From Clavelina lepadiformis (taxonomy: Eukaryota; Chordata; Ascidiacea; Aplousobranchia; Clavelinidae): a stretch of 64,000 nucleotides of DNA. The DNA lies in contig NC_135244.1 of NCBI RefSeq assembly GCF_947623445.1, positions 13,888,860 through 13,952,859 of the forward strand, written 5' to 3'. The notes below the pieces were generated by a model. The model worked only from the letters and a program-made list of their open reading frames with translations, was not told the origin of the DNA and made no database searches. The position numbers were made by a program, and so were the translations under genes. Below are positions 1-64,000 of the stretch, one piece after another; within the stretch, counting starts at the first letter, position 1, and every line of letters begins with the position of its first letter.

Positions 1-2946
1 AATAGAACTAGAATTCGACTTGGTTTTGATGGTATGGTAGCATTACAGTTTAGAATGCACGGGGTAAACGTTATCTACCCAAAATGCGTGTCTATAGTGT
101 ATTAGGCTAGTATATTAGTGCACAACTATATGAAGCATTGGTGTATACTATAAGATTCATGCTGCCAAAATAGTTGACTCGGTAGTGTAGCGGTTAATGT
201 ATGTGCCTGCCCACTACATAACACGTTAATAAGTGACTCGGGTTCGATTCCCAATTGTGCCCCGATCTATGTTATAAGTATTACACTGGCAGTTTATAAA
301 CTTTGGCATTACATTTGTAGGCGTATTTACCCTAGCCTACTATAAAGTTTGCTTTCGATGCACTGGATAAATACGCCCAACTGGAAAGTTTGCGGGATAA
401 ATGCGCCTACAAGTGTAATGCCAATGTAACACCTAGCCTATATTATAGAATACAGGGCAAGACGGTAATTCTACACCAGAAAAGTGGTGCAAAAGCCAAT
501 TTCTTCGCTGGAGAACTTTTTCAAAAAATATCAAATTTATCAATTATTTCATTAACGTTAAGCAGTAACATCAAAGTGAACGTCAGTAGATGAATTGGAA
601 ATACAAGTGGCACAATTAACATGAAAAATTGATAGAAAAATTGGAAAAGTGTTCATAATATTCGAAGACTAGTTACAGTAAACAGAACTTTATAAATATA
701 GCAAAATTTTGGACCATATTAAAATAGCCATATTAAGCAGATTCTACTGTAATTCTTAATTCGGGACCAAATAAGTACCCACTTAATTGTCTAAATTTAT
801 CATCTCATAAGAAATTATATCCAGGCAAGGTAATTACCTATTCTTGCGGGCTTGGTTTTTCTTATCAGAAGCTCTTTGCACAAAACATGAAATAAGGACA
901 TAAACCTAGCGGCAAAAAAGACAATAAAAAATTTGAGAAATATCTAGAATTATCGAAGCGTGACGAATCGTCAAGGTTGGTTTTATTCATTTAGCCATAA
1001 GGATTGGCCAAAATTCGATAAAACCTTTCCGGTTTAAAGAATTTTTTAAAAAGCTGTTAGATAAATCTAAATGATAATACAAGAGTTAGATATGAACTAG
1101 AAAAAGATTGAATAAGTGCACACTTAGCTAAAGTTATTGATCACTTGCACACCTGAGATCTCGGCAAATCCTGCCATGAAATATAGATCGAAATCTGGCT
1201 ATTCAGAATTTCTGTTTTTTTTATAGTTATAATGAGGAAATTTTTAAATCTTTTGGTTTGTTTAGGGTCTGTATATCCTCACACTTGTTGTAAAACTTGT
1301 GGCACACTCACGCCCAACGTTTAGGTGGTCATACCAATTCATAATTAACAAACTAGGCAAAGTTATTTGTTTGAAAGCCAATTTGTAATAAATAAATATT
1401 TAAGGTTTCAATGTGTATCAACACACACTGTGTTTATTGAAAACTGCCATACTTTCTCGTCTGGCCACACATGACCAATTTTGTGTTTTTAGTTTGTCAA
1501 CAAAATTATTACTAAAACATTTGAAAATTTGGAGTTATTACTTTTCATAGTTTTTTTTATTAGAATGCTAATTCTCTTAGCTTTGTAGCAATAACATCAC
1601 CATCCACCACTGACCTCCATCATTCCTTGACGATCATAAAAATGCGCTTTGGAAGTTGTTCACAACAAAATTTTTGTCACTATCTTTTTTCAAAGACGTT
1701 GCTTAAATTAATGCATAATTCATAAGCATTGTCAACATCGATTATGGTTGTGGCATCGACCAAAACCGTTAGTTCTGGATTATATATGTTTTGGATCTGA
1801 CATTTGTTGTGTGTATGATTCACAACTCTCAATGTTTTGCTTCTAAATTGGTAAAATTTTATTTTTTAATGTCCTCATAATGTTTAGGTTGTAGCTTTTT
1901 TTTAGATATATACTCAATCTTTTCCCAGCCTGACAACAAAACAGCCAGATCTCATAGTTTAAATCTTAGTACTGAAGTATACAGATGTTTAACTTTGCCC
2001 AATATGTACTGAAGATTTGGACTTAAGTTTGTTGGCAGGTTATCAGTTACTGGCATCCAAACAGATCAAATAGCCATTAGAAAGTCACCTAAGTTGCCTG
2101 CTAACATGTTTACAGAAATAAACAAAACTGTCCGATGCGCTACTGTATGCTATAAATGTTTTTGTATGTAGTTTTATACAGTATTTATTGTAAATGTAAT
2201 TGACCATATTTATGTTGTTTTCATGTTGGAATGTGTAAATCTGTCTACAGTTTAATAATCCAATTACATACTGGTCGGCAGTTAAAAATTAAGATTTCTT
2301 AATAGTTTAAACACTTTTTGACAATTTGTAAAAGTTTAGGGTATTTAATACAATGAAATAAATGACCAAAGTTTTTAATTAAAAAGGCAACACAATGTAG
2401 CACTTTACAGGATAATTTTTTATTAATCAACACGAGCTTTTGAAGTCAGAGATATTTACTTCATCAGGTGTAATTTTAAAGATGACAAAGATTTTCAAAG
2501 TTGTTACGTTAAACTCTGCTAAAAAAAACAACATATGCGATAGTGATTGTATAAAACTTATATGTACACCCTTCCAATTAACTATAAAGTACCATGTGAC
2601 ATTACACAGTGTAATATAAACAACTATGAAATTACTTGAGCACTGTAAAATAAACAAGTGGGGAAGAATCATAGACCACAACATATCAAAAACCTCAAAA
2701 TAAGTGTGTATAACAGACCCATAACACTGGCATTTCGGTTAAAGTCATTGTTAATACAGTTGAAGCAGTGAATAGTATTATCTTTAGGTTATCTAACCAA
2801 GCGAATGGCATTAGTTAATATATGAATTTTTACATTATTAGAATGTGTGGTTGTTGACAGCAGACGTATTACTTGTGTCATGGAGTAAAATTTTAAGCGC
2901 TATGGTAATATCCATGTAACAGTGCTGTGTGTACTTGCAAGAAATT
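1..2946. other. Intergenic region and presumed 5' flank of the PI3K regulatory gene
   Basis: No coding exon was recognised on either strand. The stretch is AT-rich with only short incidental ORFs. It contains one tRNA-like SINE fragment near 175-262. At 2934-2941 a short pyrimidine-rich stretch ending in AG lies 5 bases before the ATG of the next gene and could be a cis or trans splice acceptor. An upstream non-coding exon cannot be excluded. Confidence 0.5.
175..262 (+). repeat. tRNA-derived SINE-like sequence
   Basis: A box-A-like TAGCGGTTAATG (188-199) is followed about 40 bases later by a perfect B box, GGTTCGATTCC (241-251). These are the two internal RNA polymerase III promoter elements of tRNA genes. 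The sequences either side do not pair as an acceptor stem, so this is more likely the head of a tRNA-derived SINE or a tRNA pseudogene than a working tRNA. Related degenerate copies occur elsewhere in the window. Confidence 0.45.
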
Positions 2947-5900
2947 ATGTATCCTCACCAGCAACCCATAACACCAGGTGAGTGATTTCAGTCATTATCT
3001 ACAATGTTTATCATATTTATTGCTTTTTAGGCTGCACTGTTGTACAATTTTCACGCACTGGTTTTTTTACGGTTCTGAAGAAAAATTTTTGTTGGTGTAA
3101 AACCCAATTTTATTGGTATGTGAAGTTACAGAGTGACCATCATGTCTATTCCATTTGCATCTCAACTTTTGTCTTTTTCGTCACTTTTACGTCAGGACAA
3201 AACATGAGCTTGACCTAACAGGGTATAGCTAGTTGCAGGGTTGTAAAAAAATCTGGGTTATTGCAAAATAATGGGCAAAGCTTAAGGCTTTTTTAAATTC
3301 ACCAGATACACATTTATAAATATATTTGACTATACATATATATAGATGTTGATTTAAAACAGAGATAACTGTTGATAGTTTATTGACCAGACACAGTTTT
3401 GACCTTGCTGCTTGTTAACGTATGACAATAATAATGTAAATAATCGGTTTGTTTAATGGATGTTAACTGGTGTTGAAACTTTACTTTACAATATATATAT
3501 GATGTAGTAGGTAGTTTATAGCACATCAATGGACAAATTATAATAATGAAATCACGTCTTGTATATTTATCTTTCCAAGAAAACACGAAATTTCATACAA
3601 TAAACCAAGGTTTGTGTTATATATGATAGGCTGGTAATTATCAGAGGTGCAGTGAATATACGACTGAATTAATTTGGCCGAATCGGTAAAAATTCCCCAT
3701 ATTCGGTTTTCGGCTGAATTTATTTCAAGATTTGCCCGAAAAGCAAACATTAACATATATACTTCCAAAAACTTGCCTGAAAATTTTTTCATTGCAAGAA
3801 AACTATAATAACCGTAGTATAATATAATATAGTATAATTGTAGTTGCACGTGAAATGAAATCTAAATATATCATTTGCGTACCTTTTCATTGCTAATTTA
3901 CAACTAGGTATACTTAAAGTCAACTGTTGTTGTTCTTTGTTTATGTAAGTAGCGTTGTAAAGGCACTGTTTTGTTCACTTTTGCGATATGAATACTGCAA
4001 TTTACTAGTTTGTAAGATTCGGCCTTTTGTTTCAAAAAATTCGGTTACGTACCGAATCTAAAAAAACATTCAGTGGGGGGGGGGTGGGGTAATTTGAGTA
4101 TGTTAGACTAAAACCATTATATATATAATTTTTTTTATTTTATCGATTTTTTCATCCGAATTTGAAACTGTTCTTCAGGACTACTGAACCGGATCAAATG
4201 TCATTAATACCTTGCTTGAGGGCATTAAAACGATATTGCCACTGGGTATCGAACACGGAACACGAGTCGCATTATTGCAAGCACAACGCTCCAACAACCT
4301 GCTTTTAACTACTTCAGTTACTAAACTTTGGGTTTAAGTCCTTCCATTAGCCCTGTTAGCCTTGAGTTTGTGAACTCTCATTAATTTAATGATTGTTAAT
4401 TGTTTTGGATGCATTTTCAATAAATATATTTACCAAAACTCTAAACTAATTTTAGGGATTGACTATCGAATGATTGCTGATTACGAACCTCAGGATTATG
4501 AACGGTGCATTCGATGCAGAGAAAATGATATAGTCTTTGTTGAAAAGCCATTTAGATTTCAACTATGTGTGAGTATATGGAAATTATAAAATCGATTTAA
4601 TCTGGTGGAAATTTTTTTACAATTAAGTTTAAACTTAAGTAAAATTACTTAAATTAATCACGGCCTTGTTGATTTTTTTTACTATTTACCGGTATATAAA
4701 AAGGGGACCGAACAGAGACCAGAGGGATGGTTGTATGGGACCAACAAACAAACCACTGATACCGGTTACATACCTGCTGAATACGTTGAATATGTAAGAG
4801 AAATTCAACCTCCACCTCCTGTTGGACTCCCAGCTCTTATTGAAAACCCTGGTGACGAATCAGATTCTGATATACCTCCTGATATACCTCCAAGAATACT
4901 TCCAAGGTCAGTATTTGATTACCATAGGGATGTGGTAAAATGTATGCATTTTTTGATGTGTATTGACTTTCTTCTTGCTTGTTTATGTGACCATATTGAA
5001 AGATGCCGGTAGTGCTATGTCAATGATCAAAAGGTATATTTTGCAGTGCCAGTGAAACTGGTCAGCGAGAGCTTCCATCACCCATGTACCCAGATTTAGA
5101 ACTTCCACTGCAGGTATTTTTGTAGTTACGTTTTTGTAATTTATTGGAGATTTTGTTGTGAATTTTCTTTTGCCGATAATTGCCTAACCACGAATTATTT
5201 TTCGAAAATACTTTACCAGAATGTTCAGTTAATAGTGTTCTTTCGTATAACATCAACTTGTTTGTCTTTTTGCCCCTCACTTTAACTTTCCACCGTTCTT
5301 GCTACTATGGCCAAAATAATTCGAAAAAGTAGTCATGCTTTTAAAACATTTTGTCAGCATGATTACGTGGCAAACTTAATCTGTTTAGAATATGCTACAG
5401 CTGTATCGCCGGCTTTCTGCAATCCTTGTTAACGTAACACAACCTTATTGTACGCCACAATGTACATTTATTAGGGATGTGCCGCGAGGAAGATTATTCG
5501 GGTTCGCACGAACCCGAATATCATGAAGGTCGACACGAACGAATCCCGAATCTATTCGTATTAGAACCAAACAATTAAATTTCCTCCAAAAGTTGTCAAG
5601 TCTTGCTTCTAAAATGACGTAATCGATAAACAAATCGCTTTCTTTCGAAAAATAGTGTTTAAAAAACGATCGAAAAGGCAAAATCGTTAGGAAAATGACC
5701 TTCATTGTAAGTACTGCTGACTCTAGTTAAGCATTGTCGAGAAACTAGATCATCATTTTTTACGAAAGTCAGTAAATTTATAGGTAATATTGTATTCGGG
5801 TTCGCCATTGTTGGTATTCGTGTTCGCCCGAATTTTCCATAAAGGCGATATTCGGCGAATCTATTCGGGTTTGGGTTTGTATCGGCCCATCCCTAACATT

Positions 5901-8900
5901 TATGAAGAACCTGGAAACCTTGTCATTTTACACTGTTTTTATTAGTTTTAGTTTTCTTCTGGTAGCCATGCTACAGTCAGGGGAAGCAGCCTAGCCAGAG
6001 ATTACAGAATGACGATGAGAATAGAGCTACAGACTACAGTAGCTATAGTGAATAGAAAATATAGTTTTTATAGCGCAGTTTTGCTTTTGTTATCAAGTGG
6101 AGAGGTCAGGTTCTGATCATCTCACATCAATCAGGTTATTATTGTAGCATCCAAGGGCTGTTAGATAGGTTAGATGTTAGTAGGTAGTGCCTGTTAAGTA
6201 TATTTAGGTTAGGAGGCTATTCTATGTATAAGATTAAAATCTTAATATCTCGACAAGAATTAAGTTTTAACCAAAACAATTCAAGGAGTTTTTAACCTAA
6301 ATGTAGTACCTCAAAAAATGCAGTACAAAATTTGATTCTATGTTGTTTTCCTAAGACACCAGTTCGCGTAAGTCGCCACTTTTTCTATTCCTCTTCTGGT
6401 GACAACTTAGGCAGATTCTACTGTATATTCATTACTTTTTGGATATGGAAAGTTGGTATTTGGCAAACTGATTGATATAAAACAGAAAGCAGCGTGAAAG
6501 TTAATTATTTACCATAACGGTTCGCAATGTTTTTGGTCAGCTAGAAGGAAAATTGTGCAAGGTGATGGTTGTGTCAGACAAAATCAAATACTGCTTTCAT
6601 TATATTTTGTGATCTTTTTAGAAACACTATTGATATTGTATGATGGTCAGAAATAAGTAGACAGTAAAATCATTTAGAGATAAATATTAGGCTCACAAAA
6701 TTCAGCTCAAAAGAGTTATAATAGTTGGTTTTAAATTGCCACTAGTTTATTTTTTTGTAACATGTAGGTTACTTTATTCTGCTGACTATGAATATTCAAG
6801 AAGATTATTCCTTGCAGGCAATAGAATTGTATTTACTAAGGCTGGGAATTTTCACTAGCTGTTTAGCAGCTAAAGCTCTTGCCAACTGAGCAATTTGTCA
6901 GCCATTAGTGCAGTATGTACATGTAGGGAAGAATTCGTGTTAGTTGTTTTGTAATTTGTCAAGTCAAAAATGCTTTTGTTGCTTTTTTGTTTGTTTGCTC
7001 AAATATGTTATTTTCACAATAAACTTGGTACCAGTGTGGTAGTTTGTCATGACACATACTGTTATTATAGCGTATTTCATCCAGCCTTTAAAGACAAAAA
7101 GGCAGTCTGCCTGCAGTTAACAACGTGACCTGACATTCAGCCACTATGGCAGCTAATGGTTAATATTAACCGGCTAGTCACTAAATTCCCATTCCTAGTG
7201 TTCAACTAGCTAAAATCAAATTGAAGATCTTCAAAGATTTACTATTAAGCTTAAAAATTAATATTTCTGTTTTCAAACTGGCATATGAATTCTAACTTCG
7301 ATTTTCTTAATAGGAGCAAGTTTGGTATTGGGGAAATGTATCTCGGGATGAAGTTCGCGCTCGGTTAGCAGACGCACCAGATGGAACTTTTCTTGTTCGG
7401 AATGCCAGAAATAATCCAGGAGAATACACTTTAACCTTGTGCAAAAGTAGGGACCTTTTTGCAGTGGCAAGCAAACTTGAAAATGTTTTTTTGACATCTT
7501 TGTCTATTTTTCATTCCACCATTCTTACCAAACAGGTGGAATTATTAAATTAATTAGAATATGTCATCGAAATGGCATGTATGGATTTTCGGAACCTTAT
7601 GGTTTCTCGTCAGTAGTTAGTCTCGTTAATAACTATCGAAGGGAACCGCTAACAAGATACAATCCTGAACTTGACATTACTTTAAAATATCCTGCCAAAC
7701 CTGTGAGTAATGAACTTAATGTTTTTAAGTTTGTTTTTTGACATATATTTAACTTTTAATGTACAGTACAATTATGTGAAATTGAAAAGCTCTTGGAGAC
7801 TTGATTAAAATTTTTCAGATTTATTTTACAACACTTGTTGTTTACCTGCCAGTGGAAGATTCCATAAACTTGCTGATAATAATCATAAATTTATTTCAAG
7901 TTTCAAGAACTTCCTTTCAAGGTTCATGAGAGGTTGTCAGATGAGAATGTTGATGAACTATGTAGATCACTGAGAGAAGCAGACCAGATGTTTGTTCAGA
8001 CCAGCAATGTTTATCAGAACATTTATAATGATTTTCAAGCACGACAGCAGGTTAATTTATTACTAGTGGTCTATGTTTTATTATAACTTTCAATAATTTC
8101 TCACTTATATATGGTTAGTTATTTGCAATGATGGTAATTGTTAGGTTTGTAACTTGTTGTTTGCAAAATACCGTTTGGTCCCAATATTAAAGTTTCTCTC
8201 ACAATTTAGTTAGCTTGAGTTTATTATTTACCATTTACGCAAACATGACCAAGTGCCTTCTAACATAATGGTAAATAAAAATCTAAAATAATTGCAGGAA
8301 ATCCAAATCACTAAAACTGCTATCAGTGCATATGAAGAAACAATAAAAATGTTTAATGAGCAATGCTCAACTTTGAATGGTTATCTGGAGCAAGCAGCAG
8401 GCACCCATGATGAACCCAGGTATTTACCACCACTTGTTTAATGTCAGTTTACGGTAGGTGTGAACAGTTAAATCTAGGCAAACAAACCTAACAACCCCTT
8501 GATTCGGTGAAAGCTAAACACTTGAGAATTAAAAAATGCGGAAAGGAAGTAGTTTTTGGGTTACTGTAGAATAACGTACTGTTCATTTACACTCTCAAGA
8601 TGCAATATTGTTCAAATTTAAGGCAATCTTTGTAACCTGTTTTGTGTCGCTTTGATAAATGCAGTGTAAAATAAAAAAGATGTGATGTACGTAGTCACAG
8701 CAGGTTAAAAGTTTGCAATGTAATCATGCTGGCAAAATTTTTAGATGTCTGACTAATTTAGACAAACTATTCCACTCGTAATTAGCAAAAACAGTGGTGA
8801 GTTAGATACAGACAACTTAGTCGAACTTGATAATATAGAAAACCATCGGATCTCAGCCAGGACCAAGTAATATGTGGCTACTTATGCTAGTTTTACTGTA

Positions 8901-10378
8901 TGCACAATTTCACTACTTTCATGTTCAAAATGTTTCTAAATGAAAATTTCTAAAATTTAGCCTGTGTATTGGTGTTTCTAAACAGGTTCGATTAGAATAG
9001 GCATATGGTTTTCTGTTTTGTGATAAGGGATTACCTCGCTGCTATTACTACTGTACTTATTAATATCCAAAGCTACAAGTACCTGTAGATACCTGAAAAT
9101 ACACATTAGCTCAAACATGCATAAATACAAACAACCTTGCAGGTGTATGCCACACACGCAGCAAACACGATCATTTTGTGAAATAACTATTTCCAACCTA
9201 CATAATACAGTGGCTGTGGTTGTAAATAGTTTTAGTAGTCTCATGAATTTGTATTTGTATTGTAGATAGCATACAACCCACTCACTATGACATTTTGCAC
9301 TCGTCTCATATCTTGTATTTCTGTAATCAAATTTGTAGTTGTGTGTTTTTCACACGCCTATTTTACCTGTTGCATTAATTATATATATATATATATATAT
9401 ATATCATATTACATATGTATTAAATGTTATTTACGACAGCAAGATCATTGCAATTTTTTGTCTTTGATAGGCTTCTTGAAAATTTTCGTAAAATGCAAAC
9501 AAGGCTGAAAGCTATCGTTGGGCAGTGCGAGAATTTGAGACGACGGCTTAATAATGATATAATTGAACAACGACAACGTGATCAGGATCTAAATGCCAAC
9601 AAGGCTGAGATGTTTCGTCTCAAAAAGCTTAGAGACGACAAAATTGCGTGAGTTTCTTTAAACATGTAGACATGTATTTACGGAAGATGAAAGCTTCTAA
9701 TCTCCTTCCCTTGCAGTTACATGAAATCTCAAAAAATTTCTGATGACATCATCAACAAGCATCTTCAGCTGGATGATGAAGAGGATGACGTTCAGGATAT
9801 TTATCAACTTCCAGATACATTAGAGCTCAGGGAGCTTTATTCCCAGCACTGCATTATGGAAAACTGGTATTTCCCTCGTTTTGGAAGGTATTATATTGCT
9901 ACATTTTGATATCGTTTGTATCGTTTATTGGTTGGTGGAAACTAAAGCATTACCCAGTGTCTCATTTATTAAGGAAACAAGCGGAGCAGGCCCTGGAAGG
10001 AACGGAAGACGGGACATTTCTTATTCGTGATAAAGATAACCCTAATACGCCTTATGCTTGCTCTTTAGTGTATGTGTAATTACACACTGTTTTTTATGTC
10101 TAGCACTACTTCATCAACTTTTGTAGACCAGGCATCAACATAATAACAAATCTGAAAGCTGTTAAGTTATGGCAAGGATTTTTTTTAGTGCCAACGGGAC
10201 TGTTCATCACTGTTTGATAGAGAAGACTGTAGATGGATATGGATTTGCAGAACCTTTCAATCTTCACATAACCTTACCAGACCTCGTCCTTCACTATGCC
10301 AACAATTCTCTTATACCACACAACGAGAAGCTTGACACCACCTTGAGTGTTCCATTGGGTTGTGTTTTGAGAAGATGA
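2947..10378 (+). CDS. PIK3R: Phosphoinositide 3-kinase class IA regulatory subunit (p85-like, lacking RhoGAP)
   Basis: Regulatory adaptor that should hold and inhibit a p110 catalytic subunit and recruit it to phosphotyrosine sites at the plasma membrane. Exons: 2947-2977, 4456-4568, 4716-4906, 5047-5113, 7314-7446, 7536-7702, 7901-8050, 8298-8419, 9471-9647, 9717-9887, 9974-10069, 10189-10378. They join in phase to 535 aa; human p85alpha has 724. Order: SH3 (about 11-85, YRMIADYEP near its start); proline-rich linker (84-110); nSH2 (135-232, FLVRN with phosphate-binding Arg163); iSH2 coiled coil (about 235-425); cSH2 (434-535, FLIRD with Arg459). The first coding exon has only 31 bases; its GTGAGTG donor and phase 1 match exon 2 exactly. 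The BH/RhoGAP domain that separates SH3 from nSH2 in vertebrate p85 is absent; the 2.2-kb intron in its place shows no such exons. Identity is very secure; the tiny first exon is somewhat less so. Confidence 0.93.
3647..4074. repeat. Possible hAT-like non-autonomous element in PIK3R intron 1
   Basis: The stretch begins CAGTGAATAT and ends with an inverted CATTCAGTG, and carries repeated CCGAAT/ATTCGG words typical of hAT MITE termini. The termini are poorly matched and I found no clear target duplication, so the call is tentative. A run of ten G residues (4075-4084) followed by TGGGG directly abuts the right end. Confidence 0.3.
4237..4310 (-). repeat. tRNA-like SINE fragment (minus strand)
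   Basis: On the minus strand a B-box-like GTGTTCGATACCC (complement of 4245-4257) lies downstream of a tRNA-like D-arm and anticodon-arm stretch. No acceptor stem is evident. It lies in PIK3R intron 1. It may be a decayed tRNA-derived SINE or a chance match. Confidence 0.3.
5472..5895. mobile_element. hAT-type MITE with perfect 8-bp target duplication (PIK3R intron 4)
   Basis: A 424-bp element begins TAGGGATGTGCC and ends GGCCCATCCCTA, so its terminal inverted repeats match over about 12 bases with one difference. It is flanked by identical 8-bp duplications ACATTTAT (5464-5471 and 5896-5903), diagnostic of hAT transposition. The interior is rich in TTCGGGTTCG-type words and has no transposase ORF. 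It sits in the intron where vertebrate p85 genes would have RhoGAP exons. A diverged copy in reverse orientation lies in a UBXN4 intron (about 32930-33347). Confidence 0.85.
9380..9404. repeat. (TA)n microsatellite
   Basis: An uninterrupted TA dinucleotide run of 25 bases in the PIK3R intron, about 65 bases upstream of the exon starting at 9471. It is likely length-polymorphic. Confidence 0.9.
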
Positions 10379-13219
10379 CATTAGCTTATATGTTATGGCA
10401 TTGAAAGGTATGATAGTTATATTTAAGAAGTGCTTTCAAACTGACACACAAACATTTTAATGGAAATACGTCTTTGCAGATATAAATTCTGGATCATCAA
10501 ACTTGAAGGAACTTCCCTGCAATGTGCTACATTAAGTGATTTGTGTGATTACTTGCAGCCTCAAGACATTCTTTCTTCTCTAATTTCTCATATTTTAAAC
10601 TTTCTTTCTTTCAGAATTCAAGTCTGAAGCTTTTGGCAAATGCTGTTTGTCTATTAGACATTGTTGAAGAATTTGGTCAATGGTCTTATACTGTGGTGTA
10701 TTAAAGAAAATCTTTATAATATTTTATGTCTATGAAATTCTTTTTGAATGCACTTATTGTTTTTATTAAATGCCTGTAACTATGATCAACTTTAGGCTTT
10801 CTAACGCCAAACATATCTCACATGCAGTTAATGTGCATGTGCTGTTCAGAAGCCGGTGCGGCATTTTCCAGCTGTCACTAATCTGATTATATTAACGCAA
10901 CATTTAATGTTATATAGCCGGTTCCAATAATAATTCTTGTGCCTTTAACCATTTGCAATTGTAACCAAGATTTGTTCCTCTGGTTATTAATGTGTCGTAC
11001 CTTAATTTCCGCTGCTATTTAATTAACGCTGCCACTAAGCTGTTGTAGCTCTTATTAAGGCAGACTACAATTAAACACAGCTTTTTACTGTATTTGGTTG
11101 TTTTATTCAAACTTCAAATTTCAAAGTATCAAGTTTTTTTGCGAATTATTTTGTTGTGACCTAATAATCAAGTAAACGTGAAATCGTGATATCTTTATTG
11201 ATGTGATAGCTTTATTTGAATTCGTTCGTAATTTATTTTTTTTGATTCTCAAACGTCCAGTACAGTGGTTTTCAACCTTTTGGTTGCAACCCAAAATTGG
11301 GTCCCCTAGTTATTTTTTTGGGTAGCCATGCGTAAGATTTGTAAGTCAGTTTTTATTAATTAGGATTAAGTTCAGCAATTATATTTATTAAACTTGAAAC
11401 ACAATACTCGTGAGATGAAGATGAAAACCCGCGTCATCTGGGTCATGTTAGTTTTCTAGTTAAATCCTTTTTGGTAACGTATCATGTCATGTGTGATAAT
11501 CTTTCGTAAGAAAACGCTAACAGGCTGGCAACTGGCTATCAAAAGTAAATTTTGCGAAATATAGAAAATGTGTTATGCCATATTATCAAATGTCACCAAC
11601 ACAAAGCAGTTCGCAAACTGAGTAATTGCTCACACGGTATATAATAAATTGCCATGTAGCTGTCGGTGTCTTGCCACTGTCGCCGGCTGTAGTGGTTAAA
11701 TATCATTGTTGCAGTCACGTGCATTTCAGCACAATTTTTCTTCAAAATTATAGCAAAAATTAAAAAGAATTAGTGATTAACTCACTATCACACCAAACGT
11801 AGAAGTGTTCAGAATCTAAACTACACAACTCGAGTGAAGGCAAATGTTTGGAATACCTGGCATTTTGAAATTGCTTAGGATTACACAGCGTACCAAATTT
11901 GATTCTCAGAAAACAAATTTATTGTGTCAGGCTAGCTAACGAGCCTTTTTAACCTTCATGTAGTGACTGACAAGGTACGATAATTTCTTTGATTTAGACT
12001 TAGCGTTGTGGTAAGGTTGTTTTGTCAATTTTTTTTACAGCTAAAATTTGGTCGCGACTAAAAAAGGTTGGCAAGCAGTGGTTTGTTTGTCATAGGAAAC
12101 TGTTTCTTGTCGAGAATTATTTATTACTTATAGCTAAACTGTTAGTTGTCTCATTTTTGCATGACTTAAAAGATGTAGAACATAGGTATCTACATGAGTT
12201 ATGACAACCCACATAGTGATCTATCTGAGAACAGTTTGATCACCATCATAGACCGTGGCGAATGTAATGGCCATTTGTTTGTTGTTTTACACTTACAGCA
12301 AGAATACTTAGTTGTCAATTTCGAAAACAGAAATGGTGTACGACATCATTTTTGCATATAGTATATTAGATGACTTGGTACATTCTTACGTAATGCTGTA
12401 GCTCACAAAACAGCGACCACCTGAGAAAACAACATCATGGCATAGACAAGATTTACCAGGCTACTTGTGTTTTCCTGTTAATTTTTGACATCTTTAGTCC
12501 AGGGAAAACTTTCCCTTTTGCAAACTAATGTAAGTAACACAAACATGACCAAACTTTTGCAAACCCACTCAGTAGGTATGATTTAAACTGGGGTTGCAAA
12601 AACATATATCACCAACACAGCGAGTGTGTCATGAACACAGTGGAATCGAATCACCAAAGCCCTGGGGGTCGATCAAACCTAATTTAAAAACCACAGATTT
12701 GGGTAAGAAAATTTCAAGACAACAGGAAACAGTATATTGATCTTTCACATTTCATTTTTTCCAACTGTTTCATAATTGTGCGATCTTTTATAATTTAAAC
12801 ATGATGATTTGAGGAACACTTGCACATTCAGGACTATAGTTTATACCTTTTGCAGCATTGTAAGTGAGATAAAACAAATCAAACATTTTCTTTCACTCAG
12901 AAAACTGCAGCATTTTGGAAAATTCAGTGTGTAAGTCAGAAGCACTCTGCTGGATCATAATTTAGCACAGCATAATTCATAAAGATTTAACATACCAATC
13001 ACGAAAAAGAATGAAAAATATGAATGTTTAGTCAGATATTGCAAACCTTGCGGTTTTAGAAAGGTGAGCATCATAATATGAAGAATAGCTAAAATCGCCA
13101 TAAGGAAACAAACAATTGCACAGAATCTCAAATAATGGCATGCACCGAAATTGAAATTACATTATATTAACCTTGGTGTGACACAAATAAAAATATCATT
13201 GCATTGATGGCTGCCTGTG
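10379..13219. other. Convergent intergenic region between PIK3R and NAGLU
   Basis: It holds the 3' UTRs of two convergent genes. ATTAAA at 10700-10705 is a plausible polyadenylation signal for PIK3R. A hAT-like element occupies about 11263-12697. No coding exon was recognised; the ORF at 12022-12204 lies inside the repeat and looks incidental. Confidence 0.5.
11263..12697. mobile_element. Degenerate hAT-like element
   Basis: The left end reads CAGTGGTTTTCAACC. The right end (about 12670-12696) reads, in reverse, CTGTGGTTTTTAAATTAGG. Both resemble the widespread hAT terminus CAGTGGTTCTCAACC, and words resembling 'TTGCAACCC' and 'GGGGGTCGATC' near the ends fit that family. I see no transposase coding potential and no clear 8-bp target duplication, so exact ends are uncertain. 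Confidence 0.5.
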
Positions 13220-16200
13220 TTACTGCAGCATGTCTTTCCATTTCAAGTAAATTTCTTTGGCCACAGTTATAGGATGTTCTGTGGATGGAAACATGATATA
13301 CAGTCATTGATTTAACTAAACAGACAGAAAAAAGTCTACTAAGCAAGTAAGCATTGAAGACACACACACACACATGTATAAAACAACATAGTAGACGTTA
13401 ATTTACATAAATATGACAAGCATTCTATTATACCTATCCACAGATGTTTGTAGCCTGTAGGATACAATCACCACGGTATTGCACCCATAGGCATAATTTG
13501 TTGTGGGGTAACTCCTCTTTTATAATAATTATTATTTTGTATTAAAAAAAATGTTTTCACTATGGTAATATGTGTAAATTTGACATGGCTGCAATTCCGT
13601 GTTAATGCGGTTTCAAACGATTTATGAAGTACGTCACAATAGCATTAGCTGTAAATTTTACCTTTTGGAACAGTGGGAAATACAGTTTTGTCCTTGGTAA
13701 ATGGTTCTTCAATATTGCGAAATACATTGCTATTATATGCTGTTGAATTAAAAGCAACATCATATACCAAAGCTTGTTCCAAATGGTAAATAAACATAGC
13801 CCATCTCGGCCTAGCAAATTTAAAAAGACTTCAATATTTTAGCCCAAAATCATTTTATAGTTTTCATAAATAAAAGAAACAAAAGTTTAAATCCAAATAA
13901 GTAAAATATCCAAATAAAAACAGGCATTAACATAATATAGTTAAAGCGTTTCAATAGTACACATGTACTGACCAGTAATAATTCAATGTAAGTGAGGCCC
14001 AATGCTTATCTGCATAATCCATTATTTCACCGTCTGGGCCCCATAGAGTTACCTGATTCCTTGCATTATATTCATAGAGGTCTTTTTCCTATTTATAAAA
14101 AAATGCTAATTAATTAATAGAAAAAAATTGGACAGTTAAATTGAAAAAAATCTCAAAACAGAATACAGTCATTTTCATGATAAAACGATGAAAGAGAATG
14201 GTGAGAAAACCATACATACAAAGTTTCATGGTGGTAGGACCAATATTAACATTATTGCTTTGTTGGTTGAGTATTCATTATAATGAAAATATTTAAAAAT
14301 ATTGAAGTGTTTAGATACATTTTAGTTAGATAAATAAAGTCAATTGTTTTTGTATGTTAAAGGCACTGTTTTGGAGTTTTTAATCAATAAAAAACCTGCC
14401 GTAGTTATTACTAAAACTTCCTTTTATTTTTTTAATGATGTCTACTTTACCAAGCAATATCCAATTTTTTAACAAAGTAAAAGTATTAGTTTTGGCTTAA
14501 AAAGTACGGTACTTTACATTGTCATTAGTTCCCAATGCCCTTGCATCAGCAATCCAACATCCCATCATGAAATGCTTATCAGTTGAAAGTATTCTGTCAA
14601 AATCTTTAAGAAGATCCAGCATATATGATCCCATTTGCTCTACATTGGAAAGATTCTTTTGCTTGTATTCCTAGAAACAACAGCCATCAAATGCACTAGT
14701 CTAATCATTTCTGTTCAGTAATCAAATCCTTTGTTGGGTTTTTATCCAGAGCTGATATTCTTAGATCGCACTTCCTTAACCTGAACCATATTGTAGTAAA
14801 TGCTTCTGTGAATTGCTTGCAACATTTGACGAGTTATGTCCACCGAATCATATCTAACGGTTTCGATATCTTCTAAATTATCCAGGGCAGTAGCAAAACT
14901 ATCCCAAGCTGACCGAAGACTGAGTGACAGATAAAAGCTTTTAAATATAAGTTAAGCCATTTATGGCTACTTTTTAAATTATTGATCATATTATTATTGT
15001 GGTTGTACTTATTATAGCAACAGAAGCTTCACACTAGTTGACTTAAAAAAGTGTTATTTTCAAGTTGTCAAAAGCAATTACCAACTAATTCCATATTTTA
15101 ACTGATTGTTGTTTATATAGAGCAAGAGAAGCATTTGATTTAGCAGTTTTAGTTATTATATACAATATTCAAAATTAAATAGCAAGAATGTAGTACCTAC
15201 TACGCTGATACCAATATGGCAATTCTGTGGTGGTAAGTGATGGTCTTTTCACAAGACTTCCTCGTATTAATGACTTTGCTGGAAACCCAATACTTGTATC
15301 ATTGTATATTGAACTGCCTAAAGTTAGCCAGGTTTTTATAGCATCAACATTGTCTGCATTATATCTGGAAAATAAAATTAAATATTTGCATTGCAATGGT
15401 AACCAGGATGCAAAATGTTGAAGAAACACAGAATTAGGTCACAGGCTGTCAAATACAGTATTGTATTAAACACACACAATGATACTTAAACTTAAAAGTT
15501 ACCTTCTCATAGCATACTCAACCAGCCAAAACGTCAAGTTTTCAGGTTGCACACTATACCCAACCTCAAGCATCAAATCATACATTATATAATTTTGGTT
15601 AATGCCTTCTGGTGTAATACCAGTACCAACCATGGTGGAATTATTCGCATGCAATGTGGCATAAGGGCTCTGAAATTAATGTATAAAGCCTTATTTTTTG
15701 AATATGAAATTCTTGAAACGTCCACAAATTTACCTGATTAACTATCTCAATCTTCCCATAAAAACCCAGATTGCCACCAAAATCATGCAACATGCACCAA
15801 ATAAATGGTTGTCCGTAATAATCATAGGTACGTGGGTACTGGGGAAAGGCTTCAGAGAAAAGATCTAGTATCAGCATGCGCCCCTGCAAATAGAACTACT
15901 GCACATACTCTGTGTGTGGCTAAGAGATTATAAAAGTTATTTTAAACGCTATGCCAAATAAAATGCATTTCTTTTATATACATAGTTCTTAACACTTTAA
16001 TGAGTTATTGAAGCTGAAAAGCATTTTTAGTGATAAAACATGAATGAAATTCAAAAAAAACATGATAACTAAACTTCGATTAATTTTAAACAAACTAAAA
16101 TTCCCATATAGTATTACTAATTGAACAAATTGCATGCATATGCCAAGATGGAGGTACGGATTAAGGTTACTTTATGTAATTTATATGGTTAAAAATTAAT

Positions 16201-19074
16201 GTACTTGCGGAACAGCGGTGACCAAAGCTTTGATTTGTGGTGATTTCCAAAAGTATGGTGCACTATGAAACAACCATCCCTGCATGAGCCTGAAAAAAAA
16301 ATACAAATTCAAGACAATATTCAAGCTATGGGCAAGTTAGATAAGCAAAAATTGCACGGATAAACAAAAAATAAAGAAGTTTAAATTTTCAAAATTATAT
16401 ACTCATTTTTACACGCATTGATAATGTTTCAAGTTAGAAACGAAACGCAATTTTTTCTTATGTTTTGGTTATTTCATTCTTACTCAGAACCACTAACTGC
16501 TCTAAATATTATGCATTGAAGTTTACAGAATGATTTTCCCCCAATTTAATACCAAATGAAAAATATCATTGTAAAGTAAGTCAACAGAATTGAAGTGGAA
16601 GCACCTACTTGCGCAAACACAACACAATAACTGGACAAATAAAAAAATCTGATGTAAAATAATTAAATAAAGTGTAAAGTGTTTTTGAAAGTGTAAATAC
16701 CAAATCGCATCAGGATCAGTTTTGGCCATAGCTTCATAAACCGCATTGCTGGCATTGGCCAGATAACCAACGTCACTAGATCTTGGAATCATTTCATTGA
16801 ATGTATCAGCATTGTATATGTGGTTGGTGCCATTGTATTCTTTCATCTGCTCTTCTATAAACATGCTGCCTATCTGGCTGAAATTTTCAAAATACTCAGT
16901 GTTTAAGTTTAACACTTAACAAATTGCTGTTATTATAATAAATTATCACTTTACGTATTTACAATTTAAAATATTTTCAAACAGTCCATTAAGTTTAACT
17001 GGGTTCATGGAATTACCGAAAAAGTGGATCATGTGGTTCAAGAAGTATAGTACAAGAGTAAGTGCAGTTAAAATGGCTCCAGGAAGATAGTTTCGATACT
17101 TCTGCCTGCAAATACAACAAAATAGTAATGAGCAATGACATCCTTTTTAACAATAAAAAGCATTACTTCTCTTGCCAGTGTGTTATGTAAAAACAATAAC
17201 AACAATTCAAAGAAAAATCTTAATTGCTCAGAATACCAACAAAAGATATAACAGTAACACACAACAACCTACATCTGGATACAAACGTGTAATGGCAGCT
17301 GGAACGTGTCCAGCAAAGCCAGGTAAAACTGGAATCATGCCAAGTGATCGCATTCGTTCCAGTATTTTATGCTGCAATGCAAGTTGAGATTCCTTCCATG
17401 ATTGAGGCAGCGGTCCACCAAAACCATGGATATTTCCCATTCGACCCCTGAAAAAGAAGTAATGTAATATGTTATTGTTTTCAAAATATATGTGAAGCTA
17501 GTAGACCTGATTTATATACATAAACTTGAAGAAATATTTCAGGCCAAACACGTTAGATTCTAAAACATTATATACTTATCATTTCCAATGTAGGCAATAA
17601 ATCAATCCTACTACTAATTATGTAGAGTAAAGTTACAGAACTTTTGTGATCAGTTAAAAAGTAACAGTGCATTTTAACGATTCCAGAAACTAATGTAAGA
17701 TTATATTTTGGGCAAAAAAGATTACTGTAGCAAATTCGCACAAATGTATAATTAATAGACTTATGAATCACCAGGCTAGGAAGGCTGGCCCAGCAAAATG
17801 TTCATCTAAATCTTTGTCTGTGCAACCAAGTTGTTTGTAGACCCTTTGCCAAATGGCTTCTTGTCCAGTGAAAGCCAGTGGCAGATTAATGCCATTCAAC
17901 GCCATCCAATCAATTTCACGTTCCCACCTAATCAAGCAGATTTCACTAAAGGCTCATCAGTATTTCACTAAAAGACTCACAAAATGTTGGTTATTATAAA
18001 ATAAAGCATGTAGGGCAAACTTGTGTTTAGCTGCTAATAACTTTGATATAACTTTACACTTTGGCTTAGGATAAATTAGCATGAAATTTGTTCCACTAGT
18101 TGTAAAATTGATCTATTTTTGCCATATATTTCATCCGTTTGATTGATACAAAGTTTAACTATTTGAGGAAGCTGTTTTATTAACAATATACTAAAGTGTC
18201 ACTGATTGCAAAACCTAAACTCTAAAGGGTCTTAAAGTATTCACAAGTTTCTCTAATAAATTTAAATACCTCGTCCAGTTCCACCACACAGACGAATAAC
18301 TAACAGTGCATACATTCTGATAATATCGATATTTTACTCCAGCTTTTATTGACCACCCTGTAACGGGAACATGGGGCAGAGGATGAGGAATATGTTCAAG
18401 CTGATCACCTGCCCAAGAAATCTGCTTTCTGCAATAATTTTTAAAGAGATTTTGAAATACTTTAAATTCGATTCAAAGTTTGGTACAGTAATAATATTAT
18501 AAGGCAAATTACCTGCAGTAATATTTAAGGTATTTATTGAAAGCGAAAGCAACGGCAACCCCACTAGTTCCAGTAATCTTCAACTTATCAAGGTAGTTAT
18601 GTATCTTCAAAAAATCCAGGTAAAAAGCAGCAAGTCACCGAATAAATTTTGATCATCATCATCAAACCAACACATATTTTAATCAAAAGTAATATCAAAA
18701 AAAGTATGATACATATTACAAAAAAGATAAAATACTCAAGTACTTCCATCACAATCAACTGTACATAACTGAAGTCAATAAAAAACCAATGCTCCATTAA
18801 TAAAGTAGTTCATAATGCTTATACAGCAACTATTACTCACGTATGCATGATCTTTCGATTCTGATGAAGGTTGAACTTCAACTATAACCTCACTGCTCCG
18901 ATCACCAAGCACACGATATATTAATGCTTGCACTGCTTTCGTTTGAGTGTTTGCTTTTACATAACTCTTTACTGGAGCTAGTGTTTTAAATGATGACTCA
19001 CACTGGCAAAGCTTGAAGTTTAGCACAGTTACAGCTGCCAAGATAACAAGATAGATAGGAAAAGTTTTATACAT
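13220..19074 (-). CDS. NAGLU: Alpha-N-acetylglucosaminidase (lysosomal, GH89)
   Basis: Lysosomal glycosidase that removes terminal alpha-N-acetylglucosamine from heparan sulfate. Exons in transcript order: 19074-18841, 18604-18513, 18428-18270, 17927-17772, 17447-17273, 17105-17017, 16877-16701, 16289-16205, 15883-15734, 15669-15503, 15364-15197, 14919-14781, 14670-14518, 14088-13973, 13810-13662, 13278-13220. They join in phase to 755 aa; human has 743. A hydrophobic signal peptide starts at Met1 ([17 protein letters not shown]). The family order is kept: RYYQNVCT...[54 protein letters not shown]. The two catalytic acids are Glu330 (in FNEM) and Glu460 (in PEG), both exactly 14 residues beyond human Glu316 and Glu446. 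No frame break was seen; it should encode an active enzyme. Confidence 0.95.
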
Positions 19075-20214
19075 TTTTTCCCAAACTACACAAAACTTCT
19101 GTAAAAATTATAGCATCAAACGATGTAACACATTGAAAAATTTAAATGTGTAATACTAATAGATAAATTATGTTATGACTAATAATGTTTAACTAATAGT
19201 AATATAGATAAGCTGGCTAGGCAATAAAGCTGTTTAGTTGGGTCTGGACCTTTAATAACACCTTCTGGTACATCTGGTAGTTTTTTAAATAAAGTTTATC
19301 GCCTGCTATCAACTCAAGATGATTGAGCACAAAACATGGGGCAATGGCCAATGAAGACCATTTCCCTAGGAAGATGGTCCGCTTTAAAATTCACTGTGCA
19401 TGCTATAATTTGTTGCTTTGATATGGTTGTCAACAGCCATCTATCAAGGGAAGGCCTAAACTTGCGAGTTTGTTAAATTGAGCCAGTATAAACATGGCAA
19501 TGGTGGCAAAAAAAATAAAATGTTAACCAGATAATAACCTTGTGGCTGAGATTGTTACAAATCTATCAATAACTAGGTAAATAACATCATTGTATTTGCC
19601 AGCAAATGAAGGTATATATGTAGCAGGCCGATTAAGTTAGTTGTAAACTGTTTGTAAAGCGTAAAATATCATGCAGGCAAAGTGTCATAAAGTCAAAAAC
19701 TAAAATGGTATTTAGAAAATTTATATCTCAATTCTGCCAACTCTCTTTGCTAACCTCTTTTATCTTTTGCTAATCATCAATGAAAAAAGAGAGTTGCTCG
19801 TGTTTTCGCTCTTTTTGTAAAGAAAAAAGCTCGTTTGCCGCTCATACAACCACTCTTTTATCAATTAGAAATATTCTTCTATTATTAATTTTCTTAATAT
19901 TCTTCCCTTTCAAATACGGTTGTACATAATTGACAATAATTACATAACGGTCGTAACGGAGCTGTTACGAACGTTTGGTGCAAATTACGTTATTACGCAA
20001 CCTACGTTGTTGGTATATTTATGCACACAAAACATTGATGTTTAACTTTTTATCTTTATGCATTCACTGGGTAAACGCAATTAAAATGTGTGTGAACTTT
20101 GCACAAAGCTCTTGCCTCACACTGTCATTTTCCAAAACTGAGCAATAACAGAAAACTATGTTTGTCATGTGACGTAATAACCGTGTGAATGTAATAATTC
20201 GTTTTGTATTTACT

Positions 20215-20480
20215 TCTAGTTGATTATTTTAAACTTTACTTGACATGCAAAACAACATTAGCGTATGTAACGCCAAACTTTTACACATTTTACATCGTAT
20301 GCTTCGCTGACCAGACGCGGTTCTTTCTGCGCAAATGTTAATTTTTTCCGAATTTTGCGCAGATGCTGTTAGAATGCAGGAATTCTGCTGGGGGAAAACA
20401 TATCTCAGAAACGAGCGGAAAAATGCGCGTGAATCATAGCCATTCCTTACATAATCCAGTGTATATTTCATCTGCAGTTC
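20215..20480. repeat. Fragment of a dispersed TIR repeat family (copy A)
   Basis: The stretch from about 20218 shares strings such as TTTAAACTTTACTTGACATG and ATGCTTCGCTGACCA with the interior of the element at 21203-21979 and, more distantly, with 52060-52175. No ends or target duplication are visible, so this is an internal fragment. Confidence 0.55.
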
Positions 20481-20822
20481 TCTCTCTTCTCAGCACCAAA
20501 TATTTATCAGGCCATTAATGTATATTTCGAACAAACAAATCGTAATATTCTACAAACTTTTCCTAAGCCTCTATTATCTCAACAAAATTATGAAACAAAC
20601 GTAAACCATACACGGGGAATACCCTTAACGCATAAAATATTTAATATGTTTTCATGAGGGTTTGGGCACGTTTATTTGTCAAATTGGATTTTTAAAAAAT
20701 ATACTCAAATATTGTGGTAAAAATGATAAAATATTGAGGTGATTTTTCAATCATTTCACTGGCTTTAATGCTAAATATCCACACTGAAATTTTACGCAAA
20801 CGGATTTACAATGGTTTTAGTC

Positions 20823-20950
20823 AGCGGTGCCCAAATTTTTGAGTACGTGCGAGCTACTTTTGTAAAGACACATCAATGTAATCGACTAGTTAAAAAATTA
20901 CTGTTCCAAATGCTAATTAATAATTATATTTACATTTTTAAGTGCTTACT
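20823..20950. repeat. Truncated hAT MITE (same family as 36613-36888)
   Basis: It starts CAGCGGTGCCCAAATTTTTG and continues with AAAGACACATCAATGTAATC. It matches the reverse complement of the right half of the element at 36613-36888, which contains AAAGACACATCAAATTGATC. The opposite terminus was not found, so the copy looks truncated. Confidence 0.5.
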
Positions 20951-21202
20951 AGATTTAGAACATAAAAAATTTAATGATTTTAACTCAACAAAGCTTCCAA
21001 AAACAAAGGAAAGTCTTCCCTGTTTGAAATATAAATAATAAGGTGATTATGGTAAAATACTGCATCGAAAAATACGTTCTCAAGAAATGTCTGTTCGGCC
21101 GAGTGCGCCCGGCATGCTGTTGTTTAGTTGTGGAAAGGTTGCGGATGTTGTGCTTGTACCTACATGTTTTAATATCCCCAGCATAGAAAGATAGGTTTAT
21201 AG

Positions 21203-21979
21203 AATAAACCTTTGCCGAGTTACTGTCTGGTTGACAATATTTTTTCTATCATTTATAGGCCTACTTAACAATGGAACTTGTCGACCCACTTTGGTTTTTT
21301 TATGAGTTACCACTAGGCCTAGCAGATTGTATAGATTTGGCTCAGATGAGTACTGTAGCATATGAATTCTTTTACGCCATAAAAACAAATTTTGAAAATA
21401 TGTTGCCTAGTTCCTATTTTACAGCGATTTCAATCCCACACCCTGGACTTGTTTGATACGAAGTCACGTTAGGTGGTCAGTGTAACATGCAACGTAAAAT
21501 GCGTCAGAGCTTTCGTGGTATCTGTAGCTAGTTTTAATGTAATCACTAATCAGGTTGTGTTTACTTTTTGGTGATTATTTTAAACTTTGCTTGACATGCA
21601 AAACAAAATTAGCCTTTGTAACACACCACAGATAACATGCAAACTCTTATGCATTTTACATCACATGCTTCGCTGACCACTTACTTAGACATAATTTCGA
21701 ACTAGGCCTAGTCCAGTGCATATACGATTCAAATCACTGTAAAATAAGAACTAATTAGCAACATATTTTCAAATATTTTTTATCGCATAACGGAATTCAT
21801 ATTCTACGTCACTCACTTAAGCGAAGTTTTTACAATTCAATATTTCAATGCCCTGAACACTTGTAATTTAGAAAAGAATCAAAGTGGGTCGACAATTGTC
21901 ACTGTTAAGTACAGATTGGAAGATCGAAAAAACTGTGCCGTCCAAAAAAATGGTGGTGGTAACTCGGAAAGGGTCTATT
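21203..21979. mobile_element. Non-autonomous DNA transposon with long terminal inverted repeats (copy B)
   Basis: The first ~100 bases (AATAAACCTTTGCCGAGTTA, then AACAATGGAACTTGTCGACC) recur inverted at the right end (GGGTCGACAATTGTCACTG, then AACTCGGAAAGGGTCTATT). Each arm is roughly 100 bases with substitutions and small gaps. The interior holds the TTTGCTTGACATGCAAAAC segment shared with 20215-20480 and 51920-52412. The 61-aa ORF at 21271-21456 lies in the repeat and resembles no transposase. The superfamily is not recognised. Confidence 0.6.
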
Positions 21980-22884
21980 GCTGTTGCGCTTGATAGAATT
22001 TTAACCCAGAAAAGTGTAATTACAGATAAATGAAGCAAAGAAGACCGGTAGGCGGTAGTTAATATATATAGCATCTATTTTACTGAAAAAACGTTCAGTC
22101 CTCCACACTTACATTATGTAACCTTAATGAGTCTCTTAATAGACCCTTTCCGAGTTATGGGTTACGACGAACCCTTTATTTTTTGTGTGTGCAGCTATTT
22201 GCAACTTTGTGCTGCTATGTACATCAACTATGTGCATCTATGCAAAGCTATGTGCTTCAGGTATGTCCAACTTTGTGCATCATTTATGAAAATCCATGTC
22301 TGTGGATGCGTAGATGTTGCATTTGATTAACTTATTATTTTATTCAGTGATGATTGGTTTGTTTTTAAGTGCTGACCCTTCAAATGCGATTCTTTTGAAA
22401 TTTATTTGTAAATTTTGCAAAGAAAACCTTAAAAAAAACTGTATTTTTGCAAGATATTTAAGTATTGGATACATCTGAAATGCCTCAATATGTCAAAATC
22501 AGATTTTAGAGCATTAGCTGATTCCAATGACCCCTTTTTTGTTGGAATTGTATTAATGAAAATTTACCCCTAACTAGTGAAAGTGACAGCCATGACTCCA
22601 TTCCTTCATCTACCCATCCAAATGCTCTGAAAAAGAAAATGAAAATTATCTAAGCATGGATGAATGCATATATAATGACGCTAATAAATACAAAAAATGC
22701 TGTAGTGTTGTGCATTTTGAGATTAGAAGTCTAAACAAAAATCTAGACAAACTACATGAATGCTTAACTTTATCAAAAAATCCCCCAGGCTTAATATGTG
22801 TATCTGAAACAAAGCTAAAAATAAGACCCAGTAATGTAGAATTAAACGATTACTTCTTAACCTGTAGGGACTTATATTCTAATA

Positions 22885-23730
22885 CAGTCGAATCCGGTTA
22901 ATTGCATAGTCAATTTGCCAAGCCTTTTTATGCGATTAAACGAATTATGCGAAAGTGCAAAGTCCACTTATTGTCTTACTTGACGTGCGAAGCTGGTCAC
23001 ATGTGAAAACGTCAACATGCAAAACACTAACGCTTATTGTGTATTGCGATCAACCATTCATTCAAACATGCAAAACGCTCTAACATTAATTGTTTAATCA
23101 AGAAAAATACTGCGCGATTGTTGTTTGTTTAATTTTATTTTTCACGCTTTCTTGCATTTGTGTTTGTAAACGAAAAAATGTGGCCTAGTCTGCCCCTTCA
23201 AACTGTAGTCGTCGGCGAATTGTATCAAGTGCATGCAGAACTTCTTTATTTTTTGGTGTAGTCGCTGCGATTGCGTCAGCAGAGCTTTCTTCGTTGATGT
23301 CATCTTTTTTAACTTGTTTTTTTCGTAAAACTTCTTCACATATTACGGCATCATCTTAACGCAACGCTTAAATGAAACTAGAACAATGCGAATGTTAATG
23401 TCTGCGTATTGAAAGCCACGTGTTAATGCTTAAATTTGGCATTGTCTGTTTGATTGTTTTATAACAAAGCGCAGTACAAGTCGCAAAGCTTATGCATTGC
23501 GTGTGCGCTCCCAGTGTATGTTGTTTTCAATTTTATCTTTGAAAAACTTTTGAATGATGGAATAAATCACCTTCATTTTTATTCAATTAAGCGGATTATG
23601 CAATAAACCACTATGCGATAAACCGAAGTATTATCTTTACAAATGATAGACTATGGTTTGGGATTTGCGCTCTTTATGCGATAAAACAGATTATGCGATT
23701 ATCCAGAATGCAATAAACCGGATTCGACTG
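22885..23730 (-). mobile_element. Tigger/pogo-type DNA transposon remnant inserted in the LINE
   Basis: The 846-bp insertion begins CAGTCGAATCCGGTTAATTG and ends ATAAACCGGATTCGACTG, so the termini are inverted repeats. It is flanked by TA on both sides (22883-22884, 23731-23732), as Tc1/mariner-pogo elements require. On the minus strand around 23120-23345 the sequence reads as the C-terminal tail of a Tigger/CENP-B-type transposase (words such as INEESSADAIAATTPKNKEVL and ALDTIRRRLQFEGAD), followed by a stop and more of the same tail. The catalytic region is missing, so it is an internally deleted, inactive copy. Confidence 0.8.
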
Positions 23731-23877
23731 TACCGGTGGAGTAGCCATATATATACATAAAAGTCTGAACCATCAACTACGAGGTGACTTGCAGTTTGAA
23801 ATTCTAAGATGTGAAAACCTATTTATTGAAATTACACTTCATAAAAAAAGTGTTATCATAGGCGTGGTATATAGACA

Positions 23878-24111
23878 CCCCTTGCATAACCGTGAAAAAT
23901 TTGATGTTAAGTTCTCAAATTGCTTACTTCAAATAGGACAAAAAAATTACTACTAATGAGCGGACTTTAATATTAACTTATCAAAAATCAGTGAAAAACC
24001 CTTGCATAACCGTGAAAAATTTGATGTTAAGTTCTCAAATTGCTTACTTCAAATAGGACAAAAAAATTACTACTAATGAGCGGACTTTAATATTAACTTA
24101 TCAAAAATCAG
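23878..24111 (+). repeat. Exact tandem duplication, period 120 bp
   Basis: The block from about 23878 to 23991 (CCCTTGCATAACCGTG through TCAAAAATCAG) recurs without a single difference at 23998-24111. The unit lies in the endonuclease part of the LINE remnant and duplicates its decayed DFN motif. Identity over more than 110 bases, in an otherwise decayed element, implies a very recent event or an assembly error. Confidence 0.95.
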
Positions 24112-24534
24112 CAATAACTGTCAAACTAGAAAATACTATGACTTAGTGCAAAGTTTTGGGGCTACTAATCTTATTCAACATGCAACAAGAGTAACAGAAG
24201 CATTCGCTGTATTGATTGACCATATTTATACAAATAATCAAAATCAGGATAGCTGTTACTCGGGAATCATATCACATGACTTATCAAACCATTTTCCTAT
24301 TTATGTTGCAATAAGAAAACACATTATACGACCAATCTTAGATAAACCAGCAATGCGACTAATAACTAAAAAATCTGTAAAGCAAAATAATGACTGAAAG
24401 AGATTATGTTTGTTTCAGACAAAAACATATTTCAAATATACAAAGAAGATAAAATATATATCAATGTCAAGAAATATAGTCTATGCTGTTTGATTAACTT
24501 TAAGTTGTGGTGGACTAAACTGAGAACTTCATCA

Positions 24535-26146
24535 ATGAGTTTAATAATGTTAAATCGTGTTTTCCATTGCAAACATTGTTGGAGGTTGAAAAGAAAGTTC
24601 TTTGCTGTTTATCAGCAGGTAAGTAAATAGTTTTTGTTGTAGTCGGCTTTGTGTTCTAGCCATAGTTGATAAAGTTAAGTAAAAAACGGGTTGATTTCTT
24701 TTATTTCCCAACAAAGTGACATGTTTGTTGAGGCATGATTTCCTTGCTCATCAGGTACCGTTCTCTAATTAAACGAAATGAGTCAAGCTAGCTGATCTGG
24801 ATTCACATAAATTCACATTTAAACTTGTTATCTGTAATCTTACGAATTTTGTTCAGTTTGGCACATTCCACAAAATGACATGATATAAAAGTTGCAGTGT
24901 TAGACTTCACAAAGTGTGAGTCACCTGTTCCAGGGGTTGCATACTTGTATCAACTGCCATAATTGTATGATTTAAATTCCCTTTTAAACTCATTCATAGA
25001 CTGCAGAGTATTTAGCACCACCATTACCGGAAACTATTGACGAAAGATTGAAAAAACATCGTCATATGATTGCACCAAAACTTGATGAAGTAATATCCCC
25101 TCAATTTAACCCTTATTACAATGCTGATAGACATCGTTCTAGACTAAGACGCCAACTGTGGGCAAAGTAAGGATTTTCAGCTTTTATCGTTGTTTTTGTG
25201 GAAGTGATAATTTGTTTTTCACAAAAGTAAATTGTTATTGTAGGCTAACATAGCTTTAAATACTTATTTCGAAAATAACTTTGGCTTTGGATAATCACAA
25301 TTTTGGGAAAATAGCATGGGATCTAAAATCCTTTTATAATCGTTGTTTGTTTTATTTGTAGTCAGTATCAGTTTAAATGATGTTTGTTGTTTACATGTAT
25401 AACTTTGAGTGGCATTGTTTTCTTCCTAGAATTTTTATGTGTTTGTGGAGGAGCTTCTTAGGCTGCCAAAATACACACTCTTAAGATGAATTTTTATAAC
25501 TTCACAGATATGGATCTAAGTCTGGTGTGGACACTTCCACCCTTTTTCCAAGCAAGGAAACCATCAGGCGTGAAACTGAGGCTGAAATTGAATGGTGGCC
25601 TACTTTGCAACAAATGCAAAATAACTTTAAAGAAGCTGAAGCATTAAAGCAGCAAAAAGAAACGGAGAGGTATAAGCAAAGTAATAGTCTTGTGTTGTAG
25701 TTAGCTTTTACACAGTCTCGAAGCAGTAAAATTCTAGGTTCAGTAAAATTTCTGTAAGTTTTGTTGCCGGTTATTTTTGGTTAAGTTTCATGTTATAGAC
25801 AACTTTATTTCCTGCGCAATGTGCCCTTGCTTGGAACCAGTAAAAGCCCTTTGTGTGATGTTGACCTTGTTCCATTTGTAGACAGGAGAAAATAGCAGAA
25901 AATATGGCAAAAATGCCCAAATGGATTGAGGAATATCACGCTGAACAAGAGAAAACAAAGCAAAAAGAATTGGAAGCTGCACAAAAGAAAACCATTGAAG
26001 TTCAACAGGCGCAAGAAAAGTTTGGTTTTGAAATACCTTCTCATCATCCAATGTTAAAGAAGTATATGGAAAATATTAGAGAAAAAGCACGAAAAGAGAA
26101 GAAAGCCGCGCAAAAACAAGCTTTTAAGGAAAGAAGAAAAGTATAA
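24535..26146 (+). CDS. GADD45GIP1: Mitochondrial large ribosomal subunit protein mL64 (GADD45GIP1/CRIF1 homologue)
   Basis: Mitoribosome-associated protein placed near the exit tunnel and needed for insertion of mitochondrially made OXPHOS subunits (family knowledge). Four exons: 24535-24618, 25000-25166, 25508-25669, 25882-26146, all with GT-AG introns and matching phases, give 225 aa; human has 222. The first 28 residues are basic and hydrophobic with no acidic residue (MSLIMLNRVFHCKHCWRLKR), as expected of a mitochondrial targeting peptide. The body keeps the family landmarks: YGSKSGV with a following LFPS, EWWPTLQQM, the near-invariant IAENMAKMP, and FGFEIPSHHPMLKKYM, ending in a Lys/Arg-rich coiled coil. 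An AATAAA near 26496 may be its polyadenylation signal. No paralogue or damage seen. Confidence 0.92.
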
Positions 26147-28255
26147 AGTTTAGATGGCTCAAAAAAAACGTTCTTATGAAACGTTAGTCTTCCTGTGGTG
26201 AAAGGAGTCGCTTTCAAAAGAATACATGCATTTATGCCTGTTTTACCTTTCTTAGATAATTAATTAATGAAAGCATTTTGAATGGCCTGATCCCCTGTTA
26301 ACGTACGATTTAGCTATCGTTTCTTTATGAGTTTCTGTAAAAAAATCCACCTTTACATATGTGACGTGTTTTAGCAAAACCTGGCTATGGCTTGGAAAAA
26401 ATTGAAAATCAAAGTGAAAGGAAATAATGCATCAGAGCTGTTTCTATTCTATTAGTTTTCTTGTCATTTTGAAAATGTAACATACTGTAGCACTAAATAA
26501 ACGATACAGGGCTCATTTAAGTTAATCATTGCTGTTGTGAATCCAGGAAACTAGAAGTGTTGGCTTTTTGTTGCACCCTATGATCACTGAATAGCGTTAT
26601 CAGTGTGTACATGTAACAAATATTAAATATCGGTACATCCTCACATGCGGGGTCTCACGCCCCAAGAATTATAGGACCGTTCGTTTGTCAAGTGATATTT
26701 AAAAGCTTTTTCGAATATCACACGATACACTTCTCCTGCACATCTTTTTTCCATTGCTTTTTTGCTGTTTTTAAAGACAACAGACAAAGAACCAGTTGAC
26801 CATGATTGACAAGTGATTACTCCATGAAGGGTAATAGAAACATTCCAATTACGTTTTACCAATATTACTTCACCAAGACATTAACCCTAAACGAAAATGG
26901 CTTCATGGTAATTGCACATACGGCATTCCACTCAAGACGGGTTTCCACTTTTGCATAAGTAGGACCTATATATAGGTAACTAATGTAGAGTTACTTCGCA
27001 GAGATCTTGATTGTTTGCATAAATGTAATAATTTTGTGTTAAAATCGATCGAAAAAGCAGCCTATGAAAGACGTGTTTTTTCATTACTGTTTTATTGGTC
27101 ATTGTTTGTGTTCTTGTATAAAGATGTCTTTATCTCATTTGTTGTTGAAATTATCCTATAATTTCTACAGACTACTGAGTAGGTATTTCAACATCGTTTG
27201 CTAGTCTTATCCTTTCGTTGATGCAACATTTTGTTGTAGGTTATAAATGCAATCTTGTATGCGTGCAATTGCGTAGGGTGGAATTCCGTGGTTGCAACGC
27301 CTTGGCCGCCAACAAATAATATGCAAATAAAGCGGCTGAAAATATGCCAAGGGCATTATAAATAACGTGTAGTCAAATAGTGAATCATTTTCAACATCGT
27401 GCCAAACTCACGTTCCTTGGGCCTGCAGTCTAACCTTTTTATTATTCCACGGCGTCAAACGTAATGTTTACCGTAGTTTTCGACTGAAACAGTACATGAA
27501 AAATTTTAGATCTGGGCTTCTATGTCCGGCGTCTAAGCCAAAATTTATACTTTAAGACTTAAAAAGTCCCCCAAAAGCACCACTTCTTTGGGACGCGTTT
27601 TGCCACGGGCGTGAAAATACAGCAAACATGCTTGAAAAAAAGAGGCAACATTAGAAAATGTGGCTTAAGATGTTATTTTGTAAAATTTTGCAATCAATAA
27701 TTTCAGGCCATTTTTCATTACTAATCGATGCTTAAAAAATGAAAATGTGATCCAAACGTCCATCAAGTCGAGCTTATTAACGTCTCTTCAGCCGCCTGCA
27801 AGTAGGCTATAACGTTCAGTATAAAGTCGTTGGGTCTTGGCTGAAACTACTAAAAATGAAACAGACAATTCTTATGACAAAATTGGACTTCCAACAATGG
27901 GCAAAATCTCAGTTCATTGGTGCGCCTCATGTGCTTTAATACGATGTTTGATCGTTTTTAAAAAGCATCAACAAACTGTTTATGTGACCTGTGTACGTAA
28001 ATTACTGTTTAAGTTATCACCTGATCATATTTTTTCATCCAGATCATCACACTTTTTCTTTATTAATAAAATTTATTGATGAAAGATCGACAAGTTATAA
28101 AACACCAAAGTTAATCAAAAATAATCGTCTAGCTGAATTAATTATAGCTTACATATAATATTGGATTCTGGATTTGTTTTACAACACAATAAACTTCTTT
28201 GTCACAACCTCCAAAGGTTGCATTCATTATTATCGAAACCCGACAAATGTTTTTA
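26147..28255. other. Intergenic region downstream of mL64
   Basis: It holds the mL64 3' UTR and, near 28055-28080, AATAAA motifs in minus orientation that could end the small membrane-protein transcript. Two short ORFs (26641-26862 minus, 27837-28079 plus) match nothing I recognise and lack convincing splice context. Nothing else seen. Confidence 0.4.
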
Positions 28256-28519
28256 TTAAAATACGTCACAAGTATCTGGTTTTCCTGTAGCCAAAAACGG
28301 GTTGGGAATCAGTTTCGTAGAATTAATTTTCGGGTTTTCAAGGATGGCATTTCTTTCCAGGTCGTGAAAAAAGGCTGCGTTTATGGTTAACTTCTTTTTC
28401 TTTTCGTCAAAGAAGCGGCGAAAAATTCGCAGGAGAAACAACAGAGAAATCAACACCAGAAAGAGCACACCTGAGGCTGAAGCACCTGCCCATATCGCAC
28501 CGTCAGAAGCAAGATTCAT
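28256..28519 (-). CDS. Candidate small single-pass membrane protein, unknown function
   Basis: I do not recognise this protein. The ORF would give 87 aa. I chose the ATG at 28519 because it sits in ACCATGA context; an in-frame start further upstream would add 14 residues. Residues about 6-30 are a single hydrophobic segment (GVLFLVLISLLFLLRIF) followed at once by RRFFDEKKKK, a strong positive-inside signal, so the N-terminus should face the lumen or outside. There is no separate cleavable signal. The remaining ~45 residues are polar (FFHDLERNAILENP). It lies head-to-head with the TNF-receptor-like gene, their ATGs about 0.9 kb apart. It could be a last exon of a larger gene, since a TTTTTTCAATAAAAACAG acceptor-like tract precedes it, or a chance ORF. 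Confidence 0.35.
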   Translation of the reverse strand: MNLASDGAIWAGASASGVLFLVLISLLFLLRIFRRFFDEKKKKLTINAAFFHDLERNAILENPKINSTKLIPNPFLATGKPDTCDVF

Positions 28520-29412
28520 GGTGCCTGTCGATTGGACGCTGTTTTTATTGAAAAAAACCAAAATTTTGCGTCAAAACTCTTCATGCATAAAGAACTTACA
28601 TTGTTAAGTTTAAATATTTTTCAAAGCTAGCCGGTTCTAGTAATTAATAGGTTAACCATTAACCATTAACCTCTTGCGTTTTTAACAACACATTTTAACG
28701 TTTACACAAAGACATATAACTTATAGATATAGCTCACGCATTTTGTGTAAAGTAAAGGTAGCTATGATAAATTAAACACAATAATCCTTTCTGTAAAAGG
28801 AGTCTGTTTTTTCTCCTTATACCTGATAAAATAACTTGTTGGCGAGTTTACTGTAGCATAAAATTCATTGGAAGTATTTTGCAACATTTTTCAAATATCA
28901 TGTTGAATCTACCCACGCAAATTTCTGGTGGTCTGTGCTACTCAGCTATTGTTAGGTGGCAAGCCCTGTCAGTTTAAAAGACTTATAGAAGTAAAATATG
29001 TTAGCTTTTGGTCTGCATGATTGCGTAGCGAGGTGTGTTGTACTCAACTGAATAATTCATGTCGTCTCACAAGAACACAGATCGTATTGCACAATTTTCA
29101 TACAGGTATGGAAGGAAAGAAGTGTAATCGTTGTTATTTTCCATTCGTAAAAATACATGAGACATTCGATACCAGACAACCAAACGCTGAACAACTTTCA
29201 GCAAAGCAAATGTGCGTATCACTCAATAACATTTCACCGAAGAAAATCTCCCGAGGGTATTCCCCATTTTTTGCTTACGTGGGTGGTTGACCGGATGGAT
29301 ATTTTTGCCGTTTCGTCAGCTTAAGGATCGAGAAATTTCTAGAAGGGGAATTAGTCGTCTCAAAGTTATTTCGAAAGCGTTGCGTAATTTTCGTCCCAGC
29401 CCGTTCGTTATA
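28520..29412. other. Spacer between head-to-head candidate genes
   Basis: The 0.9-kb interval separates the minus-strand small membrane ORF from the plus-strand receptor-like gene and would hold both promoters. A short imperfect repeat of TTAACCATTAACC occurs near 28652-28670. The in-frame extension 29287-29412 upstream of the receptor gene has no ATG and is probably 5' UTR. No TATA box or other site could be assigned. Confidence 0.35.
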
Positions 29413-30354
29413 ATGGCATATAAAGAGTTAAGTCTTCTCGTGTTCATTTTGCTTGGGGTCATTCTTACCAGCAAAGCTGACAGGAGCGAAACAGGAAGAA
29501 AATCTTCACTTTCGGAAAAAATTAACTTATTAGCGAAAAACAAGAAAAACGAAAAAACCCAAAACAATACTGTAGGAAGGAAGTTGAATTCAAAAATGTC
29601 CAGCCGAAAAGAAATGATGGCTGACATTGCCTCAGCTGTAGTCAGAAAAGCTTTTCAGGCAAAGGCCAAGCAAGATTATGCGTGTCCCCCTGAACAGTAT
29701 TATGATGGTGGAACGGGGAAATGTGAGGACTGCGAAGCTCTCTGCAAGAAATTTAGCCCAAAAATGTGTCGTGTTAACTGCCCTGCCACCTACACCGCCG
29801 TCAAGTACCATATACCAGATGTGGTAGAGCATGTAGACAGGCTTGAAGACAAATACAGCAAATCCGAAAACCAAATACTTGCCATTGAAAACTCGAACCA
29901 GCAAACTTTGAGGCGATTTGATGAAATGAAAAGGAATGGCGACGAATTGGAAAATAAAATCGAAACCCTGAAAATAGTGTTGATAGTGGTTTCAGCGGCT
30001 CTGGCGGTGCTGATTTTGTTTTTGGCTATTTGGTTAATTTGCCGATGTCTAAGAGCCAAGAAGAAACCTGGAAAGGAAGGTCAACATCCAACTTCCCCAC
30101 CTTCCTACACCACTGAATCCAGTAAATCCATCGATTCTTTGCCGGACAACCCCAACACAAAAAGCTCAAATGAATTCACAAAGGATGAAACCACCCCCCT
30201 AAATATATCGTTTCCATGTATCCAGGAAACGCAAGAAATAAGAAAAGACCCCATTATTACGAGTCCGGTCAATGATGACAGTTTTACCGTTGTTACTTCA
30301 GGACCCCAGCCTTATACACAAGCTGCATGCAATGATACTCAACCTAAAACCTGA
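29413..30354 (+). CDS. TNF-receptor-like type I membrane protein with one BCMA/TACI-like cysteine-rich domain
   Basis: Single-exon gene, 313 aa from the only suitable in-frame ATG. Residues 1-22 form a signal peptide (YKELSLLVFILLGVIL). A basic, polar segment with an N-glycosylation site (NNT, 51-53) follows. One cysteine-rich domain spans Cys91-Cys123, spaced C-x12-C-x2-C-x3-C-x7-C-x3-C; human BCMA has 12-2-3-8-3, and both share Y-[YF]-D after the first Cys. The Leu of the BAFF/APRIL-contacting D-x-L motif is missing (DGG here). Residues about 134-186 look like a coiled-coil stalk, then a transmembrane helix (about 187-209) and a ~100-residue tail with PPSY (229-232), a possible WW-domain ligand. 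No death domain and no clear TRAF site. Ligand unknown; TNFR membership is inferred from cysteine spacing and topology. AATAAA at about 30766 may end the transcript. Confidence 0.75.
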   Translation: MAYKELSLLVFILLGVILTSKADRSETGRKSSLSEKINLLAKNKKNEKTQNNTVGRKLNSKMSSRKEMMADIASAVVRKAFQAKAKQDYACPPEQYYDGGTGKCEDCEALCKKFSPKMCRVNCPATYTAVKYHIPDVVEHVDRLEDKYSKSENQILAIENSNQQTLRRFDEMKRNGDELENKIETLKIVLIVVSAALAVLILFLAIWLICRCLRAKKKPGKEGQHPTSPPSYTTESSKSIDSLPDNPNTKSSNEFTKDETTPLNISFPCIQETQEIRKDPIITSPVNDDSFTVVTSGPQPYTQAACNDTQPKT

Positions 30355-31489
30355 TCTCGATACCGTAAAACATGTTGCAACTGTACCGTTGTCTAAAAGT
30401 GAAGCATCGTGCACCACCGTTCGTATTTAAATGCTTGCCTTATTTCACTGCATGTCTATTATATCGATGCTTGATAGGCTACTAAGTAAGTTTGCCATTT
30501 CGGTTTTGAGTCATACAAGCTGCCGTGGTGGCTACTACTGTTAATCGTTTAAAAATTTGATATAAGTTAATCGTTTAGTAATAACCTTAAATACATCATT
30601 AATAGTAAAGTAGTAACTTAGTAGTTGCAAATGGCATTATGCGATGCTTTTGGATTTGCTCAAATGTTGTTATATTCATAATTATGTCATATTCACCAGC
30701 TGTTTACTTTTGTGTATTTTACATTTCTAAATTATGTTGCTTTTTGTATCGTTAAAACTTCAAGCTAATAAAAACCTGGAAAAAAACTTATTATTGGTGA
30801 TTTTCAAAAGGGCTTTTCATTTTCGGTAATGTTATTTTGGGCACCTTGCGGGGAAACCCCTGGCCTCTACCTATCCTTTCTGCTGGCTAATTGCTTAGGT
30901 CGACAATCAGACTCCGATTGCTGCGTTATTTTTAAGCACTGATACAGTTCACGGAACGGTTTGATTTACTTTTTATATCAACACAATACATCAAGATATG
31001 GCGTTGAGTCATCATCTTTACATAATTCACCAAAATTATGTGATGTTCTTTGCACGTAAAATAAAACCTTCAATGCATATTGCCGTGAAATTACAGGGAA
31101 TAAAACTTGGCAAATGAATTACTTCACTGCCAAATAGTATGTTACAAGCGCACGCATAAAGCATCGAACTTGGAACATACGCGACATAAGATTGCACCAA
31201 GCATTGTTTTTATTTCGTAAGCGTATACCAGATACAGCTGGTATTCAGAACCAACTACATTTGTTGGGTCGAATTTCCATTCCAAGTTGCTGTTTCATCG
31301 TCGTCTTTTCCAATATCACCGAGGCGATGCATGTTCCCTTCTCTCTTCGTTGTTTTCCCACCGACGTCGCGCCGTCTCAGACGTGACTCGCTTCAAACAC
31401 ACAAAATTCGATAAGGTTGAAAACCCCAGGCACTTTTAAATGTCCAAAGTGATAATGAGCAAGATTTTATCTTATTGGATCACTTTAAC
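30355..31489. other. Convergent spacer between the TNFR-like gene and UBXN4
   Basis: It contains the 3' UTR of the receptor-like gene (polyadenylation signal about 30766) and presumably the UBXN4 3' UTR. The plus ORF at 31192-31386 shows no recognisable motif. Nothing else seen. Confidence 0.45.
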
Positions 31490-34400
31490 CTACTTGGAGT
31501 TGGACGTTGTTGTACTGCTGTCGGGTTGCTCTTGGGCGACAGGATTGGGGTTTCGCGGAGGGTTGGATGCGGTAAAAAAATTCCAAACTGAAGCCAATAA
31601 TTTGAACGGGAAGGCAATAATAAACATAAAAATGGCTAATAGTTTATCAAGGCCGCCTTTTTCCACTTTGGAAACCTAAACAAATTATTATCACACGGTT
31701 AGAACTAGAACGAAGCTCATGTTTGCTAATCTGAAGCTATAAGTCTTCATAAGTTCTTAATTTGAACTTGATATTAAACTTAACTTAAACATTAAAAATC
31801 GAATTTTTCCTTGTAGCATTCTTCAAGTACCTTAGGTCGTACAGAGAGGGAGGCGCTTGGCACCAACTCAAGATCAGCAAGTGAACGTTTTTCGTCTTCG
31901 GTTTGAAATACGCGATGTGGAATTATAATGCCAAGTTGAAAAGACTGTGGAAGGCATACGGGCTGTGCTTGTAAATCATCCATGCATGAACGCAGGGTGG
32001 CATCACGTGAATACTGTCGCGTGACTGTCGAACCATCGGGAAGGCGATACTGCGATAACAACAAATTTAACTTACTGTGGCAATGGACCAGCAAAGCAAC
32101 TGATATTAATTCTAAGTAGCTTACTTAGTACTATGATGGAACAAATTTTGGAGAGATAATCACATGGCAAATACTGGATTGTCATGTTTACCTGAATTCT
32201 TGAAAATTTCTCTCGCTCTCTTTTGACTCTCTGTGCCTCCTCACTTACGTCCGCGTCTCTCTTTAATCTTTTCAATTCCATTTCAGCTTGTCTTGCATCT
32301 TGTTCTTTCTTGAACTTCAGGCTTTTCTCCGCTCGATCACGAGCAATTTGTTCCCGGACACGTTCGAGAGCTTCCCTTATTAAAAGAACAAAAACTTTGA
32401 AGTACAGGCAAGAAAAATACAGTCTATGTCAAGATAATAAAATTATACAAACATTTTGTAATAAGGAAAACAACAAAAACGCGAAATTAAGAAATCTTTT
32501 TCCTCCAAGCATTATCCTACTTTAACCCAAAATACTTTTCTAATAATTTCTCCTTTTTTCTTTCTTCTGCCTCCTTTTTTCTTTTTAATTCTTCTTGTTT
32601 CTCTTTCATAGATTGCATCTGTTTGCCGAGTGTTCTCCTTTCAATTTCTTGCTTACGGGTCAACTTACAACATGGCAAAATATGTTAGCTGAATTACAAT
32701 GAACTTAGTTTGTAGACTTTTAACCACTTACCTCTTCTGATTGTTTGTGTTTTTCAATTCGCCGTTGATTCATTTTCTCCTGAAGCCTTGCTGCCTCTTT
32801 CGCCTTGTTATTACTGCCATCTTGTGGGGTAGTTGATGTTGACAATACATCTCTGTAAATCGATAATATCCAAATACAATGCACTTGTATTTCAAGTCAA
32901 AAATGCAATTGAGAAAAAAATAAAAACTGCTATTGAGAAAAAAGCTGATATGAGCCCAAACTGAAGAGATTCGCTGAATATCGTCTTTGTGAAATATTCG
33001 GGCGAACACGAATAGTTACAATAGCGAACCCGAAAACAACATTACTTACAAATTTACTGAATTTGGTAAAAAAAATAGGATCTAGTTTCCCGACAAAGCT
33101 AAAATAGAAGCAGCATTACTTACAATGAAGGTCATTATTCGAACGATTTTGCTTTTTCTATCATTTTTTAAATACTATTTTTTGAAACAAAGTAATTTGT
33201 TTATCGATTATGTCATGTTACAAACAAAAATTGACAACTTTGGATGAAATTTCATTGTTTTGTTCTAATTTGATTAGATCTGGGATTCGTTCGTTTCGAT
33301 CTATACGATATTCGTGTTGGAATAATCTTCCCCGCAGCACATCCCTACTAAGAGGGATACCAAAGAAACAAATTCTATAAAATAAAGACGCAAAGCAGTC
33401 TGCATTATGTCGAAAAACATGCGACTACAGCAAAAAGATTATTGACCCAATGTTTTTATCATGTGCCATCATTGAATGGGTCTCTAAATTTATCCCTGCA
33501 AATAATGACTGGCAACAGTATCGCGGAATTATCACAACAGATCGAGTGTTATTTATCTAATTCCACAACAAATTTAAGAAATCAGGATAACTAGAATAAT
33601 TATCTTTAGTAGTTAAAATGTGTAGAAGTGATTAATAATATTGCAACCACCGTACCAGTCTTATAATAAGAAACCTAGCAACAGCTAAATGCAAAATGGT
33701 TATGATGCCGCATACAAAAATGTTAACTTAAGCTGTAACTTAACTGTAACAAATGTACATGGATAAAAACGACAAACCAATGTTAGGAAAAAATCTGGGT
33801 TGTAAAACACAATTTTGTGCTCAGTAAGTACCTAGTATCTTCCAATGACTTTTCCTTTTCCACAACTGAAGTAGTTTCCACTCTAACAACATCATCTTCA
33901 TCTGAAAATGCTGCAGATTGATAATTACATACCAGGTTTTAGAGAAAATCATAGGCCTCAATATTACAAAAGATAAAACCTTGTTGTGTGTACAATTAAC
34001 AATCTAATGATTTATTTAACCTGCTTGTTCAGGCTTAGAAGTTGATTGAGTTGACATGTTGTCATTTAGAACAGTAACCTGCTGTGATGTTGATGGTAAA
34101 TCATCAGATGGTGCAACTGGTTTATCAGCAGATCTCGCCTATTGTAATAAGTTTGAAAGAAGCTGAATAGTTTGACTGCGCCTATAAAATTCAAAGCCTA
34201 CCAAATTGATGCTATTAAAATGTAAATCTATGAGATTTTGTAAAAACTAAAAGCAACATGCCACTAAAATTAAGTGGGAATGTGATAAAGGTATCTGCCT
34301 ACAATTAAAATACTGTTGCTTTTTACTGATAAAGGCTACAAAAAGGACTTACTTTCAATACATTCTTGATTTCCTTTTGCAAATCATCTGCAGCATGAAG

Positions 34401-35407
34401 GCCACCAATAACATTTATTGGCAAGCCATTTTTGCCAATAAAATATGTAACTGGAATGACTATTACAGGATCTACAAAACCTTGTCAAGGAAAAGTCAAC
34501 TGACATTCGAATGTTATATCATTGCATCCAGACTTACATGTCACAAATCAATGCATTCAGTTTGAAATGAAAGTTATGCTTTAATAGAATAAATAGCAAG
34601 AATTTCTACCATTGTGTCTGTTACTCATTTCGAAAACACAATAAAGGGAGAAATGACCAAAATAATGTAGTACAGGTATATTATTTTTTGCTATTGACTG
34701 TTCCAATAGCATACACATTACTTAAACAGTATGTGCCTGTTTGCATGCAGAGTGACATATGTCGTTTCATTAAAAGCAGAATTGAAGGATACAAATTTCA
34801 GAAAATTGCTTGCAAGAATCACTAAAAAAAAAAGAATAAATACAAAACATTAGAAATGAAAAATCAACTTTCAAAATACAAACGGTTAAACTTGTGCCGC
34901 TACATCATACCTCTTACTATCCAAATGCAAACACACACACTCTGCCTTGCATAGTGTTTGTACGTCAGGTTTCTCCCATACTTGATTCATCTCCTTGGAG
35001 AGGCCATCTTCACCTGAATATATAAACCTTGATATCTTAAACATGCTAACTAACTTTACTTTTTTTCTATGTTGTCTTTTGAGGACAACAAAACAGGAAT
35101 GGTTTTGCAGAAATCTCCAAATTCGAAAAAAATTACAAAATCACTTTCATAGTGAGAATTAAATGACTATGAATGGAGTGGACAAAAATGGAATGATTTC
35201 CAAACTTTCTTGGCCTAGAAGAACTGATCTAAATGAAGATTTTTTTATTATATTATTTTAAGATAAAAAAGTAGAAATTGTAAGTGATTATATGCAAGGG
35301 CAAGTAAAAAATTCCTTGTATTTACCTGATATGTACACAACAAAAAGTTTTGATTTTGATTTTGATTCTGCAATTGCCTCAGTGATTGACCCATTAAACC
35401 AAGCCAT
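31490..35407 (-). CDS. UBXN4: UBX domain-containing protein 4 (erasin/UBXD2)
   Basis: ER-anchored p97/VCP adaptor promoting ER-associated degradation. Exons in transcript order: 35407-35326, 35013-34911, 34821-34793, 34471-34353, 34138-34021, 33901-33832, 32852-32732, 32663-32536, 32375-32192, 32049-31831, 31675-31490; phases agree and give 452 aa (human 508). The start MAWFNGSITEAI matches human MLWFQGAI. An N-terminal thioredoxin-like part (YPVIVIPVTYFIGKNGLP) precedes a Ser/Thr-rich acidic linker, a long charged coiled coil (IERRTLGKQM), the UBX domain (about 315-391; RLPDGSTVTRQY, LADLELVPSASL) and a final exon with a hydrophobic hairpin-like segment (403-425; LLAIFMFIIAFPFKLL), the ER anchor, then a Ser/Thr-rich end. 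If the last intron is retained, translation stops at 31792 after UBX and gives a soluble 403-aa form. AG sits 4 bases upstream of the ATG. Confidence 0.92.
32930..33347. mobile_element. hAT MITE, diverged copy in reverse orientation (UBXN4 intron 6)
   Basis: The right end reads GCAGCACATCCCTA, matching the reversed left end of the element at 5472-5895. Shared interior strings run throughout, for example TTCGGGCGAACACGAATA and CTTACAATGAAGGTCATT. The left terminus has decayed, so the start is approximate and no target duplication is seen. Confidence 0.7.
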
Positions 35408-36612
35408 ATTCCTAATAAACACTATCAATGTGAAAAAACCTGAATCATGAAACATATTCCAAATATTTTTTAAAATTAACACTAACAATAACATCACTTA
35501 ACAGTTTATACAAAAAGTTAAAACCAACAATGTCACCATTTGCAATGTTCTTATTATAATAGTCGGAGACATGTATATATATATTTCAACAAATTTGTTG
35601 CAGGGTAACCAAACCAATGATTCCCTGACATGGAAATTATTTGCTCATGGTCATTGGATTCATATTCCGGGAGCTAGGTCTGTGGGTAAGCTTTCAACAT
35701 GACCTTAGCCTACCCAGAGTAAAATACTGCATTAACAAAAGTAGAGCAACAGTCTGTAATTTATCACAATTACTTTACTTTGGGTTAACACATTAAAGTT
35801 ACCTTAACTGAAGAAAAAGCAGTAATAGCAAAAAAAACAACGGAAGTATATATCTAACGTTATCAAGCAATTCAACAGATGCCTTTTAATTGCATAAATG
35901 TATTGGAGACACAATAACATGACCACAGTTCAGCTTTTAGGGTCTGCCTATAGCGTTAGCATAGGCACTTATAACCCAGTTTTTCGATATTTAATAGGCA
36001 CTATTTTGCAGATAGGTCGTGCACTTCAATACATTTTATACATACCCGTACTTAATCATTAATGAATATATAGCTTTTAGCCTAAACAGCAGGACTTTTT
36101 AGCATTTTTATGAAGCGATTAAGCGACACAAATTTGAAATGCTATTAGTCTTGAGAACCAATCTACCGTAACACATATCAAACATTTGGTTGTTAATAAT
36201 ATATCTAAAATTATGCATTAGTTAGAATTTTTCTATATATAACCTGCATAAGTGTGTACAGTATATATAGTTTCAAACCTGCTTGTTACATTAAAACAAG
36301 CTATGTAAAATAAGCTGCTAACCCACAGTGTACAACATTGAAACGCCATCTAACCCATACTGATTTTGTCACATAGCACACATTTTGATAAAATTAATAG
36401 GGGCGGCCGTTTTAGGCCTACTTCTGCAGTTTTACATGAAGATAACTTTTGTGTTTGGAGTGTTGGTTTGTTAGTAGTTTCCTGGTAACTGGATAGATAG
36501 ATACAAACAAACTTAAGAACCCTTTATTTTTGTAAAAGCTGAAAATTTGAATAAAGAATGCAAATAACAAGCATTTTTTTGTTTTCAGTACAATAATGTA
36601 GTTCATTTAAAC

Positions 36613-36888
36613 CAGGGGTGCCCAATATGTTGATTGCACATCATTCAAAACTGATTTAGATATTTACTTGTAAACAAATTTGCAATTATTTTTAATAAAA
36701 TAAAGTCGTTGTTGCTTTATAAAGCTTCTTTATGTCAAAATAATTGAATATACTATGTGCAAAACAACCTAAGTAAGTAAAAACGTAGATATGATTAGCA
36801 GTTGATATAAAAAGTTCTTTATTAGTCGATCAATTTGATGTGTCTTTGCACAAGTAACTCGCAAGCTTAAAAACTTTAAGCACCTCTG
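36613..36888. mobile_element. hAT MITE with near-perfect 8-bp target duplication
   Basis: The 276-bp element starts CAGGGGTGCCCAA and ends (reverse complement) CAGAGGTGCTTAA. Flanks are ATTTAAAC (36605-36612) and ATTTAATC (36889-36896), an 8-bp duplication with one difference. No coding capacity. A truncated relative lies at 20823. Confidence 0.7.
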
Positions 36889-37159
36889 ATTTAATCTTTT
36901 AAATATAATACTAAAAGAATTCTGGATCTTTGATTGTTTTGCCTATTGCCAAAGACTAGTCCATCACGTAGAAACAGTTAACTTATAAATTAATTGGTCC
37001 ATACACGGGGCATAGTAAACAAGTGTCCAACGAGATGACGTCACAATTTCAGTAGCTGGGGTCTAGTATACCAAGACTCGTGGTTGTGCAGTTGTATACT
37101 AGACTCCATAAACGCACATTGTGATGCACTGTGAGTCATGTTACATTAGCCGGTGGTGG

Positions 37160-37610
37160 AAACAATTCTAAATTGTTGTGACACAAATCAAGTCACTAAC
37201 AGCAAACGTCCAAATCAAGTCGAGTCATTTAATTATTCGTACATTCCCAAATCAAGTTAAGCCGAGTCAGTAATGTTTATCAAGTCAAGTGCTAACACAT
37301 GCCAAGTCACAAACAAGTTATTATTTATTTTTGTTTTAGGTCTATAATAAATGGCTTTCCGAATACTCGCAACGTAAATATAAGCATAAAATCTGGTTTT
37401 ATCCATTTCTGCTGTTTTCACACAATCAATAGAATGTATTGCGTAGTGCTTTTTAAAAAAATTATTTCAGAAATACAAAAACCGGTTTTACTACAATTTG
37501 AAATAATTGTTTTGGGACTTGAGTCAAGTGAACCAAATTCTCCATGTTAACAGTTCTGTGAGTCAAGTCGAGTCTTTTAAGCACTAAAACACAAGTCAAG
37601 TTATTTTATT
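37160..37610. repeat. Repeat rich in CAAGTC/GACTTG words
   Basis: Two clusters of CAAGTCA, CAAGTCGAGTC and GAGTCAAGT (37187-37312 and 37518-37600) flank a core without them. The clusters are roughly inverted in motif content, suggesting a non-autonomous DNA element with subterminal motif arrays. No target duplication was found, so type and ends are uncertain. Confidence 0.4.
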
Positions 37611-37624
37611 TACCTGAAGAAAGC

Positions 37625-37695
37625 AATGCAGTGTCGCAGTGGTTAACTGTAAAGTATCATGGGGGCTCATATGCAGGAGGTTTCGTGTTTGAGAA
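37625..37695 (+). repeat. Degenerate tRNA-like SINE fragment
   Basis: GCAGTGGTTAACTG (about 37633) resembles box A, and CGTGTTTGAGAAT (about 37683) a mutated B box at tRNA-like spacing. No acceptor-stem pairing. It looks like a decayed SINE head. Confidence 0.3.
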
Positions 37696-38036
37696 TACAT
37701 TTTTTGTCCAAATTTATTTGATGTAATTTAGTCACAAGAGGTGAGAGTTTGGGTCGGAGGGGAGTAGTTTTAAATTAATTTAGACTTTGGAAAAAAATTG
37801 TCGCTTTTAATTGAAAAATAGTGTTTATTTCAATACTCAGCCTAGGCCTAGCGTAGTAATTAAATCATGAAAAGTGAGAGTTTGGGTAAGAGAGGAATAA
37901 TTTTAGTTAAAATAAACACGTTGAAAAAGTTTTACGTGGTTTTAAATTTAAAATTAGCATAGATTTCATTTCACATACCAGCTTAATTGGCGGTTACCGT
38001 AATTTCCTACTTCGTTAAACCAAGGCCGGTAAAATA

Positions 38037-38170
38037 AGTGTCTATTTCACTAGCTGCCGTTTAACAAAGCAATAAAACACCAACTACGTAACAAGCTAGC
38101 GGTTTACCGAAGTAGCTTTCTTCAAATTCAGTAAACAGCAGCCACCTGGTGAAATAGACACTGCTTTACA
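38037..38170. repeat. Foldback (inverted) repeat
   Basis: AGTGTCTATTTCAC near the left is repeated inverted as GTGAAATAGACACT near 38152-38165. Pairing continues imperfectly inward (GCTGCCGTTTAAC against CAGTAAACAGCAGC). The 130-bp unit could fold into a long hairpin and is probably a small foldback element. Confidence 0.6.
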
Positions 38171-38591
38171 TTCATCTGCGTACTGATAGCAAACTTTACA
38201 CTTGGCTTACTTAGGCCTCTGGGCCCTGGTGTTTGCGACACAAGAAGAATGCAGCGCTTGGAAAGTTATGACTCCGCGTTATCGAGTAAGGAAGGTCACG
38301 CTGTGAGCACGAGCAGTCCCGAGCGTAGCCTGCTTTTTGACTACACTGTGCAAATGCTCCAGCTTTGCGTTGAGATTTTCTGGAAAGAGATCTGAGTCTT
38401 TCTGAGCTCACATAGCTGTGACAATTCGGCGGCATCTTCGACAGAAAGTTTGTTGCAGAAACCGTTGTTCACTGGTCTTTACGGGGTCACCAATGCGGCG
38501 CTCGGAAGTTATGGACTCCGCGATATCGAGTCAGGAAGGTTGCGTTTCTTCCCAGTGAGCACAAGCCGATCGAGCGTAGAACAATCTAGAT

Positions 38592-38881
38592 CGGGGATGT
38601 TCAAATGGCGGATCTCGATCCGGATCCGGATCTTTTCAACTTTTTGTGTGGATCTTCCCATGTACTTTTGAAACAACCTTGCAGCTGTAGCACACTTCAC
38701 TTTTGTTTTTTACAAAGTTATTAATATGTTGTAGGCCCTACAATGTAGGGTACATTTACATAAATAAAGCACCATAAAAATTAAAGCATGTCCAATATGT
38801 TTACTATTCGTATTTATTGGATCATCATTTTGTCAGGTTTGGCTGTGGTGGATCATGGCAGAAATCATTTGAACACCCCTG
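38592..38881. mobile_element. hAT MITE with perfect 8-bp target duplication
   Basis: A 290-bp element begins CGGGGATGTTCAAATGG and ends AATCATTTGAACACCCCTG, giving inverted termini with few mismatches. Identical 8-bp flanks ATCTAGAT (38584-38591, 38882-38889). The left part contains a GATCCGGATCCGGATC cluster. No ORF of note. Confidence 0.85.
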
Positions 38882-39378
38882 ATCTAGATTTTTACAAACC
38901 TAACTTGTATTGTTGATCTCGTCCGCTCGAACAACAGGTACGCGCCATATATATATAATATAATGAGAAAATACCACACATAGCACTAATCAATGCAGGG
39001 ACAATTTGAAGTGATATATCCAAATGAGGAGAGCAGAATCACCCCGTCGTGTCACCGTGGCCGCCATATCGTCATCATTATCATTTTTCAACTTGAAATC
39101 AATGAACTTATATCTTTCTGGGGTCTCTTACTTTTGCACAAGTTCCCGTATTAGGATTGAAAAATGATCACGTCATAAATTATTTTCTATCAGTTCACAG
39201 CATTATTTTTCACGATCTTGTTTGTGTTGTTCTTTGCCGTAGTGTACGCGAAAACATAACATTTAGCGGCAGTGCTGATTAGAGAACACATTTAACCCTT
39301 ACATTGACATTTCTAGAATAAAAGATCAACAGATGCTAAAATTATTATTAAGGATTAATTAACACGTAATTTCGAAAT

Positions 39379-39546
39379 TATCACGTGAAAAGTACCGAGT
39401 ACCGGGACCGACGGAAATTTCTTGAAAAAGTAACTCGATACAGAGATTCGGAACTTTTTTTGAAGTACCGACGGTATCGGTACAGAAAAAGTACCGCGGT
39501 ACAGTAATTCGGTATTATAATACCACGGTACTGCCCACCTATGACC
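39379..39546. repeat. hAT-like fragment rich in GTACCG
   Basis: Reading the minus strand, it begins with AGGTGGGCAGTACCG and continues through many GTACCG/CGGTAC words. Such a terminus is typical of hAT-related MITEs, but only one end is visible, so it is a fragment. Confidence 0.4.
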
Positions 39547-40065
39547 GGTAAGTACATTACATAGCCTACACCGGTATACATTAACAGTTTATGCGTTGAA
39601 AGCCATCTCATCTCTCCTCAACTTATGTTTTAATTATGGTAAATTCCGTTTCATTTCTACTGTAATAACCTGGAATTCTGAATTTAATTGAACGTTGTCA
39701 AACGAACACTTTTTCACACCACACACCGTCTGAAACTTTTTTGGGTTAATATGGCTATTAGTGAATTTATACGAATGTTAATCACTTTGGTTTCAGCTTA
39801 CGGTAATTCGTACGCTGTGTTTTGGTTGTTCTGTGTATGCCACGCCCTTACTTTATCGAATATCCATGAAAATTGGTAAAATAAGCGAAAAAAAGGTTCT
39901 AGCATAAAGGGCGTGATAGACGCAGTGATGACATCACCACAATGACACAATACATCACAGTCGCAGTGTATGTGTTTGGAGGTTTCCTACTGTTACAACC
40001 CTGTCGAAATTTCGTCCGAATGTCAATGTAACGCGTGAATGACATCAAAGCTGTCAGTGGTACCA

Positions 40066-43000
40066 TCAACTGCCTATAGAGGAAATGTTGAAGTTATGCT
40101 GAGCGGTATCCAATTGATCTTGATACTCCGTATAGAGTCTCTGGAAGCTGAGGTTGGATCCAATGATGGGGAGGACCTCATCCTGCAGAAGGATTCGCTT
40201 CCGTATGCCCTGAGATGAACACAATCATACCACAGAAATCATGAAATCACGCAAATAATAGTAAGTATGATTGAAATAACTTACCAGGACATGTGAAGTC
40301 CATGAACCTGTCTGATTGGTTCTTCTAAAATGACGTTGTGTTGGTGGACCAATCAAATCGTTGCAAACTTCACGCAGACGAACTTCAAGATTTTCTTGAA
40401 CGAGATACCTGGAGAAAAAATGACGTAAATATTCTTATTGACCAAGGGCTCTCACAGCCAAATTTAAATATGCACAGGGAAATAGATGTCTCATAATTAT
40501 GCCATTGCAAGCCAATGCAATTTTGATAGCAAAACGACACAAACCTAACGTAGGCCAACAACCACTTCCGGTATTCACAGGCGGATTGTAACATGACGCA
40601 TGCTGCCACCTTGTGTTCAAGCAGCGCCAAGGTTGCGTTTCGTTGCGTCGACGACGTGGCATGGAATGAGCGGGAAGCGTGGGCACCAGTCCTGTCGTAA
40701 TAGGTGTTGCAACCGGTTACGTATTATTACGACAAACTGTCTTCGTTGGGTCAAGCGTCGTTCTTATTTAATAATTCCACAACAAGGGTCAAGGGTATTT
40801 AATAATTCCGTGTTAAATTCCACTTTTTATTCACAACAAGCGGGACTATAAGACTCTTATGGCAACCTTAACAAAACCTTACCCGCTACTCATTTTCTTC
40901 CTCAACGAAGTCATAATCTCCTCTTCGTGTTTTGTTAGCAGACCACCGTCGTTTGTTGCAATGGCAATATTTTCCGAAAATTGTTCAACAGAGTCCGACG
41001 GCGAGCTCACTAGCACCCTATGGCGGAAGAAACAAATACAACGTCAAGATTCACGCTGCAGACCAGTGTGACATATACAACCCACCATGACGAAATGTCG
41101 AGGTTAAATGTGAAGCTTCTATTGTCACTTAAGGTCAGAAGGGGTAGTCCTGATTCGGTCATCGAAAATTTACGTAAAGGTGACGTCGTATCATTCAAAG
41201 CCCTGTGCTGAGTGCTGAGATTGCCGGTTATCAGATGCGCAAACGATTGGTTGCTAATGATGACCTTGGAGTTTTTTGTATCCCTGAATAAAGATTATTA
41301 TGAAACCATGATAGTGCAGATTAGCGGTTGCCAAACGTATGTTGACATTAGCGTAATTGCTGAGCAACATGCGTCTGCTTCATGATCATCTCTTTCTTGA
41401 TCTCACAACGTCACAACAAGTGACTCACCACACCGATAAATTGCATCCAGCGTCTATCGCCATCACGTTATGGCCCCTGCAGTAAAGATAGGAGAGCGGA
41501 GTGGTAGATGAAGCAAAGCAAATTGGGGGAAAGAGACGTCGGCCCGAAAACACAGACATCACATGAAGTGTGTGATCATGGCACCCAGTGGCTATGATCA
41601 TCCTGTAGAAAACATAGAAAAACATTGATTAGGGTGGTAATGTGTACGGCAAGATGATTTGTTGTTTCTGTAGATTTATAATAGACAAATGTATAGTAAC
41701 TAACATGCCATAGTCAACAACCACGCTTTTATTGTATACATATTTGTACTTATGAAGTTAATTTTCCCTAATTTGCTGTCAAATCCACTTGACTTACTCG
41801 CTAACATGAAGGGCTATTATCGGAGAGGACATCACAGTGATCCACTGTTCTTGTTTATTACATAAACAAATTAATTTATGGAGCGAACAGTCAATGATTT
41901 TTTCATCAGATGTCAGTTCATTATCAGCATTCACTGTCAGATCAGCTGTGGAACTCGACTGAAAACGAAAGTAAGATAGGGAAGCGACTTGTCCAGAAAA
42001 TCATGTTACTGAATACTGCATGACAGCATGTCTACACAATGATAATATCATTAGGCATTATGGTGACGGATGCTAACCTGGATAGAAATTCTAGCTGTTA
42101 ACTTCCTTGTTGGTAAAAGATGAACCGGTGCCATGGAATGAACCTGTTTGGTTGAAGTTGGTTGAGTCTGCAAAACGAGAAATAGAAATAAGTAAACACA
42201 TGGTAATTAGAAACCTCACCCTAGTTACACAAGCAGCATAATACAATGATCATTGACGTGAAAAACCTCTCCAGTGACGGCAACATTGCTGTGAGTTGCA
42301 GCCTCATCACGGATCAAAGATCTTGGATGATCCTTCCTTATCTGCTTGTGCTTTTTCCTTCCTGGTGATGTCATCTCGGACATCTGTTTCCGTTTTAAGT
42401 GAAGTGGTGGTCGGCCCGGTCGCCGAGGTGATTGGCTGATGACGGACGTTGTTTCAATCGTCTGGACAATATTGCTGGTCGTGGGTTTAGGATCTTCCTT
42501 CTCCACAACACTGCATGGATATAATAACATCGATCTTATAAACTATCACCATTTATGCTTTTGGAACAAATGTATAGCCAGGTGTTAGAATAGATCTGTG
42601 AACAAGTAAACGATGATTATAAAGTGCTGCTTTATTCTGTCACAATAAACATACTTTGTTACATCAACAAAATGAACACTTTTTCCATCATTTGCTTTCA
42701 TGGCATCCGCTTGAGATTTGGTCTGCTCACATAACCGGATGTCAAGGACAGCTTTCTTTTTCTGTTCAAGATTTAATAATTAACTATATGCACCAATACT
42801 TTTAATTACGCAATGTACTTTATCATGTACAAAAATAGGTCAAATTACCATCTGAACAGAATTGTCAGAAGCTTTCACAGGAGTTGTTTTTTTGGAAATG
42901 TCTTTAGCTGAATTGGCACTGACTGAAAAAAACTAGTATGTTAGTATAGATAATAATATGTGGAGGAATCATCCACAGATTGTCACTTTTGTGTTGTTTT

Positions 43001-46000
43001 TTCACCATTCATATTTTACCTGATACAACAGGGAGTGATTTTTTCTTAGTTTCCACAGTTACATTCATTTTGTTCAATGAAGTTGATGCATCAGTTGATG
43101 GCTTCTTTAAATCAACTTTCAATTCGTCATTCTGTTAAAGGAACAAGAAAATGTAATCATATGACCCTTAACTAACACAATAAGATATCAACATTAAAGA
43201 AATAATATGCAAGGTAAGTCTTTGGTAAAATGAGACATGATCAGTTTGTTGGTGGTTAATAACAATTTGTCAAGCCCAAAGTGTTTTCGAATTCTCACCT
43301 CTTTCACTGGAGAAATATCTGCCTTGAGATTAGAATCAATTTTTAATTTATCGGCAGGTTTTAAAAGATTGGCACTGGTCTTCCCAAATGTGGAACCGAA
43401 TGGTCGAGGAATTCCACTATCATACAAGTAGTTGGTTTAGTCTGTTGTACGTGGCTCGGGTTCCAAATAGCGACTGTCAGAACAGCGACTGTCAATAGAG
43501 CGACCACACGACAGCGATTCATTTAAAACAGCGACTGTCAATAGAGCGACTACACGACAGCGATTCATTTAAAACAGCGACTGTCAATAGAGCGACTACA
43601 CGACAGCGATTCATCAAAAACAGCAACTGTCACAACAGCGACCTCACTTCTTTTATTAAATCCAAGGCTTACGCGCACACGCACTCTTTCACCCCCTCCA
43701 CACATACCTTCCATCCCCCACACCTCTCTACACACGTATGCACGCACAAACAGGCAAACACTGCGTAGTGAAAGATTGAAACCAAAAGGGACTTTAAAAC
43801 AACCAAAAGTCTTGCAATAAAAATCAAGCCACGTTTATTTCTAAATTGTGAGCAAGGGCTCGAAGGAACTGCCGCAGATCATACTGGCCTCGATTTTGCT
43901 GTACAACAGTGATTCGTGTGTTCATTGTCACGTATCTTTTCATTCGCTGAGTCAGGTCTCTGCCTTGTAGTAGCTGGGTTCGGTTTGCCCGTTGAAGGGC
44001 TTCCTCCCGTCTTAAAGCTTCGATGAATCGAAAGATGGAAGGATGATGAGTTTCCGTTGATCCCTGAAACGCATTGTGCCAACTCTCTAGCTGGTTGTTG
44101 GTTCGTGGCAGTCCCGCATCTTGTCTGGCTTTCACACTCCACATATGTACGGGAAACAATGGCTGTCGTCTGTCTCCCCGTCTGTTTCTTCGGCCCACGT
44201 AGTTGTCTTCGAAGTAATTTACGAGAGGCATTACTTCTGCTGGGTAGTCTGCCACCAATTCATCAAAGGCATCGCTCACTTCATCCACTGGTAGAAAGGC
44301 AAGAGCAAGGAGCATTTTCAGTGCCATCCGAATATTGTCGTCTTGCACATATAACCGTTGCAGTCCGTTTTCCTGAATCTTTCTCCAGAGCGATTGTCCC
44401 AAGTGAAAGTAACAGCCGTAGATGTGCGTTTGAGGAAATGCTTCAATGAGCGCAGCTTTGGAAGCTAGTTCAAAGTCGATCTGTACACTTCTTGGAGCGA
44501 GTCCAGGTTTCAGTGATTTGATTTCAGTCCACATTTGAGAGTATGTTACTTGTTGCTTATTTGGGAGTAGAACAAAAATGCAGGGAAGCACATTGTTTCG
44601 TATCATAGCATGCACAGTGTATACTTGATAAAAAAGGGATGGTGACACTTTGAATGTACCATCACACATCCAGTGTTCGGAATCGTGTAAGGTTTGAAGA
44701 AACTGATCTGTGCTGAAAATAAGCATCCGATGAACATCTCCAGGCCCACTGTCATAGAGCACGAAGCCACGCTGGTCTGTTGTTTGTCTCAACATATCAG
44801 GTATGAACAGTTCTCCTACATTAACAGGAGCTGGGGGGTTGTTGTCTGTTGCTTTCCTTTTCCGTCTGATGGTTTGACGCAGATTTGTGGAAGAGCCAAC
44901 AGCTGCTGCAACTTCTTCATTAACTTCGGTCAATGCATCCTGCACGATTCTTCGTGGTGGATCCCGTGTTCTTACTGCAGCTGTTTTTACACTGTTTTCA
45001 ACTCTCCTGGCTGCCACTTCCGTAGGGTTTGGTGGATGCGTGTGGACGCCACTGCTCACTGGGGGTTGTTGTTGCTCACGATACTGAAGGCTTGTCGTTA
45101 GGCGACCTTTACAACCTGTTTTAGCACATCTCCAATTGATTGTATTTAACTTTGTTTTGTCTTTCCTGTACAAAAAGCCTTCATAACTTATCATGTCACT
45201 TCCTTTTCTTGAAATTATAAAATCCATTGGGGCAAATTTTTCAAACGACCTTAAAATTAATGAAATTTTTCAAACGACTTTAAAATTAATGTGACACGTC
45301 ATAGTGTCCGATCAGTCAACTAAAAGTCCCGCTTTGGCATTTACTGAGCCAGCATTGCCCCACACTACACGAATATTAGCATGATGTGATTGGTTTGTTT
45401 AGCCAATTTGCTGAAAAGCAATACCCGATGCGTGTTCTTGTTTCGTTGTGTTAAATGTGAAAGTAATTGTTACATCATTGTAGCGGGTAATTGGTCCAGT
45501 GGTGAGTTGATTGTTAGCGCATTCGCTTGTTCACTGTTCAGTAATAGTAGGCTAGGAGGAGGAGGAGATGATCTTTTTGCAGTTAGGTTATTGAAAGAAC
45601 TTTTTTCGTACGGTTCCGGTACTTGTTTGCATTTTCTTCCGCTTTTCAATCAAAAAAATATGGTAAGCCTAGTTAAGTCGCTATCATAACAGTCGCTGTT
45701 TTAATGCGGTCGGCATTTATACAATCGCTGTTTGGAATGTCGCTCACTTGATTACGTCGCTATTATGAAGTCGCCATTATGACAGTCGCTGTTTTGACAG
45801 TCGCTATCCGGCCTGGATGCCGTTGTACGTATTAACAAAAATAAATATAAAACAGACCCAAAAAATTTAACCACAAGTCAATAAAACATGGAGAATATTT
45901 TTCACCCGAGTTCCTCCTGTGGAGCAACAAATATTGGAGTGATTCGTCTTCTGCCAGTCGGGGTTCGAGTTTCAGTTTGCTTTGTCTGAACAACTTTCAA

Positions 46001-49000
46001 TGAGTTTTACGCTCTCACAACAGGAACATTAATAATTAATTAATCATAGCCTCATAAAGGACTTATATTACTATATAATAGTCACAAGAAACATTGAAAA
46101 TGTTGGCTTAGTTACCGGATACTTGATTGGTGTCACAGGAGCCTTCACCACCTCAGTACTGGCGTTCTGGTCTACTTTCTTTTCCTGAATTGCAAGCATG
46201 GCAGGATTTTCAATGATCAATGGTTGTGAGACAATGTCCGATGTTTTTCCATAAGTCTCTTTGTGAAGTTTATTCTACAACAAGCAACATGCACTGAAGT
46301 AACAATCAACAAAACAAGAAAAGGCCTTCCACAGAATATGTAATCAAGCAAACTGACCTTTTCTTCCTGAGTCAAAGTCTGGCCAATTTCATCCGGAGTG
46401 AATTCAACATAAGCAATTGAACCATCCCAAGAACAGCACAGTAAAGAAAATCCGCTAAATGACCTGAATCAAAAATTTTTATGTAATTTTCTTATATCAT
46501 CTAGCTACCATTACGTATGAAAACCAAGGTAATGGCTAAAAATTCATTATAAAACAAGCAGAAGAGCGTAAAATCATTTTGTTTAAAAGGGAAAAATCCA
46601 ATTATTTAAAAAGAGTTTTGAAAAGTTTACTGAAAAAAGAAACAAACCAAGATAAATCCATGACGGAATTTTCAAATAAATCATGTATAACCACTAAGGG
46701 GCGACGCAGAGAAGTAAGCCAGACAGATAGAGATCGATCTCGGCTACCAACAGCACAACAGGTGTAGGGTAAAAATGCTGGTGACTTCGTGTCATCAGCT
46801 TCTTTCGATTTCGGTTTTTGAAACACACAACCATTGAACCTTTAGTAAATGATAATAATTAATGATTGCAAAGACGGTAATAATAGCTTCCAGCTGAATG
46901 TAGCATACAATTAACCAACTTTGGTATAACAGTCTCTTAGGTAGGGATGTGCCAAATCAAAAAAAGAACCATATAGTGCTGACAAATATCCACTCTTTTT
47001 GTTATGGTCATGAAACTGAATCTTGTGGACAGATTTGAGCTGAATTCTTTTTTACACAAAGAAAAGATCACTTGCGAAACAATTAAAAAAAGTTAAACAT
47101 GGTTCTCTTACTTGTCGAATACTTTGATTGAGCAACATGAGCAGAGTTAGCAGATACCGATTTACACAAATTTAAAAATCTATCATTCAAATTCTCACGA
47201 ATTAAATCATTTTCAATTTGGTACATCACTATTTTTTAAGGTATACCATCGTTATCACCTGGTGCATGTTATTGCTTTTCTGTGACCAACAAAATCCATC
47301 TCTGTCTTCCAACCAGCTCGTTCAATGATCTGCGCTGTCGGACCTGAATTATTCATAGCGTGTGCAGAAACAAGATAACCACCATCCGGTGACCAGCTTA
47401 ATCGAAGTACGTGTGTTGTGGCCGTGCACTGGACAAGTAGAAGAGTTTTTATGCACATTAAGACATACAGGAAAAGAAATTTAAAGAAGCTTAATCTCAT
47501 CCAAAATGTTGTTCTATTCTAATACAGTTCCTGCACTTACTTCAACAAAGGGCTTGGTAATTGTCATTTCTAATTTCCAGTCCAACGTCTTCCATATCTT
47601 CACCGTTTTATCATCAGACTGCGATGCTAGGTACGACCCAATTGGATCCCACGTCACACCCTGGTACAAAATGCGTATATACATTGTAGTTTCAGCAAAT
47701 AGCGTTCACCATCTTAAATTTCAGCTGGACAGATAGACTTCTTAGTTGTAATTGTCATCGTTTTTGTTGTCTGTGCATCTTATATAATATTGTTAAATAT
47801 GTCTATAGTAGCTGTGACGACTGTACAGTACACAGATGCTTCACGGTAGCAAAAGCAGTTCCACTTTATCAAAGTTTGACTTCACCAACTATCCTTAATC
47901 ATGCCTCTTACCAATAAAATTCAAAGAACTTAAAATGAAACATGGGATTTAGTCATGCCAATGTCTCACCTTAACCAAACTTGTGTGTCCCTTTAAAATA
48001 GTCGTTATTTCTGGGAAGTTTTTCACAGACCAAACAACAATAGAATTGTCAATGCTACAGGATGCCAGCCACTGGTCCCCTGGAGACCATGCAAGGTCAA
48101 GAACATCTAAAAATCAAGAAAAGCCCATAAGTTTTACAATTGCATAATCATGACAACATGGGGTGAACTAATAACAATTAACAAACCTCCCGTGTGTCCC
48201 TTCAGCGTATGTGTGCATCTCCAGCGCTCTCCAGTGCCAGTTTTTAACTTGCTTGACGCTCCAAACATACTTGCACCACCATAGCCTATTAATTACAATT
48301 AAATAAAATTATTCACAGCCATATCTATTGATATTCAAACCTATAAATTTGGTTTTAAACAGCAAAATACCTGCAAATTGCCAAATCATGATGAGCCGAT
48401 CATCTCCACCAGAGGCCAGGTACCGGCCATTACATGACCATCGGACTGAATTTACGCAAGCTACGATATAACAGCAATAAAACATTAACAATATCAAGAA
48501 GGTAACAGACTATTAAGCAATATTTCTATAAAATGTTGTTCTCTCTAGTGGTTGAAATCTGTAGGTGAATACCCTGTGTCTACAAAGACACTTCGGACCA
48601 GTAGTACTAAAGTGAAATTTTTTGGGTCAAGAAATATAAATAAAGGATTATATGTGAACAGATTCATGTCGAATCTTTCAGTTTTGAAGTAATAGGAAAA
48701 TAAAAGCAGAGTGGAAAGTTCCAACCCATTTGGTTGTCACATAGAAGAAAAGAAGCAAAACGAACCCCCATATGTGATACTTCGATTTACCCTAGTTTCA
48801 CCTCTGAACACAAAAGTTAACATGTGTTACCAAGATGGTTGTCCATAACACAAAGAACTTTGGGAATTTCATCATTATTCTCATGTTCGACATTTTGCAC
48901 TGGAGTCATGTTCCAAACGATCACTTTTCCACTGCTGCCTCCATCACCTTGACCACCAGTGGCAAAACGCGATCCATCAGGGTGAATATCAATTGAAAAT

Positions 49001-49232
49001 ATGGGTTGGCCTACAAAAATTACTTGTTTCTATTAATTATAAAATCAAAGCAATAGCATGTGGATACAACACAAACCTTTCTACTTTAGAAGAAAGATGT
49101 TTCCTTTGCATTTCACAATTTTTTTATAAAGTAGAAAATACAATTTTAACATTCATCTATTATAAAGTTATTATTTTCAATCCCAATACACCAACCATCA
49201 TGAGAGATCCAGTTCGGTTTGAAGAGCTTCAT
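40066..49232 (-). CDS. HIRA: HIRA histone H3.3 chaperone
   Basis: Scaffold of the HIRA complex (with UBN, CABIN1 and ASF1) that deposits H3.3 independently of replication. Exons in order: 49232-49196, 49010-48831, 48460-48371, 48285-48187, 48106-47970, 47660-47541, 47428-47259, 46839-46648, 46463-46358, 46274-46116, 45985-45906, 43416-43299, 43131-43020, 42922-42849, 42761-42655, 42510-42267, 42167-42078, 41958-41798, 41602-41429, 41283-41086, 41017-40883, 40691-40545, 40408-40285, 40209-40066. All phases agree, giving 1065 aa (human 1017). The start [20 protein letters not shown] matches human; seven WD40 repeats follow ([16 protein letters not shown] is nearly invariant). The ASF1-binding B domain is clear ([13 protein letters not shown], about 435-447). 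A basic linker with an AT-hook-like RRPGRPP leads to the C domain ([28 protein letters not shown]). The 2.5-kb intron 45905-43417 hosts a MULE. Small mid-protein exons are the least certain. Confidence 0.94.
43481..43640. repeat. 46-bp subterminal tandem repeat of the MULE
   Basis: About three copies of a 46-bp unit (starting AACAGCGACTGTCAATAGAG) begin at 43481, 43527 and 43573; the third diverges near its end. Copies are nearly identical. The opposite end (about 45675-45810) has irregular inverted TCGCTGTT/AGTCGCTAT words rather than the 46-bp unit. Confidence 0.85.
43824..45227 (-). CDS. MULE transposase with N-terminal FLYWCH zinc finger
   Basis: Transposase for the surrounding element; cuts and moves DNA bearing its terminal repeats. 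Single open frame of 467 aa. Residues about 10-66 form a FLYWCH-type finger (GFLYRKD, then Trp32, Cys34, Cys39, His62, His64), expected to bind DNA. The MULE DDE domain follows: first Asp at 189 (CDGTFKV), second Asp at 251 (QIDFELA), the family hallmark GCYFHLGQ (Cys272, His275), and the likely catalytic Glu in [11 protein letters not shown] near residue 400. A basic patch (RRKRK, 121-125) may be a nuclear signal. Just upstream, at 45236-45292, a 30-bp segment (TTTTTCAAACGAC, TTAAAATTAATG) is directly repeated and may be part of its promoter. All expected catalytic residues appear present. It is not a host gene, though domestication cannot be judged from one copy. Confidence 0.9.
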   Translation of the reverse strand: MDFIISRKGSDMISYEGFLYRKDKTKLNTINWRCAKTGCKGRLTTSLQYREQQQPPVSSGVHTHPPNPTEVAARRVENSVKTAAVRTRDPPRRIVQDALTEVNEEVAAAVGSSTNLRQTIRRKRKATDNNPPAPVNVGELFIPDMLRQTTDQRGFVLYDSGPGDVHRMLIFSTDQFLQTLHDSEHWMCDGTFKVSPSLFYQVYTVHAMIRNNVLPCIFVLLPNKQQVTYSQMWTEIKSLKPGLAPRSVQIDFELASKAALIEAFPQTHIYGCYFHLGQSLWRKIQENGLQRLYVQDDNIRMALKMLLALAFLPVDEVSDAFDELVADYPAEVMPLVNYFEDNYVGRRNRRGDRRQPLFPVHMWSVKARQDAGLPRTNNQLESWHNAFQGSTETHHPSIFRFIEALRREEALQRANRTQLLQGRDLTQRMKRYVTMNTRITVVQQNRGQYDLRQFLRALAHNLEINVA

Positions 49233-50933
49233 TGAAATTAGTTGTAGATAAGAAAACGCAAAAATATTTTTCACAAAGATTTTTTGTACAAATGTTTATC
49301 AAAAATATTATTAATGCTCAAAAAATCTACTTCTGCAATCCAGTCATTCTTAAAATACTAGGTTACCTGGAGCGACATACTAGCAAAAATATTCGTTGTT
49401 TGTTACTTTGGTAAAGTATGGCTTTCACTTTCCAGTACAAATAAAATTTACGGATATATGTAAAAAATCTTTTCATTTATACATATATTCAACAATTTGT
49501 ATTTCTGACATTTGTTTATGGCTCGTGGTAAAATTAAGTTGGACTTCCTGACGAAGATGTCAGGATATATAGTAAAATACAGACAGAAGTGGTCAGCCAT
49601 AATCACTCTTAGGGGTTAGGGCCCTAGTTCAATAGTTATTATAGTTTGCATGTTTTACCATTGTCAATTGAACAGAGCCGCCTGCCGGTGTGAAAGACAT
49701 AGAGATACCCTTTAAATAATTTGGCAGCAATTAGTTGTTGGTTCAAGAAAATTTTTTCCTTTGGTAGTAGCCTTTGCAATTTAGTTTTTTTGTAAAAAAC
49801 GTGGAAACAAAGATTCTACGATCATTTCTGCAAACTGCACATAGCCATAGCCGGAATAGATAAGCTATGGGCTGACTTTATCAAATACCGCTGTTTCATA
49901 TTTGGGGTTTTCCCTTTACGTATTCCGCACATAAATATCAAGCGATTTTTGAACCTTGAAGACACAGTTTCTATTCGTGTTGGCCGATTCGTTCCTGGTT
50001 ATATAATGTGCTGCCGAAAACGATGCGCAACCTCAATTGAAGTTAAGCTACAAATTTTTCTTGGAAGTCAAGAAAGACAACGGTAGGGACGGCTGCACCG
50101 GTTAATGTTATGTTGCTCAACTCCCCAACGACCAACATCAGCATCTCACGCATGTTTGCGAAAAATACCTGCGATATTACGTCAGTCAAGGATTTGGAGT
50201 CCTGCTACCGTAATGGTTCAGAGGCTTATCATTTTCATTTACAGCAATTAACAAGCCTGTTCTGCGGGGAAGCAATACGATGGTTACACCAAAGTCATTA
50301 TATTAACCGCTATGATTTCTCTATGATCCTCTAGGATTTCCATGGTCTTTGGGGTGCACTACGTTACCGCCAAGTAACGGTCAGTTTTATTCTAATTTCC
50401 TTTATTTCAAATTCTTAACAGGTTCTTTTCTCTTTGGGTAAAGTTTTTATCCGAGTTAACTGTGTCGATCCACACCGGAAGGGATTGCCGAAAAGTCAAA
50501 GACTCGACTTGAGCCTCACCACCTAAATTGAAATGTTGTATTGTAAAACCTGGGATTTGTAGTCCACTTATGATACATCTAGCACACAAAATGAGAAATG
50601 TAAAACATTTTGTTACTTAAGTGAAAGTAAATAAACTAATTCTTCAAGTTGTGTGAGTTAATAACGTTATTGAGCCCATGGGTTTTGGTGATCCGTCTTC
50701 GGGACACGAATTGGGAAATCCCCTGCTTATTTCTGTAATTTTCAGAATGGGAGCAAAGGGAGATGATCAAAGGCTCAAAGCTTGATGTAATTTTCGGTTA
50801 GTACACTTACAAAATGTCGGTGTTTTGATATTAGGTACATAATAAGCCTATGTTTGATATGTTTTCATCTTTTATCAAGTGCGTTTTTATAACAACTAAC
50901 AACCCGCAATACTGCAATATACCTAGCCTAAGG

Positions 50934-51284
50934 CAGTGGCTCTCAAACTGCGTCGTTTTAATTTTCCAAGAGCGTCACACAATAATTCTGTTTTGTAGCT
51001 AACCTTATATCAGCTCATAACAACATATAATTTTGTCGCACAATAATTTACTATCTTTTGGTACATGAATTTGAATTCTCCCAAGATTCGTTAAACTTTG
51101 CGAAAGCAAGCAAGCCCTAACATCACATTAAATGACATTCTTTTTTATTCATATTTCTTTTTTGTTGTATCAATGAATACAACTTTGATAATAAGCGTCT
51201 TCATTAGATTCTTACCGCTGGTGCGTCGCAAGTCCAGCAAACTTTTCCAAAGACGTAGCAATGAAAAACGTTTAAGAATCACTG
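50934..51284. mobile_element. hAT MITE with perfect 8-bp target duplication
   Basis: A 351-bp element begins CAGTGGCTCTCAAACTG and ends CGTTTAAGAATCACTG, giving imperfect inverted termini (CAGTG-TTCTTAAAC reversed). Flanks are identical, GCCTAAGG (50926-50933, 51285-51292). The ORF overlapping its right end (51098-51382) is incidental. Confidence 0.85.
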
Positions 51285-51919
51285 GCCTAAGGCGTCAAGC
51301 TTGCTGCAGGATTGGCCCAACTAGAAAGTACGGCTGTTTTCGACGAGACCTCGTGTGTGCAAAGACGCAAATTTTTGCGTGATGACTTGCACTGAATTCT
51401 CAATCCTTTGTTTATTTATTATAAATTGGCGTTTAAGCAACCAGTTTTTGTTTCTTTATTTATTATAAATTAGCGTGATGAGTAAAATATATGGCCAGCA
51501 AGTGCTACACTTTCCACTATCGATCTTGAGTGCGCAAAAGATCTGAAAGTGCACTTCAAGTATGCACTGAAAGTCTGCCAGATGCTTGTTTTCGTTCTTA
51601 AGCAAGCCTCTGTCATACTGTCTAATAAAAACACTGCTATAAATCATGTAAAAATGCATAAAAACTGTATCTGCAATTATTAACTGCTTACAAAATTTAG
51701 GTAAATGTACATAACAGACAATTTCTGAGCCACTGTCTGGGCGGCAAGATTTTATCGATCGCCTCCTACTTAAAAATTGAAAATGTGAACCCACTTTCAT
51801 TCTTTTTTAAATTGCAACCGCTTTAGGCATCAAATTGTAACGATTTTACTCAGGTAATTAGCATATGAATTTCTTTACGAGATAAAAAAATGTTTCAAAT
51901 ATATTTTTTATTTTAAGGC

Positions 51920-52412
51920 AGTTTTTATTTTAATCCTACGCACTGGATTTGTTCGATATGATATCTATATACATGATCACTGAAGCATGTGACGTAAGTC
52001 ATACGAGTTTGCTGTTATCTGCGTTGGGTGTAACTAAAGTAATTCAATTTATGTTTACTGCTAGTTTATGATCTTTGCTATTATTAAACTTTCCTTGAAA
52101 TGCAAGGCAAAATTACATGTGTAACGCGCCGCAAATAAGAAACAAACTTTGACACATTTACCGTCACATGCCACGTAACGTGAAGTTATGTTGAACAACA
52201 TAAACTACGCAACCTTTTTTATATATTATTTTTACGGTGTAAAAAAATTCGTATGTTACCTGAGTGAGATCTTTGCAAGCCGATGCCCAGAATGCTTGCA
52301 AGTTGCAATTACAAAAATAATCAAAATTGGTCGACAATTTCCATTGTTAAGTATAGGCGATCGAAAAAATCTTGCCGCCTAAAATAAGATGGTGGCTGTG
52401 AGTCAGAAAGGG
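51920..52412. mobile_element. Copy C of the TIR repeat family found at 21203-21979
   Basis: The right part reads TGGTCGACAATTTCCATTGTTAAGT, then GATCGAAAAAAT and GTCAGAAAGGGTTCTC, parallel to the right arm of copy B. The interior (52083-52175, CTTGAAATGCAAGGCAAAATTACATGTG) parallels the shared core. The left arm is not evident, so the start is approximate. Confidence 0.55.
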
Positions 52413-52979
52413 TTCTCATTAATGTACCTGACTGTTCTTGCTGTAATTTTATTCATATTCTACCTTTTGGCTCTGTCATGGACATTTGTTTTTGCTCAAC
52501 ATTTCATGTTTGACAATGTCACCGAAAGTAACTTTTTTGTTTTAATCCAAGCCCTAGGTTTCTCGAGTTACTGGTATACTGAGGCCAAAACAGCACAGTG
52601 TTGCTAGGGAAGGACATGCAACCTCCATCATTCTTTCCGAAAGAGTAAGATTGCGTAGTTAACCTGAAGTTAAAGATAAGATTATATTTTATTGAACTTG
52701 GTAGCCTGTGAATTGAAATGTATGCTATTTTTAACTTGAAATGACATACTAATTTTTCTGAAGTGTAAATAAACTGAAAACTAATCCTTACACTTCTCAT
52801 GACTAAACTACTAAGCTCGACTGCGAAATTGAAATATATGCTAATTCTCAGCTTAAAATGCCATACTTACTTCCAAACTCTAAAATAATTTAAAACTAAC
52901 CCTGTCCGATCCAAACTCTCACTCCTCATGACTAAATGACCTCAAAAATTAATGTGAACAAAAAATAGTCAGAAGTTAA

Positions 52980-53040
52980 CAAGAGTTGAACTCGAAACTT
53001 CCAGCATATGGACCTAATGGCTAACCACTATGCCATAAGA
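52980..53040 (-). repeat. tRNA-like SINE fragment (minus strand)
   Basis: On the minus strand GCATAGTGGTTAGCC (53034-53020) resembles box A and TTTCGAGTTCAACTC (52997-52983) a B box. Acceptor stem not seen. Confidence 0.4.
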
Positions 53041-53589
53041 TTTCTTTTTTTCCTTGTCAAAAAATAAAAGTAATAATCCTATCAGTGAAAATCTGCCAGT
53101 CACGGTATTGTGATTCTCTAATTTTGATAAACGGACACCAGTGACATATAGTCTTTCACATATATTAGTTGTCTTAACACTACGCCATGTCAAAATGTTG
53201 TATTTATCCAAAGGTACGAAAATGTCTCTTTCACCACTCTGCCATTAATTGAGTTTGGATAATGCGATTTGCATAAAGTACTAGCCTGTTTTAATAATTT
53301 CTTACTCCGGTAGGTGTAAAATAAGTCTCTCCTTCACTGGTCAATAATCGTTTGTCTAAATAAATTGTATAGGTCTACCCCTAATTTTGTTACCTCTTTT
53401 TTACTTAAAAATTTGCGTTTTAAAATACCCAGCGTTTTTGATGTTGCTGCTTGCCAATGTTTATAGTGTTCCCAGTATTGTGATAGTCGGTATTTACACT
53501 GTTAGAGCGCTCAGTAACACCGAAGCACTGAGGATACTGCATAATAACATTGGCAACACTCGGATATTAGAACAAAAAGAAGCTCATAC

Positions 53590-53640
53590 ATTCAAACACA
53601 AATTCTAAATCATGTTACACTAACCACTGGGTCATCATAA
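53590..53640 (-). repeat. tRNA-like SINE fragment (minus strand)
   Basis: On the minus strand ACCCAGTGGTTAGTGTAAC resembles box A and, about 25 bases on, TGTGTTTGAATG a decayed B box. It directly precedes the hAT MITE at 53656. Confidence 0.3.
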
Positions 53641-53655
53641 AGAAAGTGCTGATAT

Positions 53656-54128
53656 ACCAGGGGTGGCCAAACTGCGGCTCTTTAATGAATTTGCATTGTT
53701 GAATTAGACATGCTTTTTCCCGGTCTAGACGAGTTGTTTGATCAGATTATGAAACAATGCGTTCTATCACACGTAGTAACAATGGACTCATTGTTAGTAA
53801 TAATCAAATTACACTCCAAAAAGGACATTATTGTACAGAAGTGTGCTAACTTGTACACTGTAGTTAAGTAAACTGTCAGTTTGAAGCTGTACCTCAGGGC
53901 TGACCTAGTTTTAAGTCTCGGTTACGGTTACACTAATAATTGCAAAAAGAGTTGGTGAAGCCCAGGTGGAGACTCATAGTATCACCACGCAGCACTAATG
54001 TTTATCAATAGCTACACTTCGTTGTGAGTGAATAAATTCGTATTTTTTATTGTGTTTGTGTTGCGGCTCTTTTAAAGCTCGAATTGGTAATATGCGGCTC
54101 GAGCTTGAAGCAGGTCTGGCCACCCCTG
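53656..54128. mobile_element. hAT MITE with perfect 8-bp target duplication
   Basis: A 473-bp element begins CAGGGGTGGCCAAACTGCGG and ends GGTCTGGCCACCCCTG; the outer 13 bases form a perfect inverted repeat. Flanks are identical, TGATATAC (53648-53655, 54129-54136). GCGGCTC words recur at both ends. No transposase ORF. The clean duplication suggests a fairly recent insertion. Confidence 0.9.
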
Positions 54129-54627
54129 TGATATACCATTAGTCGGAAATTCTGGTTATGGTAATTTGCTTTGTTTAAATATTAGCCCGTGAAATAGTTA
54201 CTCCAAAAGCCTGACATGACTTACTACTAAGCCAGCTGGATTACTATGTTTCTTTTGTAATAAAAACCTGTAGGCCCGCCTAACTGCATTCTTTGTAGGG
54301 CGCATAGAAGCAAATTTTCAGCTCATAAATAATAATACTGTATCCAATTTTATTTATTTACATGCAAGGAAAAAATTCAAACTCTTTAAACCCAATCCCA
54401 CTTGTTTATAGATGTTTGTTTATAGGCAAGAAATATTTTATTGTATATTATTTTAACAGCCAAGAAGATACAAAACTTGTCTTATTTCATTGAAACAATG
54501 CAGTACAACAATTATTCTAAAACTATGATTCTTGCTTTCAATTTCCAGAATGCAAAGTAAAGAGAACTAATTTGATTTAACTAACTTTATTGTTGGCACA
54601 TGATATACTGTGGATATATCATTTGAC

Positions 54628-57600
54628 ATGGAAGATGATGCGACCATTTTATCAACTGGGCATGTGACTAGTAGTGAAAGCGTGGATGTCCCAAGTGATT
54701 TTGAAAACCTGGCTTCATCAAATTCACAAAACTCTGCTTCTAACCCTGCAAATCCCGACATTCAGGAGGAAGTATTTGTGTCTGCTGATGACCAATATGT
54801 CAGTGACTCAGCATTATCAGTAAGTTTTGTTTCTATTTCTAGCTGCAAATTGTTTGAAAATTCTCATATCTTGGAACATTGAGTTTCCGGTATATGGTCT
54901 TAGTGTGCTCTACTTGAATTGTCTTTGAGAAAATCTTTCTTTTTTAACTGGTTTCGATCATGATGTTATACATGAAATAGGCCTAAGATATATTATGTTT
55001 TAACAGCTTCCTGGGCCATCAAGTGATGATGATATTTCATTTCGACAACGCAAGCTGACCATGTTGATGACTGAAGAGGATGAATCGGAACTTTCGTCAT
55101 CTTGGAAAGAAAAGAAAAGTCACATTTTTGTCCTCACTGAGGCTGGAAAACCTGTTTATTCACGTCACGGCTGTGAGGATAAGTTGTCTTCATTAATGGG
55201 AGTTATGGTTGCCATTGTATCCTGTGTACATGACCGAAATGATACAATAAGGTATAATTATTGCATGTAAATAATTTATTCTAAATAATTTATAACTTTT
55301 TGTTTAACTATCGTAATATTAATAACCTTAATATTTTTGATAGTTTTTGGTTAATTTGTAACTTTTTGTTGTTTGACCAATCTGCATGGCACTCCATGGT
55401 GATGTTTACATTTCAACTATTGTCAAATCTTTTAACAGAAGCATTGTAGCTGGAAATCGCAAGTTTGTGTTTTTGATAAAGTTACCTTTGGTGTTGGTTG
55501 CAGTTTCTTCTGCTTTGGAAACAATTCATCAGGTAAGCCTTTCGTCTGTTTTTAATTTAAATTCTGAAGTTAATGTCTGTGTAGTGTGTTCTTACGTTTA
55601 GTCATCAGTGAAAAACAAAATTACATTGAAATGTTTATGTACTTGCTTAAGGTAAAATCTTTGTAATATACATGGATTATGTTGGTATATTACTGTGTTT
55701 CAGATTGAAATTCACTTGCATTATGTCTACAATACAATCATCAGTGTTGTGAGTCTAAGTCAATTAAATCGCATATATTCCACGCAGAAAAACTACGATT
55801 TACGAAGACTTTTGACAGGTTTATTTTCAACAGATGAAGAGATTATCAAAACTTACTGTCAGCATATAATATATCATTGATAATAATATAATAAATGTAA
55901 CTCGTTTTTGAGTAAATGATGACATCTATTATTTTCTAGGCACTGACAAATTTTTAGACCATCTTTGTAATTCAATGGACCAGGACCCGCAGTATTTACT
56001 ACGAGCTGTTAAGTGCTTACCACTGGCTGGCCATATGCGCGATTTTGTTGGACAATCACTACAGCAGTCAAAAACAGATGACCTTGCTTTTGCAGTTTTG
56101 GTGTCATCTGGGTTGGTGGTATTTACAGTTTTTGAATTTTTTAAACTTTGTGCTGTCTAATTTGAATTTTGAATTTGTATAAGCTTATAAGTTCATATTT
56201 AGGATTATATTAAAAAACTGCCTCATCTGAATTAAGGCGTATATTTTGCAGTCAAGTGGTAAGCATATGTCGATTGAAAGAACACAATCTTGACACGACA
56301 GATTTGCAAGTCCTGCTTAACCTAGTAAACGCCTCTGCTACATCTTTTCACGCAGGAGAGAGTTGGCTTCCAATATGTCTTGCACAGTAAGTTGTGATGC
56401 AATGTTTTACTGTCTGGTGCTCTTTTTTGACATATGCAGTAATTGTGCGTTCTAACGACTTCACTATGAGTAGAGTGATTAGCTTTTGTGTTTTATAGAT
56501 TTAATCCATCTGGATTTCTGCATGCCCATATCTCGTTCTTGGATGAAAAGTTGCAAACATGTTTGATATTCCTGTCAGCTGACCGAGACGCCTTTTTTAC
56601 ACTTTGTGAGTGTAAGAAGAAAGTCGTTGCAAAATTGAACAAGTAATTAGATATTCCATACCTTCATATTTTATATCATAATTTCATTCATATTTCATTT
56701 CGTGATTTTATATTGCATAACTTTCTTGTTACAGGCACAAGTGCCTTGAAGCTATACATCTTGCTTACAGCAAAGCAGATTACACTGTAAGCAAAGTTGG
56801 CATTCCAGAGTTATGGCACTTTTTATATAAGACAAACAACATATCTCAGGTACGTAACGCTCAAGTACTCAATGTTATGATAATAAAGTCATAGGAAAAG
56901 GGCTATTGATGCATCATGGTTTTCTTGCAGTTTACCTGCCCTGAATTCTCCGTACCTTATCACAATGAAAAACAAAGGCAGAGATTGTTTGGGCTATACC
57001 AAGAAATGCACGGCAAAATACACAATCCCGCCGCACCCTTGAAACTGCATTACTCTGTGTCGGACGAAGAAACCTTACTTGCTTGGGTAAAAATAGTTTC
57101 TAATTCCTGTAATGTGGTAGATAATTTGAATTTTCAATAATAGTGTTTACCTTGTTGTGATTTCATTAGAATGCCACGTTAATTTTGAAACATTTTAGGA
57201 TTGTAAACAGTATGGGTCAGAATAGAGCAAGCTGCTCATTACTTTGGTTGGAGTTGCGGTTTTAGCTAAATTTTGTTTGGTTTTAGCAAATGGCCTGGAA
57301 AATTGGCGTGTAATTCCTTTCCTTCATGTCCAAAAATTACGTACCTTACCTGTTATTGTGGCTGTTTTACGAAATCCTACTGCCCATGTAGATCTAGAAC
57401 AAACATATCTTTATCTAGTGAAAATTTATGAACCATATGTGACCCAGTTTGAGGACATCGACAATGAAACAAAGCGTGTCTAATACTCTATTTTCCTTAC
57501 CTGGAAAGGGATGTTTTTACAAAAAGAATTGAACGGTTTCGCCTGTAGAACACACTTAGAAATCGTTCGATCTCGGTAATTACCTAAAATCCCTTGCGTG

Positions 57601-58397
57601 GAACCACGTGTTTGACCAATTATTACCTGTACCATAATCTGATTTATTGTAGCATTAAGCAACAAATCTTGTTGTCGTAATAGCGAATGCCTCTGCGGTT
57701 TGTGAAATAACTGCTTTTAAGTTGGCCTATAGAAACTCATCCGACCCAAAATATTATAGTTGCTTTACGCAAGTCTAGCAATGCAAATTTTATTGCATCC
57801 TTTCATGCGCAGACATGTAGGGCAGTATTTTATTTGATTTTAATTTCACTTTCAACAATAAATACCCCGGTAAATATACGCTACAGAAAATGACTGCGAA
57901 ACTTCTAGAACCTTGTCACAAAAAATGGAACCAAAAGTAAAAAAGTTTGTGTAAATGCTGATGTTTCAATGATTCCGGAAGTGTGTAGTACACAAAGATT
58001 AACATTAAAGTTATCCCCCCAGCCACGGGCGCCAGTTTTGTTACGTAGCCTACGCAAATGCATAAGAATTTGGAATTATATATTATTCACTTTAAGGAAC
58101 TTTTCTTATGATTTAATTTTAAACAATCGATATGCCAAATTCTAATTACAGTATTATCAAACTCTAAAGTTTACGCCTACCTTTTTCGGTTGTAACTGTA
58201 GATTATTATGTATATATGGAATCATCAGCAAAATTTATGATTATTATTTGGGTTAGGTTGCGTCAGGTTTTGAACTGTATGCAACATTCAGTCCTCTGGT
58301 CACCAAGAACCAAGCTATATCCGCTGTCGACCGTCTGCTGCGTTGGATAAAGCACCGTGAAGATGAATTATTTATGATGCGTACATTGACTTTTTGA
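54628..58397 (+). CDS. MON1: Vacuolar fusion protein MON1
   Basis: MON1 pairs with CCZ1 as the guanine-nucleotide exchange factor that loads Rab7 on maturing endosomes. Ten exons: 54628-54819, 55007-55251, 55439-55532, 55704-55818, 55940-56111, 56252-56386, 56499-56642, 56735-56849, 56931-57086, 58257-58397. Phases agree and give 502 aa; vertebrate MON1A/B have about 550. The N-terminal ~90 residues are acidic and Ser-rich (SSDDD) and probably disordered. The three longin-type domains follow: first KSHIFVLTEAGKPVYSRHG and LPLVLVAVS; then GTDKFLDHLC, CLPLAGHMRD, FNPSGFLHAHISFL and LIFLSADRDAFF; last VGIPELWHFLYK, FTCPEF...PY and the ending ELYATFSPLVTKNQA...LLRWIKHREDELF. The start is the first ATG in frame; a short upstream ATG ORF at 54550 precedes it. 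The last intron is unusually long (1170 bp) and holds an unexplained ORF. Confidence 0.95.
57244..57483 (+). other. Unexplained ORF inside the last MON1 intron
   Basis: A 79-codon frame opens at about 57244 and reads well for its last ~60 residues (NWRVIPFLHVQKLRT, HVDLEQTYLYLVKIYEPYV) before a stop. A GTTTTAG acceptor-like site lies at about 57281-57287. It resembles no MON1 sequence. It might be an alternative 3' exon, a nested gene piece, an element fragment or chance. I cannot assign a function. Confidence 0.2.
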
Positions 58398-61300
58398 CAC
58401 CTTGCAAAGTTGCAATAACTTAGCACAAGTTTATACTCCTTTACAGCATAATTTATACTTTATAGTATATAGTATAATTATCGGGAGTTTTTATGACATT
58501 GCTTAACTGCTTAATAGTGTTTTCTTTTATATCTTGCTTTCTCTACCGTATTTAAATGATTTTATTTGACTAGATGCGTTACTTTTTTCCGCGAAAAAAG
58601 TACCGCATTTGTTGACATTATAATTAACACAATGACTGCCTTTGGCTGTTTATCATGTTTATGTCAAGAGCTATGTGACCAACATATTGAAGCCACCTAG
58701 CCTATATACTCTATGCAAGCCTTGGCTACCAAAAACGGAAGTCGCCGCTTTTATTTTAAAACATAGTGCTGAAAGCTTGGTTTCTTCCAAACAGGTTGGC
58801 ATTTTTGGTTTCGTTTGCAGCAGAACGTGATCAGTGATAATTATATTCAAGTTTAAACGAAACACGTGCTGTGCTGCTAAGTTACAAACAGTAAAGAAGC
58901 CATATTTTTTTACAATAAGTTTATTAAGCACAATGTTTGTGGTACTTTACTTTTGGTAGGTATTGAAGCAGTCTATACACATTTGCAGTTGGTTTGAACG
59001 TTGCAGCAGCTATAGGCGTTTTTGGTCTCTTGCCGATCTTACTAAACTTATTGTAGCGTGAAAGACAGCTTCTGCAGATCGTTTTCACCATACAAAAAGA
59101 GATGCACATCAATAACGTTACCATAGACGATTTACGGTGGAAAAGTTTTTTATTACAGTCCATTGCTCAATTCTACCGAAATAAGCTCTGGCCGACAGAG
59201 AATTTTCTGTAGGTGGCCTAGGTAAGGCTTTGCAGTTGAAAGTAAAGTACGCCATATATTCTTGCCCGTACCTTCTTTGCAAGCATACGTAGGTGATTGT
59301 AGCCAGACTAAAGAAGATCTCATGAGCGAAGCTGAGAAACAACAGAAATCCCATTTAAATTCTAAGTAACGCGAGTGGTGTTTCTACGACAGTGCGGGTA
59401 GCATTACATGACGTAAATGCGAAACAGTAACTGAAGTTTCGAAAATTTGCCTTTTTGGTATTTGGTAAACACTTCGGCCACAAGAAAACTCCGTTTCGGT
59501 TGATCAACGACGCAAGGAAGATGACGAAACGGTACAAACGACTAAACCACCTTCATGGGCAAGGTACGTTGTGTAGTTTGTACAACGTACTGGTGTAGTT
59601 TTTGGAAGCTCTAAAGTTTTGACGAAAGGTCATAAAATTAATTGGCTGAATTCTAATGAATAAATGTTCAGCTTTCAAAAATAGATGATCAGGTTTTAGT
59701 TGAATGCTTTGCTATCTTGTGTGCTGGACGTAAAGATCAGAGGTTTTTCATATTGGACCTTCTGTTAAGTAATATGTTTTGTTACGCTATGCACAATGGC
59801 AAAGCATTCACGTGAAAAAATAAACAAGATAAAAAATTCCTTTAAAACTTTTAAAGTGTACAGAAATAATGAAAGCTGTCAGTTGTCTCTGCATGGTCTG
59901 ACTGTTGTTGTTGCCATTGACATTTTCCAATTCTATTTAGACTTCAACTTGTAGCAAGCCCCAGGGTATTGGTACGATAACCAATATTGACTGAGTTTGA
60001 TCTTTTGCTGTTAACATTCATTCTGGTTATCGTACCAATTACTTGAGCCGCAGATAATGCTAACAGCCGTCTATCATTAATCTGAATATCGAGGACCAGT
60101 TTTGTTTTGTGGTTAAAGGTAAAGCAAGATAAATCGTGATTCATTATTTGCGAGGTACACCTATAATCAGGAAGCGTTGTCTGCATTATTATTATGTTAA
60201 TGAATGAATGGCAGTAAATCGGAAATACATTCCATTTTTGCGTACATTCAATGGTGTAGAAAGGAGCAAAATGATGTGTATTACTGATTGATTAACTGTT
60301 AACAGTTAAAGAAAAGATCTGCAATGATGAGATGTTCGGTTACAGCTTTAATAAGTTGATGAACCGTAATAGCAAAAACTTGTAGGCTGCGTAAGATATA
60401 TCTGAGGAAAGATTTTTACACTGAACACCATGCTATAGTCGTCAGTTTTTATAACAACTGCTCATATTTCAATCGGTTGACGATTTTTAATCGTTACTAT
60501 ACCGAGGTTTACTTCAGCATTATGCTTAACGTACTGCAGTCAGGCCAATATATTGGCAACCGCCTTCAGCCAAGCAGAAAAAATAATGGTAAAACAGAAG
60601 GGTTGAAGCACTTCTCCAAGCGATTCGAGGGAAACTGTGTAACTTGAAGGCAGCCAAAGAATGGTAGCAACGGCAGAATTGCGCTAGACTTGAACTGCTA
60701 TGGCGCCGACAACTTTGAAGATTCGCTAATGCTAACAACCAAAGAGTTAAGAGTGCGTACAGCTTAATAGTCACTTGTTGCATGACTTGTGCAACAAGGT
60801 TGCACTTGATATTCTACGTTTAAAACTTTATCTTCAGTTGTCCCTCATCCGAATGTGCATGGTAATTACTGTCTTTATATATTTTCTAATGCCAACTAAC
60901 ATAAGGACAAATGAATTGTAAAGTGGAGGTGTCAGTTGTTTTCAAAACACTTCTTGGCGCAACCCTTGAGCAATGGTTCATGTCGATACTAGTAAACAAC
61001 ACTGCATCATCTAGGTTTACCCGCGGTATCCTCAGGGTTACCATTTCGCGTATACTTTTAAGATTTGTACTTATTTTCAAGAATAATGTCGTAGAAAATA
61101 CTAATATGCTTATTTCTAAGAAACGTGCTTATTTTTGAGTTGTGTGCATAGTTTGTCTTGAACTATTTTTCATTAATTTGGTCACTTTGATCAAAGAGTG
61201 AAAAGCTACCAAGCTGTTTTCAGACTTTTTATTTGGTTGCGTCAACGCTGCATCGGGTACAATGAATGAATCACGTTTGTATTTTCCTCATACTGAGGCT

Positions 61301-62566
61301 TTTGACCAGTGCTTTCTTGTAACACCATGTGTAAATGTGTTTTTCTATTACTTTGGGCCTACCTGCAGTAAACATCGAGGACGCTGAAAATGATGGTGAC
61401 GGCATGTATTTTTAAATGGAAACACTGTTTACCGTGCTAAATTGTTAGTGGTGAAAAATATTTGTAACTTGGCTAATATTTTAGCCAATTTACTATATTT
61501 CGAAAAAAACATGCGTTCGAAGCTATTTTTACAGTTTCTTATTAACAGAACGTAAATGTTATAACATAACAATCTAAACTTAACCTAACTTTACCTTTTA
61601 ATCTAACTCTAACTTCAATAAAATCTTAAATAGCTAAAATCAACTTTTTGTGTACAAAATCTGTGACCTAACCACCTATCTTTAACAACAGGTTGCGTGA
61701 ACTACTTTCGGTGAAACAGTCACTCTTATAATTTTTTCTCAATAAATCTATATTTAAAAATATTGTCTTTTGTTAGTTAATTTTCTCTTGAAAATGACTA
61801 CTCTTCTTGTTGCTCAAAGCAGAAAAAAGCACCCTTTAAGCGTCTCATTCTCATCTGTGGTAGTTTGAAACTTCAAAACCAAAGAATTTCGCATGAAGCA
61901 TTAAGCATTAAGGAGGTTGCAATTAAGAGTAGTTACCCGTAATCTCGTTTACAATCAGATTTTTGTGAGCGAGGTAACAAAATTTATGACATTGATAGAT
62001 GAAATTTTGTTAGAACCAGTGTAATGACGCCATTTCCTGCATACACAATCTGTTGACACTGATTTCTAACTACTCTATTGATATCTAAATTGTTTTATTA
62101 ATCATTATGATGATGTGAAGTTTGCAACCTCGATCCGAAAGTTTTTTTCGTATTTAAATATTTTCCTTTCATAAACTCCATGCAGTTCTTTGTAGCTATT
62201 GAATGTTATTATACTGTACTGTATGAACAGTATGTACAGTATACTGCGCTCCAAAAATATTTGTTTTTCTTAGATTTGAAAGGAAGATATTGAAATAGAT
62301 TCAATGTCAATCAGCGTTATTGTGTATTGGTAGGTGAAGCAACTTTTTGTTACAGAACGTAAACTAGTTCCAGTCATTTCGCTTGGGAGCTTTTATAAAG
62401 CGCATTTGTAGCATTTGTTTGACGGCAGCCAACACAATAATGTAATGATGTGTAAGGTAGTAAAGCTCGAAGTTTTGTGAAAATTTATATACAGCAAGAT
62501 GTCATTGCAGATATGTTAGTTGAAATAAGTTGTTAATTTTTGTTAAATGTGTCCAGTTTGAACAAA
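58398..62566. other. Intergenic region between MON1 and the GPCR gene
   Basis: No exon was recognised despite several 60-86 codon ORFs on both strands. A perfect 16-bp inverted repeat lies at 59968-60039. Around 61580-61630 there is a run of AACCTAAC/TAATCTAAC words of unknown meaning. Confidence 0.4.
59968..60039. repeat. Perfect 16-bp inverted repeat with 40-bp loop
   Basis: ATTGGTACGATAACCA at 59968-59983 is repeated exactly inverted at 60024-60039 (TGGTTATCGTACCAAT). The left arm itself sits in a near-palindrome ending CCAAT. The stem does not extend past 16 bp on either side. Confidence 0.85.
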
Positions 62567-63964
62567 ATGAAAAAAGATGAAGATTTTCCCTTTCAAAATA
62601 ACAGTTGTTTCAATCTTACAAACTCAACATGCCAGTCATCGCATCGACATAGTATGACACTTCAGGTGCTTATTCCACTGATCAGCATCATTGGAAACGT
62701 CATTGCCATTGCTGTAATATGCAAAAATAAAAGAAATAAGAAGCAGGTATAAGAAAAAACATTACTACATATTACAGTACTAAATATTATTACTATTAAA
62801 AATTTAACCAACTTCGACTTTTTGCTTCGGTAAAAGCTTTACAATTATTATATGAAATTTTGTTCGTTTTTATTTTGCTCTATGATTCGTTTAATTGCAT
62901 TTCTTTTTTTGCAGTCAATATTTTACACCCTTGTGATGACGCTGGCAGGCGTGGATTTGCTGAGCACTCTTTTAGTGTCATCTCTCACTCTGATATCACG
63001 CGGAACAGGAAAATCAGTGAGTAATGACTAGCGGGAGCTTTGGGAATACAAATTTAATTTTAAATTGGTTTTACACATCCCACTTGACAACAATATGGCC
63101 CTACTCTTAAGTTTGCTGTAGATGATTGACATCTGAACATGCGTATTCCATACATCGAAGGATACCGTAGAATCGTAGATCCTGTCGACATCAAAATATA
63201 TCGGTTAATATAAAGCATCTTTTTTGCTTAATTTCTAGAAGCGAATATTCTATACGCCGTATTTTTGGCCTCCACTTTAATCATGATAGATTATACAGTC
63301 TTTCCATTATTTTTCAGTTATTGGAATTAGGAGGAAAGGCCCTATGTGATTATTCTGGATTTATAATGATTTATATTGGCGCTGTTTCAATGGGAATACT
63401 TTGTACTATGGCAGTTGATAGGTTGCTCGCGTTGCGGTTTGCCTTCTTTTACCAAGTAAAGTTACTTCATAGGCTATACTTGGCAACTGTTGAAACCAGT
63501 AATATGTATATGCGTTTACTTGATGTTACAGTCATAAGCAATGAAATATTATGAAATTTCGTAATTTGTTGCAGAGAAACGTCACAAATGGAAAAGCGAA
63601 GGTGGTTATCTTTGCTGTGCTAAGCCTGTTCTTTATTCTTTCTGCTTTGCCATTGTTTGGATTCGGAGAAATCATACAGCAATCACCCGGTACTTGGTGC
63701 TTCATTAACTGGCACGCGTCACAAACAAAAGACCAAGTATGTGACTTACCTTTTATTGCCATTGGTCAATTTCTTTCTACCTTTTTTATCTTTTTCATTT
63801 GAGTACATACACCGCATTTTAAAAGCACTGTTATTCTCTTAAATGTTTTTGAATATCTTTTTTAAGGTCTACAATATTATGTTTGCTATGATAGGAAGCA
63901 TAATGATGCTGGTTGTCATATTTTCTAATATCTTTGTGATAAATGCAGTTGTCAAGAAAAAAAG
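62567..63964 (+). CDS. Prostanoid (EP-like) receptor, class A GPCR, 5' part
   Basis: Five exons in the window: 62567-62746, 62915-63016, 63318-63455, 63575-63736, 63867-63964. The first four end in phase 0 and the last in phase 2, so the gene continues beyond the window (about 226 residues seen). The extracellular N-terminus has three N-glycosylation sequons (NNS, NLT, NST). TM1 has the usual GNV; TM2 contains TLAGVDLLSTLLV; TM3 starts at the conserved Cys (CDYSGFIMIY). Its end reads AVDRLLAL where prostanoid receptors usually have ERYLAI, so the E/DRY arginine is kept but Tyr/Cys is replaced by Leu. The second extracellular loop carries SPGTWCFINW, the prostanoid-receptor signature (human EP4 DTWCFIDW), with the disulfide Cys. 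TM5 (YNIMFAMIGSIMMLVVIFS) ends the window. The ligand is presumably a prostaglandin; subtype cannot be fixed. Confidence 0.88.
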
Positions 63965-64000
63965 GTAAATATTTCATTAAATCAATGCCAAAAATACTAT

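Follow-up and report, generated by a model that had tools for sequence, protein, structure and literature searches.

A single-exon tunicate gene for a candidate single-CRD TNFR-type receptor with a predicted coiled-coil stalk, and its relatives in the same genome

TACI (TNFRSF13B), BCMA (TNFRSF17) and Fn14 (TNFRSF12A) are the vertebrate receptors closest in design to the gene that we describe here, which comes from a tunicate and so from the sister group of the vertebrates. TACI has two CRDs and no known cleaved signal peptide; BCMA has one CRD in a short extracellular part, again with no known signal peptide; Fn14 has a signal peptide, and its single CRD is not known to stand on a coiled-coil stalk. 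In BCMA and TACI the disulfides join the first cysteine to the second, the third to the fifth and the fourth to the sixth.

Among invertebrates, Drosophila Grindelwald is a single-CRD TNFR built of a beta-hairpin and a helix-loop-helix, with a Cx3C...Cx3C arrangement and no Asp-x-Leu, and its topology is said to resemble that of Fn14, BCMA and TACI CRD2 (PMC8024323). It is the closest published invertebrate parallel that we found, in the portion of that text available to us. Drosophila Wengen is another single-CRD TNFR and has a coiled coil, but an intracellular one (PMC8024323). Only three TNFRs were counted in Ciona, none with a death domain, according to the available part of that account (PMC4979521). 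Tunicate TNF-family ligands have been found to group with vertebrate EDA, APRIL and BAFF, and in the accessible part of that survey the receptors are not catalogued beside them (PMC12843592). A search of titles and abstract openings in the open-licence literature returned no description of a BCMA/TACI-like receptor in tunicates, and loose search terms returned no TNFR with an extracellular coiled coil.

Layout and intronless state of the window gene

The window, that is the whole stretch of 64,000 nucleotides analysed, holds an intact forward-strand frame of 313 codons without a stop at 29413-30354. This frame lies within a stop-free run of 374 codons, the second longest of the window, whereas simulated runs reached at most 176 codons (300 Markov-1 simulations of the local 8 kb). 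Its features, with the basis of each, are as follows.

29413..30354, + strand: single-exon CDS of 313 aa, predicted type I single-pass membrane protein (ORF reading, stop-free-run simulation)
29413..29475, + strand: hydrophobic N-terminus, residues 1-21, likely signal peptide (hydropathy; helix 2-21 in the AlphaFold model)
29479..29679, + strand: basic pre-CRD extension, residues 23-89 (charge count; model helix 33-89 of low confidence)
29683..29781, + strand: six-cysteine module (CRD), residues 91-123, C-12-C-2-C-3-C-7-C-3-C (sequence, profile comparisons, model)
29785..29786, + strand: point of the phase-1 intron of paralogues B, C and D, which the window gene reads through without a break (splice signals in L002, L003, L021)
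29782..29973, + strand: predicted extracellular stalk, residues 124-187, about nine heptads in one register, running into the membrane (heptad test, model helix)
29974..30030, + strand: transmembrane segment, about residues 188-206 (mean hydropathy 3.3)
30031..30351, + strand: cytoplasmic tail, residues 207-313 (107 residues), a basic juxtamembrane stretch and then a low-confidence region (hydropathy, model)
30767..30772, + strand: AATAAA, possible polyadenylation signal (sequence reading)

The mean Kyte-Doolittle value of 1.9 over residues 1-19 suggests that the protein carries a signal peptide. The extension that follows is basic, as the preliminary description of this DNA had it, with 17 K/R against 7 D/E over residues 23-89; towards its end it looks like the pre-CRD part of the paralogues described below, and two of the paralogue matches start at residues 72 and 73.

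The six cysteines stand at residues 91, 104, 107, 111, 119 and 123, giving the 12-2-3-7-3 spacing that had been claimed and falling within the BCMA/TACI-type range of roughly 12-14 / 2 / 3 / 6-8 / 3. BCMA (PF09257) also has one CRD, spaced 12-2-3-8-3, and its turn reads Y-F-D where that of the window module reads Y-Y-D; it differs in possessing the D-x-L motif. TACI CRD2 (PF09305) shares the second half, C-2-C-3-C-6/7-C-3-C, but TACI too has D-x-L, while the window protein has one CRD, no such leucine and a predicted coiled-coil stalk. Fn14 shares the single CRD and the first half, C-12-C-2-C with G-K-C, and differs in its overall spacing of 12-2-2-8-2. Grindelwald, as far as the accessible text describes it, differs from the window module in having eight cysteines, X2 in its first half and 11 residues between its Cx3C pairs, and no extracellular coiled coil is described for it there, whereas one is predicted in the window protein (PMC8024323).

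The leucine of D-x-L was correctly reported as missing: the window module reads D-G-G, and between the first two cysteines the motif occurs in 0 of 13 modules (those of the window gene, of B, C and D, and of nine cluster loci), a string D-V-L in three cluster modules lying ahead of the first cysteine. Grindelwald is also without Asp-x-Leu, so the absence of the motif from the window gene does not exclude ligand binding. In an AlphaFold model made from the single sequence (pTM 0.28, CRD blocks at pLDDT 64-72) the module forms strands 95-98 and 103-106 and helices 107-113 and 116-122, that is, a hairpin followed by a helix-loop-helix.

The stalk bears out the coiled coil proposed between CRD and membrane. 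One heptad register is kept from just past the last cysteine to the membrane, over the 64 residues 124-187; the residues I, L, M, V, F and Y fill 78% of its a and d positions but 9% of the others, and none of 3000 shuffles equalled the pattern. The model has a helix at 135-216, with block-mean pLDDT of 80-90 over residues 161-210 and of 37-50 from residue 221 onward. The best Pfam line for the whole protein was TMEM154 (E 1.8e-4); it lies below the cut-off, is limited to the stalk, the transmembrane segment and the start of the tail, and is absent from the Pfam listings of paralogues B, C and D, and we reject that identity.

The single-exon state of the window gene, noted previously and upheld here, is meaningful because in all three of its closest paralogues an intron, to judge by the splice signals, follows directly on the module. 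It fits the loss of a shared intron, perhaps via an RNA copy. Retroposition, to which the preliminary description had pointed, is compatible with this precise lack of the paralogues' intron, but the expected scar was not seen: there are two families of direct repeats in 28700-31300, and neither flanks the gene.

Three paralogues and a cluster on contig C1

We searched the genome (209 Mb in 95 contigs) with the window protein and then with its paralogues. Paralogue B lies at 4.375 Mb of contig C1, and C and D adjoin each other at 21.733 and 21.737 Mb of the same contig. Each has an N-terminal hydrophobic stretch (hydropathy 1.5 in B, 1.9 in C and a weak 0.9 in D), one module spaced 11-2-3-6-3, and then a stalk, a transmembrane segment and a tail; in all three the splice signals of a phase-1 intron can be read from the DNA just past the last cysteine. 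Besides the six cysteines, the columns Y, T, G and L are invariant among the window gene and B, C and D. The Y-[YF]-D turn emphasised earlier is present in the window gene, but its aspartate is no family feature, being missing at its place in B, C and D.

With paralogue C as query, weaker matches (E 0.16-4.1) appeared on C1 at 5.97-6.32 Mb, and a query from this cluster found nine six-cysteine CRD segments at C1:5965989-6319557 (L052-L066). Their spacing is 14/15-2-3-10-3, with one loop outside the BCMA/TACI-type range. All five of the cluster loci examined, of the nine, have the CRD segment followed by an open segment with stalk and transmembrane parts. A profile of the window gene with B, C and D scored 9.9-22.0 bits on seven of the nine cluster CRDs, and shuffles with the cysteines held fixed equalled the real score in 0, 0, 0, 0, 1, 0 and 3 of 100. 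The cluster looks like a local expansion of this receptor-like family; its link to the window gene is weaker than that of B, C and D, and is good but not final, because the cluster exons appear to continue further past the CRD than in those three paralogues.

The stalks of the relatives vary. Those of C and D are long, and taken whole they fall short of significance in the heptad test (p 0.81 and 0.21), the best 35-residue windows being marginal (p 0.038 and 0.034, 500 shuffles); that of B is short, at 24 residues (p 0.41). Among five cluster stalks tested, three gave p 0.003-0.03, one 0.065 and one 0.67. By these predictions the window gene has a strong coiled coil, and across the family such stalks are common but do not occur in every member.

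The best reading of the sequences is thus that the window gene is one of 13 loci, four closely related and nine weakly linked, encoding single-module and often coiled-coil-stalked TNFR-like proteins; the total is a lower bound. The window gene is no lone receptor. Matches at C8:4183090 (E 1.6) and C6:1505404 (E 1.25) were left out of the count, as were C2:26246743 (E 0.39), which covers the stalk and transmembrane part only, and two C2 matches of a genome scan with TACI-CRD2. Scanning viral contigs with the family profile gave no relative; 47 stretches there fitted the pattern and none was confirmed.

TNFR likeness of the module and its rivals

The search against TNFR_c6, BCMA-Tall_bind and TACI-CRD2 that had been suggested gave partial support to the earlier interpretation. 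At E<=10 the isolated window module drew only TACI-CRD2 (0.017) and BCMA (0.15) from Pfam, but both fell below their curated cut-offs (15.6 of 22.9 bits for PF09305, 12.6 of 27 for PF09257), and no TNFR-family profile rose above its cut-off in the window protein or in B, C or D. Paralogue B comes closest, its module reaching TACI-CRD2 at E 2.4e-4, with 21.5 bits against the cut-off of 22.9, and having TACI as its top PDB match (E 0.043); it also weakly matches a heat-stable enterotoxin profile (E 0.016, below cut-off). The modules of C and D matched no Pfam family. TACI-CRD2 is thus the best Pfam match of the window and B modules, and it is also the best of three references in profile-profile comparison, where a profile of the four paralogues reached an hhalign probability of 83.6 (P 8e-6), against 44 for BCMA and 46 for Fn14. 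Against canonical CRDs of the same genome, hhalign probabilities were at most 1.9 (four CRDs) and 0.7 (a profile of three), and the 16 genome matches listed for PF00020 at E<=1 include no locus of the 13.

The rival that survives best is that the module is an unrelated six-cysteine domain converged on this spacing, perhaps a CxxxC...CxxxC helical hairpin or a degenerate Kunitz-like domain, carried by a stalked tunicate surface protein with a role in, for example, adhesion or recognition. We consider this unlikely. In the PDB search the window module hit first an unrelated peptide, W37, over CxxxC...CxxxC (E 0.046), ahead of BCMA (E 0.48); W37 covers only the second, C-terminal half of the module, however, and for calibration BCMA and TACI-CRD2 themselves reach each other only at E~0.1. 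With the four-paralogue profile W37 again led (0.14), followed by a quinone oxidoreductase and then, third, by TACI (E 0.59); with a three-member profile neither BCMA nor TACI was among the matches listed. One cluster module has a Kunitz domain as its best PDB match (E 0.22), but the four cluster CRDs scanned against Pfam matched no family, Kunitz included.

Convergence also draws on the shuffling tests, since most of the profile score stems from the cysteine frame. References shuffled with their cysteines fixed equalled the observed score in 1 of 60 cases for TACI, 6 of 60 for BCMA and 1 of 60 for Fn14. A profile of eleven CRDs, its alignment out of register at the last two cluster cysteines, gave 56.9 for TACI, 32.5 for BCMA and 4.4 for Fn14, values equalled by 2, 5 and 9 of 100 shuffles. 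Run over all six frames of the 209 Mb, TACI-CRD2 independently ranked paralogue B first, which argues against convergence, although this match (E 0.23) is below the cut-off; in a control scan the same profile exceeded its cut-off in Thermotoga maritima, a bacterium, which means that it can match by chance. The genome-wide BCMA-Tall_bind scan gave no match and is uninformative, its control being likewise empty, and a search of NCBIfam, a bacterial and archaeal library, returned nothing relevant. Against convergence there remain the Pfam listing of the window CRD, confined as it is to TACI-CRD2 and BCMA, and the E of 2.4e-4 at which paralogue B reaches TACI-CRD2.

A test of the loops between the cysteines placed the window module nearest to Xenopus Fn14 (z 3.85), then TACI (2.4) and BCMA (2.2), and B nearest to BCMA (z 3.5); D was no closer to BCMA or TACI than shuffles, and C no closer to TACI. 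These comparisons support placing the window gene in the single-CRD TNFR class, without assignment to one vertebrate receptor. Of the earlier claim of a BCMA/TACI-like receptor, the class is supported and a specific kinship to BCMA or TACI is not, as the layout fits Fn14 and Grindelwald too.

By a second rival the window gene would be directly orthologous to BCMA or TACI of vertebrates, and the BAFF/APRIL receptor older than the split between vertebrates and tunicates. Its spacing so near that of BCMA and its Y-Y-D turn would agree with this, as would a tree in which, in the available part of that study, 98% bootstrap unites TNFSF-T2/T3 of tunicates with vertebrate EDA and the other V22 genes (Marin 2026, PMC12843592). 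We nevertheless rate it very unlikely: all 13 modules lack D-x-L, the window protein has an apparent signal peptide and a long stalk, Fn14 outscores BCMA against its module, and a module of this length cannot yield a trustworthy tree.

Candidate ligands and a possible receptor role

The genome also contains candidate ligands of the BAFF/APRIL-like kind that the preliminary description had proposed looking for. A TNF-family profile gave six matches at E<=1, two of them over the cut-off, which would correspond to about four genes. The clearest of these lies at C9:1927763; its best PDB matches are an APRIL/BAFF fusion (2e-17, summed over three stretches), Eiger (3e-7), EDA-A2 (2e-5) and APRIL (4e-5), with LIGHT, BAFF and TNF weaker among the best 60 of 64 matches. 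A cysteine pair in this protein could form the E-F disulfide, which is found in Eiger, TALL-1/BAFF, APRIL and TWEAK according to the accessible text (PMC8024323). The family described here may provide receptors for EDA/APRIL/BAFF-type ligands, as a candidate role.

On balance we think it probable that the window gene encodes a pre-assembled, single-CRD TNFR-type receptor of the compact class to which BCMA, TACI, Fn14 and Grindelwald belong, with a predicted ligand class and predicted signalling. The protein would reach the cell surface as a type I membrane protein after presumed cleavage of its signal peptide. Its N-terminal module, if folded as a beta-hairpin and helix-loop-helix with the expected disulfides, would bind a trimeric TNF-family ligand of the EDA/APRIL/BAFF/Eiger-like class, and the heptad stalk, running straight into the membrane, may hold receptor chains together as oligomers before ligand arrives. 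Ligand would then cluster these oligomers, and the tails, which have no death domain, could recruit adaptors and so signal.

That the protein carries a TNFR-type module and does not signal, acting as a decoy or a ligand-presenting membrane protein, is the least probable reading of all and only a slight chance: Pfam finds no death domain in it and none of the four TRAF-type patterns tried occurs in its tail, but that tail is 107 residues long, is basic next to the membrane and carries one PPSY motif, and TRAF-like motifs occur in the tails of C (SNEE) and D (PAQPT), none of the patterns being found in B, though single short motifs of this kind arise by chance.

Beyond the pre-assembled receptor proposed above for the window gene, a larger claim can be framed tentatively, and we hold it to be rather doubtful as a whole: that tunicates possess an expanded, previously unrecognised family of single-CRD receptors (13 loci), held together by coiled coils, which are the missing receptors of the EDA/BAFF/APRIL-like TNFSF-T2/T3 ligands and make up a BAFF/APRIL receptor system that predates B cells and has pre-assembly built in. 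If this is true, a whole class is overlooked wherever receptors are counted by the standard TNFR profile; there are named proteins with which to test how the BAFF/APRIL receptor design arose before B cells; and the extracellular coiled coil represents a different solution to receptor pre-assembly.

Several other features of the window were noted in passing. A transposon-derived gene lies at 43824-45227 (- strand), where one long ORF, exceeded by no other open frame of the window, encodes FLYWCH zinc finger and MULE transposase domains, and open segments at 22596-24627 (+) resemble, by eye, a LINE endonuclease/reverse-transcriptase element, the segment 24080-24394 having no Pfam match at E<=0.01. 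Close upstream of the window gene and on the opposite strand, 28259-28570 (-) is a 104-codon open frame with a hydrophobic stretch seen by eye and no Pfam match at E<=0.01. The conserved neighbours at 7314-10076 (+), 17231-17497 (-), 25865-26143 (+) and 55004-55267 (+) comprise two SH2 segments (PI3K p85-like by eye), NAGLU, a CR6-interacting protein (GADD45GIP1) and a MON1/FUZ/HPS1 longin.

As to the organism, a search of the assembly for mitochondrial COX1, with which the ascidian code could be tested, gave no match at E<=0.001. To our knowledge GH6 is confined, among animals, to tunicates, and two GH6 loci support the earlier attribution of this DNA to an invertebrate chordate. These two adjoining and very similar GH6-like genes (L047 and L048, C9:12555882-12571400) are over the family cut-off together with neighbours in frame, and by eye they show apparent transmembrane segments and a long glycine run.
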